Below, in pieces: positions 1 through 64,000 of a stretch of 64,000 nt of DNA. The DNA is taken from NCBI GenBank assembly GCA_903826575.1, contig CAIKEU010000029.1:1-64000 (forward strand), in the 5' to 3' direction. How positions within the stretch are numbered: the stretch's first letter is position 1; each line of letters opens with the position of its first letter. Below the pieces are notes generated by a model that was not told the origin of the DNA, searched no databases, and saw only the letters and a list, made by a program, of their open reading frames with translations. This DNA is from an uncultured bacterium. GTDB lineage: Bacteria; Actinomycetota; Actinomycetes; S36-B12; CAIYMF01. Made by a program: the position numbers and the translations under genes.

Positions 1-52
1 CGGTGCAGATCGAACAGTCGTCGTCGTACACAACCGTTGCTTTCGACGTCAT
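1..52 (-). CDS. DCC-family (DUF393) thiol-disulfide oxidoreductase-like protein, N-terminal fragment
   Basis: Only the first 17 or so codons lie in the window; the gene runs off the left edge. The reverse complement starts MTSKATVVYDDDCSICT. A hydrophobic strand followed by YD-x-D-C-x-x-C is the N-terminal signature of the DCC (YuxK/DUF393) family, small proteins with a thioredoxin-like CxxC. The ATG at 52 is preceded by AAGGAG with a 7-base spacer, which fixes the start. It is the last visible gene downstream of the PhyH gene and on the same strand, about 100 bases after it. The family's substrates are poorly known and no function is assigned. Confidence 0.6.
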   Translation of the reverse strand, partial: MTSKATVVYDDDCSICT

Positions 53-151
53 CGGGGAACTCCTTGTGGGCGTTTATCCCAGACCGGTTGGCCATATTGG
101 GACTTCCTCTACGTTCCCCTACTTTTAATCAATCGGCATCTCGAGATCGGA

Positions 152-898
152 CTAGCGGGTTGGGAAGAAGCGGTTTTCGTTGATTTTGCCCAGCTGCGCG
201 GGGTTGTACGTGTAGATGATTGCCCGGCGTGCGGCAGTGCTCCGGTTGAGATCGGAGTAATGCAAGAGCCACGAATCAAACATGATCATGTCCCCGGCCT
301 TCAACGGCAGAGCAACGGCAGAGTCCACATCGAACGACGTCGAGTCGATCTCGAAATGGCTGCCCACCTTGAACGGATACGCCGTCTTGTCCGCATGGCT
401 TCGAGGAACAACGCTCAAACATCCGTTCACTTCGTCGGCATCGTCGAGATAGACGAAGCAGGTGGCTAGCTCATCGGTGTGGGCACGCCAGCAGCATGAC
501 CAATCCTGATGCCACGGATACGGTGAACCGCCGGGAAGTTTAAGATTGAGCTTGTCTTCGAATACGTGGACGTCGTCGTTGAACACCGACCGGGCTGGGT
601 CTCCTAGGCGAGGCTCCAAAGCAAGCTGGGCAAAGAACGGGCTCAGATCAGAAATTGGTTCGAGTTTGCGGATCACTCGATCCATACCTGCGCGTTCCTC
701 GGGAGCGAGGTGGTCCACCTCCCACTCAATGCGTGGGCCGTAGAACTCTGGATCAGAACCACACAGTTCCATGAGGCGATCGGATTCAGCACGAGCCTGC
801 GCAAGAGTCACTTCGTCGAGGACACCTGGGATAACCAAGAATCCGTTTTCACGGTAACTCTGCGCGTCCACACCGAATTGAAGTGTTTGCGTCGACAT
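152..898 (-). CDS. Phytanoyl-CoA dioxygenase (PhyH) family Fe(II)/2-oxoglutarate dioxygenase
   Basis: The 248-residue protein has the PhyH/ectoine-hydroxylase layout. A metal-binding HxD lies in PYPWHQDW (about residue 130), a distal histidine in WLLHYSDLN, and a 2-oxoglutarate-binding arginine shortly after in STAARRAIIYTYNP. The family hydroxylates small molecules using Fe(II), O2 and 2-oxoglutarate; the substrate here cannot be read from sequence. The ATG at 898 follows GGAGG with a 6-base spacer. It lies 23 bases after the SIS gene, at the end of an operon of sugar transporter, PfkB kinase and SIS protein, so it probably acts on the same imported compound. No signal peptide is seen, so it should be cytoplasmic. 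The family call is firm, the role is inferred. Confidence 0.85.
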   Translation of the reverse strand: MSTQTLQFGVDAQSYRENGFLVIPGVLDEVTLAQARAESDRLMELCGSDPEFYGPRIEWEVDHLAPEERAGMDRVIRKLEPISDLSPFFAQLALEPRLGDPARSVFNDDVHVFEDKLNLKLPGGSPYPWHQDWSCCWRAHTDELATCFVYLDDADEVNGCLSVVPRSHADKTAYPFKVGSHFEIDSTSFDVDSAVALPLKAGDMIMFDSWLLHYSDLNRSTAARRAIIYTYNPAQLGKINENRFFPTR

Positions 899-921
899 GG
901 CTAACCTCCGTTCTTGCGCAG

Positions 922-1830
922 TTAGATCGTCATTACCGAACGACTGAGGTGGATGGGCAGGTTCGCATCACGCCCTACCGACGCGGCCCACGCGACAGCG
1001 TGGAATTGCAGCGTCACCAACTCTGCGAGCGGGTCACCTGCAGGTTGACGAACACTGGCCCCTGTCGCCTCAATCGCCTCTACAACAATCGACGGAATCG
1101 TGGTAACTCCCCAGACAAGCGTTCCCGGGGCTGCGACGCTAATGGGTCCGTGGCGATACTCACCTGTCGCATACGCCTCGGCCCACATGCCAGCAGACTC
1201 GCGACACTTCAGCGCAGCTTCCTGAGCAAGCGCAGCGGCATACCCAGCACCAAGAACAACAAGTTGACGTGCCATCTGCGCATCCGCACCAGCCTCGACC
1301 GAGGCGCGGCCCGCAGCAATCAGTGCAGCCTGCGCCTCGACCGATTCACCGTGACGTGCTCGCACCAGGGCGAGCAGGGTCGTGGGGAAGCGCGTCTGAA
1401 CGACACTGGTTTCATCGGCATACGACAGGTCAATGATGTCGGTGGCCCGCACACCGATCGGTGTATCGAGGTCGCCGAGCACGGCCGTCAACGGAACCGC
1501 CGGATCCAAGCGCTCGAGCGCTTCGACAACATCGACTGACGTACCGGATCGACTAATCGCGATCACCCGATCGTATTGACGAGTCAGTGAAGTGAATTCA
1601 CTCGCGATCACCGCGTCGGTAACACCGTGCCCGGCCTGTTCACGAATCCACGCCCACGCGATCGCCGCGTAGTACGAGGTACCGCACCCCATGATGAGCA
1701 CCCGCTCACCATCGGCCGGGTAACCACTAAGTTCGCCGTCTGCCTGAGCATGTGCGCGCTCCCACGACTCGGGCTGCGTCGAGATCTCGTCCCATGTTTC
1801 TCCACCCAAGGTTGGGCGCTGTGCAGTCAT
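922..1830 (-). CDS. SIS-domain protein, candidate fructosamine-6-phosphate deglycase or amino-sugar-phosphate isomerase
   Basis: The 302-residue protein has two SIS domains of the GlmS/FrlB/AgaS type. Visible marks are RVLIMGCGTSYYAAIAW near the N terminus, VIAISRSGTSVDVVEAL, EYRHGPI in the second domain, and a C terminus ending HLSRSVMTI like the tail of GlmS-type isomerases. Such proteins cleave or isomerise phosphorylated amino sugars or Amadori compounds. The start at 1830 is preferred to one 12 codons upstream because AGGAGG stands 9 bases before it. It follows the PfkB kinase in an operon with a CUT1 sugar transporter and a GntR regulator, the set seen in frl operons, where the kinase makes a 6-phosphate and the SIS enzyme splits it. 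Other sugar phosphate substrates remain possible. Confidence 0.8.
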   Translation of the reverse strand: MTAQRPTLGGETWDEISTQPESWERAHAQADGELSGYPADGERVLIMGCGTSYYAAIAWAWIREQAGHGVTDAVIASEFTSLTRQYDRVIAISRSGTSVDVVEALERLDPAVPLTAVLGDLDTPIGVRATDIIDLSYADETSVVQTRFPTTLLALVRARHGESVEAQAALIAAGRASVEAGADAQMARQLVVLGAGYAAALAQEAALKCRESAGMWAEAYATGEYRHGPISVAAPGTLVWGVTTIPSIVVEAIEATGASVRQPAGDPLAELVTLQFHAVAWAASVGRDANLPIHLSRSVMTI

Positions 1831-1870
1831 GATGTGGATCCTCCTGGCAAATGGGCGGGCAAACACGGGC

Positions 1871-2851
1871 TCATGCGAGATCAGTCCTCGATGGGTGAGG
1901 TGAGATCGTCTTGACGAGAGTACCGGCTAAGGCTCTGGCCGCCGCGAGTTCGGGTTGGGCGTTGACTCCACCGCTGGCCCGTGTAGACATGCTTCCAGAT
2001 GCCACACCGAGTGCAAGCGCATCAGTTACCGACTCCCCCGCCAAACGAGAGGCCAAGAAGCCAGCGGTCAGGCTGTCACCGGCACCAACCGTGTCAACAA
2101 CGTCAACCTTTGGCGCCGCAACGTGAATGAGTTCGTCCTGCGTCAATGCAAATGCACCCTCGGCTCCACATTTCATCACCACAATCGCCCCAGCCGGCAT
2201 ACGAGAGTGCAGGGCAGCGGCGGCTTCTAACCGATCGTTCACCTGTGCCAAACCACGTGCTTCCGGCTCATTGCAGAACAAAACGTCAACATGTTCCAAA
2301 GCAGCTGGCAGATGGGAGTCCCATTCGCGCGCCGGATCATCATTGGGATCAACCGATGTGGTGAGTCCACGTGATCGTGCCTCAGCCAGGACAGGTGCCA
2401 ACTCATGCACCGCACCGGTTTGAAGGAACCAGGATCCGATATGCAGATGACGTAGCTCTGGCAGCTCATCGAGTTTGATGTCCGAGGCGAGCAGATCCCC
2501 CATCACGCCAAAGTCGGTGAGGATATGACGATCGTTGGCATCATCAGCGCGCACGAGAATGACCGACGAGCCGGTACGCCCACCCTCGACGGCGCGGACA
2601 AATTGGGTGTTGACGCCACGTTCATTAAGCCGGTCCAACATGTACTCGCCGAAGCCATCGTTACCGATACAACCGACGATGCCCACATTGACGCCAAGCC
2701 GGGCAGCACCAGCACACATGATGGCCACTGATGAACCAATGGTCGTCGTTGTCATGGAGATAATTTCTTCCGTCTGACCAAACGCCAGATCGCGAACCCC
2801 CGTCACGACGATGTCCGGATTCACTTCGCCGAAAGCAAGAAGCTCAATCAT
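1871..2851 (-). CDS. PfkB-family carbohydrate kinase (ribokinase-like)
   Basis: The 326-residue protein has the ribokinase/PfkB fold. The N terminus reads LLAFGEVNPDIVV, a glycine-rich substrate loop lies around residues 35-60, and the second PfkB signature DTVGAGDSLTAGF lies near residue 250 with the catalytic Asp in GAGD. These kinases phosphorylate sugars or sugar derivatives with ATP in the cytoplasm. The ATG overlaps the permease stop by four bases (ATGA), so the two are translationally coupled. Next to a SIS enzyme and ABC importer, its likely job is to phosphorylate the imported compound, as FrlD does in fructosamine operons. It is not close enough to any PfkB subfamily by eye to name the substrate. 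Confidence 0.85.
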   Translation of the reverse strand: MIELLAFGEVNPDIVVTGVRDLAFGQTEEIISMTTTTIGSSVAIMCAGAARLGVNVGIVGCIGNDGFGEYMLDRLNERGVNTQFVRAVEGGRTGSSVILVRADDANDRHILTDFGVMGDLLASDIKLDELPELRHLHIGSWFLQTGAVHELAPVLAEARSRGLTTSVDPNDDPAREWDSHLPAALEHVDVLFCNEPEARGLAQVNDRLEAAAALHSRMPAGAIVVMKCGAEGAFALTQDELIHVAAPKVDVVDTVGAGDSLTAGFLASRLAGESVTDALALGVASGSMSTRASGGVNAQPELAAARALAGTLVKTISPHPSRTDLA

Positions 2852-3672
2852 TTACCAATCCCCGCCGTCAGGCCACGAACGAATGCGCGCTGCGAAAGAA
2901 GATAGAACAGTGCCACCGGCAAGATCGACAGGGTTGCCACGGCCAACACCAACGGTTGATTGGTGACGTAACGACCCTGCAGCAGAGTCATTCCAGCCAT
3001 CAACGTGCGACTCTTCTCATCTTGCAAGAACACCAACGCGATCAGCAGTTCATTCCAAGCCCAAATCGCATTCACGACCGCCACCGTTACCAGTGCCGGC
3101 TTTGCAAGAGGAACAACGACAGAGAACAGAGTTCGGATAGGTCCGGCACCATCAACGACAGCCGCTTCGACGAGCTCGGCCGGAACCGTACGGAAGAAGT
3201 TGTAGAGGAAGAAAATGCAAAACGGCACAAGCAGGCATGAATAGAACACGATCACTGAGCCCAACGTGTTGATGAGCTTGAGATTCACCATCGTCACGAA
3301 CATCGGTACAACAAGCACAACCGGCGGCACCATGATGGCCGCGATACTTCCCGATAGCAGAGTGGTGCGGCCACGGAAATTGCCGAAGCTGATCGCATAC
3401 GCCGCCATGGCACCCACAACAGTGGAGATGATCACGGCCACAACCGTCACGATGAGGCTATTCATAGCCCAGCGCAGCGTCGGCAGGTCGATCAGAGCGT
3501 GGGTGTAGTTCTCGAAGGTGATCGACTTCGGGAGCCCGGCCGGGTTAACCGAGTACTCATCCGGGCTTTTCACACTTGTCAGCACCATGAAGATGAGCGG
3601 TGCGAGTGCGATCACCGTCAGAATCGCCAGGAGGACGTGCCGCGGGATAGATGCCAATCCAGAAATCTTCAT
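2848..3672 (-). CDS. ABC sugar transporter permease, MalG/CUT1 type
   Basis: The 274-residue membrane protein shows the usual six hydrophobic segments. The cytoplasmic EAA loop at about residues 169-190 (ELVEAAVVDGAGP, then a proline-ended VVVPL) contacts the ATPase. Length and the short N-terminal segment fit the MalG-like half of a CUT1 importer for oligosaccharides or sugar derivatives. Its ATG overlaps the stop of the upstream permease by four bases, and the kinase overlaps its own stop in the same way. No ATPase gene is present in the operon; CUT1 systems often share an MsiK-type ATPase encoded elsewhere in actinobacteria. Confidence 0.9.
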   Translation of the reverse strand: MKISGLASIPRHVLLAILTVIALAPLIFMVLTSVKSPDEYSVNPAGLPKSITFENYTHALIDLPTLRWAMNSLIVTVVAVIISTVVGAMAAYAISFGNFRGRTTLLSGSIAAIMVPPVVLVVPMFVTMVNLKLINTLGSVIVFYSCLLVPFCIFFLYNFFRTVPAELVEAAVVDGAGPIRTLFSVVVPLAKPALVTVAVVNAIWAWNELLIALVFLQDEKSRTLMAGMTLLQGRYVTNQPLVLAVATLSILPVALFYLLSQRAFVRGLTAGIGK

Positions 3673-4625
3673 AGCCCACGCGCCTGTGCATCTGGGCGAC
3701 TACGCAGACGCAGATAAGCGAAGATCAGCACACTTGCTAGAAGCATGACAATGACAGCGGCTGAGTTCGCCAAGCCGACGGAGCCTTGGGCGAATCCGTT
3801 CTTCCAGATATAGAACTCCATCACAGATGACGCATTACCCGGCCCGCCGAGCGTCAAGACGTAGACGTACGTAAACACCCACGACAAGACCGTGATGGCC
3901 TCAGTCACAACAAAAAACTCGATGGCGGTTCGAATTTGCGGGATGTGAATACGCGTCTGTAACTGCGTCCAAGAGACACCATCGATGCGCGCCGCTTCAG
4001 TCACTTCAGGCGGCAGAGACAACAGCGCTGCAAGAAACACCACAACGCCGAATCCGAGCTGCTGCCAGACCACGACGGCACCCACGGACCAGATCGCCCA
4101 CGTGGGCGAGCCCAGCCAATCGACAGCCAACGAGTCCAACCCCACGGCCCGAAGAATCGCGTTCAGGCCACCGTTGTATTGCAAGAACACGCTGAAGGCC
4201 AAGCCGATACCGACCGCTGGCAAGATGTACGGGAGAAAGATCGACGAGCGGTAGGCCCGCCAACCACGGATCCCATCGTTGAGGATCACAGCGACAATGA
4301 GCGCGACAACCGTCATAAACGGGACTGTCAGCAGCAACTTCAGGTTGTTCTTCAGCGATGTCAGGAACACATCATCTTGAAACATGAACTTGTAGTTGTC
4401 GAAACCAACGAAGGTAAGTTTGTAGAAGGTGCCCGAGTAGAAACTGTTACGAATCACGGTGACCAGCGGGAAGATAAAACCAAAACCGATGGCAATCACC
4501 GCGGGCAAAACAAAAAGGTATGGCCACGTACTTCGACGTGACTTACGCGCGGGCATACCTCGCCCGTCAGCGGTCGCACCCGAAGGCACGACCGCTGACG
4601 AGACAGAGAGTGCTGGATCGCTCAC
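3669..4625 (-). CDS. ABC sugar transporter permease, MalF/CUT1 type
   Basis: The 318-residue permease has a basic cytoplasmic N terminus of about 32 residues, six hydrophobic segments and an EAA loop at about residues 210-232 (EAARIDGVSW, ending IHIPQI). It pairs with the MalG-type permease encoded just downstream to form the membrane channel. The start is GTG at 4625; that base is also the last base of the TAG stop of the binding-protein gene (TAGTG), so the two are coupled. Substrate specificity is set by the adjacent lipoprotein and is not readable here. Confidence 0.9.
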   Translation of the reverse strand: MSDPALSVSSAVVPSGATADGRGMPARKSRRSTWPYLFVLPAVIAIGFGFIFPLVTVIRNSFYSGTFYKLTFVGFDNYKFMFQDDVFLTSLKNNLKLLLTVPFMTVVALIVAVILNDGIRGWRAYRSSIFLPYILPAVGIGLAFSVFLQYNGGLNAILRAVGLDSLAVDWLGSPTWAIWSVGAVVVWQQLGFGVVVFLAALLSLPPEVTEAARIDGVSWTQLQTRIHIPQIRTAIEFFVVTEAITVLSWVFTYVYVLTLGGPGNASSVMEFYIWKNGFAQGSVGLANSAAVIVMLLASVLIFAYLRLRSRPDAQARGL

Positions 4626-5998
4626 TAGTTAGCGGCCCACGCGGTGTAGTTCTTCACTTCATCGGTATTCGTCGCACGCCACTTCTCGGTTGCCTTCTGG
4701 AAGGTCGAGACAGCGTCGGCTACTGAGCCACCACTGGTGATGACCTGACCGGCAGCAAGGTCACCATCACCATCAACTGACGGCGGTAGGTAGTTCTCGA
4801 GCCATACTGCGCCTGGTGACGAGTCAAACTTCCACAGGTTCTTGGCCAGATCCGTCTGGATCGAGGTCTGATCGAAGCGGGTATCTGCCGGGAAGATTCC
4901 CGTGGTCGAGTACCAACTGGCCAAGTTCTCCGGCGTGTGAAGCCACGCAAGGAACTGGGCTGCAGCCTTCGGGTGTTGTGACCACGAGGTGATGAAGGCG
5001 GTCGACGACTGCGTGGTGTTGTAGACATCGGCCAACTTGCCGGTGCCCCACTTCGGCGTCATCACAACACCGAGCTTGTCTGCGCCGAGAGCCTTTGACC
5101 ACGAAGTGACAAGCCCATCAGTACCCCACGCCATGGCAGCTTCGCCCTGCTTGAACTTGGACATGCCCTGGTCAAGGGTGACCGAGCCGATGTCGTCATT
5201 CAGACAGCCGGCCTGCTTCATGTCGTACATCGCCTGTAGGTAACCGGTGTACTTAGGATCCGCGATGTTGTTCGTGCCAACGATCGCGCTCTTGAGTTCA
5301 CCGACATTGTCGAGGTTCTGCTTGCCGAAGTTGGAGAAGAACCAGGCACCGAAGTAGCCATCCTTGTTACCCATGCCGATAGGCGAGATGCCCTTGGCCT
5401 TAAGCGCCTTGCAGTCACTAAGCAGTTCAGGGAAGGTCGTCGGCCCGGCGGTCAGGCCGGCCTTTGCGAACAAATCCTTGTTGTAGGCCAACGGAATACC
5501 GATGACGTATAGCGGGACCCCCCATACCTTTCCCTTGTCGGTGTTCTCCTGAGTACCGATCCAGTTGGCCATCTCTGCCTTGTCAACATAGTCAGAGATC
5601 GGTGCGATAGCACCGGCCCATGCTTGCGACAGGACGGGAATCGTCGCCCACTGGGTGGCGATGTCTGGGCCACTCTTGGTTTGAGCAGTCGTTGCGAACG
5701 AACCGATAAGGGTGTCCGTCGTCTGCTCAACGAAGTTGATCGTGACGCCCGGGTGCAGCTTCTGGTAATCGGCGATACGGGCCTTCATCCAGTCGTTGGC
5801 ACCGGGAGCATCACTCTCACCCCAGTACCAGTACGTCAACGCTGCGTTTTCGGGATCGTCACCCTGGGCAGCAGCGGATCCTGATGCACTGGTTGACGGT
5901 GTGGGCGTCGAGCTCGACGCGGTACAGCCAGTCAGGGCAAGACTTACAGCTGCGACCGAAGCCATCAAGCCGTATATGGCTTTCCGGTGAATGGTCAT
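4625..5998 (-). CDS. Extracellular sugar-binding lipoprotein of CUT1 ABC transporter
   Basis: The 457-residue family 1 solute-binding protein has a lipoprotein signal peptide ending LALTGC, with the lipidated cysteine at residue 25. A Ser/Thr/Pro linker follows, then a two-lobe binding domain with aromatic patches (ALTYWYWGESDAPG, GAWFFSNFGKQ, VWLENYLPP) as expected for stacking on sugar rings. It is first of the transport genes, starting 39 bases after the GntR gene, with GAGGTAGGT before the ATG. It delivers its ligand to the permeases encoded next. The context suggests an Amadori compound or amino-sugar derivative, but this is inferred from the kinase and SIS genes, not from the binding site. 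Confidence 0.9.
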   Translation of the reverse strand: MTIHRKAIYGLMASVAAVSLALTGCTASSSTPTPSTSASGSAAAQGDDPENAALTYWYWGESDAPGANDWMKARIADYQKLHPGVTINFVEQTTDTLIGSFATTAQTKSGPDIATQWATIPVLSQAWAGAIAPISDYVDKAEMANWIGTQENTDKGKVWGVPLYVIGIPLAYNKDLFAKAGLTAGPTTFPELLSDCKALKAKGISPIGMGNKDGYFGAWFFSNFGKQNLDNVGELKSAIVGTNNIADPKYTGYLQAMYDMKQAGCLNDDIGSVTLDQGMSKFKQGEAAMAWGTDGLVTSWSKALGADKLGVVMTPKWGTGKLADVYNTTQSSTAFITSWSQHPKAAAQFLAWLHTPENLASWYSTTGIFPADTRFDQTSIQTDLAKNLWKFDSSPGAVWLENYLPPSVDGDGDLAAGQVITSGGSVADAVSTFQKATEKWRATNTDEVKNYTAWAAN

Positions 5999-6037
5999 AC
6001 CTACCTCTTCTCGTGTAAACCCTGCCGATGGACTCGG

Positions 6038-6793
6038 TCAGGGAAGTAGTTCTGCGCGAAATCTGTATCTGTCACCGGGATAGATGATGTGGCCCTTCTC
6101 GATCCGGCGACCTTGGGTGTCATCGAGAAGTTCACAGGCCGAGAGCAGCGCGGTACCAGGCTCAACATCGAGAAGCCGCGCCTGCTCGGAATCGGCATTG
6201 ATTGCTTGCACTTCGTACTGCGCACGACCAGGTGCATAGCCGCGTCGACGAAGTCCTTCATGCAACGACCCCGTTACAAACTCCTGCGGATCAACGTCGG
6301 GCAAGAAGGCCGCAGGGATCAGGCTGTGGTCAATGGCCATCGGTAGGCCGTCCATTCGGCGCAACCGGCGAAGCGATAGCAGTGGAGCCCCTGGGGCGAC
6401 GGCAAGCTCGGTGGACTCTTCCCACGTGGCTGGGCGAACAGCACAGTGCAAGAGCACCGAATCCGGGAACAGGCCGCGAGTGCGAGCCATCTCCGAGAAC
6501 GATTGAAGAACACCTGGGGGTTCATACAGCGGACGATTAGCAAGTGAGTCGTCGTAAGGTCCCGCGAACCAGCCCTTGCCCGCAACGGATCGAATCAGAC
6601 CACGGTCGGCTAGTGCCCGTAAGGCCTGGCGCAGCGTGACCCGGCTGACGCCGAATCGAGCGGTCAGTTCAGCTTCGCTCGGCAGCCGCTCCCCAACCGG
6701 GAACTCACCCGCGGTGATGGCCTGCTCGAGAACGCCGGCCACCTGACGCCACAGCGCAGTGTCCGATCCGCGATCGAGGGCCTCAGCAACCAT
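6038..6793 (-). CDS. GntR/HutC-family transcriptional regulator with UTRA effector domain
   Basis: The 251-residue protein has an N-terminal winged helix-turn-helix (about residues 30-82, with LPSEAELTARFGVSRVTLRQ) and a C-terminal UTRA ligand-binding domain from about residue 95, the HutC subfamily that usually senses phosphorylated sugars. It is the first gene of the transport/kinase/SIS operon and most likely represses it. An inverted repeat ATACAAG-N13-CTTGTAT sits 13-39 bases upstream of its ATG and is the probable autoregulatory operator. No clear Shine-Dalgarno precedes the ATG at 6793, so the mRNA may be leaderless. This is the position and family of FrlR in fructosamine operons. Confidence 0.88.
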   Translation of the reverse strand: MVAEALDRGSDTALWRQVAGVLEQAITAGEFPVGERLPSEAELTARFGVSRVTLRQALRALADRGLIRSVAGKGWFAGPYDDSLANRPLYEPPGVLQSFSEMARTRGLFPDSVLLHCAVRPATWEESTELAVAPGAPLLSLRRLRRMDGLPMAIDHSLIPAAFLPDVDPQEFVTGSLHEGLRRRGYAPGRAQYEVQAINADSEQARLLDVEPGTALLSACELLDDTQGRRIEKGHIIYPGDRYRFRAELLP

Positions 6794-6805
6794 GTGGGGA
6801 GACTA

Positions 6806-6832
6806 ATACAAGTACGTATACCTGTCTTGTAT
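6806..6832. promoter_or_regulatory. Candidate GntR operator
   Basis: Perfect 7-base inverted repeat ATACAAG (6806-6812) and CTTGTAT (6826-6832) with a 13-base AT-rich centre, lying between the aldehyde dehydrogenase stop and the GntR start. HutC-type regulators usually bind such short palindromes, although 13 bases is a wide spacing. It probably overlaps the promoter of the GntR-ABC-kinase operon. Confidence 0.5.
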
Positions 6833-6897
6833 CTCATCATCCCGTTACCAAGCTGTGTCCTCATGTTTACGGACTCGAGTCTGATCCGTGCGGACGA

Positions 6898-8358
6898 CTA
6901 TCCCCGCAGGTCAGCCGGTAGAAGTGCCGTCGGCATCGATTGGAAGGCCACCGGCCGCAGGAACCGTCGCATAGCCGTTGTACCAACAGATGTATGCAAC
7001 GCGTTCGTGGTGGACGGATGTGGCCCACCGTGATGTTGGGCTGCGGTGACGGCCACTCCGGTCGGCCAGCCATTCCAGATCACCCGGCCCGAGTTGGCCG
7101 CCAGTCGGCATACCAACTCCGCGGCCAACGGCTCACCTTCGGCACCGTGAACCGTCGAAGCCAGACATCCGTCGATGGCCTCGGCGAGTGCGATCGCCTC
7201 GGCATCGTCGGCGTACTCAACGATGACACCAGCCGGACCGAAACACTCGATCTCAAAGACTGCACGATCGGCCAGAACCGCCGCACCACTGGTGTGGAAC
7301 AGCACCGCGTGATGCTGAAAACCCGGGTCATCCCCTGCCCCTGGTTGCCCGGCGATCACATCGATACCGGCGATGCCAGCAAGCTGCGTCGAGCGACGAA
7401 CAAACAAATCCTTCACACCCGCGTGCAGGAGCACGGCGGCCGGTCGATCAGCTACCTCGGCAGTAATGCGTTCGACCAGATCGGTGCCGGCTGGGATCAG
7501 CAGCACGCTCGGATTCGTACAGAACTGACCGCCGCCGAGCAGAAGAGAATCTAAATAATCTTTCGGGAGCGTCTCGCGCAGGGCGGCTTGCGGAGTCACA
7601 AAGACCGGGTTAACGCTGCCTAGTTCCCCGTAGAACGGAATCGGAGCTGGACGAGATACAGCCATGTCGAACAGTGCACGTCCACCTGGGCCCGACCCGG
7701 TGAAGGCCACCGCCTTGATACTCGGATCGCTAACGAGCGTCTGGCCCGCTTCGAACCCGTGCACCATTTCAAAGACGCCGTCTGGGGCGCCGGCTGAGAC
7801 AAGAGCAGCGGCCACAATCGCGTGCACGGCCGCAGACAACTGCGGATGCGCTGGGTGCGCCTTCACCACGACAGGGCAACCCGCGGCCAATGCCGACGCC
7901 GTGTCTCCACCTGCTACCGAAAACGCGAACGGGAAGTTGCTCGCTCCGAATACCGCGACCGGGCCAAGGGGAACGAGCATGCGACGCAGATCAGGGTGCC
8001 CTGCCGGTACTGGCCGATCATCGAACGGATCAATGATGATTTCTTGGAACGACCCATCCTCAACCGCATCAGCGAACATGCGAATCTGAAAAGTGGTGCG
8101 TGCCAATTCGCCAGTCAACCGTGGGATTCCCAAACCACTTTCCTGATCTGCCAGCGGAATCAGTTCGTCGCTAGCTGCATCAAGTGCATCAGCTGCGGCG
8201 CGCAGCATCGTGGCGCGAGCTGGCTTTGACGTTGATCCCCAGGCCGCCGATGCAGCATACGCACGCGAGCACGCATCGCGAACCTCGCCAGCTGTGTCAT
8301 CGGCGATGACAGGGCCGAATGCGACGCCGGTACGGGGGTCGACTGACTGCGATGGCAT
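6898..8358 (-). CDS. NAD(P)-dependent aldehyde dehydrogenase, 2-oxoglutarate-semialdehyde (2,5-dioxovalerate) dehydrogenase type
   Basis: The 486-residue protein has the features of the ALDH branch containing alpha-ketoglutaric semialdehyde dehydrogenases. These are FGASNFPFAFSVAGGDTASA (Asn about 141), the general base in FYGELGSVNPVF (Glu 245) and the catalytic cysteine in GGGQFCTNPS (Cys 280). This branch oxidises 2,5-dioxopentanoate to 2-oxoglutarate at the end of non-phosphorylative pentose or hexarate pathways. It lies downstream of a sugar ABC transporter and an IlvD/Edd dehydratase on the same strand, with lactonase and DHDPS-family genes nearby, which supports that role. A short hairpin separates it from the permease gene. 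The exact substrate needs assay. Confidence 0.82.
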   Translation of the reverse strand: MPSQSVDPRTGVAFGPVIADDTAGEVRDACSRAYAASAAWGSTSKPARATMLRAAADALDAASDELIPLADQESGLGIPRLTGELARTTFQIRMFADAVEDGSFQEIIIDPFDDRPVPAGHPDLRRMLVPLGPVAVFGASNFPFAFSVAGGDTASALAAGCPVVVKAHPAHPQLSAAVHAIVAAALVSAGAPDGVFEMVHGFEAGQTLVSDPSIKAVAFTGSGPGGRALFDMAVSRPAPIPFYGELGSVNPVFVTPQAALRETLPKDYLDSLLLGGGQFCTNPSVLLIPAGTDLVERITAEVADRPAAVLLHAGVKDLFVRRSTQLAGIAGIDVIAGQPGAGDDPGFQHHAVLFHTSGAAVLADRAVFEIECFGPAGVIVEYADDAEAIALAEAIDGCLASTVHGAEGEPLAAELVCRLAANSGRVIWNGWPTGVAVTAAQHHGGPHPSTTNALHTSVGTTAMRRFLRPVAFQSMPTALLPADLRG

Positions 8359-8386
8359 GTTGTGTCCTCACCTGAGATTGATGCTT

Positions 8387-8402
8387 CGGGCCGCTCGGCC
8401 CG
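8387..8402 (-). other. Short GC hairpin between permease and aldehyde dehydrogenase genes
   Basis: CGGGCC and GGCCCG with a four-base loop lie in the 58-base gap after the permease stop. No T-run follows on the transcribed strand, so a processing or attenuation site is more likely than a full terminator. Confidence 0.35.
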
Positions 8403-8416
8403 CGCCTTTACCGACC

Positions 8417-9301
8417 TTACTTGCCGATACCGGCAGTAAGTCCATTGATCAAGAACCGCTGAAAAACCAAGTAAACCAAGATCGCCGGAATCGCACTCAT
8501 GATTGAGCCGGCCATCAACACCGGAATGTCCGTCGTACGTCCCGCGGCAAGTGCACCTAGCCCTACCGTGATGGTGCGCTGCTGCGGGTTTTGCAAGAAC
8601 AGCAACCCGACGAGAAGGTCGTCCCAGATCTGAATGAACTGCAACACCGTGATCGTGATGAGCGCGGGTGTGGAAAGCGGCAGAGCGATCCGTCGAAAGA
8701 CCTGTGCGTAGGAAAGCCCATCGACAATCCCCGCCTCAACCAACTCGTCTGGAATGCTGCGGTAGTAAGCGGTCATCAGAAAGGTTGCGAACGGAGTGCC
8801 CAACGCTGCGTACACAATGACTGCGCCAACGTACGTATTGAGCAAATGCAGATGAGCAATGTTGACGTAGACCGGGATGATGATCGACTGCACAGGGATC
8901 AGCATCGCGGCGACAACACCCATCAGCACGAAGCCGGACATGCGGAACTGCAACTTTGCGAAGGAGAATCCCGCCAGGCTGCTGACGAACAGAATCAGCA
9001 GGATCGCAGCCGCGGAAACAATCGTCGAGTTGACCATTTGCTGGCCCCACGGCAGCGCCTTGCTCAACGCAGTCCACGAAGCCAGCGAGTGTCCACCGCC
9101 ATGCAAAAACTGGTCATTGGACTTCAACGACGTATCGATCATGAAGTAGAACGGGTAGAGCATGACGATGGCGATGAGGACCATCAAGGCGAAGAGCAAT
9201 ATCTGCTTCACCGGTGAACGGCGGCTACGTCGCTTAGGCATCTGATCTGAATCAGACCCTGCATCAGCCGGTCCGAACTCGTCGGCGGTCAACGTGGACA
9301 T
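8417..9301 (-). CDS. ABC sugar transporter permease, MalG/CUT1 type
   Basis: The 294-residue membrane protein has an acidic then basic cytoplasmic N terminus of about 30 residues, six hydrophobic segments and an EAA loop (ELVEAGIVDGLSYAQ, ending IALPL). It pairs with the permease just upstream in the second CUT1 importer of the window. GGAGG precedes its ATG at 9301, within the end of the upstream gene (stop at 9304). Its C terminus ends LTAGIGK, as does the MalG-like protein of the first operon, so the two importers are related. No ATPase gene is present nearby. Confidence 0.9.
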   Translation of the reverse strand: MSTLTADEFGPADAGSDSDQMPKRRSRRSPVKQILLFALMVLIAIVMLYPFYFMIDTSLKSNDQFLHGGGHSLASWTALSKALPWGQQMVNSTIVSAAAILLILFVSSLAGFSFAKLQFRMSGFVLMGVVAAMLIPVQSIIIPVYVNIAHLHLLNTYVGAVIVYAALGTPFATFLMTAYYRSIPDELVEAGIVDGLSYAQVFRRIALPLSTPALITITVLQFIQIWDDLLVGLLFLQNPQQRTITVGLGALAAGRTTDIPVLMAGSIMSAIPAILVYLVFQRFLINGLTAGIGK

Positions 9302-9303
9302 GG

Positions 9304-10227
9304 TTAGTCCTCCGACCGCAGTAGGCGCAGTTGAACAAGTCCAACCACAGCCATGATGACGAACAGAATGATTCCGAGCATCGCACCCGTTCCAAAAAGG
9401 CCACGCGCAAACGCAGTTTGGTAAACGAAGAATTCAAGGGTTGTCGTGCCGTATCCGGGCCCGCCACCAGTCATCACAAAGATCAAACTGAACAGAGCGG
9501 TGAACGCGCTAATCAACGTGAGAACTGATGCGAACTGAATGAATCTTTTGAGCTGAGGAAGGCTGATGTGCCACAGGATTTTCCACGCACCCGCGCCATC
9601 AACCTTCGCGGCTTCAGACAACGATGCATCGAGAGTGGCCATACCCGTTAAGAAAATAATGGTGTTTGTGCCGAGCATCGACCAGACGAATGTCAACGCA
9701 ACTGCCAGCAACGCTTGATGCTCGTCAGACAGCATGTCCGTCTGGATGAAACCGAGGCCAAACCCGCTCAGCAGATGATTGAGAACACCATCCGCGGCGA
9801 AGAATCGAAGTGCCACCATGCCAATGACAACCCACGAGATTGCCGTCGGTAGGAAGTAGATAGAACGGAAAACCTGCCAGCCTGCCACCCGCTCGTTAAG
9901 CAGATACGCAATTCCCATCGGGATCATCACGGCGACCGGAACTGCAAAAAGCAAAAGTGCATTGTTGAGTAGAACTCGCCAAAAGATGGGGTTCTGAAAC
10001 TCGTGCAGATAGGTAGAGGGGCCGATCCAATGTGCCGTCAGACCATTCCAGTCAGTCATGGAGTAGTAGGTAGCCTGAACGATCGGAATTCCCAAGACAA
10101 GCAAGACGAGGATGACCGCAGGCGCAGCCATCACGATGCCCGAACGAGCTCGACGCTTGGCGATCACCGAACGACCACGACGAGGCTGCGAAATCGACGA
10201 TGTCGATGACGCCGTCGCACTACTCAC
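9304..10227 (-). CDS. ABC sugar transporter permease, MalF/CUT1 type
   Basis: The 307-residue permease has a Ser/Thr-rich then Arg-rich N terminus, six hydrophobic segments and an EAA loop (LSEAAKVDGAGAWK, ending ISLPQL). I prefer the GTG at 10227, which has GGAG 8 bases upstream, to an earlier in-frame start at 10254. It lies downstream of the binding-protein gene, separated by a strong hairpin, and two bases from the second permease. It forms half of the membrane channel of the importer feeding the oxidative sugar cluster. Confidence 0.88.
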   Translation of the reverse strand: MSSATASSTSSISQPRRGRSVIAKRRARSGIVMAAPAVILVLLVLGIPIVQATYYSMTDWNGLTAHWIGPSTYLHEFQNPIFWRVLLNNALLLFAVPVAVMIPMGIAYLLNERVAGWQVFRSIYFLPTAISWVVIGMVALRFFAADGVLNHLLSGFGLGFIQTDMLSDEHQALLAVALTFVWSMLGTNTIIFLTGMATLDASLSEAAKVDGAGAWKILWHISLPQLKRFIQFASVLTLISAFTALFSLIFVMTGGGPGYGTTTLEFFVYQTAFARGLFGTGAMLGIILFVIMAVVGLVQLRLLRSED

Positions 10228-10292
10228 CGAAGTCGCTCCAATCAACAGAAACAAAAGTTCGAGGCGGGTCTAACGTGCGCGCGATGTACGCA

Positions 10293-10329
10293 ATGTGTGG
10301 TGGGAGCCACGACGGCTCCCACCACACAT
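10293..10329 (-). other. Strong intercistronic hairpin between binding-protein and permease genes
   Basis: Perfect 16-base-pair stem, ATGTGTGGTGGGAGCC pairing with its exact complement, and a 5-base loop. It starts 11 bases after the binding-protein stop. On the transcribed minus strand there is no T-run after it. In ABC operons such hairpins usually protect the 3' end of the binding-protein mRNA or partly terminate, so that binding protein is made in excess of permease. Confidence 0.75.
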
Positions 10330-10340
10330 CAACACAATGA

Positions 10341-11654
10341 CTACGAGTAGTCAGCTCCACGCTTATCTGGCGACAGGTTCTGCCAGGCGGTGTTGAGCTG
10401 GTTCAACCCATCGGTTGGAGACGTCTTACCGGCAAGCACCGAAGGTAGAACCTTGCTACCAGCGTCTACGACATCGCCCTGAACAACGTTGTCGAGCATT
10501 GGGTAGCGGGTGAAGCCCTGGTTTTCGGCAAAGTCGAGCATTTGCTGATTGACCGGGTTCGTCGTCGTTGCACCGTTGATGTCTGGGATCAGACCTGCGT
10601 CATTGATGGCCTTGACACCAGCATCAGAGGTCATGAAGGCCAAGAAGTCGGCGGCTTCTTTCTGGTGCTGGGAGTAACTCGTGATGCCGAATCCGTCACC
10701 GGGGTACTCCACGACACCCTTGATCGGAGTGTCCGAGAATGGCGGCACAAACGCGGCCACGTTGTCCTTCATAGCGTCGGTGAACTTCTGGGTATCCCAT
10801 GTACCGTCGATGATCATCGCGGCCTTACCCGAAGTGAAGTCATCGAGATTGTTGGTCTTAGTCAGGATGTCGGTGTTCGTGCACCCTGACTTCTCCAAGT
10901 TTGCCCACTTGGTGAACTGGGCGATGTTTTCTGGCGAGTTCCAGGCGATCTTGCCGTTGTACAGGTCCTTCCACTGATCGACCGAGTACTTACCGATCAT
11001 CAAGTAGCTCGAGTCGTACCAAGGGTAAAACTCTGCGCCGAGAGCCTGGCCACCATTGCCGTAGACCAGCGGAGTGAATCCGGCCGCCTTGAGCTTTGTG
11101 CAGGCCGCACCAAGCTCATCCCACGTGGTGGGCACTGTAGCGACGCCGGCCTTAGTGAAATCGGCCTTGTTGTAGAAGCCGATGTAGAACTGCTTCTCCA
11201 GCGGCATCACGTACGGGCCGTTGTCCTTGTTGAACCCATCGGCCGTCCACTCCAAGCCCTGAACCTTGCTCAGCGTATCGGCAGGAATGAGATCCTTCAG
11301 ATTCGTCAGGAACGACTTGTATTGAAGGGTGAAAAGGCCTGTCCACATAACCGCAAGGTCCGGGCCAGACTGCGAGACGGCGGCGGCCTGTAGCAGGGAG
11401 AAGTAGTTATCACCGGGCTGACTGACCAGATTGATCGTTACGTTCGGGTGGGCGGCCTCGTACGCCTTCACCAGATTTTGCGTGGCCGTCGCGTTTTGCT
11501 CGGTACCGTAGTTATGCCACAGCGTGAGCGTGACCGGCGCCGCCGACGCACCGGATGCATCCGGTGACGCAGTCCCCGATCCACCACCACTTGAACATGC
11601 GGCGAGAACCACAGCGGATGCCGCTGCGACTGCCATGAGAGTGAGCTTGCGCAC
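10341..11654 (-). CDS. Extracellular sugar-binding lipoprotein of second CUT1 ABC transporter
   Basis: This family 1 solute-binding protein has a short lipoprotein signal peptide (VRKLTLMAVAAASAVVLAAC, lipidated Cys 20 from the chosen start) and a Gly/Ser linker. A binding domain follows with LWHNYG near the start and several aromatic residues for sugar stacking. I prefer the GTG at 11654, four bases after GGAGG, because it gives a normal 19-residue signal peptide. An ATG at 11726 overlapping the dehydratase stop (ATGA) is the alternative and would add 24 residues. It follows the IlvD/Edd dehydratase gene and precedes two permeases. The imported compound is probably the sugar or sugar acid degraded by the surrounding enzymes. 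Confidence 0.88.
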   Translation of the reverse strand: MRKLTLMAVAAASAVVLAACSSGGGSGTASPDASGASAAPVTLTLWHNYGTEQNATATQNLVKAYEAAHPNVTINLVSQPGDNYFSLLQAAAVSQSGPDLAVMWTGLFTLQYKSFLTNLKDLIPADTLSKVQGLEWTADGFNKDNGPYVMPLEKQFYIGFYNKADFTKAGVATVPTTWDELGAACTKLKAAGFTPLVYGNGGQALGAEFYPWYDSSYLMIGKYSVDQWKDLYNGKIAWNSPENIAQFTKWANLEKSGCTNTDILTKTNNLDDFTSGKAAMIIDGTWDTQKFTDAMKDNVAAFVPPFSDTPIKGVVEYPGDGFGITSYSQHQKEAADFLAFMTSDAGVKAINDAGLIPDINGATTTNPVNQQMLDFAENQGFTRYPMLDNVVQGDVVDAGSKVLPSVLAGKTSPTDGLNQLNTAWQNLSPDKRGADYS

Positions 11655-11722
11655 CTGTCCTCCAGTTGTACGTACATTGACGAGTTTTCTACCTGGTTGT
11701 TCCTTACTGGACTTACGTGACG

Positions 11723-13438
11723 TCATGACCTTCCCACCACCGGTGGCACAAATACGCGTGCCTCGGGCGTGTCCGCTCTCAAGAAATCGAGATCGCATCC
11801 AAGATCGGCCTGGGTGACATGCTGTTGGTAGAGCATGGGCCAACCACGAATGTGGGCGGACACCGGCGGTGTCCACTGAGTCCGTCGACGGTCCATTTCG
11901 TCCTCAGGAACGTCGAGATCAAGAGTGCCAGCGATCGCATCGAGAGTGATGATGTCTCCATCACGCACGAAGGCAAGTGGTCCACCGACGGCAGCCTCCG
12001 GCGCAGTGTGCAGAACACACGTACCGAACGACGTACCACTCATGCGCGCGTCTGTGACGCGCACCATGTCGCGCACGCCAGCGGCAGCTAACTTGGCCGG
12101 GATGGGGATCATCCCCCACTCGGGCATACCGGGTACGGCCACCGGCCCTGCTCCACCAAAAACCAACACAGTCTCAGGGGACACTGTCAACGCCTCGTCG
12201 TCGATACGTGCGCGCATGTCGTTATAGGAATGGAATACCAGAGCCGGGCCACTGTGCCTTAAAAGATGCGGGCTTGCGGCGGAGATCTTGATCAATGCAC
12301 CTCGGGGCGCCAGGCTGCCGCGGACAACGGCAAAGGCCCCATCGTCAAACATCGGCTCGCTGATAGAACGAATGGCGGCACCTCGCGGGAGGGCCTGGGC
12401 CGCTTCGATTGCCCACGTGTGTCCTGATGCGGTGGGCGCAGCATCGTCGAATCGGTCGCCCAATTCGCGCACCATTGCCGGCACACCGCCAGAATCGTGG
12501 AAGTCCTGAATCAGTAGTGAACCGGACGGCTCAACATCGGCCAGGACCGGCACGGTCTGCGCTATCTGCCCGACGTCGTCCAATGTGATCTGGGACGCCG
12601 TCCGCCCAGCGATTGCCAGTAGGTGCAAAACCGCATTCGTCGACCCACCACATGCACTCAACATCCGAATCGCATTCGCGAAAGCAGTGTCCGTGAGGAT
12701 TGCCGACGGCCGCACGTCGTCCTTCACCATGGCGACGATGCGCTCGCCAGTAGCGTAGGCAGCTGCGACTCGTTCGGGGTGATCAGCCGGGATCGACGCG
12801 CTACCCGGTAGGCACATCCCCAACGTCTCGGTCACAATCGCCATAGACGATGCAGTGCCCATTGTGTTGCAGGCACCCTGGCCGCAGTTCAAGCACGATT
12901 CGAATTCAGCCCAGTCCGCATCGCTCATCTCGCCCGTGCGATGTTGTTCCCACGCCCGCCATAAATCAGTGCCAGTTCCCACTCTCTTACCGCGGAACTT
13001 CGCGATGGGACGAGCGCCACCGGTGAGGACAAGTGTCGGCACATCGGTCGACACCGCGCCCATGATCGCGCCGGGCACCGACTTATCGCAATTGGCGAGC
13101 AGGACAACGCCGTCAATGGGATACGAGCGGATGTATTCCTCAACCTCCATCGCCAACAGGTTGCGATAGAGAAGAGCCGAGGGCTTCATGAGATCTTCGC
13201 CCATACTCATCACCGAGAAGACGACAGGAATTCCCCCGGCGGCAATGATTCCTCGGCGAACATCGTCAGCTAACGCTCGTAGCGGCAGGTTGCACGGGTT
13301 GAGGTCTGACGATGAATCCGCGATACCAATGATTGGCCGGGTGTCGTTTGCTTGAATATCCAAGCCAGAGGTCCGCAGAGCAACGCGATGCGCCACCGCA
13401 ACTTCATCATCACCTGCGAACCATTCGCTACTTCTCAT
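11723..13438 (-). CDS. IlvD/Edd-family sugar-acid dehydratase
   Basis: The 571-residue Fe-S dehydratase has the three cluster cysteines of the family: NPCN (Cys 49), NCDKS (Cys 117, followed by the Mg-binding Lys 119) and GACNTMGTASSM (Cys 190). The family dehydrates dihydroxy acids or aldonates to 2-keto-3-deoxy acids. With lactonase, DHDPS-family and semialdehyde dehydrogenase genes nearby, an aldonate (pentonate-like) dehydratase is more likely than isoleucine/valine biosynthesis. Two in-frame ATGs follow AGAGGAGGA; the one at 13438 has the better 7-base spacing. It is third in a minus-strand operon that continues into the ABC transporter genes. Confidence 0.87.
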   Translation of the reverse strand: MRSSEWFAGDDEVAVAHRVALRTSGLDIQANDTRPIIGIADSSSDLNPCNLPLRALADDVRRGIIAAGGIPVVFSVMSMGEDLMKPSALLYRNLLAMEVEEYIRSYPIDGVVLLANCDKSVPGAIMGAVSTDVPTLVLTGGARPIAKFRGKRVGTGTDLWRAWEQHRTGEMSDADWAEFESCLNCGQGACNTMGTASSMAIVTETLGMCLPGSASIPADHPERVAAAYATGERIVAMVKDDVRPSAILTDTAFANAIRMLSACGGSTNAVLHLLAIAGRTASQITLDDVGQIAQTVPVLADVEPSGSLLIQDFHDSGGVPAMVRELGDRFDDAAPTASGHTWAIEAAQALPRGAAIRSISEPMFDDGAFAVVRGSLAPRGALIKISAASPHLLRHSGPALVFHSYNDMRARIDDEALTVSPETVLVFGGAGPVAVPGMPEWGMIPIPAKLAAAGVRDMVRVTDARMSGTSFGTCVLHTAPEAAVGGPLAFVRDGDIITLDAIAGTLDLDVPEDEMDRRRTQWTPPVSAHIRGWPMLYQQHVTQADLGCDLDFLRADTPEARVFVPPVVGRS

Positions 13439-13495
13439 CGCCATTCCTCCTCTCACGTCCGTCGTTACGGTTTCCAGCTCGGCCGTCCGTTCTCC

Positions 13496-14416
13496 TTACA
13501 GCTCAGGGATTCCCAGCCCTGGCGCGCCTGGCTTGGACTGCGTGATCGACACACCAGAGCGCTCAAGCCATTCCATGGAGATTTGCGCGCGACGCACCTT
13601 CTCACGTCCGATAATTTCTGCATCCGCCTGCAGATGCATTCCGGACGGGTAAATAGCGCGAGAGTTGCGAAGCCCAAACTTCGCATACAGTGGCGCAGCA
13701 ACCGTCACGAGGTCGGCTACCTGTTCGCCACGAACAACGCCACCGAGTCCGTCTGGCGCTTCGACGTACAGATCGAGCGGAAGATCGGTGACAGAACGCA
13801 TCTCCGCAAGTTCGTGCAGCGTCAGATCCGTCGGCAAATTGACGGTGTAGGCGCCGAGCGATGCCAGCACCCCGAGCGTCGCAGCGTTAGATGGAGCCAG
13901 CATGACGGACACTTTCCACACCACTGAGGCGGGAATCTCTCCTCGAACTTGTGCTTGCTTAAGCACGTTGAGCAGGCCGAGGTCTGCGATCAAGAAGCCG
14001 CGAATCCCGCAGTCGATGGCTCGCAAGACATCCTCTACGGCATATCGGAGTTGACGCATTCCGCGGATCGCACCGCCAAGGGCCGGGCCCTCGGGTGAAC
14101 GCGACATGGCCTGCGTCCCCCACTCTTCGCGGGGACCGACGAACAGCGAGATCTCGAGCCCGGCATCAGCAGCGATTCGAGACATCTCACGCAGCTCATC
14201 AAGGGTGTGAAGCATCGCCCCACTTCCCTGTGAAACTCGATTGACGACAACACCGCGTTTGGCGGCCTCATCGAGAACTGCACTGAGAACACCCGGACCT
14301 TCCACCGAGGGGATCTCGATGCGCATGTGAGCACCGTCGGGGAAGCGCGACGAACTCGCCGCGGGAACCGATTCCACCGGCAACCCCGCAGTCGAAATGA
14401 TCTGATCTGAAATCAC
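13496..14416 (-). CDS. U32-like TIM-barrel protein of unknown function in sugar-acid cluster
   Basis: The 306-residue protein resembles uncharacterised actinobacterial proteins related to the U32 peptidase/TIM-barrel group, though I am not certain of the family. Barrel-like segments are visible: MRIEIPSVEGPGVLSAVL, LEISLFVGPREEW, GIRGFLIADLGLLNVL, VWKVSVMLAPSNAATL and YTVNLPTDLT, then FGLRNSRAIYPSGMHL near the C terminus. No signal peptide is seen. The GTG at 14416 follows AAGGGA with a 7-base spacer. It lies between the degenerate M24 gene and the dehydratase gene in one operon and probably acts on a pathway intermediate rather than on peptides. That is inference. Confidence 0.6.
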   Translation of the reverse strand: MISDQIISTAGLPVESVPAASSSRFPDGAHMRIEIPSVEGPGVLSAVLDEAAKRGVVVNRVSQGSGAMLHTLDELREMSRIAADAGLEISLFVGPREEWGTQAMSRSPEGPALGGAIRGMRQLRYAVEDVLRAIDCGIRGFLIADLGLLNVLKQAQVRGEIPASVVWKVSVMLAPSNAATLGVLASLGAYTVNLPTDLTLHELAEMRSVTDLPLDLYVEAPDGLGGVVRGEQVADLVTVAAPLYAKFGLRNSRAIYPSGMHLQADAEIIGREKVRRAQISMEWLERSGVSITQSKPGAPGLGIPEL

Positions 14417-14444
14417 ATCAAAATCCCTTCATTTATCGTGCTTG

Positions 14445-15608
14445 TCATACGTCATTACGTTTCAAGACCATCGGGCGCGGCAGCACGACATCGGAATCCA
14501 TCGGCCATCGGGAAGAATCTGTCACCAGTTCTACTCCACCCGCGGTAACGAGGTAGGTGTCTTCATCTTTCAATCCTCCAGCAAGGCTGGGGTTCCATGC
14601 CATCGCCGTATTTTCGCCGATTTGCTGATCCCACCATGGGTTGTCGTGCTGAACTGGCGCGATCTCGAATTCCCGTTGAGCGTAACCAATAGGGCCGCCC
14701 TGATAGTGCTCGCGCCAGACGCCAGCATGACCATGCGAGGAGTACGAATCAGCCAAGCTGCCAAGAACCGAGCCATACGTCGCACCCGGCACACCTGCTC
14801 TGAGCACATCACGATGAATTGCTCGCGGGACATCAAGTTGGGCTTCGAATTCAGATGTGTCTCCCGCCGAGACATAACGCGTTAACGCGACATGCAGCCC
14901 TTGATAGCGCGCGACCAAAACAGCCATCACTCGGTCATGTGTTGCTTCACCAACCGCCACCGGGTGACGGTAACGACGTAGCCGATCATCTGCCCCAACG
15001 AGTAAGACCGGCGCATCACCACCGAACTGTTCAACGAAGTTTGCGATTCGGCCGGCGATGGCAGTATCTGTTTCGCCTGGCTGCCACGTCCGAAGCGCAT
15101 CCTCCACGGCACGAGCTGCGTTTTGACCGAGGGTGCGCAGTCTGGCCCGTTCATCCTCGTCCAGTGCTAGGCGAATACGCGTCAACTCATGGTCGAGGTC
15201 GTGGGCGAACGCTGGATGTCCATCACTTCCGATCTGCGTCACGGGCGAACCAAGCGCGTCGCAAGCCGCCGTCACTAACGCGTTGGCATCCCACCACGGC
15301 ACGACAACGAGATCGACACCCGCCGGCAAGAGCTCCTCGCGAACGCGGTGTTCTTCCACCTCGGTTGTGATCACGGTTTGAGAATCCGGGCCGATCACAA
15401 CCCACACGGTGTCGATCCCAGCAGTGCGATCAATGGGTGGATTAATGCCGGGGATCGCCCACGCCACCGGTCCCGGCCTAGTGAGCACGATGCCGGCTAA
15501 TTCTGCGGCCGTTTCTGCTGCTGCGCTGGCATCATGACTGCCAGAGTGCACTGCTGTTAGCAAGGTGCGCGCACGTGTGAGAGAGCTCGAAGGTGGTACT
15601 AGCACCAT
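14445..15608 (-). CDS. M24 (creatinase/Xaa-Pro peptidase) fold protein lacking most metal ligands
   Basis: The 387-residue protein has an N-terminal creatinase-type domain and a C-terminal pita-bread domain recognisable from PVLLVGADDRLRRYRHP, ARYQGLHVALTRYVS, EHYQGGPIGYAQREF and DEDTYLVTAGGVELVT. Of the five metal ligands of active M24 enzymes, both aspartates, the histidine and the first glutamate look replaced; only the last Glu (DEDT) seems kept. It is therefore probably not a normal metallopeptidase. The ATG at 15608 follows AGGGAG. It is the first gene of the minus-strand operon and faces the IclR gene, so it belongs to the sugar-acid regulon. Function unknown. Confidence 0.7.
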   Translation of the reverse strand: MVLVPPSSSLTRARTLLTAVHSGSHDASAAAETAAELAGIVLTRPGPVAWAIPGINPPIDRTAGIDTVWVVIGPDSQTVITTEVEEHRVREELLPAGVDLVVVPWWDANALVTAACDALGSPVTQIGSDGHPAFAHDLDHELTRIRLALDEDERARLRTLGQNAARAVEDALRTWQPGETDTAIAGRIANFVEQFGGDAPVLLVGADDRLRRYRHPVAVGEATHDRVMAVLVARYQGLHVALTRYVSAGDTSEFEAQLDVPRAIHRDVLRAGVPGATYGSVLGSLADSYSSHGHAGVWREHYQGGPIGYAQREFEIAPVQHDNPWWDQQIGENTAMAWNPSLAGGLKDEDTYLVTAGGVELVTDSSRWPMDSDVVLPRPMVLKRNDV

Positions 15609-15625
15609 GACCCACTCCCTGCTAT

Positions 15626-15736
15626 GTTCGGCTGTGCAGAACCCCGTTCGTCGAATCGCTTGAGCCAACCAGTGATCGGCGAGCAAGTCAAGGATGTACG
15701 TTCGGCTCCTACGCGAGTTGTACGGCACTGCCGAAC
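15626..15736. promoter_or_regulatory. Divergent promoter region with repeated GTTCGGC half-sites, candidate IclR operators
   Basis: The 140-base gap between the divergent M24-like and IclR genes carries GTTCGGC at 15626-15632 and 15700-15706 and the inverse GCCGAAC at 15730-15736. The last two form an inverted pair close to the IclR start. IclR proteins often bind such spaced sites in divergent promoters, so these may control both halves of the cluster. Confidence 0.4.
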
Positions 15737-15748
15737 ACAAGGGATGAG

Positions 15749-16588
15749 ATGAGCACAGACACCGGTCATGACCAAAGTAAGTCCAAGACCTCCGCGGAAC
15801 CCCGCGATCGATACACCGTCGGGAGCGTGGCTCGCGCACTCACCGTTCTGGACACAGTCGCTGCCGCCCCCGATGAGGGCATCTCGGTCTCGGAGATTGC
15901 CCGCGCACTCGGTACCTCGAAATCGACGGCGTTTTCACTTGTTCGTACTCTCGTTCACCGAGGTTTTTTACGTGAGGTTCTGCCCGGCCCGCGCTATCAC
16001 CTCGGCATGGCACTTGTTCGGCTCGGCGATCAGGCAAATCGTGGATTTCCGCTCGGCCGCGTGTGCGAACCGGTGCTCTTGCAACTGAGCCGAGACACTG
16101 GCCTAACTACTCGGGCCGCAATCTCTGATCAGGGTTATCCGATCTTCATCGCACGAGTCGATTCCCCTGGTGCCATCAGATTTCACACCGCTCTTGGCGT
16201 TCGCGAACTCCCGCACACGAGTTCGGCAGGAAAGGCAATCCTGTCGCAGATGTCACGCGGTGATCTCGAGGCCCTCATTGCCGAAACGGGCTTGCCTCGG
16301 CGGACTCGAAAGACAATCACGACGCTGGCCGATCTCGAACTCGACCTTGAAGCTACCCGACGTCGTGGATACGCCATCGACGATGAAGAGGATGTCGAAG
16401 GCATTTTTTGTATCGCTGCCCACTTCGTTGACCGCACGGGCAAGGTAACTGGCGCGGTTAGCGCAACCGGGATCAAGCTTGATCAGAGCTCGCGTCAGAT
16501 CGAAGAACTAGGTCAGGCCGTGCAGCGAGCAGCCGAAGCTGTGAGCGCACTTGTCAGCGACAGTGGTCGCAGAGGGATGATGCTGTAA
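15749..16588 (+). CDS. IclR-family transcriptional regulator
   Basis: The 279-residue protein has an N-terminal winged helix-turn-helix (about residues 25-85; ISVSEIARALGTSKSTAFSLVRTLVHRGFL) and a C-terminal IclR effector domain (GLTTRAAISDQGYPIFIARVDS, ELPHTSSAGKAIL, GYAIDDEEDVEGIFCIA). The conserved effector-pocket region looks intact. The ATG at 15749 follows AAGGGATGAG. Its TAA overlaps the ATG of the alcohol dehydrogenase (TAATG), so it heads a tight four-gene operon. It most likely senses a sugar acid or keto acid of the pathway and controls both the divergent operon and its own. Confidence 0.9.
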   Translation: MSTDTGHDQSKSKTSAEPRDRYTVGSVARALTVLDTVAAAPDEGISVSEIARALGTSKSTAFSLVRTLVHRGFLREVLPGPRYHLGMALVRLGDQANRGFPLGRVCEPVLLQLSRDTGLTTRAAISDQGYPIFIARVDSPGAIRFHTALGVRELPHTSSAGKAILSQMSRGDLEALIAETGLPRRTRKTITTLADLELDLEATRRRGYAIDDEEDVEGIFCIAAHFVDRTGKVTGAVSATGIKLDQSSRQIEELGQAVQRAAEAVSALVSDSGRRGMML

Positions 16589-17586
16589 TGCGTGCACTCA
16601 CTGTTGTTGAACCCGGCAATGTCCAACTGCAGGAACGGAATCAGCCCGAAGCTCATCAGGGCGACGTAGTCATTCGGCCGGTTGTCGTCGGAGTATGCGG
16701 CACAGACCTAGACATCATCGACGGCACCATTGACCCTGATTTCGTCAACTACCCCATCGTGATCGGGCATGAATGGGCCGGTGAAATCACTCACGGCAAC
16801 GACCTGTTGCCTCACGGCAGCCGAGTCGTCGTCGAAGGGGTCGTCGCCTGCGGTACCTGTGCTGAATGCTCGCGCGGGGCCACCAATCGGTGCGCCGTCT
16901 ACGACGAATACGGCTTTACCCGCGACGGCGCTGCCATGGAATCTGTCGGAGCTCACCCCGAGCTCGTCCACCTCATCGGAGACAAAGTGACGTGGGAGTC
17001 CGCCGCCCTCACTGAGCCGTCGGCGGTCGTCCTACGGGCACTTCAGCGAATTGCTCCCGAGCAAGGTGAGCAGGTACTGATCGTTGGCGATGGCACCATT
17101 GCCTTGATTGCCGCATTACTCGTTCGACAGTGGAACCCAACGAGCGTCACGATGCTGGGGGCACGAGACGAACAACGGGATTTGGCTGCACGTGCTGGTG
17201 TCGATCTGTTCACCACGAATCCCGACGATACGGCCGCTGGCTACTCACTCATCATTGACGCAGCCGGGGCAATCGTGGCGACGACAACTGCGTTGAGTCG
17301 AGCGAGCAGAGGTGGACGAATCGTGCTGCTTGGCTACCCCGGGCAAGGCAAGGCTGCCCCACTTCCCGTAGACGACGTCATCAACGGCGATCTACTCATC
17401 TTGGGCAGTTTCTCTTACACCCGCAGCGCATGGGCTGACGTTGTGAGCCTGCTCAATTCAGGAACCTTCGATCCAGGTTTCCTTGTTACGCACCGCTTTT
17501 CCCTTGACGAGTACGAATCAGCGATCGCAGCGTTACGCAAACCCGTGGGCGCGCGTGGCAAAGTTCTTTTGGAGGTGGGTCGATGA
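16588..17586 (+). CDS. Zinc-dependent alcohol/polyol (sugar) dehydrogenase, medium-chain family
   Basis: The 332-residue medium-chain dehydrogenase has catalytic zinc ligands in GVCGTD (Cys 37) and GHE (His 61, Glu 62). A full structural zinc site is present, Cys 88/91/94/102 in CGTCAECSRGATNRC. The Rossmann region starts VLIVGDGTIALIAALLV. The family oxidises sugars, polyols or alcohols with NAD(P)+. In an operon with a lactonase and a DHDPS-family enzyme, it probably oxidises the free sugar to its lactone or keto form, the first pathway step. Start and stop overlap both neighbours (TAATG before, ATGA after). Confidence 0.88.
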   Translation: MRALTVVEPGNVQLQERNQPEAHQGDVVIRPVVVGVCGTDLDIIDGTIDPDFVNYPIVIGHEWAGEITHGNDLLPHGSRVVVEGVVACGTCAECSRGATNRCAVYDEYGFTRDGAAMESVGAHPELVHLIGDKVTWESAALTEPSAVVLRALQRIAPEQGEQVLIVGDGTIALIAALLVRQWNPTSVTMLGARDEQRDLAARAGVDLFTTNPDDTAAGYSLIIDAAGAIVATTTALSRASRGGRIVLLGYPGQGKAAPLPVDDVINGDLLILGSFSYTRSAWADVVSLLNSGTFDPGFLVTHRFSLDEYESAIAALRKPVGARGKVLLEVGR

Positions 17587-18488
17587 GCCAGCAGGATGAA
17601 ACTACCTGGGAGATCGTTGTTCCATCGGCGTGCGAAATCGGCGAACGTCCCCTGTGGGACGACAGAACCGGCACCTTCGTCTGGGTAGATATACCCACCG
17701 GAACACTCCACCGGACCACCGTCGGCGGCCCATTGCCATGGCACACCACCTCGCAGGTGTTGGGAAGCAGCGTCGGGGTTGCCGTTCTCCGCGAGATCGG
17801 CGGCACGGCCGTCGCGGTTGACGGGCAAATCGTCTTCCTCAATGAGCAGGGCGAGCCGGATGCCGCTCCACTAACCGTCCACATGCCAACCAATACAATC
17901 TTCAACGACGGCATGTGCGATCCGGCCGGTCGATTCCTCGTCGGCACGAACTCAGATCCCGCCGGTCCACCAAACGGTGTGCTGTTTTCAATCGACACAG
18001 ACCTCACCGTCCGCGTAGTCCTGACCGACATCTTCGAATCAAACGGGCTCGACTGGTCTCTCGACGGCACGATCATGTACTACGTCGACTCATTCGAATC
18101 GGTGGTTCGTCGCTACGAATACAACGTCGAGACCGGAACGATCGGTAGCCGGCTGTCCGATCTCGTTCGCCTTCCGGCGGAGCGAGGCATCAGCGATGGC
18201 CTCATCGTTGCGGCCGACGCAACGATCTGGCTCGCCCTGTGGGAAGGGCATGCAGTTCACCACTACTCCCCCACCGGTGAACTGCTCGACGAACTCTTCG
18301 CACCCGTATCCAAACTCACCTGCCCCGCCCTCGTTGGCCCTGATCTCGACATTCTGGTCGTTACCTCCGCGTGGCAAGACCTCACACCAGAACAGCGTGC
18401 CTCTGAACCTTGGGCCGGACATGTCATCACCACGCAGGTGGACGCACGTGGTCGACTGCCTTTCCGATTTGGCGGTCATCAAACGTGA
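17583..18488 (+). CDS. SMP-30/gluconolactonase family sugar lactonase
   Basis: The 301-residue six-bladed propeller protein shows the SMP-30 metal-site landmarks: CEIGERPLWDD (Glu 21), IFNDGMCDPAGRFLVGT, FESNGLDWSLDG and ISDGLIVAADATIW, which carry the Glu, Asn, Asn and Asp expected around the divalent metal. The enzyme hydrolyses aldonolactones to aldonates in the cytoplasm. Its ATG overlaps the dehydrogenase stop by four bases and its TGA overlaps the GTG of the next gene. It fits the second step of the inferred oxidative sugar pathway, between the dehydrogenase and the IlvD/Edd dehydratase. Confidence 0.9.
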   Translation: MSQQDETTWEIVVPSACEIGERPLWDDRTGTFVWVDIPTGTLHRTTVGGPLPWHTTSQVLGSSVGVAVLREIGGTAVAVDGQIVFLNEQGEPDAAPLTVHMPTNTIFNDGMCDPAGRFLVGTNSDPAGPPNGVLFSIDTDLTVRVVLTDIFESNGLDWSLDGTIMYYVDSFESVVRRYEYNVETGTIGSRLSDLVRLPAERGISDGLIVAADATIWLALWEGHAVHHYSPTGELLDELFAPVSKLTCPALVGPDLDILVVTSAWQDLTPEQRASEPWAGHVITTQVDARGRLPFRFGGHQT

Positions 18489-19390
18489 AGCAGCTAGCAG
18501 GCGTATTCCCGGTTATTTCAACCCCTTTCACCGTTGACGATGAAATCGACGCTGTAGTTCTGCGCCGTGAAATTGATTGGCTGATCGACTGCGACATCGA
18601 CGGGCTCACTATCGCCATGGTGTCAGAGGTGCTCCGCCTCAGTGAAGGTGAGCGAAAAAACCTGGCGGAGCTAACAGTTTCCTACGCCGGAGGAAGGGTC
18701 CCGGTGATCACCAGCGTCGGAGCCGAAACGACTCGTGCCGCTATCACCTATGCCACACATGCTCAGGAGATCGGCGCTGCAGCAGTGATGGCGATTTCGC
18801 CAATGGCTGTGTCATTACCTGATGACAAGATTGCCCACTACTTTCGGAGCATTATCGACTCGATCAATATCCCCGTCGTCGTGCAAGATGCCTCCGGTTA
18901 TCTGGGTCGCGCACTTCCGATTTCACTGTATGTGGACTTGATCGACCAGTACGGGCCAGATCGGGTTCTCGTAAAGCCAGAAGCAGCCCCCATAGGTCCA
19001 CGACTATCAGCCCTTCGCGACGCATCCGACGGCCGAGCTCGAGTCTTTGAGGGAACCGGCGGATTAATGCTCGTCGACAGTTTTGCTCGAGGGATTGTCG
19101 GCACCATGCCCGGGGCGGAAATGCCGTGGGCTCTCGTTGCATTGTGGCAGGCCCTGACATCGGTTGACGAACAACGGGTCGCCCGCATTCACGGAGTTAT
19201 CGCAGCCCTAATTTCACTCCAAACAAGCCTGGATTCCTTCGTTGCTGTTGAGAAACACATGCTCGTTCGACAGGGAATTTTCGCCAACACCAATCGCCGA
19301 GAACCTGTCGGGTACGAACTCGATCACGAGACGGTCGCCCACGTTGATCGACTCACTGATCAACTTCGTGCCGCGTGCGAAGTGACTTGA
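18485..19390 (+). CDS. DHDPS/N-acetylneuraminate-lyase family aldolase or 2-keto-3-deoxy acid dehydratase
   Basis: The 301-residue TIM-barrel enzyme has the Schiff-base lysine in VLVKPEA (Lys 164) and the N-terminal GVFPVISTPF strand of the family. At the place where aldolases of this family usually have a Tyr in a YN motif it reads VVVQDASGYL (Asp 135). I associate VQDA with 2-keto-3-deoxypentonate (arabonate) dehydratases. With a semialdehyde dehydrogenase nearby, a dehydratase giving 2-oxoglutarate semialdehyde is the better guess, with aldolase as the alternative. The GTG at 18485 overlaps the lactonase stop by four bases and starts where homology begins. Confidence 0.85.
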   Translation: MKQLAGVFPVISTPFTVDDEIDAVVLRREIDWLIDCDIDGLTIAMVSEVLRLSEGERKNLAELTVSYAGGRVPVITSVGAETTRAAITYATHAQEIGAAAVMAISPMAVSLPDDKIAHYFRSIIDSINIPVVVQDASGYLGRALPISLYVDLIDQYGPDRVLVKPEAAPIGPRLSALRDASDGRARVFEGTGGLMLVDSFARGIVGTMPGAEMPWALVALWQALTSVDEQRVARIHGVIAALISLQTSLDSFVAVEKHMLVRQGIFANTNRREPVGYELDHETVAHVDRLTDQLRAACEVT

Positions 19391-19436
19391 CATGACCCCT
19401 CATACAACACGTTCCGTGCGGCTAGGAGGGGTCATG
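19391..19436 (+). promoter_or_regulatory. Inverted repeat covering the ribosome binding site and start codon of the L,D-transpeptidase gene
   Basis: CATGACCCCTC (19391-19401) is exactly complementary to GAGGGGTCATG (19426-19436), which holds most of the Shine-Dalgarno (AGGAGGGG) and the ATG. The loop is 24 bases. The first arm begins directly after the stop codon of the DHDPS-family gene. A ribosome finishing that gene would cover the first arm and could free the start, giving translational coupling. Confidence 0.6.
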
Positions 19437-20222
19437 AACACACGAGTTATCGTTGCGATCTTGGGGCTTAGTTGCGCCATGTCGATGGTGTGCAGCAGCA
19501 CAGTAAGTGCACAAACCTCACGATCATCGGCAAACATGGTGACGCCCTCTACGGCCGTGGTGCCAGTAAAGGCCTTTGCCCCAGCAATTCCATTGGCAGG
19601 TCACTTCACCGGTCACATCAGCGCAACCACAACCCAAGTGATCGTCGTCAGCGCACGGACCTGGCACAGCACCACCGCGATGGTGACGATCTACAACTCC
19701 GACGGTCACAAGTGGATCAGACTGCTGAGCACTCCGGCACGACTGGGTTACGGCGGCCTTGTCCCAGCACACAGTCGCGTCCAAGACACTGGCACCACAC
19801 CTGCTGGACAATTTGGAATCACCGAAACCTTTGGACTGCAAGTGAATCCAGGGACCGCGATGCCATATGTCCCGGTGACCAATGACGATTGGTGGGTCGA
19901 GGATCGCACGTCAGAGTTCTATAACCAGATGCACAGCGCATCGACTGGTGGGTTTCGAGTTAGCCAGTCGGGGTTTAACTCATCGGAGCATCTCGCAACG
20001 ATGGGTGCGCAGTACGACTACGTTGCAGTCATCAATTTCAACCGGCCAAACCCCGTGATCGGCCACGGCGCCGGCATCTTTCTACATGCATACGGTCAAG
20101 GGCTCACGGCTGGCTGCGTATCCGTGGCCCACTCTCGAATGCGCAGCATTCTTCGATGGCTCAATCCCAGTCGACATCCGCGCATCATCATCGGTCCGGC
20201 AGCATGGTTGAACGCGGCCTAA
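19434..20222 (+). CDS. Secreted L,D-transpeptidase (YkuD) family protein
   Basis: The 262-residue protein has a Sec signal peptide (MNTRVIVAILGLSCAMSMVC, cleavage near VSA-Q at about residue 26). Its C-terminal catalytic region holds HAYGQGLTAGCVS, the His...Gly-Cys signature of YkuD enzymes (His 218, Cys 228). Such enzymes make 3-3 cross-links in peptidoglycan or attach proteins to it outside the membrane. The start at 19434 has AGGAGGGG before it; an ATG at 19392 in the same frame would spoil the signal peptide. It immediately follows the sugar-catabolic operon but is probably functionally separate from it. Confidence 0.82.
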   Translation: MNTRVIVAILGLSCAMSMVCSSTVSAQTSRSSANMVTPSTAVVPVKAFAPAIPLAGHFTGHISATTTQVIVVSARTWHSTTAMVTIYNSDGHKWIRLLSTPARLGYGGLVPAHSRVQDTGTTPAGQFGITETFGLQVNPGTAMPYVPVTNDDWWVEDRTSEFYNQMHSASTGGFRVSQSGFNSSEHLATMGAQYDYVAVINFNRPNPVIGHGAGIFLHAYGQGLTAGCVSVAHSRMRSILRWLNPSRHPRIIIGPAAWLNAA

Positions 20223-20249
20223 GCTGCTCTCACCTCTGGACGCCTCACC

Positions 20250-22205
20250 TCAACTGATGCCAATCGCCGCCTTCAGCCCATCGAACACCGCTTCTTCTGC
20301 AGTTCGAGGCGCCACGCAATCACCGACCCCGACGACGGTGATGTCAGACCGGCCCTCGAGTTGACGAAGTAACCCATCCACGGATACATGTCCCATCGCC
20401 AGGACAAGCGACCCTGCTTCGATCATCACGGGTTTGCCCGTCAAGACGTGCTGCAGATACACCGTGTCGTCGTCGACCCCGTATGGCCGAGCAAACGGGA
20501 CGATCGTGATCCCAAGTTCCAAGGCCTCCGCCGTCATCTCGTCACGGACATACTGCATCAACGACTGACCGGCATGTGGGCCGGTGACCGCCAGCGTTAC
20601 CCGCCGACCCCGACGACCCAGCGCAATGGCCGTACCTAAGCCAACCCAGTCACCACGCCAATCGACAACAACGACATCCCCGCGCGGAACTTCTTCACCA
20701 TCGAGAATCTGCCATGCGGTGAGGACAGGTAGATTTCCGTCCATCTCGAGCACCGGAACTCGTGGTTGAGCACCTGTTGCGACGATCACTACGTCGGGCT
20801 TCACGCCTTCAATGACATCAACCGTGACCGGAGATGACGTGTGAATTCTCACCCCTGCTCGCCGGGCCTCCCCCTCAAGGTTGGTGATGATTCCGCCGAA
20901 CTCTGCACGGCCCGGGATCTTCTCGGCGAGTAAAGCCTGACCACCAACCCGCGTGGATGCCTCATGGAGATCTACGTCGTGTCCGCGTTCGGCTGCAGCC
21001 GTCGCCGCCTTCAGCCCGCCCGGACCTCCCCCGACCACGAGTACTCGACGCGCAGTAGATGCACGCGTAACAATGCCGTAGGTAAGTTCACGACCTGTTT
21101 CAGGATGCTGAATACAGGAGATCGGGTAGCCACCGAGATAGTGACCGATACAGGCCTGATTGCACCCGATACAGGCGCGGATGAGTTCAACCTCAGCGGC
21201 TTTCGCCTTACGAGGCATGTCGGGATCGCAGATCATGGCACGCGTCATGACGCATGCGTCTGCCTGACCCGAGGTCAAGATTCGTTCGGCATCTTGCGGC
21301 TGATTGATACGTCCAGCGACGAATACCGGCACGGAAACTCGAGCTTTTGCTTGTGCTGCTCGCGGGGCAACGTAGCCAACCTGATGTGCCATCGACGGAA
21401 CAATGTGATGAGAACCCGCGTACGTTGCCGACGATCCGCTCACAACCGAGACATAGTCCACCAGCCCGGCGCGATCGAGTTCGCTGATCGCGTCGAGGGC
21501 GACCTCGTCGGGAAGGCCATCGTGACTTTGCTCGTCAATCGAAATCCGAACTCCCACCGCAAGGTCCGGGCCGACAGCGGCGCGGGTGGCATCAAGAATT
21601 TCTCGAAGAAACCGCATCCGGCCTTGAGCATCACCGCCATACTCATCGGTTCTTCGATTGGAATTCGGATTAAGGAACTGCGCAGGTAGGTATCCATGAC
21701 TTGCCACAATTTCGACACCATCGATGCCCGCCTGGCGCATCCGATCCGCGGCCGCTGCGAAGTAGCCGACGATGTCCTTGATGCGACCAACCGAAAGTTC
21801 ACGCGGCATCATCAGGAACCGCTCATTTGGGATTGATGACGGACCTACCGGCACTGGCAGCGTTCCGTCGCCATGACGGTGCGCCTCACGTCCACCATGG
21901 TGGAGCTGCGCGAAGACCTTCGTCCCTCGTTGATGAGCTTCGGTGGCTAGCCGCGCATATCCGGGGATCACTACGTCATCGAAGGCATGCAGCATGCCGC
22001 CGTCGTCACCTTCAGTTGGATCCACCTGAGATACCTGAACCACGATCAGGCCGACCCCGCCATCGGCTCGAGCCATGTGATAGGCGTGCATTCGATCATT
22101 GATAACGCCTTCACTAATCATGATCGTCTCGTGGCCCGAGGAAATGATTCGGTTCGACAATTCGATCGGACCCACCGCAAGGGGGCTAAACAGCTTCGGA
22201 AACAT
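20250..22205 (-). CDS. Old Yellow Enzyme-type FMN/4Fe-4S/FAD oxidoreductase (2,4-dienoyl-CoA reductase-like)
   Basis: The 651-residue protein has an N-terminal FMN TIM barrel ([49 protein letters not shown] type substrate/FMN motif). Next comes a 4Fe-4S motif C-x2-C-x3-C-x11-C ([20 protein letters not shown]). The C-terminal NAD(P)/FAD domain starts with [17 protein letters not shown]. This is the architecture of 2,4-dienoyl-CoA reductase, trimethylamine dehydrogenase and BaiCD-type enoate reductases. The substrate is unknown. It diverges from a TetR gene with a probable operator between them, so it is likely induced by its substrate, perhaps a xenobiotic or unusual enoyl compound. Confidence 0.88.
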   Translation of the reverse strand: [651 protein letters not shown]

Positions 22206-22227
22206 AGCCTGATGCTAGTCCCCCGCG

Positions 22228-22250
22228 GACAACCTGTCGTTCACGGACAG
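22228..22250. promoter_or_regulatory. Candidate TetR operator between reductase and TetR genes
   Basis: Interleaved half-sites GACA-acc-TGTC-gttcacg-GACAG lie in the 63-base divergent gap. CTGTC/GACAG form a 17-base inverted repeat and GACA/TGTC a second, shorter one. Position and symmetry fit binding by the adjacent TetR protein. Confidence 0.45.
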
Positions 22251-22268
22251 AGCCTCTAAGATCGACAC

Positions 22269-22907
22269 ATGGCAGGGATTTCACGAGGGAGCGAGGGCAC
22301 GTGGTCGACGCGCGATTTGATCCTGCTTGAGGCCTCGCGACTGTTCGCGACCAGGGGATTTCGTGGCACCTCAACCCGCGACATTTGTGCCGCTGTGGGA
22401 ATCCGACAACCGTCACTGTACTCACACTTTGCTTCCAAACAGTCGATCGCTGAGGAGTTACTCCGCCGGGATCTCACCCTTGCCATCGAGGCACTCGAAC
22501 GGGTTCATCGTGACGGTGGAGGCCCTGCCGTCGAGCTATATCGATACTTACGTTGGGAAATCACCTACGACATTGAAGACCCTTTCGACAAGCGCGCTCT
22601 CTACAACGCCGAAATACTTGAACTTCCAGAACTGGACTCATGCCGGAACCTTCTCGAGACGTGCAGTGCGCAGATCGAAGCTGTGCTTCGACAGGGCATT
22701 GCGACTGGTGACTTTATCGATCTCGACGTGGTATTCCTCAGGCGAACCATTGATGCGATCAGCATCGAAGCAATGCGCGGCTCAGTCGATCAGACACCCA
22801 TCGTGGATCAGCCTGATCTAGCAGCCACTCTCGTCACCAGAGCCCTACTTCGAGATACCGCACGCATTGATGCGGTGCGGCGCGAGGCACACGCACGAGG
22901 CTTGTAA
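22269..22907 (+). CDS. TetR-family transcriptional regulator
   Basis: The 212-residue protein has the N-terminal TetR helix-turn-helix (residues about 12-60; ILLEASRLFATRGFRGTSTRDICAAVGI then SLYSHFASKQSIAEELL) and an all-helical C-terminal ligand domain without a recognisable subfamily. It is divergent from the Old Yellow Enzyme-type gene and probably represses it. Its stop codon at 22907 abuts the stop of the convergent MFS gene at 22908 with no gap, so both mRNAs must overlap at their 3' ends. Confidence 0.9.
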   Translation: MAGISRGSEGTWSTRDLILLEASRLFATRGFRGTSTRDICAAVGIRQPSLYSHFASKQSIAEELLRRDLTLAIEALERVHRDGGGPAVELYRYLRWEITYDIEDPFDKRALYNAEILELPELDSCRNLLETCSAQIEAVLRQGIATGDFIDLDVVFLRRTIDAISIEAMRGSVDQTPIVDQPDLAATLVTRALLRDTARIDAVRREAHARGL

Positions 22908-24194
22908 CTAGCCCGGAAATGGTGCGTCGAGATTGGCCAAATCAGCACGCAGACGAAGAGTCGGCCATCCCACGAACCCAATGGAAGCGACGACCAATCC
23001 GATCACTGCCATGACAACGACAGAGAACGCTGGGCTAGTCGCATCGGCGATTGCACCTGCCAGCAGGTAACCCAGAGCCGTTAGCGCGGCAAACCCAGCG
23101 CTAGCAATTCCGATGACGCGTCCACGCTGTTCGTTTGGCGTCAGCATCGTGGTGAACGACATCAGGGGAACAAGAAACGCCTGTGCACACCCCGAGAGAA
23201 CCCAGAGGACTAGCAGAATAATTCGTGGTGGCTCTAAGCCGGTCAGAAGAAGCGGCAGACATACCGCAATCGCTAGTGGCAACAGCAAATCGACTTGCAG
23301 ATTCACTGTGCGAGAAGCCACCACGAGTGAGCCAATTGCCGCCCCAACGATCACCGCAGCCATGAGAAGCCCGCCCCAAGCGTCGCCCCAACCTTGGTCT
23401 CGCACATAGGCAAGTGCGACAGCCTCCGGCGCAACAATCGCCACAGCCATTCCCCAACCGAGCAGGATCAACGACCGCCGGGACACATCGGCGAACAGCA
23501 GATCCCAACCCTCGCGCAGATCCCCGATCAGGACACCAACCCCGCTCGGCGCCTCGAGCATTGCCGGGCGGCGCGCCAGATAAACCCCCAGCAGCACGAA
23601 CGACACGAGGAACGACAGGGCATCCACTGTTAATGCGACGCGGGCTGAAGCAAGTTGCACGAGAAATCCGCCAACGATCAATCCGACGGCTTGGTTAATC
23701 AGGTGCAGCGATCTCGACAAACCAAGACCAGCCGTGACGAGATCACGATCCCCCAGGATGTCCGGAATAGACGCTGAACGGGCTGAGTCAAAAAGTGGTG
23801 TGAAGAATTCGGCGACAATCAGTAGCGCGAAGAGCAGCCAGACAGGAGTGGCGGGCAGGGCCAGCAACGCCATCGCACCGATCACAATCGCCCGCCCGAG
23901 GTCGGCACCGAGCATCAGGTTGCGCCGCGATAGGCGATCAGCCAACGGCCCGAGGAGCGCAGCGCCCAGAAAGGTGGGGATGAAGGAAACAGCAAAGGTG
24001 GCCGCCGACAACAGCGCAGAACCGGTTTGCGACAGCACCAGAAGTGCGATGGCCACGCGGGCAATCTGATCGCCGGCCTCACTTGCGACCTGAGCCAAAA
24101 TGATGCCGCGAAACTCCACATTGGCCAGCGGCTCACGCACACTGACCCGCGGTTCGCTGTCACTCATCGATCGGACCTCAGATGTCGTTGTCAC
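22908..24194 (-). CDS. Major facilitator superfamily transporter (MFS_3/EntS-like exporter)
   Basis: The 428-residue membrane protein shows about twelve hydrophobic segments. The MFS loop motif is visible in LGPLADRLSRRNLMLGADLGRA, and the internal region FFTPLFDSARSASIPDILGD is typical of the EntS/macrolide-exporter branch. The GTG start overlaps the GlnE stop (GTGA), so it is cotranscribed downstream of glnE. This branch usually exports drugs or siderophores; the substrate is unknown. A second protein of the same branch lies at 36286. Confidence 0.85.
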   Translation of the reverse strand: MTTTSEVRSMSDSEPRVSVREPLANVEFRGIILAQVASEAGDQIARVAIALLVLSQTGSALLSAATFAVSFIPTFLGAALLGPLADRLSRRNLMLGADLGRAIVIGAMALLALPATPVWLLFALLIVAEFFTPLFDSARSASIPDILGDRDLVTAGLGLSRSLHLINQAVGLIVGGFLVQLASARVALTVDALSFLVSFVLLGVYLARRPAMLEAPSGVGVLIGDLREGWDLLFADVSRRSLILLGWGMAVAIVAPEAVALAYVRDQGWGDAWGGLLMAAVIVGAAIGSLVVASRTVNLQVDLLLPLAIAVCLPLLLTGLEPPRIILLVLWVLSGCAQAFLVPLMSFTTMLTPNEQRGRVIGIASAGFAALTALGYLLAGAIADATSPAFSVVVMAVIGLVVASIGFVGWPTLRLRADLANLDAPFPG

Positions 24195-27190
24195 GCGTAG
24201 AAAACCCTCTCCACGACCGCACGAGCGCGACGGGTTAACCGTCGATAGTCGTCCAGCAGTACGCCCCCCTCATGGGCAGGGTATCCGAGCACCTGAGCGA
24301 TGGACGCTAAGTCGTGCGTGTCGGTCGGGACCAGGTCACTGGGCTTACCGCGAACAAGCATGACGGCATCCCGCACTCGAGTAGCAATCCGCCATGCATC
24401 CACCAACTGCTGAGTATCGGACTCGGTTAGCAATCCATTTTCTTGGGCTCCAAACAACGCAGGCAAGGTGCGCGTCGTACGCAAAGCCGGCACCTCACGT
24501 CCATGTTGAAGTTGCAGCAGCTGAGCCACCCACTCAACGTCGGACAGACCACCCCTACCCAATTTGGTGTGCAAGCCAGGATCCGCGCCACGAGGCAGCC
24601 GCTCGGCTTCCATCCGTGCCTTCAATCGCCGAATTTCACGAACGTCGTCATCGGGCAAACCGTTCACCGGGTAGCGCAGTTCATCAATCAGCTCGACGAA
24701 CCGCCGACCAAGGTCCTCGTCGCCGGCAACCGGTTCAGCTCGCAGAAGCGCCTGCGCCTCCCACGTCGATGACCAACGCTGGTAATAGGCACGGTAGGAA
24801 TCAAGCGAACGAACGAGCGGTCCATTTCGACCCTCGGGCCGTAGGCCAGCGTCAACATCGAGTACAGGATCTGGTGTCGGAATCATCAACAAGCGTCGCA
24901 GTTCACCGGCCACCGCCAGCGCCGCCTCATGTGCGAGCTGTTCATCGCCGACGGGGTCGTAGACGAACATGACATCAGCATCACTGGCGAACCCCAGCTC
25001 TGCACCACCAAATCGACCCATGGCAACAACAAGGAACGTCATCGGAAGCGGTGCGCCCTTGGCCCGTTCAACAACGCGCAAGGCGATCTCAAGTGCACCA
25101 TCAATTGTCGCGGCGGTGAGATCCGACAACGCGTCGCCCACCTCATCGATCGGCGCAACATGCAACAACTCAGACACAGCGGTGCGGAGTAGTTCACGAC
25201 GTCGAAGTGCGCGGACCGCCGCGACAGCGACCTGCGGATCGTCGTGTCGAATAGCGGCTGCACGCGCTTCATGCACCAATGCTTCACGGGATCGCGGAAT
25301 TAGTTCAGCGTCATCGGCAAGCATCACGACGGCTTCAGGGGCGCGCATCAGCAGATCTGTGGCGTACCGGCTCGAGGCAAGCACGGTCGCAAGTCTCTGA
25401 GCCGCAAGGGATTCATCGCGCAGTAAACGTAAGTACCAGTGGGTCGAACCGAGAGCATCACTCACTTGACGAAAGGCCAACAGTCCCGCATCGGGATCTG
25501 GCGCATCGGCGAACCACCCGAGCATCACCGGCAGCAGCGTCCGTTGAATCGCCGCTCTGCGCGAGACGCCTGAGCTCAATGCCTCGAGGTGACGTAGGGC
25601 GCCAACCGGGTCTGAATAACCAAGCATCTCCAGCCGCTGCTGAGCGGCTTCCGACGTCAGCCGCGCCTCTCCCGCATCCAATTTGGCCACCGCATTGAGC
25701 AACGGACGATAGAAGAGCTTCTCGTGGAGCCGTCGAACTTCCATTCGATGGCGGCGAAGTGCATCAGTCAATTCGCGAACCGGATCAGTGCGCATCCCCA
25801 TGGATCGCGCAATGCGTCGCAGATCTTCATCGTTGTCCGGCACCACGTGAGTTCGTCTCAAGCGGTATATCTGAATCCGATGTTCCAAGGTACGCAAGAA
25901 CTCATACGAGGTCGCCAAACTGCTCGCATCCTCGCGACCCACATAGCCCCATGTAGCCAACGCTTCAAGGGCGTACAACGTTGTCGCGCTGTGCAGCATC
26001 ACATCAGTTCGACCGTGAACCAATTGCAGCAATTGCACGCTGAACTCGACATCGCGCAATCCACCAGGGCCGAGCTTGAGCTGACGATCGCCATCTTTGG
26101 CCGGCACATTGCGTTCCACCCGTCGTCGCATCGCCTGCACGTCTTCAACGAAGTTCGGACGATCGGCCGCCGCCCACACCATGGGCGAAACCATCTCAAC
26201 AAAACGTTCACCCAACTCGAGGTCTCCAGCACAAGCACGAGCCTTGAGCAGTGCCTGAAATTCCCACGTCGACGCCCAGCGTTGGTAATACTCGTCGAAG
26301 CTCGCCAAGGTGCGCACCAATGCACCTGCTCGACCTTCGGGACGAAGGTTGGGATCAACCTCCCAGATTGAGCCTTCGGGCGTCGCAGCCGAACACGCGC
26401 GCATCATCGCTTGGGCGATCCGAGTGGCAGCGGCGAGAGCACGTTCATCATCGCCCTCCAGCAGCGGCTCAACAACGAACAGCACATCCACATCGGAAAT
26501 GTAGTTGAGCTCCCGACCACCACTTTTACCCAAGGCAATGACCGATAGTGAACACGACTGAGCATCGTCTGGAAACTCGGCCCGAGCAATCGCTAGCGCC
26601 GCCTCAAGCACCGCATCGGCAAGATGGGCTAGGGCCGCGGACACACTGATAAAGGCCGCCGAATCACCGATATCTTCTGCGGCAATTGCCATCAACTCTC
26701 GACGGTAGGCAATGCGAAGATCCGCAAAAACATCTAGGTCAGATCCGCGCCCAACTGGTAGGACCTGGGACGCATCGGCGCCAACCGAAATCAGTAGGGC
26801 TGTGCGAATCTGAGATTGCGTTCGAAAGACCTGGTCACCGTCAACGGGCCGCAACACTACCCAATCTTCGGGATGACGAACCAGATGATCGCCAAGTGAA
26901 ACGCTAGTTCCCAGAACGGAGAACGTCCGTCGACGTAAGTCGTGGTCGGTTGCCACCTCGTCGAGAAACGCATTAACCTGCACATCTCGTAAGTCGGCCA
27001 AGCGAGACAAAGTAAGCACGGCCAGATCGGGATCCGGGGCGATTGCTAGATCATCGACAACCTCGCCCGTCCAACTGGCGAATACCGGATCACTCAGTCG
27101 CGCAACAGCAGCATCAGAATCGACGAAGCCCGAGCGGATGAGTCGCGAATGCAGGCTGGCCTGCCGATCACGATTACCTTCCGCGGGCAT
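24191..27190 (-). CDS. glnE: Bifunctional glutamine-synthetase adenylyltransferase/deadenylyltransferase
   Basis: The 999-residue protein has the duplicated GlnE layout: deadenylyltransferase half (GGRELNYISDVDVLFV, about residues 225-240), a helical linker, and adenylyltransferase half (GGAELGFASDADVMFVYD, about residues 730-750). Both carry the nucleotidyltransferase D-x-D, so both activities look intact. Conserved flanks such as LRPEGRAGALVRTLASFDEYY and LRPEGRNGPLVRSLDSY are seen. GlnE attaches or removes AMP on a tyrosine of glutamine synthetase in response to nitrogen status. It lies three genes downstream of a GlnA2-type synthetase in the same operon, as in mycobacteria. That synthetase lacks the usual tyrosine motif. 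Confidence 0.95.
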   Translation of the reverse strand: MPAEGNRDRQASLHSRLIRSGFVDSDAAVARLSDPVFASWTGEVVDDLAIAPDPDLAVLTLSRLADLRDVQVNAFLDEVATDHDLRRRTFSVLGTSVSLGDHLVRHPEDWVVLRPVDGDQVFRTQSQIRTALLISVGADASQVLPVGRGSDLDVFADLRIAYRRELMAIAAEDIGDSAAFISVSAALAHLADAVLEAALAIARAEFPDDAQSCSLSVIALGKSGGRELNYISDVDVLFVVEPLLEGDDERALAAATRIAQAMMRACSAATPEGSIWEVDPNLRPEGRAGALVRTLASFDEYYQRWASTWEFQALLKARACAGDLELGERFVEMVSPMVWAAADRPNFVEDVQAMRRRVERNVPAKDGDRQLKLGPGGLRDVEFSVQLLQLVHGRTDVMLHSATTLYALEALATWGYVGREDASSLATSYEFLRTLEHRIQIYRLRRTHVVPDNDEDLRRIARSMGMRTDPVRELTDALRRHRMEVRRLHEKLFYRPLLNAVAKLDAGEARLTSEAAQQRLEMLGYSDPVGALRHLEALSSGVSRRAAIQRTLLPVMLGWFADAPDPDAGLLAFRQVSDALGSTHWYLRLLRDESLAAQRLATVLASSRYATDLLMRAPEAVVMLADDAELIPRSREALVHEARAAAIRHDDPQVAVAAVRALRRRELLRTAVSELLHVAPIDEVGDALSDLTAATIDGALEIALRVVERAKGAPLPMTFLVVAMGRFGGAELGFASDADVMFVYDPVGDEQLAHEAALAVAGELRRLLMIPTPDPVLDVDAGLRPEGRNGPLVRSLDSYRAYYQRWSSTWEAQALLRAEPVAGDEDLGRRFVELIDELRYPVNGLPDDDVREIRRLKARMEAERLPRGADPGLHTKLGRGGLSDVEWVAQLLQLQHGREVPALRTTRTLPALFGAQENGLLTESDTQQLVDAWRIATRVRDAVMLVRGKPSDLVPTDTHDLASIAQVLGYPAHEGGVLLDDYRRLTRRARAVVERVFYA

Positions 27191-27199
27191 ACTGACGAT

Positions 27200-27940
27200 C
27201 TACTCGACTGCTGCCGAGCGCACAACGTCCGCCCACGCGTGCGCGAAGGGACGCCACGTCGCAACAAGTTCATCCTGGCGAGCCGCGGTGATCGCCTCAG
27301 CCTGGCCTGGGGACATTCCACAACGCTGGGCAATCTCTGGCTCACCATCAGCCCACGTGCCCATGATGGCGGAGTCGATTTCGGGGTGAAATTGCAGCGC
27401 CCATGCTCGATCACCTAACCGATAGGCCTGATGTGCGCAGACATCCGTTGACGCAAGCACAACCGCGCCCTCGGGTAGAACCTTCATCTCGTCGATGTGG
27501 AACTCAGCCACCGGCGGGTTCACTGGCAGGGACGAAAAGATTGGATCCTTAGCAACATCGTCAGTGAGTTGAAGCTCGACAATTCCAACCTCGCCCTGGC
27601 CGGCTCGTTCAACCGTTCCACCGCATGCGATCGTGATGATCTGCCCGCCCAGACAGACCCCCAGCACCGGAGTCCCGTCATCAACGGCCTTTGCCACCAT
27701 AGCTCGCTCGTTGGGCAGCCACGGCGCAACGTCGTCCTCCCACGCGGACATGCTGCCACCGAGTAGGACCAAGCCGTCATATCCGTCTGGCAAGGCGTCA
27801 GGAACGAATTCGCCGGCGTCGGCTTTGATTTCCACTACGTCAATCCCCACCTCTTCCCACCAATCGGCGAGCAGAGCCAGCGGATCGGTCTTGTCGTTTT
27901 GGACCACGAGGACGCGTGGGCGAGGCGTTGATGTCGTCAT
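27200..27940 (-). CDS. Class I glutamine amidotransferase (GATase1) family protein
   Basis: The 246-residue protein has the GATase1 triad: nucleophile elbow GVCLGGQI (Cys about 101), and His/Glu in LQFHPEID near residue 190. It resembles the stand-alone GMP-synthase-like amidotransferases that hydrolyse glutamine or gamma-glutamyl compounds, such as PuuD/YfeJ-type proteins; the acceptor is unknown. The ATG at 27940 overlaps the glnA stop (ATGA), replacing an earlier in-frame start. It sits between the glnA2-like and glnE genes, so a role in glutamine or gamma-glutamyl-amine metabolism is plausible. Confidence 0.85.
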   Translation of the reverse strand: MTTSTPRPRVLVVQNDKTDPLALLADWWEEVGIDVVEIKADAGEFVPDALPDGYDGLVLLGGSMSAWEDDVAPWLPNERAMVAKAVDDGTPVLGVCLGGQIITIACGGTVERAGQGEVGIVELQLTDDVAKDPIFSSLPVNPPVAEFHIDEMKVLPEGAVVLASTDVCAHQAYRLGDRAWALQFHPEIDSAIMGTWADGEPEIAQRCGMSPGQAEAITAARQDELVATWRPFAHAWADVVRSAAVE

Positions 27941-29274
27941 AAGACAGGAAGGTACCGGTTCAACTCGAATGGCGTCACCTGACTTCGGTAATCGGCCCAC
28001 TCGGCGCGCTTGTTGCGCAAGAAGAAGTCGAATACGTGCTCGCCGAGAGTCTCGGCCACAAGTTCACTTCGCTCCATCGCCTGGACTGCCTGCCCCAGTG
28101 ACGTCGGCAAAGGATCGATTCCGAGTGCACGTCGCTCTGGTTCAGTCAAAGCCCACACATCATCCTGCGCCTCAACCGGAAGTTCGTAACCTTCCTCAAC
28201 CCCCTTCAAGCCCGCCGCCAAGATAACGGCGAAGGCCAGATACGGATTTGTGGCACTGTCGATTGAGCGAACCTCCATTCGAGTGGAGTTGCCCTTGTTC
28301 GGCTTGTACATGGGCACGCGCAGCATGGCCGAACTGTTCTGGTGACCCCAGCAGACGTACGCCGGCGCCTCACCGCCACCGCTAAGTCGTTTGTAACTAT
28401 TGACCCACTGATTGGTGACGGCCGTGAATTCCGGTGCGTGACGCAACAAGCCTGCCATGAACGACCGCGCAACTTTCGACAGTTGGTACTTCGCACCTGC
28501 CTCGTAGAAAGCATTGCGATCACCTTCAAAGAGTGAGACATGCGTGTGCATACCGGAACCCGGGTGGGCCGCAAACGGCTTGGGCATGAAGGTCGCATAC
28601 ACGCCTTGCTCGAGCGCTACCTCTTTAATAACTAGCCGGAACGTCATGATGTTGTCAGCCATCGTCAACGCATCGGCATAGCGCAAATCAATCTCTTGCT
28701 GGCCGGGACCACCTTCGTGATGGCTGAACTCGACCGAAATCCCCATCGCTTCAAGGATTGTGATCGCCTCGCGACGAAAGTCATAGCTTGCACCGTGCGG
28801 ACTGTGATCGAAGTAGCCAACTTCATCGATAGGTGTTGGCACTTCCCCACGACCAAAGCCCTGCTCGACCAGGAAGAACTCGATTTCTGGATGCGTGTAA
28901 AACGTGAATCCCAGCTCAGCTGCTTTTGCCAACGTTCGCTTGAGAACGTGGCGCGGGTCAGCGTACGACGGCGTTCCGTCGGGCATGAGGATGTCGCAGA
29001 ACATGCGTGCAACGCCGGCGCCCTCACCACGCCACGGCAGTACCTGGAAGGTGCTCGGATCCGGCTTAATCAGCATGTCCGATTCCGCAACACGGGCGAA
29101 GCCTTCGATTGCTGAGCCGTCGAAACCAATTCCCTCAGCGAATGCACCCTCTAGTTCGGCCGGCGCAACTGAGACGGACTTAAGCATTCCGAGCACGTCG
29201 GTGAACCAAAGGCGGACGAAGCGAATATCGCGTTCTTCGATCGTGCGGAGCACAAACTCGGTCTGTTTATCCAT
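27937..29274 (-). CDS. Type I glutamine synthetase, GlnA2-like
   Basis: The 445-residue protein is a full glutamine synthetase: beta-grasp N domain (IRFVRLWFTDVLGMLKSVSV), FAEGIGFDGSAIEGF, metal ligands in HPEIEFFLVE and SHHEGGPGQQEIDLRY, ATP region KPFAAHPGSGMHTHVS, and NKGNSTRMEVR. It makes glutamine from glutamate, ammonia and ATP. Length and order beside glnE match mycobacterial GlnA2. Where regulated GlnA1 enzymes have the adenylylated tyrosine (NLYDLPPEE-like), this protein reads EAQDDVWALTEPERRALG, so I see no AMP acceptor. The ATG at 29274 is chosen because homology begins there; an upstream in-frame start would add 32 unlikely residues. Confidence 0.93.
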   Translation of the reverse strand: MDKQTEFVLRTIEERDIRFVRLWFTDVLGMLKSVSVAPAELEGAFAEGIGFDGSAIEGFARVAESDMLIKPDPSTFQVLPWRGEGAGVARMFCDILMPDGTPSYADPRHVLKRTLAKAAELGFTFYTHPEIEFFLVEQGFGRGEVPTPIDEVGYFDHSPHGASYDFRREAITILEAMGISVEFSHHEGGPGQQEIDLRYADALTMADNIMTFRLVIKEVALEQGVYATFMPKPFAAHPGSGMHTHVSLFEGDRNAFYEAGAKYQLSKVARSFMAGLLRHAPEFTAVTNQWVNSYKRLSGGGEAPAYVCWGHQNSSAMLRVPMYKPNKGNSTRMEVRSIDSATNPYLAFAVILAAGLKGVEEGYELPVEAQDDVWALTEPERRALGIDPLPTSLGQAVQAMERSELVAETLGEHVFDFFLRNKRAEWADYRSQVTPFELNRYLPVL

Positions 29275-29416
29275 GCTTACATCTTGCCGTAGGGAAGGTA
29301 CGGCGCGCAGTGACTCGCCCGACGACCGCAATGGCGGTCGCTGCATGGCAGTGATGGGCCGTCTGTTCACCCGGCAAGACCGGGCTCGCCCCGCCCGCGC
29401 CCACTAGGCTGAGCCC
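29275..29416. other. Divergent intergenic region between glnA2-like and nadE genes
   Basis: The 142-base gap holds both promoters. It contains a hairpin CGACCGC-aatg-GCGGTCG at 29323-29340 of unknown role. No riboswitch or classic -35/-10 pair was recognised. Confidence 0.3.
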
Positions 29417-31141
29417 GTGGCTCAATTACGTCTCGCCCTTGCGCAGGTTAACCCCTGTGTTGGCGATATCACCGGCAACATCGACCTCGTCCTGCGCCAG
29501 ACGGCAGCGGCCCAGGCAGCAGGCGCACATGTGATCGCATTCCCAGAAATGATGATCACTGGCTATCCGGTTGAGGACTTGGCATTGCGGCCATCCTTCC
29601 AGGACGCGAGCCGGCGCGCGCTCGCACAGTTAGCTCAGGACCTCCTGAATCAGGGGCTCGGCGAGATCGTGGTGATCGTCGGATATCTGGACCGTATCGA
29701 CGACGCTCAACACCAACTCGGTCTTCCGAAGGGAGCCCCACAGAACACGGCGGCGTTCCTACACCGCGGCGAGGTGATGGGCCGCTATGCCAAACATCAT
29801 CTGCCCAACTACGGAGTGTTCGATGAGTACCGCTATTTCATTCCTGGCCACGATTCTTGCGTCATTCGAATTAACGGCATCGACGTCGCATTAGCCATCT
29901 GCGAAGACCTTTGGCAAGACGGTGGCCCCGTCGCCCGAGTGCATGACTCCGGGGCAGGCCTCCTCGTTGTGATCAACGGTTCCCCTTACGAGCGAAACAA
30001 GGACGATGTACGTCTCGAACTGTGTGCACGACGTGCCCGCGAAGCCGGTTGCGCGCTCGCGTACGTCAACATGTTCGGCGGCCAAGACGAACTCGTATTC
30101 GACGGTGACTCACTTGTTGTTGACTCTGCCGGAGAACTGCTGGCTAGAGCACCCCAGTTTGAGCAAGCCCTGCTGATCGTCGATCTCGATCTTCCTGAAG
30201 CGTCCACTGTGTCGAGCCAAGCAACGGCAATCATCGGTGGAGTGATTGCAGCCTACGAACCACAATCAGCTGAGATCACTGCACGCATCAGCGATGAAGC
30301 TGAGGTTTGGGCTGCCCTAGTAACCGGTTTGCGCGACTACGTGCACAAAAACGGCTTTCGGTCCGTGGCACTTGGACTTTCCGGTGGGATCGACTCAGCA
30401 GTGGTGGCCGCACTAGCAGTGGACGCTCTGGGGGCGGACAACGTTCACGGAGTCTCTATGCCGTCGGATTACTCGTCACAACATTCACGTGACGACGCAG
30501 CAGAGATGTCGAAACGCACGGGACTCCACTACCGGACCGTCGGCATAGCACCGATGGTTGACGCATTCCAATCACAGCTCCACCTGAGTGGTTTGGCCGA
30601 GGAAAATCTACAGGCCAGGGTGCGCGGTACCACGTTGATGGCGATCTCCAACGCCGAAGGACACCTCATTTTGGCCACCGGAAACAAGAGCGAACTTTCG
30701 GTTGGCTACTCGACCATTTACGGCGATGCCGTAGGCGGCTTCGCCCCTATCAAGGACGTTCCGAAGGTAGATGTGTGGAACTTGGCTCGTTGGCGCAACG
30801 AGCAAGCATCAGCAGCGGGCGGCATTGCGCCAATCCCCGAGAACAGCATCGAAAAGGAGCCATCTGCTGAGCTACGGCCCGGCCAACTCGATTCAGATTC
30901 CCTACCCGATTACGAACTTCTGGACGATCTACTCGATGACTACGTTGAGAATGACCGAGGCGCCGCCGAACTTGTCGCCGACGGATTCGATCAGGCACTT
31001 GTTGAACGTGTGCTTCGTATGACGGATCTGGCCGAGTACAAGCGCCGTCAGTACCCGCCGGGGACGAAGATTTCTTCGAAGGGGTTCGGCCGTGATCGGC
31101 GTCTGCCAATTACGAATCGCTGGCGCGAAAAGGCCCAGTAG
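29417..31141 (+). CDS. nadE: Glutamine-dependent NAD+ synthetase
   Basis: The 574-residue two-domain enzyme has an N-terminal nitrilase-type glutaminase with Glu (FPEMMITGYP), Lys (KHHLPNYGVFDEYRYF) and Cys (LAICEDLW). The C-terminal synthetase domain has the ATP pyrophosphatase loop GLSGGIDSAVVAAL and ATGNKSELSVGYSTIYGD. It converts nicotinate adenine dinucleotide to NAD+ with glutamine as nitrogen source, the last step of NAD synthesis. The length matches the shorter glutamine-dependent class rather than the larger mycobacterial one (over 650 residues). The start is GTG at 29417. It diverges from the glutamine synthetase gene and ends 30 bases before the convergent TetR gene. Confidence 0.94.
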   Translation: MAQLRLALAQVNPCVGDITGNIDLVLRQTAAAQAAGAHVIAFPEMMITGYPVEDLALRPSFQDASRRALAQLAQDLLNQGLGEIVVIVGYLDRIDDAQHQLGLPKGAPQNTAAFLHRGEVMGRYAKHHLPNYGVFDEYRYFIPGHDSCVIRINGIDVALAICEDLWQDGGPVARVHDSGAGLLVVINGSPYERNKDDVRLELCARRAREAGCALAYVNMFGGQDELVFDGDSLVVDSAGELLARAPQFEQALLIVDLDLPEASTVSSQATAIIGGVIAAYEPQSAEITARISDEAEVWAALVTGLRDYVHKNGFRSVALGLSGGIDSAVVAALAVDALGADNVHGVSMPSDYSSQHSRDDAAEMSKRTGLHYRTVGIAPMVDAFQSQLHLSGLAEENLQARVRGTTLMAISNAEGHLILATGNKSELSVGYSTIYGDAVGGFAPIKDVPKVDVWNLARWRNEQASAAGGIAPIPENSIEKEPSAELRPGQLDSDSLPDYELLDDLLDDYVENDRGAAELVADGFDQALVERVLRMTDLAEYKRRQYPPGTKISSKGFGRDRRLPITNRWREKAQ

Positions 31142-31171
31142 AGCGCGCAATGACCGGCCGACCTCGAGTCG

Positions 31172-31831
31172 TCAGTGATCTGCTTTAACCAAAAATCCAG
31201 CAAGAATAGCGTCGACAAAATCAGCAGCCGTGGATCCTGGTGCTACGTCGCGTCCTGCCGCACGTAAATGCATTGTGTAGACCGAGGAAGAGATTAAGAG
31301 TGTCGTGAGTAGTTCGACGTCCGTCTCCTGACGCAACTCCCCACGATTAATGCCTCGACGGATGAGCCCACGAAAGAAGTCGCGTCGCGGCTCGATCACC
31401 TGATCGAAGAAGCATCCGAATAATCTCGGATTAGATCGCGCATGACCAAAAAGACGCGGAAAAAGTTGTGCGCTTTGACTCGTCGGGTGACTGAGCCACC
31501 ATGCCTCTGCTACCGAGACCAACACATCTCGCGTCGATCCGTCCGGTGGCGCCGCGGGTAGCTCGCTGTTCAACGAGGCAAGCGCGGCGACGATCAATGC
31601 ATCCTTGGACTCAAAGCGACGGTAGATCGTTGCCTTGCTGACCCCTGCGCGCAGAGCCACCTCTTCAATCGAAAGACCAGTCACTCCCACGTCCGACATG
31701 AGGTCGAGGGTGGTTTCAATAATCGCTTCGTCCGCACGTGCATCGCGCGGGCGGCCTGGCCCGCGCGTTGCACATACGTCGGCACCGTCGGCAACAAACC
31801 CGCCTGCGACGGGCCTTTGAACAACAGACAT
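31172..31831 (-). CDS. TetR/AcrR-family regulator of the adjacent efflux pump
   Basis: The 219-residue protein has an N-terminal TetR helix-turn-helix (IIETTLDLMSDVGVTGLSIEEVALRAGV, SKATIYRRFESKDALIVAAL; about residues 35-85) and a C-terminal TetR_C-type helical domain. It starts 5 bases after the stop of the MFS gene and is thus cotranscribed with it. The perfect palindrome in the MFS promoter (33679-33696) is the probable operator, giving pump and repressor joint, drug-inducible control. Confidence 0.9.
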   Translation of the reverse strand: MSVVQRPVAGGFVADGADVCATRGPGRPRDARADEAIIETTLDLMSDVGVTGLSIEEVALRAGVSKATIYRRFESKDALIVAALASLNSELPAAPPDGSTRDVLVSVAEAWWLSHPTSQSAQLFPRLFGHARSNPRLFGCFFDQVIEPRRDFFRGLIRRGINRGELRQETDVELLTTLLISSSVYTMHLRAAGRDVAPGSTAADFVDAILAGFLVKADH

Positions 31832-31836
31832 CGTCC

Positions 31837-33609
31837 TTAGACCGGATCCGTCGCGCTTTCGACGGCGACTTCTAGCGGAGCATCCTCTACGTGTGACAGT
31901 CCGTCGCCAACTTCGTCAACAACGTGCACCTGATGAGCGGCATCAGTTTCACCCTCACCAGGAACAATCGGACCCCTTGTCGCATCCGGGCTCGCGTGCG
32001 ATCCCGCCCACGCAACTGCTTCAGCCTTTGCCGGAAGCATCGTGACAAAGATCAGGAATGCGACGACGAGCAATGCAGCGGCAATCCACGCAGCCGTGTG
32101 CAAAGCCGGCAGGAAGGAATCGATACCGGCCTGACGAAGCAGATCGCCTGATCCAGCGGGCGCTTGGCCCGACTGGTCAATCTTGTCCGCAATGCCGAAC
32201 GTGGCACCGATTGAGTCGGCGGCCACGTTTTTGAGCGCGGCAGGCATCTGCGTCTTATCAAGTATCGGCGTCAGGTTACTGGCGTAAACCGTTGCAACGA
32301 TTGAACTAATAATCGCAACACCCAGTGCAGCGGCAACCTGTCGCACCGTGTTCTGCACCGCACTACCGGATCCTGAACGCGACGGCGGGGTCGCCAGGGT
32401 CATGCGCGTGGTCGACGGAGCAATCGTGTTACCGAGCCCAAATCCGAATAGGAAGCCCAAAAGGACGAGGTACCAAATCGGCGCGTCAACCTTCAAGTTG
32501 GCGATCAAGATCATGGCGATCAGAGCCAGGAAAACACCAGTTGGGATGACCCGGCGGGCACCAAATTTTTGCACCATCTTCGCACTACGCGGCGCTGCAA
32601 TCACCTGACCGACCGCAAACGGCAACGTCAAAGCACCGCTTTGAAGTGGCGACCACCCACGAACAAGTTGGTAGTAGAACGACAGGAATAACAGCGAGCC
32701 CTGAAGTGCAGCAAACGCGAGCGAGACACCCGCGAGCGGTACTGAGAACGATCGAATTTTAAATAGCGACAGATCGAGTGACGGATGTGTGGTGCGGCTT
32801 TCAAAAATGAGGAAGCCAACCAGGATGGCGACGCCAAGCCCAATCCACAGGTACGTGCGCAGTTCGCCCCAACCAGCTTCCTGGATGCCGTAAACGAGAG
32901 CGAGCAATCCGGCGATGGAGAGCACCAAACCGATGGGATCGAGCTTTGCGTAGTTCTCATTCTTCGTCTCAGGCACGATCGCAACAATGCCGATGATGCC
33001 AACGATGATGATGGGTACATTGATGAAGAAGACAGAACCCCAGTCGTTGCCGGTTAGCCAGTGGAACCACTGCGGGTGCTCAAGAAGAACACCGCCAACA
33101 ATCGGCCCGAGTGCGACGGCACCACCGACAGCGGCGGCCCACGCACCAATAGCTTTACCGCGCTCCTGCGGGGGGAAGATGACCGTGATGATGGCCAGCG
33201 TCACCGGCAAAACGGAGGCTGCGCCGATGCCCATCAGACCGCGGAAAAAAATCAACTGCTGAGGACTCGAGGCAAAGGCACACAGTGCAGATGCCGCGGC
33301 GAACAACGTGAGACCGATGATCAGGATTCGCTTCCGTCCAAACCGGTCGCCGAGCGCACCCCACGTGAAGAGCAGGGCTGCGAACACAAGGGTGTACGAG
33401 TTAATGGCCCAGATCAGCTCCGACTGGGTGGCATTCAAGTCCTGCTGAATCGTCTTGAGCGCAACATTGAGAACGGTGTTGTCCAAGATGACCACTACAA
33501 GGCTGACGACCAGAACCCCGAGGATCTGCCAGCGGCGTGGATTGACATTTTCCAACGTTGCCTGCGACGCAACTGACCCAGTTGCTTGCGGCTGACCTTC
33601 ACTCGACAT
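31837..33609 (-). CDS. MFS drug efflux transporter, DHA2 (EmrB/QacA, 14-helix) family
   Basis: The 590-residue protein has the DHA2 landmarks: VVVILDNTVLNVALKTIQQDL in helix 1, LTWGALGDRFGRKRILI-type motif A, and GPIVGGVLL (motif C, antiporter). Hydrophobic segments are enough for 14 helices. A large periplasmic stretch lies before the last helix and a soluble acidic tail of about 60 residues follows. It probably exports drugs or toxic metabolites by proton antiport. The ATG at 33609 follows GGAG with a 5-base spacer and replaces a start 86 codons upstream that runs through the promoter. The following TetR gene and the upstream palindrome point to self-regulated expression. Confidence 0.9.
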   Translation of the reverse strand: MSSEGQPQATGSVASQATLENVNPRRWQILGVLVVSLVVVILDNTVLNVALKTIQQDLNATQSELIWAINSYTLVFAALLFTWGALGDRFGRKRILIIGLTLFAAASALCAFASSPQQLIFFRGLMGIGAASVLPVTLAIITVIFPPQERGKAIGAWAAAVGGAVALGPIVGGVLLEHPQWFHWLTGNDWGSVFFINVPIIIVGIIGIVAIVPETKNENYAKLDPIGLVLSIAGLLALVYGIQEAGWGELRTYLWIGLGVAILVGFLIFESRTTHPSLDLSLFKIRSFSVPLAGVSLAFAALQGSLLFLSFYYQLVRGWSPLQSGALTLPFAVGQVIAAPRSAKMVQKFGARRVIPTGVFLALIAMILIANLKVDAPIWYLVLLGFLFGFGLGNTIAPSTTRMTLATPPSRSGSGSAVQNTVRQVAAALGVAIISSIVATVYASNLTPILDKTQMPAALKNVAADSIGATFGIADKIDQSGQAPAGSGDLLRQAGIDSFLPALHTAAWIAAALLVVAFLIFVTMLPAKAEAVAWAGSHASPDATRGPIVPGEGETDAAHQVHVVDEVGDGLSHVEDAPLEVAVESATDPV

Positions 33610-33678
33610 ACGTACTCCGCCTCTGCGCTTAACTCGTCCCATAGGGGTTCCGACACGTACTCCCGGGGCAATTAATTC

Positions 33679-33696
33679 CGATACGTAATCGTATCG
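33679..33696. promoter_or_regulatory. TetR operator upstream of DHA2 efflux gene
   Basis: Perfect 18-base palindrome-type element CGATACG-TAAT-CGTATCG, 70 bases upstream of the MFS start in the divergent region before panB. The form fits operators of TetR repressors controlling drug pumps. The remaining sequence from 33610 to 33891 must hold the MFS and panB promoters. Confidence 0.65.
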
Positions 33697-33891
33697 ATTT
33701 GAGGTCACGGCGCAAGTTGAAAATTCAATGACGTGGCCAGCGCGGTGGACGGTGGCGTGGAACCATCCTTTATTGCCATCCAGGCAGGTGTAAAAGCCAC
33801 CTGTTCGGGTATCTATCACCCGCGACTTTGTCGTGCCATACTTTTCTATAGAACGGGTACCCACCATGGGACTCGAGTCGAAAGGATCGCC

Positions 33892-34743
33892 ATGAACGCA
33901 TCTGCTACGCCTGTTCCTGAACCGCTCTATGGCGGCGCACCGAGTGGACAGCGAGTTTCCATTTCTGATCTAGCCAGCGCAAAGGCGCGTGGTGAGAAAT
34001 GGCCAATGATCACCTCCTATGACGCTCTAACAGCTCGCGTTTTCGACGAGGCTGGCATTCCTGTCTTACTGGTCGGCGATTCCGCGGCAATGGTCGTTTA
34101 CGGTCACGACTCGACAATTCCCGTTACCGTCGATGAACTCATTCCGCTCGTGCGCGGGGTCGTGCGCGGATCCCGGCGGGCAATGGTCGTAGCCGATCTA
34201 CCTTTCGGCTCCTACCAGGCATCACCCCAGCAGGCACTTGAGACCGCAACCCGCTTCATGAAGGAAGCCGGCGCACACGCAGTCAAACTCGAAGGTGGAG
34301 CCCGAGTACTCCCCCACGTCGAACTTCTTGTGGCATCCGGAATTCCAGTCATGGCCCACCTGGGTCTCACCCCACAATCGGTGCACGCCTTCGGCGGCTA
34401 CAAGGTGCAGGGTCGGGGCGAAGACGGTGTGATGCTGATGCAGGACGCCAAGGCTCTCCAGGCCGCGGGCGCGTTTGCGGCTGTACTCGAAGTTGTACCT
34501 GCGGATTTGGCTGCGTCCGTAACAGCATCACTTCAGATTCCGACCGTCGGAATCGGCGCCGGCGCCGGCACGGACGCACAGGTGATTGTTTGGCAAGACA
34601 TGGCTGGCCTCACCCCAGGGCGCACTGCAAAGTTCGTCAAGAAGTACGCGGACGTCAATAGCGTTTTACTAGACGCAGCATCGCGCTGGGCTGATGACGT
34701 AGTGACGGGCGCATACCCATCACATGAGCACTCGTACAGCTAG
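33892..34743 (+). CDS. panB: 3-methyl-2-oxobutanoate hydroxymethyltransferase (ketopantoate synthesis)
   Basis: The 283-residue TIM-barrel enzyme has [38 protein letters not shown] (Mg-binding Asp), [25 protein letters not shown] and LEVVPADLA with the catalytic Glu. It transfers a one-carbon unit from methylenetetrahydrofolate to 2-oxoisovalerate, the first step towards pantothenate and CoA. The ATG at 33892 follows AAAGGA; an upstream in-frame start at 33733 crosses the divergent promoter and is rejected. PanC and PanD are not in the window. The gene's place between glnA2 and RNase H/phosphatase genes matches mycobacteria. Confidence 0.95.
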
Positions 34744-34820
34744 ACAGAGACGGAACCCGCAAAGCCAGGCAGCGTTGTTCATTGGCCGGCGCTAACGCCC
34801 ACGCCAAACCGGTGTGCGTC

Positions 34821-35507
34821 CTAGACGTCAGTGACGCGCAACCCTGCGTGTGCCTTGTAGCGACGATTCATCGAGATGAGGTTCGCCGTCATCGCTTCGA
34901 CCTGGTGGGCATTACGCAGACGACCGGCGTAGATACCGCGCATCCCCGAGATGCGATTCACTAGGGCTTGAACAATGTCAGTTGCCTCACGGTCGTCACC
35001 AACGACCAGGATGTCGGTATTGATATCGCCCACCGCCTCATCCAGCAGCAGCACCGCAGACACGTGATGGAATGCACCAACCACTCGCGCCTCGGGCGCC
35101 GCAAGTGCGGCCTCCTGCGCGGCGGAGCCAGCCTCAACCTGCAGCCCAAAGGCGCCTTGCTTGTCGAAGCCGAGCGGGTTTACACAGTCGATCACGATCT
35201 TGCCGGCCAATTCTCCGGCCAATTCAGCGAGCAAGGAGTGGTGGCCGTCATAGGGAACAGCGACGATCACAATGTCCGTATCGCGGGCACATGCGGTGTT
35301 GTCGGAACCCGTAACGCCGAAGCCGATCTCCGTTCCGGCCTGTGCGGCCCGCTCGGCCGACCGAGACCCAATGACTACTCGATGACCTGCCATCGCAAGT
35401 CTGCGAGCAAGGCCACGTCCCTGCTCGCCGGTGCCGCCGAGAACTCCGATGGAGAAGTTACTGACGTCAGGAAGATCGTGCGGCGAAGCTGGAATGTTTT
35501 CGGTCAT
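34821..35507 (-). CDS. F420H2:NADP+ oxidoreductase (NADPH-dependent F420 reductase)
   Basis: The 228-residue protein has the Fno/NpdG Rossmann start IGVLGGTGEQGRGLARRLA with VVIGSRSAERA, where Ser-Arg should bind the NADP phosphate. VIVAVPYDG, KIVIDCVNPL and VVGAFHHVSAVLL contact F420. It passes hydride between NADPH and the deazaflavin F420, supplying F420H2 to other enzymes. This marks the host as an F420 user, common in actinobacteria. It converges with panB (77-base gap) and diverges from the hypothetical gene at 35546. Confidence 0.9.
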   Translation of the reverse strand: MTENIPASPHDLPDVSNFSIGVLGGTGEQGRGLARRLAMAGHRVVIGSRSAERAAQAGTEIGFGVTGSDNTACARDTDIVIVAVPYDGHHSLLAELAGELAGKIVIDCVNPLGFDKQGAFGLQVEAGSAAQEAALAAPEARVVGAFHHVSAVLLLDEAVGDINTDILVVGDDREATDIVQALVNRISGMRGIYAGRLRNAHQVEAMTANLISMNRRYKAHAGLRVTDV

Positions 35508-35545
35508 GTCGCAATCTAACCAAATAACCTGCCGTACGGCACCAT

Positions 35546-36280
35546 GTGACTATGGATTCAGCCCGAGTGCAGTTGCTGCGCGAGCTACTGTCGACAACGG
35601 GATGGGTCGACAAAACCCGCGGCTTTGCTCGCTCGATTCGCCGCTCGACCGATGCCGGCAACGGTCTGCTGCTCGTCGGCACGCCCACGCAAGAGCCGTG
35701 GCACTTGGCAGCGCATCTCGATGACGAATCGCGCTACTCCGGGCTCCCCAGTTTGATGCCCACACTCGTTCGTTGGAATCCGCCGCCGGGGGCTCCCGCG
35801 CATTTATCGATTGGCCTTGATCGCATCGAATCCGCCGGACGCGGCGAAACGCTCTTCATCGTTGCGCCCGACGATCCAACTGACGCATTACTCGAACGCC
35901 TATCCGACGCTCGCAAGTCCGGAGCCACACTGCTAACGATGGACCGCGGGGACGACGATCTCGCCGGACTAGCTCACGATCAATTGATCGTTCCAGCAAC
36001 CGGCCTTATTTCCATCTCAGGTGAACCACTAACGAGCGACCCGAGTATGACCAGTCTCCCCCTATTCACATCTGTGAGTGCGTCCACGCCGCCAATAAAT
36101 CGAATGGCTGAAATGGAGTTAGTTACCCCGGCGATGTCATTCGATACGGTTCAGCATCTGGTTTCAGCCGCGGCAGGCGAAGCACCCGAAAGGGCGGCCG
36201 ACTCTCGACGCAGTTTCCGCGATCGTGTGGGGCGCATGCTCGACAGTATTCAGGGTGCACCGCCACCTAGCGACTGGTAG
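35546..36280 (+). CDS. Conserved hypothetical protein, possibly SIS-like fold
   Basis: I do not recognise this 244-residue protein with confidence. It is soluble, with no signal peptide or membrane helix. Segments such as NGLLLVGTPTQEPWHLAAHL, ETLFIVAPDDPTDALLERL and SGATLLTMDRGDDDLAGLAHDQLIVP alternate strand and helix like an SIS or other Rossmann-like domain. The C terminus (about residues 200-244) is charged and probably disordered. The start is GTG at 35546 or ATG at 35552. The MFS gene follows 5 bases after its stop, so the two are probably cotranscribed. Confidence 0.7.
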   Translation: MTMDSARVQLLRELLSTTGWVDKTRGFARSIRRSTDAGNGLLLVGTPTQEPWHLAAHLDDESRYSGLPSLMPTLVRWNPPPGAPAHLSIGLDRIESAGRGETLFIVAPDDPTDALLERLSDARKSGATLLTMDRGDDDLAGLAHDQLIVPATGLISISGEPLTSDPSMTSLPLFTSVSASTPPINRMAEMELVTPAMSFDTVQHLVSAAAGEAPERAADSRRSFRDRVGRMLDSIQGAPPPSDW

Positions 36281-36285
36281 AGCGG

Positions 36286-37617
36286 ATGACCTCGAATCCA
36301 CCTAGCAGCACGAATGGCGACGCCTCAACGGTAAAGAAGTCGAGCTGGAGAATCGATACGTCCGCACTTCGCGGACCACGCGATTTTCGACTGTTGTTCT
36401 TCGCTGGTCTCATATCAACTATCGGCTCGATGTTTACGTACGTGGCTGTGCCGTTACAAGCACAGCGCATGACGGGCTCGTTCGTCGTAGTTGGATTACT
36501 TGGTCTCGCCGAAGTGATTCCACTGATCGTGTTTGGACTGTGGGGCGGTGCGCTCGCTGACCACATGGATCGGCGTCAGATGGTGCTCATCGGCGAAGTC
36601 GGCGCTGCAACCTGCACTGTTCTTCTGTTCGTCAATGCTCTGAGCCCCACTCCGCAGGTGTGGGTGTTGTTCGTCGTGGGCGCACTGTTTGCCGTTTTCG
36701 ACTCCATCCAACGACCATCCCTCGATGCACTCTTGCCACAGATAGTTGCGCACGACGACATCACAAGTGCCGCAGCGTTGATGTCGTTGCGAGGTAACGC
36801 AACCTTCATTTTTGGAACTGCGATTGGCGGTTTCATTGCGAGTTATGCCGGTGTTGCCACCGCATATGGCCTCGACATCCTCACCTACGTCGCGTCATTT
36901 CTGTTGCTCATTCAGATCAGTAGTCGCGGTCGAATGTCCGATGAGGATCGACTGCCAGGACTGTCATCAATCACCGACGGACTTAGCTATGCGTGGCAGC
37001 GCAAAGACTTACTTGGCACATACGCAATCGATACAACGGCCATGATCTTTGCCTTTCCGACTGCAGTGTTTCCATTCGTTGCCGAGAAGTACAACGCACC
37101 GTGGGCATTGGGACTGCTCTTTGCTGCACCAGCAATCGGTGCCGGAATTGCATCGTTGACAAGCGGCTGGACATCACGCGTACATCGCCATGGTCGCGCA
37201 ATTTTCTTGGCAGCAATCGCATACGGTTTCGCAATCACACTGTTCGGACTCTCACCCACATTGCCAATCGCCTTGTTCTTTTTGGCCGTCTCAGGTGCAA
37301 CCGACATGGTCAGCGTCGTGTTTCGTCAATCAATTTGGAACAAGTCAATTCCCGATGCAGTTCGCGGTCGACTGGCTGGGATTGAACTCATGTCGTACGC
37401 AATCGGCCCGCAACTTGGTAACGCACGTGTGAGTCTCGGTGCACAATGGCGAGGACTTACAGCGTCAATTGCGACCGGCGGAATCCTCTGCGCTGCAGGC
37501 GTTTTCGGCCTTGCAGTTGCCCTTCCATCATTGTGGAGTTACGACGAGCGGACGTCGATTCACGTCGCGAACGTTCGCGAAGAACGTGAACGACATCAAC
37601 AACTCAAACCTGAGTAA
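36286..37617 (+). CDS. MFS transporter (MFS_3/EntS-like exporter)
   Basis: The 443-residue membrane protein has about twelve hydrophobic segments. Motif A reads LWGGALADHMDRRQMVLIGEVGAA and FAVFDSIQRPSLDALLPQIV follows, typical of the EntS/macrolide-exporter branch. A hydrophilic N terminus of about 25 residues includes GPRDFRLLFFAGLISTIGSMFTYVAVPLQ. It is encoded 5 bases after the hypothetical protein gene. The substrate is unknown. It is paralogous in type to the transporter at 22908-24194. Confidence 0.87.
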   Translation: MTSNPPSSTNGDASTVKKSSWRIDTSALRGPRDFRLLFFAGLISTIGSMFTYVAVPLQAQRMTGSFVVVGLLGLAEVIPLIVFGLWGGALADHMDRRQMVLIGEVGAATCTVLLFVNALSPTPQVWVLFVVGALFAVFDSIQRPSLDALLPQIVAHDDITSAAALMSLRGNATFIFGTAIGGFIASYAGVATAYGLDILTYVASFLLLIQISSRGRMSDEDRLPGLSSITDGLSYAWQRKDLLGTYAIDTTAMIFAFPTAVFPFVAEKYNAPWALGLLFAAPAIGAGIASLTSGWTSRVHRHGRAIFLAAIAYGFAITLFGLSPTLPIALFFLAVSGATDMVSVVFRQSIWNKSIPDAVRGRLAGIELMSYAIGPQLGNARVSLGAQWRGLTASIATGGILCAAGVFGLAVALPSLWSYDERTSIHVANVREERERHQQLKPE

Positions 37618-37765
37618 CCATGTGCCCGTTGTGATCTGCGCTACGAGCCGTACGACACGAAGTTGCGTACCGACGTATACATGCGTCACATTTGTAACTA
37701 GTTCTGACACAGTTAAGAACATAGGATTCCGGCAACAAGGCTGGGGTACGACTCAGGGAGGCATC

Positions 37766-38197
37766 GTGGCGGCTGCTAAGACCACCGCGAAGAAGGTTGC
37801 CAAAAAGGCACCCGCGAAAAAGGTAGTTGCTAAGAAGGCACCAGCCAAGAAGGCCGTTGCTAAGAAGGCACCAGCCAAGACCGCTGCTGCGAAGAAGGCA
37901 GTTGCAACGAAAGTTGCGGCTCGCAAGGCCGCGGTAAAGAAGGCGCCGGCCAAGACTGCGGCTGCAACGAAGTCAGTCGCCAAGAAGGCTGCCGTCAAGA
38001 AGGCCGCTGTCAAGAAGTCGGTCACTACTAAGACTGCCGTTCGTAAGGCTGCCGTCAAGAAGGCCGTCGCCAAGAAGGCACCAGCACGCAAGGTTGCTGC
38101 CAAGAAGGCACCGGCCAAGAAAGCTGCTGTTAAGGCACCGGCTCGCAAGACCGTTGCTAAGAAGGCACCAGCGCGCAAGGCCGCTACAAAGCGATAA
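37766..38197 (+). CDS. Lysine/alanine-rich histone H1-like nucleoid protein
   Basis: The 143-residue protein consists almost wholly of degenerate Lys/Ala/Pro/Val repeats (KKAPAKK, KKAVAKK, RKAAVKK), like the tails of histone H1 and of actinobacterial HupS/HupB proteins, but without a globular HU domain. It is extremely basic and should bind nucleic acid non-specifically. The GTG at 37766 follows GGGAGG; upstream codons in the same frame overlap the MFS gene and are not repeat-like. It ends two bases before a very strong terminator-like hairpin. The repeats favour slippage, so copy number may vary among strains. Confidence 0.85.
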   Translation: MAAAKTTAKKVAKKAPAKKVVAKKAPAKKAVAKKAPAKTAAAKKAVATKVAARKAAVKKAPAKTAAATKSVAKKAAVKKAAVKKSVTTKTAVRKAAVKKAVAKKAPARKVAAKKAPAKKAAVKAPARKTVAKKAPARKAATKR

Positions 38198-38198
38198 C

Positions 38199-38254
38199 GT
38201 TCTTAAACAGTGATGGCCGGTACCTTCGGGTGCCGGCCATCACTGTTTAAGAAC
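38199..38254 (+). terminator. Very long hairpin terminator with UUCG tetraloop after the histone-like gene
   Basis: A 26-base-pair stem (38199-38224 with 38229-38254) fully paired in RNA with one U-G wobble, closed by a C(UUCG)G tetraloop. It begins one base after the TAA. There is no T-run, as is frequent in actinobacterial terminators. It lies 23 bases before the map start. Confidence 0.8.
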
Positions 38255-38276
38255 CCATTGCTCGTAGACTTGCGCC

Positions 38277-39140
38277 ATGCCTCTATCCCCCGGTGACGTC
38301 TCACCGATGCGAACGGTCCCTGCACATATTCCGCGTCCCGAGTATGTGGGTAAGCCACGCGCGCAGCGACCGACTGGATCGGAAGTAAAGGACGCCGACA
38401 CGATCGAACGCATGCGGGCCGCCGGCAAACTCGCCGCTCAAGCACTCGCCGAGGTCGGTGCCCACATCAAACCCGGGATCACCACTGACGAACTGGATCG
38501 AATCGGTCACGAGTTCCTCTGCGACCACAATGCATATCCGTCGACCTTGGGTTACCCGGGCGGAGGCCGTGGTCCGATCTTCACGAAGTCGTTGTGTTCA
38601 TCACTCAACGAAGTGATCTGTCACGGCGTGCCAGATTCAACCGCGCTGACAGACGGTGACATTTGCAATATCGACATCACCGCCTTCATCTACGGCGTCC
38701 ACGGCGATACCAATGCGACCTTCCTCGTAGGTGATGTCGACGAAGATTCACGGCTGCTCGTAGAGCGCACTCACGAGGCGACAATGCGAGCAATCAACGC
38801 GGTCGCGCCTGGGCGCGAGCTGAACATTATCGGCCGCGTGATCGAGTCGTACGCGAGGCGATTCGGTTACGGGGTAGTTCGCGATTTCACCGGTCACGGG
38901 ATCGGTACGGCTTTCCACAGCGGACTTGTCGTCCCGCACTTTGACGATCCAACCGCCACCACCATTATCGAAGCCGGCATGACGTTCACAATCGAGCCCA
39001 TGTTGACGTTGGGGACGTACACCTGGGACATGTGGAATGACGGTTGGACGATTGTCACAAAGGACCTCAAGCGATCAGCTCAGTTCGAGCACACGATTTT
39101 GGTCACCGACTCTGGGGCAGAAATCTTGACCGCAGCGTAG
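38277..39140 (+). CDS. map: Type I methionine aminopeptidase with N-terminal extension
   Basis: The 287-residue protein has an N-terminal extension of about 40 residues with PRPEYVGKP, like the extended actinobacterial MetAP Ic. The M24 catalytic domain follows with all five metal ligands visible: Asp in ICNIDIT, Asp in HGDTNATF, His in TGHGIG, Glu in TIEPM and Glu in FEHTILV. It removes the initiator methionine from nascent proteins. It is a useful contrast to the degenerate M24 protein at 14445. The ATG at 38277 begins directly after the long hairpin. Confidence 0.95.
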
Positions 39141-39183
39141 CGGGCGCCACGATTTAGCGAACGTCACCATCTACTGTTATGCC

Positions 39184-39957
39184 ATGCCTTCATTACCCCA
39201 AGTCCCATCATGGTCTGACGACGTGAAGACTCTGGCCATCGACATCGGCGGAAGTGGATTCAAGGCAGCGGTTCTGAGCGCCAACGGTTCGATGACGACC
39301 CAGCGCGTGCGCATCGAAACTCCTTACCCATGCCCACCCGAGGTGTTCATCGACACCGTCACGCATCTCGTCCATGACTTAGGTTCATGGGACAGGGTCA
39401 GCGTCGGATTTCCCGGCTTAGTCAGGCAGGGGCGGGTACGCAATATCCCCACACTTTCTCGGCGTGCGTACGACGGAGAATCCGATCCAGAACTTGAAGC
39501 CATTTGGGAAAACTACGATCTCGAGTCAGCTCTGGCGCAAGCCTTCGGGGTGCCGGTCAAGGTGGCCAATGATGCAGACGTGCAGGGTTGTGCGGTCGTC
39601 GAGGGCCGCGGCTTCGAGTTCGTTATGACCTTGGGGACGGGTGTGGGCACGGCACTGTTTCTCAACGGTCGTCTCGCTCCTCATCTTGAGGCCGGCCACG
39701 CCCCCTTTCGAAAGGGCGACACATTCGAAGAGCAGCTCGGAAATGTGGCACGCGTCGCTGTCGGTAATGAGAGATGGCGACGTCGACTGGTAAAAGCTAT
39801 TGCCGCCTACAATTCGTTCCTGTTCTTCGACACGATCTTCATCGGTGGTGGGAACGCAAAACACGTTGACCCGGCAATGCTGCCGGAAAATGCTCGCATC
39901 GTTGACAACACGGCGGGTATCACCGGCGGCGTTCGACTGTGGGATATGGACAGTTAG
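39184..39957 (+). CDS. ppgK: Polyphosphate glucokinase (ROK family)
   Basis: The 257-residue ROK-type kinase has the phosphate-binding DIGGSGFKAAVL, the sugar-binding VANDADVQG with catalytic Asp, LGTGVGTALFLNGRLAPHLE and FDTIFIGGGNAKH. The zinc motif of other ROK glucokinases is absent, as expected for PpgK. The family phosphorylates glucose using polyphosphate or ATP, an actinobacterial speciality. Start is ATG at 39184; no strong Shine-Dalgarno is seen, and a GTG at 39223 (VKTLAID) is an alternative. Confidence 0.9.
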   Translation: MPSLPQVPSWSDDVKTLAIDIGGSGFKAAVLSANGSMTTQRVRIETPYPCPPEVFIDTVTHLVHDLGSWDRVSVGFPGLVRQGRVRNIPTLSRRAYDGESDPELEAIWENYDLESALAQAFGVPVKVANDADVQGCAVVEGRGFEFVMTLGTGVGTALFLNGRLAPHLEAGHAPFRKGDTFEEQLGNVARVAVGNERWRRRLVKAIAAYNSFLFFDTIFIGGGNAKHVDPAMLPENARIVDNTAGITGGVRLWDMDS

Positions 39958-39969
39958 GACCGTCTGAGT

Positions 39970-39989
39970 GTAGTTGGATTTTCAATTAC
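39970..39989. promoter_or_regulatory. Candidate MarR operator
   Basis: Imperfect inverted repeat GTAGTTG-GATTTT-CAATTAC (6 of 7 pairs), 24 bases upstream of the MarR start. Size and AT content fit a MarR autoregulatory site. Confidence 0.4.
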
Positions 39990-40013
39990 CTCGTTCTCGA
40001 CGTACCATAGGGC

Positions 40014-40520
40014 ATGACCAACTGGCTCGATGTCGATCAGCAGCGACATTGGCGCGCATACATCGCGGCGACCACGTTGCTCCACGAACAGTTATCGCGA
40101 GAGTTGCAGGACGAACACGGCATCTCGATGGGTGATTACGAAATCCTGGTCCGCCTGTCCGAAGCACCAGATCGCACCCTTCGGATGAGTCACCTCGCCG
40201 ACAGCACGTTGGCAAGCCGCAGCCGGCTGTCGCATCAAATCGACCGACTGGAGAAGGCCGGAGTCGTGCGCCGACAGGCCTGTGATGAGGACCGGCGCGG
40301 CCAAAACGCAATTCTGACCGACGAAGGTTTCGCTCTCCTAGTTGGTGCCGCGCCAACTCACGTCACCGGTGTTCGTAAGTACCTCGTCGATCTTCTGACC
40401 GCAGAACAATTCAGTGCGCTCGGTCGCGCCTGCGAAATCATCGCCGAAAACTTAGACGAAAACCCATTCGCACTCAAAGTCTGCCCGACCGGCAACGAAA
40501 AGAACCGAGATCTTCTGTGA
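40014..40520 (+). CDS. MarR-family transcriptional regulator
   Basis: The 168-residue protein has the MarR winged helix: YEILVRLSEAPDRTLRMSHLADSTLASRSRLSHQIDRLEKAGVVRR, then DRRGQNAILTDEGFALL for the wing. It regulates itself or distant genes; neither neighbour is an obvious target. An imperfect palindrome upstream may be its operator. A strong bidirectional terminator separates it from the convergent LPKTG gene. No cysteine-based redox sensor motif is evident. Confidence 0.9.
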   Translation: MTNWLDVDQQRHWRAYIAATTLLHEQLSRELQDEHGISMGDYEILVRLSEAPDRTLRMSHLADSTLASRSRLSHQIDRLEKAGVVRRQACDEDRRGQNAILTDEGFALLVGAAPTHVTGVRKYLVDLLTAEQFSALGRACEIIAENLDENPFALKVCPTGNEKNRDLL

Positions 40521-40533
40521 GTTCGGCTCGGTA

Positions 40534-40575
40534 AATGCAGTGACCTCGCACATCTGTGCGAGGTCACTGCATTTG
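40534..40575. terminator. Bidirectional terminator between MarR and LPKTG genes
   Basis: Perfect 19-base-pair stem (40534-40552 with 40557-40575), loop ATCT, with A and T tracts at the ends. It lies between convergent genes and can serve both. Confidence 0.85.
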
Positions 40576-40620
40576 TTTGCTATACATGCGACCTGCCTGG
40601 TGCAGGTCGCCGACGCGGTA

Positions 40621-41262
40621 CTACTCGTGAGTGCCGCGCGGACGTCCAGCCACAACAGCAGCGGCGCCGAGGGCCGCGAGTGCCAGGCCAATAAGGGCTT
40701 CTGTTCCCGTGTTAGATGTTCCAGTCTTCGGCAACTGCGACGCGTTGCTGCCACCGGTGTTGCCATCACCGCCGTTGCCGCCATTTGCGCCTGCACCACT
40801 GTCAGTGCCGCTCGGGTCAGTGCTCTGCGAGGGATCCTCCGAAGGCGAATCGGTGGCTGAGGCTGACTCACTCGGAGTGTCCGTGGGCGAGGCACTGTCG
40901 GTTGGCGATGCACTCTCCGTGGGTGAATCGGTTGGCGAGGCGGACTCCGTGGGCGAGGCGGACTCCGTTGGCGATGCGCTCTCCGTGGGCGATGCGGACT
41001 CTGTCGGTGAGGCGCTGTCCGTCGGCGACGGCGAATCCGTCGGCGTTGCTGAATCCGTCGGCGTCGGAGAATCGGTCGGCGAAGCCGTTGGCGAGCCACT
41101 GTCGGTTGGGATTGGCGTAGGGGCGCAAGCCGGGCGGACACCAACCGCAGCTGCCGTGCCAATCAGCGGGCCAGCGCTTAACCCTAGAACTGCAGTTGCT
41201 GCACAGGCAGCCAAGGCGACGCGGACCTGCTTACGACGCAATGAAGATGTCGATCCTGACAA
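40621..41262 (-). CDS. Secreted LPKTG cell-wall-anchored Ser/Pro/Thr repeat protein
   Basis: The 213-residue protein has a signal peptide (residues about 1-37, VALAACAATAVLGLSAG core), then a stalk of about 100 residues made of ESASPT/DSPT repeats. A Gly/Asn-rich spacer follows, then the sortase signal LPKTG, a hydrophobic helix and the basic tail RPRGTHE. It contains no globular domain, so it is a wall-anchored spacer, probably glycosylated on Ser/Thr. The start is TTG at 41262: GGAGGG precedes it by 6 bases and the signal peptide begins there. No sortase gene is in the window. The convergent terminator lies 45 bases after its stop. Confidence 0.85.
   Translation of the reverse strand: MSGSTSSLRRKQVRVALAACAATAVLGLSAGPLIGTAAAVGVRPACAPTPIPTDSGSPTASPTDSPTPTDSATPTDSPSPTDSASPTESASPTESASPTESASPTESASPTDSPTESASPTDSASPTDTPSESASATDSPSEDPSQSTDPSGTDSGAGANGGNGGDGNTGGSNASQLPKTGTSNTGTEALIGLALAALGAAAVVAGRPRGTHE
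40860..41100. repeat. Tandem DNA repeats encoding the ESASPT/DSPT stalk
   Basis: Degenerate 18-base units, interrupted by 12-base units, encode repeating ESASPT-type hexapeptides within the LPKTG protein. The array can slip and change stalk length. Confidence 0.75.
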
Positions 41263-41532
41263 CGTAATCCCTCCAAGAACAATCAATGACAAAGCACAGT
41301 GTGCCCTATTGCTGGGGCAGCCACAGGCATTTCGACCCATCTGTCGAGCAAATGTTGGTGAACAGTTCGTTTGCACATTCAGCTCTTACCGCACAGCGCC
41401 GAAGGGGCGGGAAGTTCGCTGTGAAACAGGGCATTGTTCAACTAGCACAGGGTAATTCGAGTCTTACACAGGGTTAACAACGTCACGGTCATTCATCGTG
41501 GAGCACCGACGAGTTCTCCCGGACACAGGTGC

Positions 41533-42918
41533 TTACTTGTATCCAGCCATTGTCAGCGCGGACTGCAACGACGTTTTGAATGCGGCGCTTGTGTACGTAG
41601 CGCCGGAGTACGAGGCGATGTTGGCGGAGTTCGCGGCAATAGCCTCGGAGATCAACGTGGGCTTGGCCGCAGCACAGATCCGCGCTGATGTGCTGTCCGC
41701 TGTCGGACAAACGGGAACGGTAATCGCCGTGATCTTGCCACCAGAGATCGTGGCCACTACCTGAACGTTTCCGGTCACACCTTGACCAGGCACATTCACA
41801 ACCGTACTTGTGCCGGTGTAGACACCGTCGATCACCGTGCTTGCCGGAACCGTCGGGGTGGGTGTTGGTGTTGGCGTGACGACCGTGGGCGTTGGTGTTG
41901 GCGTCACAACCACCGGCGGCGGTGTCGGTGTTGGCGCGACCACTGTCGGTGTGGGAGTAGGCGCAACGACCGTCGGCGTAGGGGTGGGTGTTGCCACCGT
42001 GGGGGCGGGGGTTGGGGTCGGAGTTGTTGGTACGGGCGACGGAGTGGACGACGTGGTCGGGGACGGAGTCGCGGATGCAACCGTGGTTGCTCCTGGAGTG
42101 GCCCAGATCAGCCCAAGTGAACCGTCAAAGCAGGCCCCGTTATCTACGTAGACCTGGTATCCGTTGGTGTCGTTGGTGACACTGCCACACGTGGTGGACC
42201 ATGTCTGCCCTGGCGCCAAGATGGCAGACGGTCCATAACGCGGGTCAACGCTGACGGGTACTCCGTTAACGATTGTCACGCCGTTCACGATGGTCGTCGT
42301 CGGCGTTGAACTAGGCGCAGCGGTTGCGGACGTTGTGGGCGCAGCGGACGGCGTCGCTGAGGGAGCCACCGAGGGCGACACCGATGGACGCGGGGCCGCA
42401 CTTGTTAGCGTAGGCGTCGCGGTGACTGTCGCGAGGTTCGTCTGATCGGCGAGGAGAACGGTGGTGCACGAGTACGTCCACGTCTCACCAATGTTGAGTA
42501 GCGGATCTGCGTCGTTGCCGGTCGGGCCGACAATATGCGAGCAACCAACGTCTGAGATGCGAACGTTGGTGAAGTCCGTGGTGCCGGTGTTCTTCAACGT
42601 GTAGGTGAAGGTAACCGTCGAACCGACCGATACCAGTAACTGATCGGACGTCGTAACCAGAGACATCGAGGCATTACGCGCATAGACCGTATGGCCGGAA
42701 CTAACTGATACGTCTATGTTTTCAAGGTTCGTACCCGGAGCGACGGGGGCAGAGTTATCAGCAATAGCCGAAGACAAGAGATTCGCTCCGAAGACCGCAG
42801 CGATTCCAACAGCGGTCCCCGCGGAAACCAGTACGCGATTGCTAACGATCGGCGACGAGTGGCCAGAGGCTACGTGCTTGCCTCCGACCACTCCGCGACG
42901 ACTTGCGTGCTTACCCAT
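41533..42918 (-). CDS. Secreted DUF11-like/FMN-binding domain protein with long Pro/Thr linker
   Basis: The 461-residue protein has a signal-anchor at about residues 28-53. A DUF11-like beta-sandwich covers about 55-170 (STVTFTYTLKNTGTTDFTNVRISDVG, ETWTYSCTTVLLADQT). Two low-complexity Ser/Thr/Pro/Val linkers flank a Cys-containing insert at about 210-270. The C-terminal FMN-binding domain (about 365-461) has VIDGVYTGTSTVV, VATISGGKITAI and the flavinylation motif SGATYTS (Thr 441), where ApbE-type transferases attach FMN covalently. It probably carries electrons outside the membrane. It is paralogous to the next gene upstream, 50 bases away. The start codon has only a distant AGGGA. No ApbE gene is in the window. 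Confidence 0.8.
   Translation of the reverse strand: MGKHASRRGVVGGKHVASGHSSPIVSNRVLVSAGTAVGIAAVFGANLLSSAIADNSAPVAPGTNLENIDVSVSSGHTVYARNASMSLVTTSDQLLVSVGSTVTFTYTLKNTGTTDFTNVRISDVGCSHIVGPTGNDADPLLNIGETWTYSCTTVLLADQTNLATVTATPTLTSAAPRPSVSPSVAPSATPSAAPTTSATAAPSSTPTTTIVNGVTIVNGVPVSVDPRYGPSAILAPGQTWSTTCGSVTNDTNGYQVYVDNGACFDGSLGLIWATPGATTVASATPSPTTSSTPSPVPTTPTPTPAPTVATPTPTPTVVAPTPTPTVVAPTPTPPPVVVTPTPTPTVVTPTPTPTPTVPASTVIDGVYTGTSTVVNVPGQGVTGNVQVVATISGGKITAITVPVCPTADSTSARICAAAKPTLISEAIAANSANIASYSGATYTSAAFKTSLQSALTMAGYK
41840..42060. repeat. Low-complexity GT-rich tract encoding the PTPTPTVV linker
   Basis: Repeated short units on the minus strand encode TPTPTPTVVAP-type repeats in the linker of the FMN-binding protein. 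The linker probably spans the peptidoglycan. Confidence 0.75.
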
Positions 42919-42968
42919 GAAGAAAGACGTCCCTAGTTAGTACGTAATCTCAGAGCGACAAGAACGAT

Positions 42969-43862
42969 TTAGTAGCCGGCCTGGGTCAATGAATCCTGGA
43001 GCGATGAAGCGTATGCGAGCGAGAAGAAGGTCGCGCCCGAAGCCGACGCGATGGTTGCCGAGTTCGCTGCAATCGCCTCTTGGGACAAGATCGTGGCCGC
43101 TGGCGTATCAAAGTTCGGTCCGGCGCCGTTGATGTATAGGGCGTTTCCAGCACTGATGCTCGAGACCAATTCGACGGAGGTGATCTTTCCACCTGCAATC
43201 GTTGTCTTAACTTGAACATTGTCGGCTGTAGCACCACGAGCTGAAGCGGCGAATGTCGTCCCATTCGGCAGCTTGAAGTTGCCTTCGTTCTTCACCGCGC
43301 CGGTGTACACACCATCGGTGATCGTCTTGGTCGCGACCGGTGTCGGCGATGCAACGGGGACATCCGCCGTTGACAGGATCGGAGTAGCGAGCACCGATGC
43401 GTTGTTCGTCTGATCGGCGAGCAGCGTCGTGGTACAGGTGTACGTCCAGGTCTCACCGGCGTTCAACAGCGGGTCAGCATTGTTGCCCTGCGGGCCGACG
43501 ATGTTCGCGCACCCGACATCCGAGATGCGGACGTTCTGAAAGTCCGTCGTGCCGGTGTCCTTGAGCGTGTAGGTGAACGTTACGTCCGTGCCTGGCGAAA
43601 CGAGGTTCTTGTCAGACGTGGTGTCCAGTGACAACGAGGCATTACGTGCGTAGACGGTGGCACCTGAATTTACCGACACGTCAATGTTCGGCAGGTTAGT
43701 ACCGGGTGCGACGGGGGTGCTGTTCGCGGCCAGCGCGTTGTTCAAGGCGTTGGCACCGAAGACGGCGGCAATGCCCGCGACCGTGCCGACGGCGATGAGC
43801 GGACCGCGCGACAGGGGCAGGCGCCCGCGAAGCGAGCTGTTTGCGGCGACGTGGCGAGTCAT
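42969..43862 (-). CDS. Secreted DUF11-like/FMN-binding domain protein, short-linker paralogue
   Basis: The 297-residue protein has a signal-anchor (about residues 20-48) and the same DUF11-like sandwich as its neighbour (VTFTYTLKDTGTTDFQNVRISDVG). A linker of only about 20 residues leads to an FMN-binding domain (about 180-297): ITDGVYTGAVKNEGN, VKTTIAGGKITSVEL and SGATFFS (Thr 278, probable FMN attachment). The ATG at 43862 follows GGAGG with a 6-base spacer. It is first of the pair, so a promoter probably lies in the 43863-44476 gap, divergent from the multicopper oxidase. Close similarity over the first 150 residues shows a tandem duplication. Confidence 0.8.
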   Translation of the reverse strand: MTRHVAANSSLRGRLPLSRGPLIAVGTVAGIAAVFGANALNNALAANSTPVAPGTNLPNIDVSVNSGATVYARNASLSLDTTSDKNLVSPGTDVTFTYTLKDTGTTDFQNVRISDVGCANIVGPQGNNADPLLNAGETWTYTCTTTLLADQTNNASVLATPILSTADVPVASPTPVATKTITDGVYTGAVKNEGNFKLPNGTTFAASARGATADNVQVKTTIAGGKITSVELVSSISAGNALYINGAGPNFDTPAATILSQEAIAANSATIASASGATFFSLAYASSLQDSLTQAGY

Positions 43863-44476
43863 CGAGTTCCTCCGAAAAGTATGTGGCGGGCTACTCCCGC
43901 TCGGTGGAAAGACTCCCTCATTCGGAGTAGCGGCGCGTATGCACTTTAGTGAACGGACCGTGAACAGAATTTGCCATTTTGTCCAAGGCGTCGGCCCGAT
44001 ATCACATTAAATTTCCCAACTTTACCCATAAAGATGAACGAAAGGTTACGCACGGTGAGTGCGCACTTGCAGAAGCAGATTTACTACTCCATGTGGGTTA
44101 CGCCAACCGCTCACTGTCGTGATAATCCATGTCGCCACGTCGAAATTGGGCGTTCAAGACAGGCTCCCGGCACGAGAAGGAGCGTCGCTACTTAGCGTGA
44201 TGAAGAGTCATTCGAATGGCCCAACGACGATCCATAAGAGCAATAACTACCGACGAGCACATCCCCCGAACCTCAACATGATGCCTCGAACCTATCCGGC
44301 TATCGGATAATTTCGTGACTAAAACGCGGTGGAGCATGACGTTGAGTGAAGTTTTCACAAGGTGCGCTCAAGAATCTCACCAGAGACTCACCGAATCCCG
44401 ACCGTGCCAGTCTCCAAGTTGCGATGGTTACTCAGAGTGCGAGGGTTGGGGCTCGCCCCCCATTCGAAGGACAGTC
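43863..44476. other. 614-base divergent intergenic region
   Basis: This gap lies between the FMN-binding and multicopper oxidase genes. It is less GC-rich than its surroundings, with AT-rich stretches near 43990-44050. A short inverted repeat TATCCG-gctat-CGGATA lies near 44294. I see no conserved RNA, riboswitch or convincing small gene. It should hold the promoters of both divergent units. Confidence 0.4.
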
Positions 44477-45730
44477 ATGAATGCCGAAAACGAACTTACT
44501 CACGACTACCACGACGAGGCGACAAACCCGTCGTCGAGACGCCGAGGGTTCCGAGGCCGCGGTATCGCAATCCTGTGCGCTGTGACTTTGGCCCTCGGCT
44601 GGGTCTTCATCGGCCCCGGCGGTATCGGTGGCGGACACAACCACGGCGCCGAGGCAAACGCCGCTGGCACATGCGTTGGAGCGGTCAAGCCGATGACTCG
44701 CACGTATTACATCGCCGCCGACCTCGTTCAGTGGAACTACGCACCAGATGGCCTCAACGTTGCCCAAGGACGGCCGTTCACCGCGCAGGAAAACACCTAC
44801 GTCGGAATAGGCGCTGGCCGGATCGGAAGCACCTACACCAAGGCGCTCTAACGCGAGTACACCGATGCAACGTTTGCGACCCTCAAGCCGCGTCCGGCAG
44901 CAGACGCGTACCTTGGCATCCTCGGCCCAACAATCCGAGCCCAGGTTGGTGACACGATCAAGGTGGTATTCAAGAACAACTCATCCTTCCCAGCATCAGT
45001 GCATCCGCACGATGTGGTGTACACCCATGCCAACGAGGGTACGCCTTACGAATTCCCAGGTGAGACCGCAGCTGACCGTCTTGACGACGCAGTCGCCCCC
45101 GGAGCGTCGTACACGTACACGTGGAACGTTGCGACACGAAGCGGTCCCGGCCCAGGAGATCCCTCGTCGAAACTGTCGATGTATCACTCACATACCGACG
45201 AGGTTGGTGACACCTACTCCGGTCTCATCGGGCCAATGATCATCACGCGCGCTGGATGCGCGGCCGCTGATGGTCACCCGCTTGACGTGGATCGCGAGAT
45301 CATCAATCTCTACCAGGTGTGGAACGAAAACAAGAGTCTCTACCTCGACCAGAACATGGCCGAGATGACACCTGACGCAACACTCACCAATGCTCAGTTG
45401 AAGGACGACCCCGGGTTCGAAGAGTCGAACCTCATGCACGCCATCAACGGTTACGTCTTCACCAACGGCCCCAAGGCTGCGATGAACCGGAACACCAAGG
45501 TGCGCTGGTACATCTTTAGCATGGGCACCGAAGTCGATCTTCACACCCCGCACGTCCATGGCAATGTATGGACGAACAGCATGGGTATGAACATGGACAT
45601 GTTCGGAGTTCTGCCCGGTGAAATGCAGACCCTCAACATGGTCCCGGACGCCGCAGGACTGTGGCTCATGCACTGTCACGTGAATGACCACATCACCGCG
45701 GGCATGATTTCCGAGTACCAAGTTAACTAA
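44477..45730 (+). pseudogene. Two-domain multicopper oxidase interrupted by one in-frame TAA
   Basis: The frame is continuous for 418 codons except for TAA at 44849-44851 (codon 125), where ALYREYTDATF-like sequence is expected, so one base change (TAC to TAA) would explain it. The N terminus has a membrane segment (RGIAILCAVTLALGWVFIG). Copper sites are seen after the stop: VHPHD, YHSHTDEVGDTYSGLIGPM, DLHTPHVHGN and the terminal MHCHVNDHITAGM cluster that joins type 1, 2 and 3 copper. It resembles ceruloplasmin-like two-domain oxidases. The ATG at 44477 follows AAGGAC. The downstream part alone lacks the start of domain 1. It is a recent pseudogene or a sequencing error. Confidence 0.8.
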
Positions 45731-45738
45731 TGGCTGTT

Positions 45739-45786
45739 CAGCGAAGGGGCTGCTCGCGCGACAATGCGCACGCAGCCCCTTCGCTG
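45739..45786 (+). terminator. Terminator after the multicopper oxidase frame
   Basis: Perfect 15-base-pair stem CAGCGAAGGGGCTGC and its complement (45772-45786), with GCGC pairing possible inside the 18-base loop. It begins 8 bases after the TAA. Confidence 0.75.
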
Positions 45787-45911
45787 TGTTCCGAACAACT
45801 TCATAGCCAAACAGCGGATCTGTCGCTCGCGCCGGTTCCCCTAGCATGGTCTACACGCCGTCCCTAGAGAGCTAGAGCCGGGTCCCGCACACGCATTGGT
45901 GGAGACGCATG

Positions 45912-46847
45912 ATGACCGCATTCGGCGCACCACAACTAGCGGGCCCTGCGATGCTCACAGACTCTGGCCTTGAGACCGATCTCATCTTCGGCCGCGGCTG
46001 GGATTTACCTGAGTTTGCGTCATTCCCACTGCTCGCATCCGACGATGGTCGCGCAGCCCTTCTTGCGTATTACCAAGAGCATGTGGACGTCGCTATCACA
46101 CACGGGGCGGGCTTCGTATTCGAAACACCAACATGGAGAGCGAGCCGGGACTGGGGTCAGCGCCTTGGATACGGCTCCGCTCACCTCGACCAGATAAACG
46201 CGGACGCTGTCCAACTCCTTCGCGACCTTCGCGACGCTAGCCCGTCGCTAAAATCAGCCACAATCAGCGGCAACCTTGGCCCCCGCGGTGACGGATACAT
46301 CCCCTCTGGAGCGATGGTGGCCGACGAAGCGCGTTCCTACCACGCCCGACAGATCGAGGCATTGGTCGGCGCCGGCGCGGAAGTAATCACTGTTCTTACC
46401 CTCAACTATCCAGCCGAAGGCCTCGGTATCGCCCAAGCTGCCAAGGATGCGCGTATTCCGGCAATCCTGTCCTTCACTGTCGAGACTGATGGCTCACTCC
46501 CCGACGGAACTCATCTCGGTTCAGCAATCGACTTCATCGATGAGCAAACCGACGGCTACGTTAGCTTCTACGGCCTTAACTGTGCGCACCCAGAACACAT
46601 GACGCCTGCCATCGCACCTGGCGCCAACTGGACGACGCGCATCGGTTCGCTGCGAGCAAACGCCTCCAAACTCAGCCACGCAGAACTAGATGCTTTGGAC
46701 ACGATCGACGCCGGCGATCCGGGAGAACTCGCATCGGACTACGACGAACTGCGCTCGCTGCTACCCAACCTCACGGTCTTCGGCGGGTGTTGCGGTACGG
46801 ATGTACGTCACGTCAGTGCAATCGCGAACGTCATCGCCCCGCTTTAG
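45912..46847 (+). CDS. Homocysteine S-methyltransferase family protein
   Basis: The 311-residue TIM-barrel enzyme has a pterin-independent homocysteine methyltransferase layout: MLTDSGLETDLIF at the start and zinc-binding cysteines in GLNCAHPEHM and FGGCCGTDVRHV. It methylates homocysteine, or a related thiol, probably using S-methylmethionine or a betaine-like donor, giving methionine. Two adjacent ATGs (45909, 45912) follow GGAG; the second has the better 7-base spacing. It is monocistronic, followed by the convergent RNase P RNA gene. Confidence 0.88.
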   Translation: MTAFGAPQLAGPAMLTDSGLETDLIFGRGWDLPEFASFPLLASDDGRAALLAYYQEHVDVAITHGAGFVFETPTWRASRDWGQRLGYGSAHLDQINADAVQLLRDLRDASPSLKSATISGNLGPRGDGYIPSGAMVADEARSYHARQIEALVGAGAEVITVLTLNYPAEGLGIAQAAKDARIPAILSFTVETDGSLPDGTHLGSAIDFIDEQTDGYVSFYGLNCAHPEHMTPAIAPGANWTTRIGSLRANASKLSHAELDALDTIDAGDPGELASDYDELRSLLPNLTVFGGCCGTDVRHVSAIANVIAPL

Positions 46848-46877
46848 GACGTCGACAAGAACGACTCGGCGACGTAA

Positions 46878-47288
46878 GTGCAGGCGAGTCGACCTATAAG
46901 CCGGGTTCTGTGCCGATCCGAAGATCGGCGGCGACCATCCCTCTAGGACCACCGTTGCCGATGGCCTCGTGCGGTCTACCCGCAGACTCGAACTGGCAGT
47001 CCTCAAACGTCTGCGCAATGCAATCCGAAAATCGCACCTCTTGACCTTGCTCCAGGTGGGGTTTACCAAGCCGCGAAGGTCACCCAACGCGCTGGTGGTC
47101 TCTTACACCACCGTTTCACCCTTACTACCGATGCTGGGCATCACTAGCGGTCTATTCTCTGTGGCACTTTCCCGCGGGTTTCCCCGGGTGGGCGTTACCC
47201 ACCACCCTGCCGTGTGGAGCCCGGACTTTCCTCGACGTACACAGTTACCTGCTACGCCGCGGCCGCCCGGTCAACTCGCCTGCCTACG
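46878..47288 (-). ncRNA. rnpB: RNase P RNA (bacterial class A)
   Basis: The minus strand carries the conserved RNase P core: GAGGAAAGTCCGGGCT near the 5' end, AAAGTGCCACAGAGAA, and the 3' core AGAACCCGGCTTAT. The outer P1 helix is formed by 47269-47283 with 46880-46894 (15 pairs with one G-U). The RNA is the catalytic subunit that cuts tRNA 5' leaders. Its 5' end lies about 15 bases after the stop of the RNB ribonuclease gene on the same strand, so its promoter is within that gene or it is processed from a joint transcript. Exact ends are uncertain by about 10 bases. Confidence 0.95.
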
Positions 47289-47301
47289 AAGGATAGCCCA
47301 G

Positions 47302-48759
47302 TTACGCCGCGCGCCGGAAAGTCACAGTTCGAGCGTCCACGTCAACGCCCGTTAGTTCTAGGGTTACCCGAGTACCAAGTTCGAGTGTCGGATCTGCAAC
47401 GCGGGTGCGTACCGCGGGCCAATGCAACTGCACCACGACGTAATCGCGCTTACGTTCCACCACGATCGCCGAATATGTTTCACCCACATGATCGGCCATC
47501 AACACGGCCTCGACGAGATCGAATTGTGCTCGCTCCATCGCTCGCGCTCGGGAATCCGCTCGCTTCATTTCATCAGGCAAGGCGGGCAGCGCGTCGATCA
47601 CCCACTGCGGAACGGGCTCGCCTGAAGCAATCGCCAAGCAGCATTCGGTGCCATAGCGATCAACGAGACGACGTAGCGGAGCGGTTACGTGTGCATAGGC
47701 CGATGCCACCGCTGCGTGACGCAGTGACGCAGGCTCATCGTTACCAAACGCTTGCGTCAAAACCGTGTATCCCGCCGATCGAAGCAGAACCGTGACCAGG
47801 TTCAAGAATGCCGCGTGAGCTGGAACTCTCGGATCCAAACCGCGAACCAGTTCCGCGTATGGCTGCTCGTACGGCCAATCGATTCCAAGACTTTGCGCAG
47901 TCAGCCGAACTTGCTCATAGTCAGCATCGGAGGGCGCCTTCATCGTGCGCAGGATTCCAACGCCAGCGTCCAACATCATGCGAGCCGCACATATCCCGGT
48001 CAGCAAAGAGATCTGCGCATTCCACCCTTCCACCGGAAGTGGAGTGCGCATGACAAGTCGATAGCCTGGTCCGTCATCCTCGATTTCCTGATCTGGAACG
48101 AGGACATCGATACCACCGCGCTCAATTTCAAGCAGTTGACGATGCTCACCAACTTCACGCAGACACACAAGCGAATCGTCCGCACTGCCATCTTCGATGC
48201 TGCGCTGCACCTGTTCGTAGCTGAGTTTGCCAACACTGCGAATCATCGCCCTGGCCACATCTACCTCGACCTGCTGGCCACGTGAATTGAGATCGATCTG
48301 CCACACCACTGCCGGACGATCAACATCAGCGAACAAACTCGCCACATCCTCAGACATGACTTTGGGATGCAGGGGCGTACGCAGATCCGGACTGTACATC
48401 GTGACACCGCGCGCATGCGTTTCAACGTCCAGGGCAGAGCCCGGCTCAACGAACGACCCTACGTCCGCGATCGCGTAGTACACGCGGTAGCCGGCGCCCC
48501 GACGCTCGATATAGACAGCTTGATCGAGATCCATCGAATCGGCTGGATCGATGGTGACGAACGGCAGAGCACGAAGATCGCGACGTTCGACACCAGATCT
48601 CGTCGGTGGGGGCTGTGGTGCTGCGGCAATCTGTTCAGCTTGTGCACGCACGTCGGCCGGGAAGTCAACGGGAATCCCCTGCTCGTCGCGGATGTTCTGA
48701 AATCCTTCGCGGAGTTGATCACCCTGACGAGCCTTTGCCAGCAGTCGACGTCGAGTCAC
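47302..48759 (-). CDS. RNB-domain (RNase II/R family) exoribonuclease
   Basis: The 485-residue protein begins almost directly with the RNB catalytic domain; the active-site aspartates are in FVTIDPADSMDLDQAVY (about residues 68-84). Other landmarks are YYAIADVGSFV, RTPLHPKVMSEDVASL, YAHVTAPLRRLVDRYG and a short S1-like C terminus. N-terminal cold-shock domains of classic RNase II/R are missing, as in the short actinobacterial members. It degrades single-stranded RNA 3' to 5'. The start is GTG at 48759. It directly precedes rnpB on the same strand. Confidence 0.92.
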   Translation of the reverse strand: MTRRRLLAKARQGDQLREGFQNIRDEQGIPVDFPADVRAQAEQIAAAPQPPPTRSGVERRDLRALPFVTIDPADSMDLDQAVYIERRGAGYRVYYAIADVGSFVEPGSALDVETHARGVTMYSPDLRTPLHPKVMSEDVASLFADVDRPAVVWQIDLNSRGQQVEVDVARAMIRSVGKLSYEQVQRSIEDGSADDSLVCLREVGEHRQLLEIERGGIDVLVPDQEIEDDGPGYRLVMRTPLPVEGWNAQISLLTGICAARMMLDAGVGILRTMKAPSDADYEQVRLTAQSLGIDWPYEQPYAELVRGLDPRVPAHAAFLNLVTVLLRSAGYTVLTQAFGNDEPASLRHAAVASAYAHVTAPLRRLVDRYGTECCLAIASGEPVPQWVIDALPALPDEMKRADSRARAMERAQFDLVEAVLMADHVGETYSAIVVERKRDYVVVQLHWPAVRTRVADPTLELGTRVTLELTGVDVDARTVTFRRAA

Positions 48760-48796
48760 GCTTACAACCTAGGACATCCGCGGCCGATAAACCCCA

Positions 48797-49708
48797 CTAG
48801 TTCGCGACAGTGACCGCGAGCCGGCTGGACGAGCCAAGATCGGCACGTACCGACGTGACCCGCCCGCCACCATAAAGCGCCAGATACGAACCTGTCGTTG
48901 TGGCATAGGTTGAAAATCGGGCAACTGCTCGCCCCGCACCTGCCGTAGTGCGGGTCTGCACGGTCGCAATCAACGTGGTCACGCGGTTTCTAGCGGAGGT
49001 GAAATAGACGGCCACCCATGACCCATGAGACGTCCGCGTGCGGACGTCGATCGTGATGGGTATCAACCGCCCTTTGGTGGCTGATGCTGGCCCGCTTATC
49101 AGCGTCGACGAGGCACTGTAGACCGTTCGTGTTCCCAACGAAACCGGGCACCGACCGCCAACGAATTTCATCGTGTTCCAAAACCGGGCGGCAGCAGGAT
49201 CGGAGGGAGACCGCGATGTGACCGTGCCAAGGCCGAGGAAGCGAACGTCCGTCGCTAGAAGATTGGCACGGTGCGGTGGTGAGTTGAGGTAATCGGTTAA
49301 CAGCCGCGAAGGAGTGGCCGCATCAGCGAAGGCAACGTTTTCACGAATCGCAGACACTGAGCACACGGCAGCGGCTTGCGAGCCAAGGTTTCGATCGTGA
49401 CTCAACGCCCCGACGGCCCGCAAGTGCGCCGACCAGGCCGTTGCCCGATCAGACAGGTCGGCAAGCATGGTCAGTGGGGGACGTCCATTAGCTATGCGGA
49501 AACGATTGATCAACACCAGCAACTGGGTGTCAAACGATGGTTGGGCGACGGATGCCGCGGAGGTGGACCCCACACTCACGCCGATCGCCTGCGCTGACAC
49601 CGCAAGTGCCGATGCTGACGGGGTACCTGCCACACTCAAACCACCTGCGAAGAACAGGCTGATGACGGTCGTCAAGCCGGCCTTCAACGCTCGCTTATAC
49701 ATGCGCAT
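48797..49708 (-). CDS. Secreted CAP (SCP/PR-1) domain protein
   Basis: The 303-residue protein has a signal peptide (MRMYKRALKAGLTTVISLFF..., cleavage about residue 35). A CAP domain (about 58-190) carries WSAHLRAVGALSHD, IRENVAFA and NSPPHRANLLATDVRFLGLG, the His/Glu/His set of the family. A C-terminal region of about 110 residues is predicted all-beta (TASSTLISGPASATKGR... ). Bacterial CAP proteins are poorly understood envelope proteins. The ATG at 49708 follows GGAGG with a 7-base spacer and replaces a start 57 codons upstream that crosses the yaaA promoter. Confidence 0.87.
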   Translation of the reverse strand: MRMYKRALKAGLTTVISLFFAGGLSVAGTPSASALAVSAQAIGVSVGSTSAASVAQPSFDTQLLVLINRFRIANGRPPLTMLADLSDRATAWSAHLRAVGALSHDRNLGSQAAAVCSVSAIRENVAFADAATPSRLLTDYLNSPPHRANLLATDVRFLGLGTVTSRSPSDPAAARFWNTMKFVGGRCPVSLGTRTVYSASSTLISGPASATKGRLIPITIDVRTRTSHGSWVAVYFTSARNRVTTLIATVQTRTTAGAGRAVARFSTYATTTGSYLALYGGGRVTSVRADLGSSSRLAVTVAN

Positions 49709-49821
49709 AACCCCACCTCCCTTCTGAGAGGCTACCCAGCATCCGGAAACGCCACGCCGGTACCGGACATTTCTTGGCTCACTCTGAGCAGACTTTGCGC
49801 CGATGGGCCAAGATCTAGCCT

Positions 49822-50610
49822 GTGCTCGTACTCCTGCCCCCATCTGAATCCAAGACCACTGCGTCCAAGGGCAAACCACTCGATCTCGAACGGCTGTCCT
49901 TTCCCGAGTTGAACGCGGCTCGAGAGCGCATCCTCAATGAGCTGATCTCCATCAGTACGCACTCCCCCGACAAAGCTCGCATTGCCCTGGGGCTGTCTGA
50001 CAAGCAAATCGATGAAGTCGTTCGCAATCAAACCCTTGCATCGGCTAGATCCGCCCCCGCCAGTCAGATCTACACCGGGGTCCTTTACGACGCGCTCGAT
50101 CATGCAACGTTGGATGCCGCCGCACAGCGTCGAGCAGCCAAGACACTTATCGTGTCGTCGGCCCTGTTTGGTGCCGTTGGATTTGCCGATCGAATCCCGG
50201 CGTATCGACTGTCCGGTGACTCGGTTCTGCCCGGTCTCGGCGCGATGAATGTCTACTGGCGAGATCCGCTGGCCATGGCGATGGAAGCGGTGACGACCAG
50301 GGGACTTATCGTCGATCTTCGATCGGGTGTCTATGCATCCATGTGGAAACCTTCTGGCGCAGTTGCCGATCGAACGGTGGCAATTCGCGTTCTGCAGGAG
50401 CGGCCTGACGGATCACGCTCGGTCGTCAGTCACTTCAACAAGGCGACAAAGGGTCGTTTGATCCGACGCTGGCTCATCGAGGACATTAAGGCAAAGAATG
50501 CTGACGACCTCGCCGAGGCGTGCATTTCAGACGGCGTGGACGTCGAACTTGGCGCCAAACCCAAGAAGGGGCAGATTCGCCCGCTCGATGTAATCGTCCG
50601 CGATCTTTAA
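49822..50610 (+). CDS. yaaA: YaaA (DUF328/UPF0246) peroxide-stress protein family
   Basis: The 262-residue protein has the family hallmarks LVLLPPSESKTTASKG at the N terminus, VSSALFGAVGFADRIPAYRLSGDS in the middle and HFNKATKGRLIRRWL near the C terminus. E. coli YaaA lowers free iron during peroxide stress and binds DNA. The start is GTG at 49822. Its last codons overlap the end of the convergent GH76-like gene by four bases. Family certain, cellular role inferred from E. coli. Confidence 0.92.
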   Translation: MLVLLPPSESKTTASKGKPLDLERLSFPELNAARERILNELISISTHSPDKARIALGLSDKQIDEVVRNQTLASARSAPASQIYTGVLYDALDHATLDAAAQRRAAKTLIVSSALFGAVGFADRIPAYRLSGDSVLPGLGAMNVYWRDPLAMAMEAVTTRGLIVDLRSGVYASMWKPSGAVADRTVAIRVLQERPDGSRSVVSHFNKATKGRLIRRWLIEDIKAKNADDLAEACISDGVDVELGAKPKKGQIRPLDVIVRDL

Positions 50611-51599
50611 CTGGCAGAAACCTCGTCGAACGCCAATGCAACCGCGAGCATCGCGTGCACGAGGCCAGCATGATCGAGCACTACGTCCTTGTCGTAGGTC
50701 CCAATCCCACCACCACGCAGAATCCCAGTCGACGGAATGCGCGCCTCGTTCCACACGCGATCGAGATAGCTCGTGCAATACGTCAGCAACATCGGATTCG
50801 GTTGAGCTAAATGCAGCGTCATGAGTTCGCGAATGAAGATCGAGTTAAACACCGGGGCGTGCTTCCAGAGGCGTTCGTCGTTGAATAGCGCGATCGTGCG
50901 CATTGCCAGATCGGTGGCTTCATCGACATATCCGATCTCGCACAGCAGACCAATACTCAACCCCTGGTTGTAGGTGTAGATCGCACCATCGATCCCACCG
51001 TCAGGTCGTCGGTGATCGCGAACACATCCGTCCGCGTCCTCAAGCTGACTCAAAAAGACCGCACATCCGCGCGCAAACAACATTCCATCTTCATGGTCGA
51101 TCACGCCCTTGTTGGCAAGGCGAGCAGCTACCAAACCCGTTGAACCGGTTGAACATGCATGGTGGTTGAGGCCCTTTTCAACCCAGCGAACACCGATAAC
51201 GCCATCGCCGAGTTCGTCACTACCCTGGCGTAGGAAACCCAGAATCCGGCGGGCTGTTGCCAACGACTGCTGGGTACCGTGATCGATCGCGGCCAGTGCA
51301 ATCCACGCGTTGTCGTCGTAGTAGCGACGGTTATTCGTCGGCCGTTCTGCGTAAGCGTCTGCCGAGCGATACGACTCCAACGTTTGCAGCAATTCGTGGG
51401 CAGCACTGCGTTGAACTACATGCGCATTCGACAGCACAGTGGCCGTATGAAGAACTTGACTAAACGGCCACAGCGGAACCGCACGAACTGCGCCTGGTTC
51501 CTTAACCGTCACGCGACCTGAACGGCGACGCAGGCCTGCGCGATCAAGTGCCTCCCATGACGACAGCGCACGAGCAAGCCACAGTTCACGATCGCCCAC
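50607..51599 (-). CDS. GH76-like (alpha/alpha)6-barrel glycosidase family protein, cytoplasmic
   Basis: The 330-residue all-helical protein has motifs of the alpha-1,6-mannanase family GH76: YYDDNAWIALAAID, where the paired aspartates are the catalytic pair in GH76, and YTYNQGLSIGLLCEI. Unlike most GH76 enzymes it has no signal peptide, so it should act in the cytoplasm, perhaps on a lipid- or nucleotide-linked mannan precursor or another glycoside. The start is GTG at 51599, sharing one base with the TAG of the RNase H/phosphatase gene (TAGTG). Other six-hairpin families remain possible. Confidence 0.72.
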   Translation of the reverse strand: MGDRELWLARALSSWEALDRAGLRRRSGRVTVKEPGAVRAVPLWPFSQVLHTATVLSNAHVVQRSAAHELLQTLESYRSADAYAERPTNNRRYYDDNAWIALAAIDHGTQQSLATARRILGFLRQGSDELGDGVIGVRWVEKGLNHHACSTGSTGLVAARLANKGVIDHEDGMLFARGCAVFLSQLEDADGCVRDHRRPDGGIDGAIYTYNQGLSIGLLCEIGYVDEATDLAMRTIALFNDERLWKHAPVFNSIFIRELMTLHLAQPNPMLLTYCTSYLDRVWNEARIPSTGILRGGGIGTYDKDVVLDHAGLVHAMLAVALAFDEVSAS

Positions 51600-52771
51600 T
51601 ACGGCACCTGCGTCTGCTGCAGCTCATCTAGGTGGGCTGCTTCGGCGAATGAGCGTAGCGATGAGTTTCCGTCCGAGTACCACGTGAGAGTGGTGAGGGA
51701 TGCGGGCGCGATCTCAAGTTTGTTGACCGACGTCAGCGGGGCACCAAGTGCACGCACGGTCATCGAGCGAATCGTGCCCACGTGACAGGCGACGATGATT
51801 CGTTTACCGGGGTAGGTGGCCTGGATCGTGTCTAGGGCCATACCGATCCTGTCGTAGACCTGATGAATGGATTCACCGCCCGGTGGTGCGATTTCAGGTG
51901 AGCCAAGCCATCCCGACATCTGTGCCGGCCATCGTTCCATCACTTCGGCGAACGTATGTCCATCCCACTCACCAAACTTCGCCTCCTGAAGCCCCTCGAC
52001 AACGACAGGTTCAAGTCCAATGATCTCCCCGATGATGGCCGCTGATTCACGGGTGCGCAGCATCGGCGAACACACCAGGACGTCACCACCCCCGCGGCGG
52101 AGCAGTTCGCGCCCGGCCGTTGCGATCTGCTCACGACCCAGTTCGGTCAACATCGGATCATGTGCACCACCCGACCCAGAAAAGCGACGCTCAACCGAAT
52201 GTGGTGTAACTCCATGGCGGACAAGGATTGTGACGGTCGGAGGGCCAAGATCTGGGCCCCAGCCAGGAATCGCCGGGGTGGGCGTATCGGGTAAAACGTC
52301 GGCTTGAGTCTCAACTTCGAATGCGTCTGAGCGGGAGCGACGGATTGTCCCGGACCGACCCTTCTCGACCGCATCCATCGACTCGTTCGCAAGCTTGTCG
52401 GCCGCAGCGTTCTGTTCGCGCGGAACCCAGGTGTAGGTGACTTGCTCGCGCGGCAAGATATCGCGGGCCTGCAACGCGATCCGCCGGAGCGCATCATTCT
52501 TGATCGCCCAGCGACCACTCATCTGTTCAACGACAAGTTTGGAATCAAGTCGAGCCTCTACTAGGGCAGCCGGATCAATCTGCGCTGCCGCCTTCAATCC
52601 TTCGAGCAGACCGGTGTACTCGGCAACATTGTTGGTTTGCACACCCAGGTGGCCGGCCAATTCGATCAGCACGTCACCCGTGGCCGCTTCACGCACAACG
52701 GAGCCGTAGGCGGCCGGGCCGGGGTTTCCACGCGACCCGCCGTCCGCTTCGACGATGAGTCTGCGGCTCAC
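51599..52771 (-). CDS. Fused RNase HI-like and histidine-phosphatase protein
   Basis: The 390-residue protein has an N-terminal RNase H domain (VEADGGSRGNPGPAAYG, ARLDSKLVVEQMSGRWAIKN, about residues 1-140). An Arg/Ser-rich linker joins it to a C-terminal phosphoglycerate-mutase-like phosphatase (LVRHGVTPHSVERRFSG from about residue 185, with a second catalytic His in VACHVGTIRS). This is the architecture of mycobacterial Rv2228c, which removes RNA from hybrids and has acid phosphatase activity. Its start overlaps the stop of the zinc-ribbon gene by four bases, as expected from the conserved pair. Confidence 0.92.
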   Translation of the reverse strand: MSRRLIVEADGGSRGNPGPAAYGSVVREAATGDVLIELAGHLGVQTNNVAEYTGLLEGLKAAAQIDPAALVEARLDSKLVVEQMSGRWAIKNDALRRIALQARDILPREQVTYTWVPREQNAAADKLANESMDAVEKGRSGTIRRSRSDAFEVETQADVLPDTPTPAIPGWGPDLGPPTVTILVRHGVTPHSVERRFSGSGGAHDPMLTELGREQIATAGRELLRRGGGDVLVCSPMLRTRESAAIIGEIIGLEPVVVEGLQEAKFGEWDGHTFAEVMERWPAQMSGWLGSPEIAPPGGESIHQVYDRIGMALDTIQATYPGKRIIVACHVGTIRSMTVRALGAPLTSVNKLEIAPASLTTLTWYSDGNSSLRSFAEAAHLDELQQTQVP

Positions 52772-53526
52772 AGGCCGGACTCAGCGGTTCTGATGAGGAT
52801 TCGACGACATTCCTCGCAGCGAAGGACCTCATCCTCGTCGGCTTCCCGAATACGACCAATGTCGATCGGCGTGAGTTCCATCCGGCAACCCTCACAACGA
52901 CGCTGACGTAACGCGGCAGCACCCACTCCATTGTTCTCGGCGCGTAGCTTTTCATATAGCTGCGCGAGCTCGGGAGTGATCGCCGGCGCGATGTCGGCAC
53001 GATCAGCAGTGAGATTGTGCGATTCACCATCGAACTTCTCGAACGCGGCATCTCGTTCGGCGACAGCCACATCGCGCTGGCCCACGAGTTCATCCCGATC
53101 CGCCGTCAAACCACCGAGGTATTCACGAGCACCCTCAAGGTGTTCCATAACCTCAAGTTCGACATCTTCTAGTTCACTTTGCCGACGAGCGAGCGATGCC
53201 ACTTCATGCTGAAGATTTTCAAGCTCCTTCGGCGCAGTAATACGGCCCGAGTTAAGAAGTTCTTGATCGCGGTCAGACCTCGCTCGAACCTGCTCCACGT
53301 CAGTCTCCGCCTTGGACTGCGCACGCTGCAGATCGGTTACCTCCGTCTCGGCCGCAACAATGCGATCTCCCAGAGCGGAGAGCTTTGCATCAAGATCAGC
53401 GATCACGGCCAGAGCCGGAAGGGTCCGACGTTGATGAGCGATCTGATCTAAACGGGAATCCACCGCTTGCAGATCCAGCAGTCGCGTTTGGACGGCAGGT
53501 TCGACCTTCACGTGGACACCTTTCAT
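52768..53526 (-). CDS. Coiled-coil zinc-ribbon protein (CT398/Rv2229c type)
   Basis: The 252-residue protein has a long coiled coil (about residues 15-180, rich in Glu/Arg/Leu heptads) and a C-terminal C4 zinc ribbon, CEGC...CEEC near residues 215-240. Relatives are adaptor-like proteins of unclear function, always close to the RNase H/phosphatase gene in actinobacteria. ATG at 53526 is used; a GTG six codons later (VKVEPAVQ), preceded by AAAGGT, is a good alternative. Confidence 0.85.
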   Translation of the reverse strand: MKGVHVKVEPAVQTRLLDLQAVDSRLDQIAHQRRTLPALAVIADLDAKLSALGDRIVAAETEVTDLQRAQSKAETDVEQVRARSDRDQELLNSGRITAPKELENLQHEVASLARRQSELEDVELEVMEHLEGAREYLGGLTADRDELVGQRDVAVAERDAAFEKFDGESHNLTADRADIAPAITPELAQLYEKLRAENNGVGAAALRQRRCEGCRMELTPIDIGRIREADEDEVLRCEECRRILIRTAESGL

Positions 53527-53739
53527 CGAGTTATCAAGGCGAGCATCTGCCGACGCTCGCTGAACTAACCGTAGTGGCTCGGGCAGTTTCGGGGTGCACC
53601 ACACCGGCCAAGTGGGCGAAGCAGAGAAACTTTGGTGTCAAGCGCGCCGTGCAGGAATAGCCACGCGGTGGTGAGATGTTGAAACAACCGCCCTCGACGC
53701 GCTCGATCGAGGCCATCAACGATGCCCATGGAGGCTGCT

Positions 53740-54117
53740 GTGTCCACGATCAACCTCACTGCCGACACCTTCGAGCAGACCATCAACGAGAGCGACTTCG
53801 TGCTGGTAGATTTCTGGGCCGCTTGGTGTGGGCCGTGTAGAAACTTTGCGCCCGTGTTCGAGACGGCATCGCAAACTCATCCGGACATCGTGTTCGCCAA
53901 GATCGACACTGATGCAGAGCAGGCACTTGCAGGCGCAGCCAACATCACCTCGATCCCAACACTGATGGCATTCCGCGAGGGCGTACTCCTGTTTTCCCAG
54001 CCTGGCGCATTGGCCGGACCTCAACTCGAAGAATTGATCACCGCATTACGCGGCGTTGACATGGCCGTCGTCCATGCCGAAATTGCAGCCCAAGCCGCCG
54101 CGGACGCCCAGAGTTAA
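53740..54117 (+). CDS. Thioredoxin
   Basis: The 125-residue protein has the thioredoxin active site DFWAAWCGPCRNF, the cis-Pro loop ITSIPTLMAF and a usual C-terminal helix with about 15 extra Ala-rich residues. It reduces protein disulfides in the cytoplasm. The start is GTG at 53740 (GGAGG five bases before it); an ATG at 53722 in the same frame would contain that ribosome binding site. The YCII gene follows after 9 bases. Divergent from the zinc-ribbon gene. Confidence 0.9.
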   Translation: MSTINLTADTFEQTINESDFVLVDFWAAWCGPCRNFAPVFETASQTHPDIVFAKIDTDAEQALAGAANITSIPTLMAFREGVLLFSQPGALAGPQLEELITALRGVDMAVVHAEIAAQAAADAQS

Positions 54118-54126
54118 GCAACGCAC

Positions 54127-54453
54127 ATGCGATACATCCTCTTCGTGATTGATCAGCAATCGAATACAGCCGATTCTGATGAGATGGCCGCTATCGACGT
54201 GTTCAACCAAGGCCTGCAGGATAGCGGCCAGTGGCTACTCGCGGCCGGAATTGCCGCACCCGGATTAGCAACGCTTGTCGATAACCGTGGCGATGCGGGC
54301 GCAGTAACACCGGGATCGCTGTTTGAGACCGACGATTTCTACAGTGGATTTTGGATTATCGATGCCGCCAGTGACGAAGAAGCACTCACGCTTGCGAGCG
54401 CCGGATCTAAAGCCTGCAACCGCCGCGTAGAAGTACGTCCATTCCTTCACTAG
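54127..54453 (+). CDS. YCII-related family protein
   Basis: The 108-residue protein is a ferredoxin-like fold of the YCII/DGPF group: MRYILFVIDQQ, QWLLAAGIAAPGLATLV, GFWIIDAASDEEALTLASAGSKA. The catalytic His/Asp pair of some YCII enzymes is not obvious. Function unknown. It is cotranscribed with thioredoxin and overlaps the convergent sulfurtransferase gene end by four bases. Confidence 0.75.
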   Translation: MRYILFVIDQQSNTADSDEMAAIDVFNQGLQDSGQWLLAAGIAAPGLATLVDNRGDAGAVTPGSLFETDDFYSGFWIIDAASDEEALTLASAGSKACNRRVEVRPFLH

Positions 54454-55313
54454 CCAATTTCAAGCGGTAGGTCAGGATTCGCGGACCACTCGGTCAGCGA
54501 GCCGTCGTAGAGCCGCACGTCATCTCGACCCAAAAGTGACATGGCGAATATGTCTACGGTTGCTGAGATCCCGCCGCCGCAATAAAACACCGGTGCCGTC
54601 TCGGCCTCGACGTAACGTCCGAGCTCGCCTCGAAGAGATTCGAGCGGCTGATACATCCACGTCTGCGGATCGACGAGCGACCCTGCCGGCACACTGACGC
54701 TGCCTGGTATTCGGCCAGGTCGTGAGTACGACGTCACCCCATCTCCTCGGAAAGCTTCCGGGGTAAGCGCATTCACCAAACAGGTCTGACCGTCCTCCAG
54801 TGCAGCGTGCACATCTGCCTGCGTGGCAAGGAGTTCAGGACGGAGTTTGACTGTAAAGGGACGCGGTTTCGGCAGCGAGCCCTCGCCTGACTCGACGGGC
54901 AGCCCTGCCGAACGCCACGCGGTTAGCCCACCATCGAGAACAGCCACGTCATCGAACCCGTGATATCGCAGCAACCACCACATCCTGGTCGCCCACATCG
55001 GGCTGGCTTGCGAGTAAACAACGACGGTTACACCTTCGCCGATACCGATTGCCGATGCAGCTGACGCAAAGTCGTCCGGTACCGGAATCGCGAATGGGAA
55101 TCGAGCCGAAGGGTCGGCAAACACAGACACGAGGTCGGCGAAGTTCGCACCGGGAATATGCGCCTCTTGGTAGGCATCCCACTGAGCTTCAACGCGATAC
55201 GGCCCTCCCCCCTCAGGGCGATGCAGCACAACAGAGCAATCAATGATGACGAGATCGTCTGAGCCAAGCCGAGCAGCCAGAGTCTGCGCGTCGATCAGAT
55301 GTTCTTGCGTCAT
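54450..55313 (-). CDS. Two-domain sulfurtransferase (rhodanese/3-mercaptopyruvate type)
   Basis: The 287-residue protein has two rhodanese domains. The N domain (LVIIDCSVVLHRPEGG, PGANFADLVSVF, VVVYSQASPMWATRMWWLLRYHGFDDVAVLDGG) lacks an active cysteine. The C domain has the sulfur-accepting Cys in FYCGGGISATVD. It moves sulfane sulfur from mercaptopyruvate or thiosulfate to an acceptor. The ATG at 55313 overlaps the stop of the ABC ATPase gene by one base (TGATG), so it is the last gene of the thiamine-precursor-type transport operon. It might supply sulfur for the cofactor pathway; that is inference. Confidence 0.88.
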   Translation of the reverse strand: MTQEHLIDAQTLAARLGSDDLVIIDCSVVLHRPEGGGPYRVEAQWDAYQEAHIPGANFADLVSVFADPSARFPFAIPVPDDFASAASAIGIGEGVTVVVYSQASPMWATRMWWLLRYHGFDDVAVLDGGLTAWRSAGLPVESGEGSLPKPRPFTVKLRPELLATQADVHAALEDGQTCLVNALTPEAFRGDGVTSYSRPGRIPGSVSVPAGSLVDPQTWMYQPLESLRGELGRYVEAETAPVFYCGGGISATVDIFAMSLLGRDDVRLYDGSLTEWSANPDLPLEIG

Positions 55314-56104
55314 CACATTTCTCCACTCATGTCGGGATTCTCCAACAGGATCTTCAACAACTTCGCCTCAATGCCGGCGAAAATCGGATCGGTCACCATG
55401 TCGATCGTTCGGGGACGCGGTAGCGGAACGTCGATTTCTGCCACCACAGTTGCTGGGCGTTGCGAGAACACATAGATCCGATCGGAAAGAAAAACAGCTT
55501 CACGCACGTCATGGGTGATCAGTAGGACGGTCCATCGGAACTCTTCCCACATCTTCTCGAGCCATGCCTGCATCTGAGTACGGGTGAGGGCATCAAGTGC
55601 ACCAAATGGTTCGTCTAGCAGCAGGACGTCTCGCTCTTGGACGACAGTCCGTAGCAAGGCCGCTCGCTGGCGCATACCGCCAGACAACTCGAACGGATAC
55701 GCATCTTCAAACCCTTCCAGCCCGAAAACCGGAACCAGCGGTCGCACGCGCTCGCGCGCCTGAGCACGCTTGACCCCTTGTACTTCAAGGCCAAGGGTTA
55801 GGTTGTCGAGAACCCGACGCCATGGAAAGAGCGCATCCTTCTGAGGCATGAAAGCCAAGTGATCCCCACTGGCCGAAAGCGGTGAACCGTCAACCAATAT
55901 GTCACCGGACGTTGGCGTCGTGGCTCCCGTCAGAACGGAAAAGAATGTCGATTTGCCACTGCCACTGGGTCCAAGAATGGTGACAAACTCCCCCCTATTC
56001 GCATGTAGCGATAACCCGCGCAGCACCTCGAGTTCGCCAAACGATTGGTTGAGATCGTTAACCGCAACTCTCGGCGTGACGATCGAGTTCTCTTCTGCGC
56101 TCAT
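55313..56104 (-). CDS. ABC transporter ATP-binding protein (taurine/nitrate/thiamine-precursor type)
   Basis: The 263-residue ATPase has Walker A (LGPSGSGKST), Q-loop (FMPQKDALFPW), signature (LSGGMRQRAALL), Walker B (VLLLDEPFGALD) and switch His (ITHDVREA). It belongs to the SsuB/TauB/ThiZ branch and powers the importer encoded upstream. The ATG at 56104 overlaps the permease stop (ATGA); an earlier in-frame start at 56140 is within the permease and unnecessary. Confidence 0.92.
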   Translation of the reverse strand: MSAEENSIVTPRVAVNDLNQSFGELEVLRGLSLHANRGEFVTILGPSGSGKSTFFSVLTGATTPTSGDILVDGSPLSASGDHLAFMPQKDALFPWRRVLDNLTLGLEVQGVKRAQARERVRPLVPVFGLEGFEDAYPFELSGGMRQRAALLRTVVQERDVLLLDEPFGALDALTRTQMQAWLEKMWEEFRWTVLLITHDVREAVFLSDRIYVFSQRPATVVAEIDVPLPRPRTIDMVTDPIFAGIEAKLLKILLENPDMSGEM

Positions 56105-56889
56105 GGACTGGCCTGCGCTCGGCGGTATAAACGCAACCACGGAATCGTCAGACGCTCAACGACATACGTAAAGCCGAAGAGAATCAACGTGAGCAGGGCG
56201 CTCACCGCCACGGCAGCCAAGACAAGATCAGTGCGGAACGAGTTCTTCGCCAACTGCATATAGATGCCGAGCCCCTCCGACGCACCGGCGTATTCAGCGA
56301 AGATCGCAGCGACGACGGCGTACGTGATCGCAATCCGAAGCCCTGCAAAGAAATACGGCATCGCCGACGGAAACCTCAGCGAGCGAAAAATGCGCATGCG
56401 CCCGGCGCCCATACTGCGCAACAGCGTCTCTGCATCACGATCAGCCGATGCATATCCCTCAACCAAACTCACCGTGATCGGAAAGAACGTCACGAGCGCG
56501 ACGATCAGCACCTTTGGCATTAGTTCGAAGCCGAACCACAAAATCATCAACGGCGCTATAACGATCAACGGAAGTGTCTGCGACACAACCAGAACCGGCA
56601 TCACACTTCGTCGAACAAGCCGCGATGAATCCACGATCACCGAAAGCAGGAATCCGATCAGGAGCGAGAGCGCAAAACCAATAAGTGTGGCTCGCAATGT
56701 GGGGATCGCATTCGCCCATAGATCAGCATGCGCAGCCCAACCCTGCTCCCACACCCGCGATGGTGGCGGGAGCACATCATTACCGGGCCCACCATGTGTT
56801 GCGTACCATTGCCAGCCAACCAGGAACAGGGCAATGACCAACAGCGGGCCAAGAGTGCCCGCAACCCTGTCTTTGGCAATCGCTCGCAT
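56101..56889 (-). CDS. ABC transporter permease (SsuC/ThiX type)
   Basis: The 262-residue membrane protein has about six hydrophobic segments and the permease loop EGYASADRDAETLLRSMGAG. An aliphatic first helix is followed by YATHGGPGNDVLPPPSRVW, typical of the SsuC/TauC/ThiX group. It forms the channel for the importer with the ATPase encoded next. ATG at 56889 overlaps the kinase stop (TGATG); a GTG one codon earlier is an alternative. Confidence 0.9.
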   Translation of the reverse strand: MRAIAKDRVAGTLGPLLVIALFLVGWQWYATHGGPGNDVLPPPSRVWEQGWAAHADLWANAIPTLRATLIGFALSLLIGFLLSVIVDSSRLVRRSVMPVLVVSQTLPLIVIAPLMILWFGFELMPKVLIVALVTFFPITVSLVEGYASADRDAETLLRSMGAGRMRIFRSLRFPSAMPYFFAGLRIAITYAVVAAIFAEYAGASEGLGIYMQLAKNSFRTDLVLAAVAVSALLTLILFGFTYVVERLTIPWLRLYRRAQASP

Positions 56890-57479
56890 CACGACGAATC
56901 ACTCACCGTCGCATTCTCTCCAACCAGCACCAGATCGGCATGATCTGGGAGTCGTTCACGCGCAAAGAGTTGATCCTCTTGCGCAGCCCAATCGTCCCAA
57001 TGATCGGCGAAGGTGTCCCAATCTCGCGCCTGCGCACGAGCCCGTCGATCCGCTTCTGGCACTTCGAGCCAGATGCTCAAACTCGCATAATCTCTCACCG
57101 AGGCACTCGCCGCCCCGACTCCTTCAAGGATCAACAGCGTTGGCACCGGCAGATCAACAGGCTGACCCCATCCCCCGACATACCAATCCCATTGGGGAAC
57201 GACCGCAGTTTCACCTCGCGATATTGGTTCCAGCACATGGGAAACCGCAGTTTTGACACCTGCCTCGAGACCGGTCCACCCGTGATACAGGTATTCAAGG
57301 TGGACGACCGTGGCTCCTAATGCCGATTCAAGCTCAGATGCCAACGTCGTCTTTCCGGAACATGAACGCCCGTCAATGCAGATCAAAGCGCGGCCACCCA
57401 ACCGCGGCTCAAGAGCAGCGATACGCGTAACGACCTCGGCAATCGAGGTGGGGTTGAGCTCGCGAAACTCCGGACTCAT
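56889..57479 (-). CDS. P-loop kinase, uridine-kinase-like, within the ABC operon
   Basis: The 196-residue P-loop protein has Walker A GRSCSGKTTLAS (about residues 37-48), an acidic strand VVHLEYLYHGW where uridine kinases bind substrate, LLILEGVGAAS as Walker B-like segment, and an Arg-rich lid (EADRRARAQAR). It probably phosphorylates a small molecule in the cytoplasm. It is encoded between the binding protein and the permease of an ABC importer, so its substrate may be what the importer brings in. Such a kinase is unusual at this place; the usual hydroxymethylpyrimidine kinase ThiD has a different fold. Confidence 0.75.
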   Translation of the reverse strand: MSPEFRELNPTSIAEVVTRIAALEPRLGGRALICIDGRSCSGKTTLASELESALGATVVHLEYLYHGWTGLEAGVKTAVSHVLEPISRGETAVVPQWDWYVGGWGQPVDLPVPTLLILEGVGAASASVRDYASLSIWLEVPEADRRARAQARDWDTFADHWDDWAAQEDQLFARERLPDHADLVLVGENATVSDSS

Positions 57480-57483
57480 CTAC

Positions 57484-58551
57484 TCAGCTGCCGGTCGGTA
57501 GATAGGCGTTGGTGTAGTAGGTCGCCCAATCGGGCTCTGCCACAAGCTTCTTACCGTCGCCATCGACCAGCAATCCGTTGGAGTAAAGGAACTTTCCGTA
57601 CTTCGACCACAGGGAAGGATCCTGATGGCCTACATTGCCGTTGCCGTCTTTGAGGTAGCCTCCGGAGGCTAGTAGCGCTTGGCTTTGGGTTACCAAGTCC
57701 GGATTCGTGAACACTCCCGGGTTGGTGTCAACGACAATCTTGGCTGCCTCGGCGGGGTTATCCGCCGCATAGGCGTAGCCTTTCGTCAGCGCAGCTATGA
57801 AACGCTTGGCAATGTCTGGATGCGCAGCGAGGTACTTGTTGCTGCTTGCGAGGAGCACCGAATACTGCTCGGGGAAACCGTAATCGGTTAAGGCAAACGT
57901 CTTCATCGGCTTTCCGACCAATTTTGCTTCAACCCCCTCCCACGTCATGACTGGGATGGTGAAGTCGGCTTTGCCGGCATATAGAGCCTGATACGCGGAG
58001 GTGTTCAACGTGACCGAACGGAAATCGCCCGTTCCGCCGTCGTGCTTGATCACATACTTCAACTCTGGGCCTTCGTCGGGGGTACCGAAGCCGGCATAAA
58101 CCTTGCCGTCCAGATCCTTCGGGCTGGCGATGTCGGCTCGATCAGCCCGAACGCCGATCGCATACGTGCCCTTTTGATCAGGGGCGAACACCGCGACGAC
58201 ATCGGCGCCGGCAGCATGTGCGTATGCGGTACCCGCTTGGTACGAAAACCCAAAGTCAGCTAGGCCGCGTGAAACGAGGGTTTCCGGGGCAGTTGATCCG
58301 TATGGCAACACGTTGACGGTGAGCGCGTCGTTCGCGAAGTAGCCCTTTGCTCGCGCCACGTATAGCCCGGTGTAGTCGGTATTCGGCGTCCAACTAAGGG
58401 CCACCGAGACCGTCGCCGGCGCGACCGACGCTGCCGGAGACCCTGTTGTCGAGGCACTGGGCGTCACCGTCGTCGACGAGTTTGAACAGGCCGCGAGACC
58501 AAACGCCAAAGTAGCCACTACGGCAGCCCAGAACTTTCTCGACGCAGACAC
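57484..58551 (-). CDS. NMT1/THI5-like substrate-binding lipoprotein (thiamine-precursor or riboflavin ABC type)
   Basis: The 355-residue protein has a lipoprotein signal peptide ending GLAAC (Cys about 22), a Ser/Thr linker and an NMT1/THI5 domain beginning VALSWTPNTDYTGLYVARAKGYF. VLPYGSTAPETLVSRGLADFGF, and DEGPELKYVIKH follow. WTPN-x-x-x-TGLYVA is characteristic of ThiY and RibY, which bind hydroxymethylpyrimidine-type or riboflavin ligands. The start is GTG at 58551 with AGGA seven bases before. No thiamine or FMN riboswitch was recognised upstream, so substrate assignment is tentative. Confidence 0.87.
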   Translation of the reverse strand: MSASRKFWAAVVATLAFGLAACSNSSTTVTPSASTTGSPAASVAPATVSVALSWTPNTDYTGLYVARAKGYFANDALTVNVLPYGSTAPETLVSRGLADFGFSYQAGTAYAHAAGADVVAVFAPDQKGTYAIGVRADRADIASPKDLDGKVYAGFGTPDEGPELKYVIKHDGGTGDFRSVTLNTSAYQALYAGKADFTIPVMTWEGVEAKLVGKPMKTFALTDYGFPEQYSVLLASSNKYLAAHPDIAKRFIAALTKGYAYAADNPAEAAKIVVDTNPGVFTNPDLVTQSQALLASGGYLKDGNGNVGHQDPSLWSKYGKFLYSNGLLVDGDGKKLVAEPDWATYYTNAYLPTGS

Positions 58552-58648
58552 TCGTTGATCCTAACCAGCCCACCAGAGCCCCGCAGATAATCGTCATCGG
58601 GAGGGCATGTGAATTACCGAGCAGTCCCGTGACGAACTCGTACTACGC

Positions 58649-58663
58649 TAGAATTATGTACAT
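58649..58663 (+). promoter_or_regulatory. Promoter and operator of the toxin-antitoxin pair
   Basis: TAGAAT (58649-58654) resembles a -10 box and stands 7 bases before the ATG, implying a leaderless mRNA. The palindrome ATGTACAT (58656-58663) overlaps the start codon and contains TGTACA, the core bound by YefM-YoeB complexes. No -35 box is clear. Confidence 0.5.
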
Positions 58664-58952
58664 GGCCACCATTCCCATTGCGACGGCTCGAGCCAATCTT
58701 TCGCAGTTGGTTGACGAGGCGAGTTCAACACATGAGCGGGTTGAAATCACCAAGAACGGAGTACGAGCCGCCGTCCTGATTGGAGCGGACGACTACGACT
58801 CCATCATCGAAACAATCGCAGTTCTCTCCGATGCCGGACTGCTCGAAGACCATCTGCGCGGGCTCGAGCAAGCCCGCTCCGGAGATGTCATCAACGCTGA
58901 AACATTCACCAAACTAGTTCGCGATTCAGGTCCCCAACGTGGCGAGGACTGA
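58662..58952 (+). CDS. Phd/YefM-family antitoxin
   Basis: The 96-residue protein starts MATIPIATARANLSQLVDEA, with ITKNGVRAAVLIGADDYDSIIET next, the DNA-binding domain of YefM/Phd antitoxins. Its C-terminal half should wrap around the toxin. It represses its own operon and neutralises the RelE-type protein encoded after it, with which it overlaps by 14 bases. The ATG at 58662 is chosen because homology begins there and a -10-like box lies just upstream; earlier in-frame starts add non-homologous residues. Confidence 0.9.
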   Translation: MATIPIATARANLSQLVDEASSTHERVEITKNGVRAAVLIGADDYDSIIETIAVLSDAGLLEDHLRGLEQARSGDVINAETFTKLVRDSGPQRGED

Positions 58953-59217
58953 ACATCAATACGAGTTAAGGGTGACCAGGTCTGCGGCCGCACACATCGC
59001 GCAACGGCTACCGGACAAGCTCGCAGCGGCCTGTATCGAGTTCATAACAGGTGTCCTGATTGAAAATCCGCGACGCGTCGGGAAACCGCTGCTCCCACCC
59101 CTGGAGCCTGCTTACTCAGCGCGACGAGGATCCTTTCGAATCCTGTACCTCATTGACGATGAATCGCGAATCGTGACGGTCACCGCGGTAGCCCACCGAA
59201 ACGACGCTTACCGCTAG
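58939..59217 (+). CDS. RelE/ParE-family toxin
   Basis: The 92-residue protein fits RelE-type mRNA interferases: YELRVTRSAAAHIAQRLPDKLAAAC, LIENPRRVGKPLLPPLEPAYSARRGSFRILYLIDDESRIVTVTAVAHRNDAYR. The conserved basic core and the C-terminal HRNDAYR are present. It would cut ribosome-bound mRNA when the antitoxin is degraded. The GTG start at 58939 overlaps the antitoxin gene by 14 bases. A weak hairpin (CCGCTA/TAGCGG near 59241-59258) follows its stop. Confidence 0.9.
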   Translation: MARTEHQYELRVTRSAAAHIAQRLPDKLAAACIEFITGVLIENPRRVGKPLLPPLEPAYSARRGSFRILYLIDDESRIVTVTAVAHRNDAYR

Positions 59218-59288
59218 AACAGTGGCAAAGGTCCCCTACTAGCCGCTACGCGACTAGCGGGGGCCCACGAGTCCACTTTGCATGAACA

Positions 59289-59330
59289 CAAAAACAAGGG
59301 AGCCACCCGAAGGTGGCTCCCTTGTTTTTG
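59289..59330. terminator. Terminator downstream of tRNA-Val
   Basis: Perfect 19-base-pair stem (59289-59307 with 59312-59330), loop TTCG on the minus strand, T-run on both strands. It begins directly after the tRNA discriminator base and can also stop transcripts from the toxin-antitoxin pair. Confidence 0.85.
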
Positions 59331-59404
59331 TGGGCGCAAAGGGACTCGAACCCCTGACCCCCTGCTTGTAAGGCAGGTGCTCTAACCAACTGAGCTATGC
59401 GCCC
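59331..59404 (-). tRNA. tRNA-Val, anticodon UAC
   Basis: The minus strand folds as a standard tRNA: acceptor GGGCGCA paired with TGCGCCC, D loop TAGCTCAGTTGG, anticodon loop CTTACAA (anticodon TAC) and T loop GGTTCGAGTCC. The discriminator is A at 59331. CCA is not encoded; the terminator stem follows at once. Confidence 0.95.
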
Positions 59405-59490
59405 GTGCACTTCCTCCGGCCATAAGCCACAAGAAAAGCCCGCCGGGTGAGATTACCGTGTCGAGGCCCGATCCTCCGAATGCACCCACA

Positions 59491-59811
59491 TTAAGCACGC
59501 GGCGGGCTGCTCCCCAGCAGCCGATCAATGGCCGCAGCAACCTCGTCCGCCAACGCGGAACTGCCCCCCGGACGCCTCGACGAAGCAGTCGTCGAAAACC
59601 ACGTGGCACCACAGGCGCGGCACGAAATCTCACCTAGCCGCTTGATCAGCATCGTTGACGAACACGTCGTACAGGCATCAAGCCCGCTCACGGACGTGAA
59701 GCACTCCGGACAGATCAGCACCTGCTCGCCATCTACGACAGCTCGCTTCCAGTCAGAGACTTGACCATGACTGGGATCGTCTTGGCGACAGCCACATGCG
59801 AAGCAACCCAC
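59491..59811 (-). CDS. Small multi-CxxC zinc-ribbon protein, hypothetical
   Basis: The 106-residue protein has four cysteine pairs, CFAC, CPEC, CTTC and CRAC, in its first 70 residues, enough for two zinc ribbons. A Ser/Arg/Pro linker and an Ala/Asp/Glu helix follow. I do not recognise a named family. The start is GTG at 59811, with no clear Shine-Dalgarno. It lies between tRNA-Val and ahpE on the same strand. The cysteine pattern makes it a likely real gene, but the start is uncertain. Confidence 0.65.
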   Translation of the reverse strand: MGCFACGCRQDDPSHGQVSDWKRAVVDGEQVLICPECFTSVSGLDACTTCSSTMLIKRLGEISCRACGATWFSTTASSRRPGGSSALADEVAAAIDRLLGSSPPRA

Positions 59812-59826
59812 AGCGATATAACCGCT

Positions 59827-60285
59827 CTAAAGAGCAGCCAAGGCATCCCGGTAATCCTGGGTGCGGCGTGCATCGCCAGGCCCGTTGATGACCATCCAGC
59901 GGATGACACCGGCCTTATCAATGATGAACGTTCCGCGGTTCGGGAATCCGCCCCGCTCGAAGAAAGTGCCATATGCCTGCGAAACCTCACCATGTGGCCA
60001 GAAATCGCTCAGCAGTTGGAAGTCGTACTTCTCTTGCTCAGCGAACACCTTCAGGGTTGGCGCGCTGTCACAGGACACACCGAGTACCACGGTGTCGTCA
60101 TTTTCAAAGACGGCACTCAGATCGCGGATTTCGCAGAGCTCGCCGGTGCAAATATTCGTGAACGCCAGCGGATAGAACACAACAACGACATTCTTCGACC
60201 CACGGTAGGACGAGAGTCGCACCTTCTCACCGAACTGGTTTTCCAACTCAAAATCCGGAGCCTCTTGGCCAACCTCACAAGACAT
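59827..60285 (-). CDS. ahpE: AhpE-type peroxiredoxin
   Basis: The 152-residue one-cysteine peroxiredoxin starts EVGQEAPDFELENQFGE and has the active site VVFYPLAFTNICTGELCEIRDL, with the peroxidatic Cys in ICTGE and the conserved Pro and Thr before it. It reduces hydroperoxides and peroxynitrite. Length and position beside DUF3052 and aceE match mycobacterial AhpE. The ATG at 60285 follows GAGAGG. A second Cys (about residue 50, ELCEI) may form a disulfide. Confidence 0.92.
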   Translation of the reverse strand: MSCEVGQEAPDFELENQFGEKVRLSSYRGSKNVVVVFYPLAFTNICTGELCEIRDLSAVFENDDTVVLGVSCDSAPTLKVFAEQEKYDFQLLSDFWPHGEVSQAYGTFFERGGFPNRGTFIIDKAGVIRWMVINGPGDARRTQDYRDALAAL

Positions 60286-60385
60286 GACGTACCTCTCTGC
60301 ACACGAATCTAGGCCCAACTAAACAACGTGATCGTGGCATAGGTGCGGCCACATTGCAGCGCCGGGTCCTACGAACATGGAGTGC

Positions 60386-60835
60386 CTAGCGACGGCCAGC
60401 CTTTGGTGCCACCAGCCGAGTGCCTTGCCACTCACGCGATGCAGAAATTGTGCTCGTAGATTGCAGTCCGGCAGTTGGTGCCGCGTCCGAAATGTCCGAC
60501 GCTTCAACGTGGCCATCTCGACCAGGTTTGGGTGTCATCAACCAGATCACGCCCTGGTCGGCCAGAAACTCGAGTGCATCGACGAGCACATCTACTAGGT
60601 CGCCATCTTCATCGCGCCACCACAGGAGTACGACATCGACAACGTCGTCGTACTCCAAATCCACGAGCGCGGATTCGGTAACAGCTTCAATGCTCGCGCG
60701 AAGTTCGTCATCACAATCGTCGTCATAGCCGACTTCCTGAACGACCTGTCCCGCGACAAAACCAAGCCGCAGTGCCAAAGCACGAGTGGAATCGCCGTCG
60801 GCGGTGGTCTCGTCGGTACGTGATGTTGTGGTCAT
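60386..60835 (-). CDS. DUF3052 family protein
   Basis: The 149-residue acidic protein belongs to DUF3052: ALRLGFVAGQVVQEVGYDDDCD, then VDVVLLWWRDEDGDLVDVLVDALEFLADQGVIWLMTPKPGRDGHVEASDISDAAPTAGL, where the last part holds conserved PK and the DI motif. Function unknown, although it is nearly universal next to aceE in actinobacteria. It diverges from aceE across a 375-base gap and ends 100 bases before ahpE. Confidence 0.9.
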   Translation of the reverse strand: MTTTSRTDETTADGDSTRALALRLGFVAGQVVQEVGYDDDCDDELRASIEAVTESALVDLEYDDVVDVVLLWWRDEDGDLVDVLVDALEFLADQGVIWLMTPKPGRDGHVEASDISDAAPTAGLQSTSTISASREWQGTRLVAPKAGRR

Positions 60836-61210
60836 GCGCCGTCAATTTCCGGGGTATCAACCGGGCCAAATGGGTGGGCCATGTACGTAGTCCACCGGAC
60901 ATGCAGTCGCTACGCAAGCATTTTGTGCATTCCAATACGTGGCGTTTCGTCTAAATCACAAAAATTTGCGTCACAAGGCTCGAAATCAGGCCGATTTGAG
61001 CCGCAGCGGGAGGTTCCCAACGAACCGCTCGACGTACCTGAGCCACGTCCTGAACATCAACACACCGACGCCCGAGTGCACTAGACGAGACCAAACACGG
61101 CAGGATGGGTATGCAGTAGTCGATGAAGACCTGCTGGCTCGCCCACAAGGCGCCTGCAGTCTCATCAGATTTGGCGCCAGGTAACCACCTGCGAACGAAG
61201 TGAGGTTTAC
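60836..61210. other. 375-base divergent region between DUF3052 and aceE genes
   Basis: No gene is recognised. An inverted repeat with one bulged base, GGCTCGAAATC-aggcc-GATTTGAGCC (60977-61002), is a possible regulator site. An AT-rich stretch near 60950-60970 may hold a promoter. The aceE ribosome site GAGG lies at 61201-61204. Confidence 0.4.
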
Positions 61211-63946
61211 GTGTCTGTCGGACGTGATCGTGATCCGTTGCTGGCCGGTGGTTTACCCACCCAGTACGTCGACGTTGATCCGGGTGAGACCTCTGAGTGG
61301 CTCGAGTCCTTCGACGCCTTGGTCGCTAACGCGGGGGCCTACCGCGCTCGCTACATCATGCTGTCGCTGTTGCGCCGCGCCGCGGAGCAGAATGTTGGTG
61401 TCCCCAGCCTGCGCAGCACTGACTACATCAATACCATTCCGCCTGAGCGAGAGCCGTGGTTCCCCGGCGATGAGGCACTCGAACGCCGCATTCGAGCGTA
61501 TGCCCGCTGGAATGCGGCGATCATGGTGCATCGGGCACAGCGTCCCGGAATTAGCGTTGGTGGTCACATCTCGACGTATGCGTCTACAGCCTCGCTCTAC
61601 GAAGTCGGCTTCAACCACTTCTTTCGCGGCAAAGAACATCCAGGTGGCGGTGACCAGATCTTCTTCCAAGGTCACGGCTCACCAGGCATCTACGCTCGCG
61701 CATATCTCGAGGGTCGACTCGACGAACACCAACTAGATGGCTTCCGTCAAGAACTTTCCCATCCCGGCGGCGGGCTCTCGTCGTATCCACATCCACGTCT
61801 AATGCCCGACTTTTGGGAATTCCCCACCGTCTCGATGGGTCTTGGCCCTCTCAATGCGATCTACCAGGCTCGCTTCAATCGTTATCTCAACGATCGCGGC
61901 ATCAAGGACACGAGCCAGCAGCGTGTCTGGGCGTACCTCGGTGACGGTGAGATGGACGAGGTGGAAAGCCTTGGCGCACTTGGGCTTGCAGCCCGTGAAG
62001 AGCTCGACAACTTAACCTTCGTCGTCAATTGCAACCTGCAACGACTAGATGGTCCAGTACGCGGCAACGGCAAGATCATTCAAGAACTTGAATCATTCTT
62101 CCGGGGCGCCGGCTGGAATGTCATCAAGGTGGTGTGGGGTCGCAAGTGGGACGACCTCCTAGCCCTCGATAACGATGGTGCCCTCGTCAACTTGATGAAC
62201 CGCACCCCCGATGGTGATTTCCAGACGTATAAGACCGAAAACGGCGGCTTCATTCGCGAGAACTTCTTCGGCCGCGATCCCCGCACCCGCAAGATGGTGG
62301 AAACCTGGACGGACGACGAAATCTGGTCGCTCAGCCGCGGTGGTCACGACTACCGCAAGCTATACGCGGCGTATCGTGCCGCCACCGAGCACAAGGGTCA
62401 GCCGACGGTCATCTTGGCGAAGACGATTAAGGGCTGGACTCTTGGCAGTCACTTCGAGGGTCGCAACGCTACGCATCAGATGAAGAAGCTCACGCTCGAC
62501 GATCTCAAGGAATTCCGCGACCGTTTGCAGATTCCGATCGCGGATTCAGAACTCGACGAGAAGTTGCCGCCGTACTACCGGCCCGCTGCCGATCACGAGC
62601 ATATGCAGTACATGATGGAACGACGCCGGGCACTCGGTGGATCGATCCCGACCCGTCGCTACAGTGCCAAAGCCCTCGTCCTACCGGGCGACCCCGTCTA
62701 TGACGTAATGCGGCGAGGCAGTGGTAAGCAGGCAGTCGCTACCACAATGGCATTCGTCCGACTTCTCAAAGACTTGATTCGTGACGAGAACATCGGCCAT
62801 CGAATCGTCCCGATCATCCCTGACGAAGCACGTACCTTTGGCATGGATTCGCTTTTCCCAACGGCAAAGATCTACTCACCGCACGGTCAGACGTACCTGT
62901 CCGTCGACCGCGATCTTGTCTTGGCGTACAAGGAATCCACGTCTGGACAACTGCTACACGAAGGTATCAACGAAGCCGGCTCAGTGGCCTCTTTCACCGC
63001 TGCTGGATCGGCGTATGCCACCCATGGCGAACCCATGATTCCGATCTACATCTTCTACTCAATGTTCGGATTCCAACGTACGGGCGATTCCTTCTGGGCT
63101 GCGATGGATCAGATGGCTCGCGGATTCGTTCTCGGTGCCACCGCCGGCCGCACCACGTTGAACGGCGAGGGTCTGCAGCACGAAGATGGACATTCACCGA
63201 TCCTTGCGGCGACGAATCCTGGCGTTGTTGCCTATGACCCTGCCTACGGCTACGAGGTCGGTCACATCGTGCGCGACGGCCTGCGCCGAATGTACGGCGA
63301 GAATCCTGAAAACATCTTCTACTACCTCACCCTCTACAACGAGCCCTACGTCCAGCCCGAGGAACCCGCTGACGTCGATATCGACGGAATCTTGAAGGGT
63401 ATGCATGTCGTCTCAACCGCCGGAGAAGGAGAGGGTCCGCGGGCACAGATCCTTGCCTCTGGCGTAGGCGTCAATTGGGCGCTTGACGCTCAGCGACTTC
63501 TTCGCGACGACTGGGGTGTCCAAGCAGACGTATGGTCCGTGACGTCATGGGGCGAGCTACGTCGAGATGGGCTTGAGGCCGATCGGTACAACTTGCTGAA
63601 CCCGACATCGGAACGTCAAGTCCCCTACGTCACTGCGCGGCTTTCCGGCCGACCGGGTCCTGTCGTCGCGGTGAGCGATTACATGCGGGAACTGCAGGAC
63701 ATGATTCGTTCATATGTACCAACGGATTACGCGAGTCTAGGAACGGACGGCTGGGGGATGTCCGACACCCGTGGCGCCCTACGTCGGCACTTCCTCGTCG
63801 ACGCACAGAGCATCACGGTTCGCACCCTCGCCTCACTTGCCGAACGCGGTGAATTCGATCACGGTCTCGTTGCGCAGGCAATCGAGCGGTACCAACTGAA
63901 CGATCCCGCTGCAGCGGATGCTGGCAACACGGAAGGCTCTGGCTGA
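61211..63946 (+). CDS. aceE: Pyruvate dehydrogenase E1 component, homodimeric
   Basis: The 911-residue protein is the AceE type of E1. It has [25 protein letters not shown], the thiamine-diphosphate motif [12 protein letters not shown]...NCN (about residues 240-280), and [10 protein letters not shown]-like [10 protein letters not shown]. The C-terminal transketolase half has [36 protein letters not shown]. It decarboxylates pyruvate and reductively acetylates E2 lipoyl groups, feeding acetyl-CoA into the cycle. The GTG at 61211 has GAGG with a 6-base spacer. E2 and E3 are not in the window. Confidence 0.96.
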
Positions 63947-63961
63947 TCTGATTCGCAGGAG

Positions 63962-63994
63962 ATGCACGCGCTCTTAACCGAGGGTCGCGTGCAT
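63962..63994 (+). terminator. Probable aceE terminator
   Basis: ATGCACGCG (63962-63970) pairs with CGCGTGCAT (63986-63994), followed by TT. The 15-base loop holds a small CTC/GAG inner pairing. It lies 15 bases after the aceE stop, at the window edge. Confidence 0.6.
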
Positions 63995-64000
63995 TTCCCA

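Follow-up and report, generated by a model that had tools for sequence, protein, structure and literature searches.

The proteins nearest to those studied here are actinobacterial, extracytosolic FMN-bind proteins flavinylated by ApbE at a [S/T]GA[S/T] site (PMC10339131, PMC8238504). In one of these, SaFMN3 of Streptomyces azureus, the domain SaFMN3-D2 was crystallised with FMN on Thr (PDB 8P2A; PMC10339131). MsrQ-like flavinylation systems have been described for Actinobacteria (PMC8238504), and the same survey reports wall-associated multi-flavinylated clusters, in which several FMN proteins accompany a wall-attached protein (PMC8238504, Fig. 6). Among copper enzymes, the relevant comparison is with the ceruloplasmin and hephaestin ferroxidases and with two-domain multicopper oxidases (MCOs).

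We analysed a locus at positions 40,621-45,730 (forward-strand numbering) of a 64,000-nt stretch of DNA, here called the window, from an uncultured bacterium (GTDB Actinomycetota; Actinomycetes; S36-B12; CAIYMF01; assembly GCA_903826575.1, contig CAIKEU010000029.1, positions 1-64,000). Its two flavin proteins, FMN1 and FMN2, share the FMN fold and acceptor site of SaFMN3 and other ApbE-flavinylated proteins; unlike these, each fuses one FMN domain to an Ig-like DUF7507 domain, FMN2 carries a linker, the motif starts with Ala instead of Asp, and apbE is not adjacent. The FMN family and the N-terminal anchor are common to the actinobacterial MsrQ-like clusters (PMC8238504), but the window locus has an LPKTG gene in place of the MsrQ-like membrane protein and apbE. 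Similarly, it resembles the wall-associated clusters in joining several FMN proteins to a wall-attached protein, but its FMN proteins are single-FMN and its anchoring is sortase-type, not SLH, LysM, Rib or FIVAR. The adjacent oxidase resembles ceruloplasmin-type and two-domain enzymes in having every copper motif and the predicted iron ligands, but has two domains rather than the six of ceruloplasmin and hephaestin, and its frame is interrupted. With two DUF7507-FMN paralogues next to a sortase-type stalk, this freshwater actinobacterium, most likely a member of the Nanopelagicales, shows a new arrangement of a known electron-export and flavinylation toolkit.

Table 1. Features of the locus and its flanks, in window coordinates.
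Feature	Position	Strand	Description
MarR-family regulator	40014-40520	+	convergent neighbour, kept in sister species
Terminator-like hairpin	40532-40575	.	20-bp stem; separates convergent LPKTG gene (-) and MarR gene (+)
LPKTG stalk	about 40621-41262	-	213 aa; TTG start
FMN2	41533-42918	-	461 aa; tandem paralogue of FMN1
FMN1	42969-43862	-	297 aa; anchor + DUF7507/DUF11 + FMN domain
Multicopper oxidase	44477-45730	+	two-domain, ceruloplasmin-like, interrupted; divergent from FMN1, 614-bp gap
In-frame TAA of oxidase	44849-44851	+	within conserved stretch; sense codon in homologues

Two DUF7507-FMN paralogues and an LPKTG stalk

The gene positions proposed in the first-pass annotation for FMN1, FMN2 and the LPKTG protein, and for MHCHVNDHITAGM on the + strand, proved correct, as did its proposal of two proteins with C-terminal FMN domains and SGAT motifs. 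FMN1 consists of a hydrophobic anchor (residues 22-40), a DUF7507/DUF11 Ig-like domain (77-162) and an FMN domain (about 204-297) with SGAT at 275-278. FMN2 has the same plan (anchor, 29-47; DUF7507, 83-177; FMN domain, 365-460), with a small beta domain (about 208-258) and a Pro/Thr-rich linker of ~87 residues (276-362) inserted. The Ig-like domain that had been labelled DUF11 exists, but DUF7507 is the closer match. The anchor of both proteins, GTxxGxAAV, can be aligned with the anchors of further FMN proteins from this order.

The Pfam FMN_bind profile detects FMN2 (E 1.2e-6) but not FMN1; both match the 8P2A sequence (FMN2, E 8e-13; FMN1, E 1.4e-8). The same structure is the top fold match of both predicted models, with TM scores by target length of 0.89 (FMN2) and 0.79 (FMN1). 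By sequence and predicted fold, both C-terminal domains thus have the FMN-bind architecture, a beta sheet plus two helices, and the outcome that would have counted against the annotation, some other fold, did not arise. SGAT occupies the flavin site in both paralogues in both species that carry them. Both proteins have Ala in place of the Asp that opens the Dxx[S/T]GA[S/T] motif, and this Asp is also missing from most FMN proteins of the order; because an Asp-to-Ala change is reported to have affected a tested substrate only slightly (PMC12052999), we do not treat this residue as excluding flavinylation. In FMN1, SGAT is followed by FFS rather than the usual YTS.

The LPKTG protein carries a signal peptide, a single Cys in the mature part and a repeat region rich in Pro, Ser, Thr, Asp and Glu that is encoded by an 18-nt DNA repeat. 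LPKTG at residue 177 is followed by a TM segment and a basic RPRGTHE tail, and the TIGR01167 score is above cut-off, as for a sortase-anchored protein. The stalk was therefore rightly recognised, but the start assigned to it, 41376, is too early: TTG at 41262, with GGAGGG upstream, fits better and aligns with the sister species. The genome's sole sortase is of class E, and class E sortases often prefer LAXTG.

The three genes lie on one strand, with gaps of 50 bp (FMN1-FMN2) and 270 bp (FMN2-LPKTG), and a strong terminator was found only 3' of the LPKTG gene; they are probably one transcription unit. No Rfam match, to a riboswitch or other known RNA, was found upstream of FMN1 in 39900-46200, and we found no evidence that the MarR-family gene regulates the locus.

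The FMN1-FMN2-LPKTG arrangement is conserved in one sister species only (G004), where the order MCO-FMN1-FMN2-LPKTG-MarR-ROK-Map is kept and the MCO is split over two contigs. The dN/dS values between the two species (FMN1, 0.13; FMN2, 0.06; LPKTG, 0.11) are rough because dS is near saturation, and indicate, from these alignments, that the three genes are under purifying selection.

Neither ApbE nor a membrane donor gene lies within the window locus, but both occur elsewhere in the genome. ApbE is encoded at two loci, on contigs C69 and C68. Proteins with Ferric_reduct plus FAD/NAD domains stand beside FMN-domain genes on C68 and on C29 at about 73-75 kb, and C69 carries an ApbE and NuoF-like cluster together with a probable MsrQ-like gene. 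The genome thus holds three MsrQ-like donor clusters, all outside the window locus, and these match the actinobacterial systems of PMC8238504; a PF01794 protein clustered with apbE and FMN_bind is found there, but not at the window locus. Given these ApbEs and clusters in the same genome, we regard the flavin half of the locus as a variant of known actinobacterial flavinylation systems. Since donor and ApbE lie outside the locus, their partnership with FMN1 and FMN2 is argued from genome content.

An interrupted ceruloplasmin-like oxidase

The oxidase frame opens with ATG, reaches an in-frame TAA and continues beyond it in the same frame to the end of the C-terminal part. Hence, the oxidase is not one open gene as had been assumed, and lacks an intact secreted reading frame, although the stop may stem from an error of assembly or consensus. 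The gene is divergently transcribed and has the expected copper motifs (HPH, HSH, HVH and HCH, including HCHxxDHxxxGM, in the downstream frame), but its sequence is not unusual: it matches ceruloplasmin repeats over its full length (PDB E 8e-176), and its size corresponds to two cupredoxin domains, or about one ceruloplasmin repeat. Identity as a three-domain laccase or CopA was rejected, with NCBIfam scores far below cut-offs. By alignment only, the iron-binding residues E272, E935, H940 and D1025 of ceruloplasmin have counterparts in GTEVDLH, ESNLMH and HCHVNDH, a ligand set that would predict Fe(II) oxidation and not electron uptake from flavins (PMC3738974). In the sister species, the assembled MCO copy lacks 258 bp, including two His motifs, at a repeat junction equivalent to 44945-45213, and is damaged or unresolved in the assembly. 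Divergent adjacency of MCO and FMN1 in both species could reflect co-regulation.

We then considered MCO homologues in other genomes, where the first-pass annotation had proposed to look for co-occurrence with the flavin genes. With an FMN-domain profile, no FMN domain was detected within 10 kb of the MCO at any of the 79 informative loci, and 19 of the 48 MCO genomes had no FMN_bind at all. A same-genus MCO (G009, C84) has no FMN neighbour. For the MCO, this is the scattered pattern that the annotation had named as counting against it. As a control, the profile recovered all five actinobacterial FMN domains but missed the one gammaproteobacterial domain (L137), which makes the lack of FMN domains around MCOs of Gammaproteobacteria less secure. 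Other candidate partners fell away: five regex matches to LPXTG proteins near MCOs were all in spurious-looking frames, and the largest neighbour groups in other phyla are apparently ORFs that overlap the MCO itself in antisense or in another frame. The remaining neighbours there are lineage-specific genes.

Candidate electron paths at the cell surface

The annotation had joined these genes into a surface electron route. Part of this idea is supported: secreted or membrane-anchored ApbE-type flavin carriers lie beside a sortase-type stalk in a genome that encodes ApbE, sortase and membrane donors. The copper oxidase as electron sink is not. We consider it fairly probable that FMN1 and FMN2 are orphan ApbE substrates, acting as extracytosolic flavin carriers with distant ApbE and MsrQ-like donors, and that the oxidase is separate. 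The N-terminal anchor would keep both proteins at the membrane, and each would bear a single FMN, attached to the SGAT Thr by either the C69 or the C68 ApbE. Their electrons would come from NAD(P)H through an MsrQ-like transmembrane haem protein, likewise encoded outside the locus. FMN1, which has no linker, would act near the membrane, and the Pro/Thr linker of FMN2 may let its flavin reach across the wall to an acceptor that is either soluble or a mineral; ferric iron and oxygen are the likeliest candidates. As a wall spacer or docking stalk, the LPKTG protein would itself be redox-inert, and the oxidase would be a separate ceruloplasmin-type, ferroxidase-like gene, interrupted here and outside the electron path.

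Several other explanations bear on the same evidence. That flavin proteins and oxidase form a single route from a membrane donor to oxygen is very improbable. In its favour, the divergent adjacency is kept in two species and the downstream frame holds the whole copper site. Against it stand the in-frame TAA, the 258-bp gap in the sister assembly, the lack of FMN neighbours elsewhere (around the same-genus MCO too) and the genomes without FMN_bind; the ligands also suit an enzyme that takes its electrons from Fe(II). The tempting flavin-copper link is left unsupported, and we removed it. A second possibility, which those ligands favour, is an iron redox pair at the surface, comparable to Fre/Fet3 of yeast: Fe(III) would be reduced at the wall by the flavin proteins, and the Fe(II) formed would be oxidised again by the ceruloplasmin-like enzyme, to hand the iron over or to detoxify it. 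In this genome the oxidase half would have been lost recently. An iron-reductase role has been proposed for some MsrQ-like flavin systems (PMC8238504), and the genome encodes one FTR1 permease (contig C85). However, FTR1 lies on a contig other than that of the locus, the oxidase frame is broken and MCO-FMN linkage was not found beyond the two sister species; we judge this pair unlikely.

Slightly less probable again is a mainly structural or adhesive role at the surface for FMN1, FMN2 and the stalk, with an FMN domain that is vestigial or non-respiratory, for example in protein repair. Surface proteins often contain DUF7507/DUF11 domains or LPXTG stalks, and related DUF7507 domains are found in large multi-repeat proteins, but the two paralogues have kept SGAT and the FMN fold in each of the two species, at low dN/dS, which argues against it. 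The boldest reading, which we judge improbable, is a flavin relay that spans the wall on spacers of graded length (short FMN1, linker-bearing FMN2 and an LPKTG docking scaffold); some strains would combine it with a ceruloplasmin-type ferroxidase and so cycle iron between Fe(III) and Fe(II) at the cell surface.

TGAS tails beside apbE

Across Actinomycetes, we observed that secreted proteins encoded beside the apbE of the C69 type have disordered tails in which a C-terminal TGAS is conserved. These are candidate domain-less flavinylation substrates. Such tails beside apbE are possibly a more general feature, and would be natural counterparts of the engineered flavin-tag.

Predicted flavin carriers and a wall-anchor-type stalk

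FMN1 and FMN2, two predicted flavin carriers with an N-terminal hydrophobic anchor, both contain a DUF7507 domain by Pfam (below cut-off in FMN1), and FMN2, not FMN1, also matches FMN_bind. By phmmer, both C-terminal domains matched PDB 8P2A (E 1.4e-8 for FMN1, 8.4e-13 for FMN2), which is domain 2 of Streptomyces SaFMN3, a structure with FMN bonded to threonine (PMC10339131). The AlphaFold models (mean pLDDT 63 for FMN1 and 64 for FMN2, high across most of the C-terminal domain) place two helices and a small beta sheet in this domain of both proteins; their top fold match was again 8P2A (TM by target length 0.79 and 0.89, respectively), and SGAT occurs in both at the position of its FMN-bonded threonine. 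Unlike the classical flavinylation motif, both proteins have alanine in place of aspartate; in a Klebsiella enzyme, the aspartate-to-alanine mutation of the motif had only minor effects (PMC12052999). The first-pass annotation had placed FMN proteins, an LPXTG stalk and a multicopper oxidase in one candidate redox locus, with the flavin proteins and the oxidase forming a surface electron route. Given the sequence and predicted-fold matches and the shared SGAT, we conclude that the flavin half of this proposal is real, and that it is a new variant of already known flavinylation systems.

FMN1 and FMN2 are tandem paralogues: their N-terminal parts share approximately 67% protein identity and diverge beyond (at the DNA level, 74% identity across 314 nt), and the 87-residue linker of FMN2 is 99% Pro/Thr/Ser/Ala/Val. 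The 213-residue LPKTG protein contains a signal peptide, a Pro/Ser/Thr/Asp/Glu region encoded by 18-nt repeats, and an LPKTG-transmembrane-basic tail; a cysteine near the start of its mature part is also present in the sister species, and no redox domain was detected. The genome encodes a single sortase, of class E. Because the intergenic gaps are 50 bp and then 270 bp, and a terminator scan found no strong terminator between the three genes (sites not above chance), a single FMN1-FMN2-LPKTG transcript is plausible.

Features of the locus and its surroundings
Feature	Position	Strand	Remarks
Histone-H1-like protein	37439-38197	+	Lys/Ala/Pro-rich; KKAPAKK repeat, length not the same in the sister species
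Terminator-like hairpin	40532-40575		20-bp stem; common to the LPKTG gene and the convergent MarR gene
LPKTG protein	40621 to about 41262	-	
FMN2	41533-42918	-	
FMN1	42969-43862	-	
Multicopper oxidase (MCO) frame	44477-45730	+	divergent, 614 bp from FMN1
In-frame TAA	44849-44851	+	inside the MCO frame
Class A RNase P RNA	46881-47278	-	flanked by homocysteine methyltransferase-like and RNase II/R-like genes

A search of 60 genomes, comprising the window's own and relatives, found the DUF7507-FMN pair in just one genome besides the window's own: that of the sister species G004, of the same genus, which maintains the gene order FMN1-FMN2-LPKTG-MarR-ROK-Map. Between the two, dN/dS (NG86, with high dS) was 0.13 for FMN1, 0.06 for FMN2 and 0.11 for LPKTG. 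The association of LPKTG with the FMN pair is conserved in these two sister species only.

The multicopper oxidase

The MCO matches three ceruloplasmin repeats (whole-chain E about 1e-175) and has the copper motifs HPH, HSH, HVH and HCH. In our own alignment, the ceruloplasmin iron ligands E272, E935, H940 and D1025 (numbering from PMC3738974) map to GTEVDLH (E272), ESNLMH (E935 and H940) and HCHVNDH (D1025). These motifs and aligned residues predict ferroxidase chemistry. The MCO has homologues in Actinobacteria, ammonia-oxidising archaea, Gammaproteobacteria, Acidobacteria and further groups, with intact copies in other genomes; the in-frame TAA in the window may be a consensus error.

The copper half is not supported as part of the flavin system: the MCO frame carries this TAA, and no FMN domain was detected near the MCO (up to 10 kb on each side; profile from actinobacterial FMN domains) in any of 79 loci, 80 having been fetched and L055, where a G004 contig ends within the MCO, set aside. 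An FMN_bind domain was present somewhere in 29 of 48 MCO-bearing genomes. The MCO of G009, a same-genus genome, is 70% identical and has no FMN neighbours; in G004, as in the window, the MCO and FMN1 genes point away from each other. The G004 copy is split between the end of contig C17 (L141) and the start of C19 (L035:1-400), with a 149 bp overlap. C17 lacks 258 bp between two GTTGGTGACAC direct repeats (window coordinates 44945 and 45203), a segment that includes the HPH and HSH motifs and was not found elsewhere in G004. The missing segment may reflect a genuine deletion, a difference between strains or an assembly error.

Possible electron donors and ApbE elsewhere in the genome

The window's own genome has two ApbE loci. 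The cluster on contig C68 comprises a Ferric_reduct/FAD/NAD protein, ApbE and FMN proteins. That on C69 comprises a NuoF-like protein (Complex1_51K and NADH_4Fe-4S), ApbE and a multi-helix membrane protein that has no Pfam match and occupies the usual place of the MsrQ-like protein. On the window's contig, C29, at about 73-75 kb and some 30 kb from the FMN1-FMN2-LPKTG locus, a Ferric_reduct/NAD protein is directly followed by an FMN protein, with a two-component system. These clusters resemble MsrQ-like systems, which are typical of Actinobacteria, the NuoF-like variant included (Meheust et al., PMC8238504). FMN1, FMN2 and other FMN proteins of the same order have a common anchor signature, GTxxGxAAV. 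From these clusters and the common anchor, we infer that FMN1 and FMN2 are probably orphan substrates of such systems.

Adjoining the Ferric_reduct/NAD protein and ApbE genes on C68 (L008:11992-15609) is the gene for a secreted 1205-aa protein with many fibronectin III domains and a C-terminal FMN domain with SGAT, a predicted flavin on a long fibronectin-repeat stalk. Another conserved FMN-domain pair, in which one protein is short and its partner has a long Pro/Thr linker, is found at L036:4521-6235 (C91 of the window's own genome) and L037:7186-8907 (G004 C9); SGAT is replaced by degenerate TNAT, SNAT or GGAT, and on C91 a Caa3_CtaG copper/cytochrome oxidase assembly gene adjoins the pair.

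TGAS tails beside apbE

Two secreted proteins with disordered, low-complexity tails bearing TGAS at or near the C-terminus (motif: C-terminal [ST]TGAS) are encoded directly upstream of C69-type apbE and the probable MsrQ-like and NuoF-like genes (L007:9734-10730 on C69; L145-L157; L158-L169). TGAS is retained in most same-genus genomes that have the tail genes, though the tails barely align. Across 247 genomes of the class, C-terminal TGAS occurred at 11 of 15 loci with C69-type apbE, against a background of 7 in 3184 ORFs; searching the literature for the motif string gave no match. Engineered flavin-tags of seven residues perform best when placed at a terminus (PMC12052999), which makes natural tails of this type plausible; as a lead and not a result, the TGAS-tail proteins are candidate domain-less natural flavinylation substrates.
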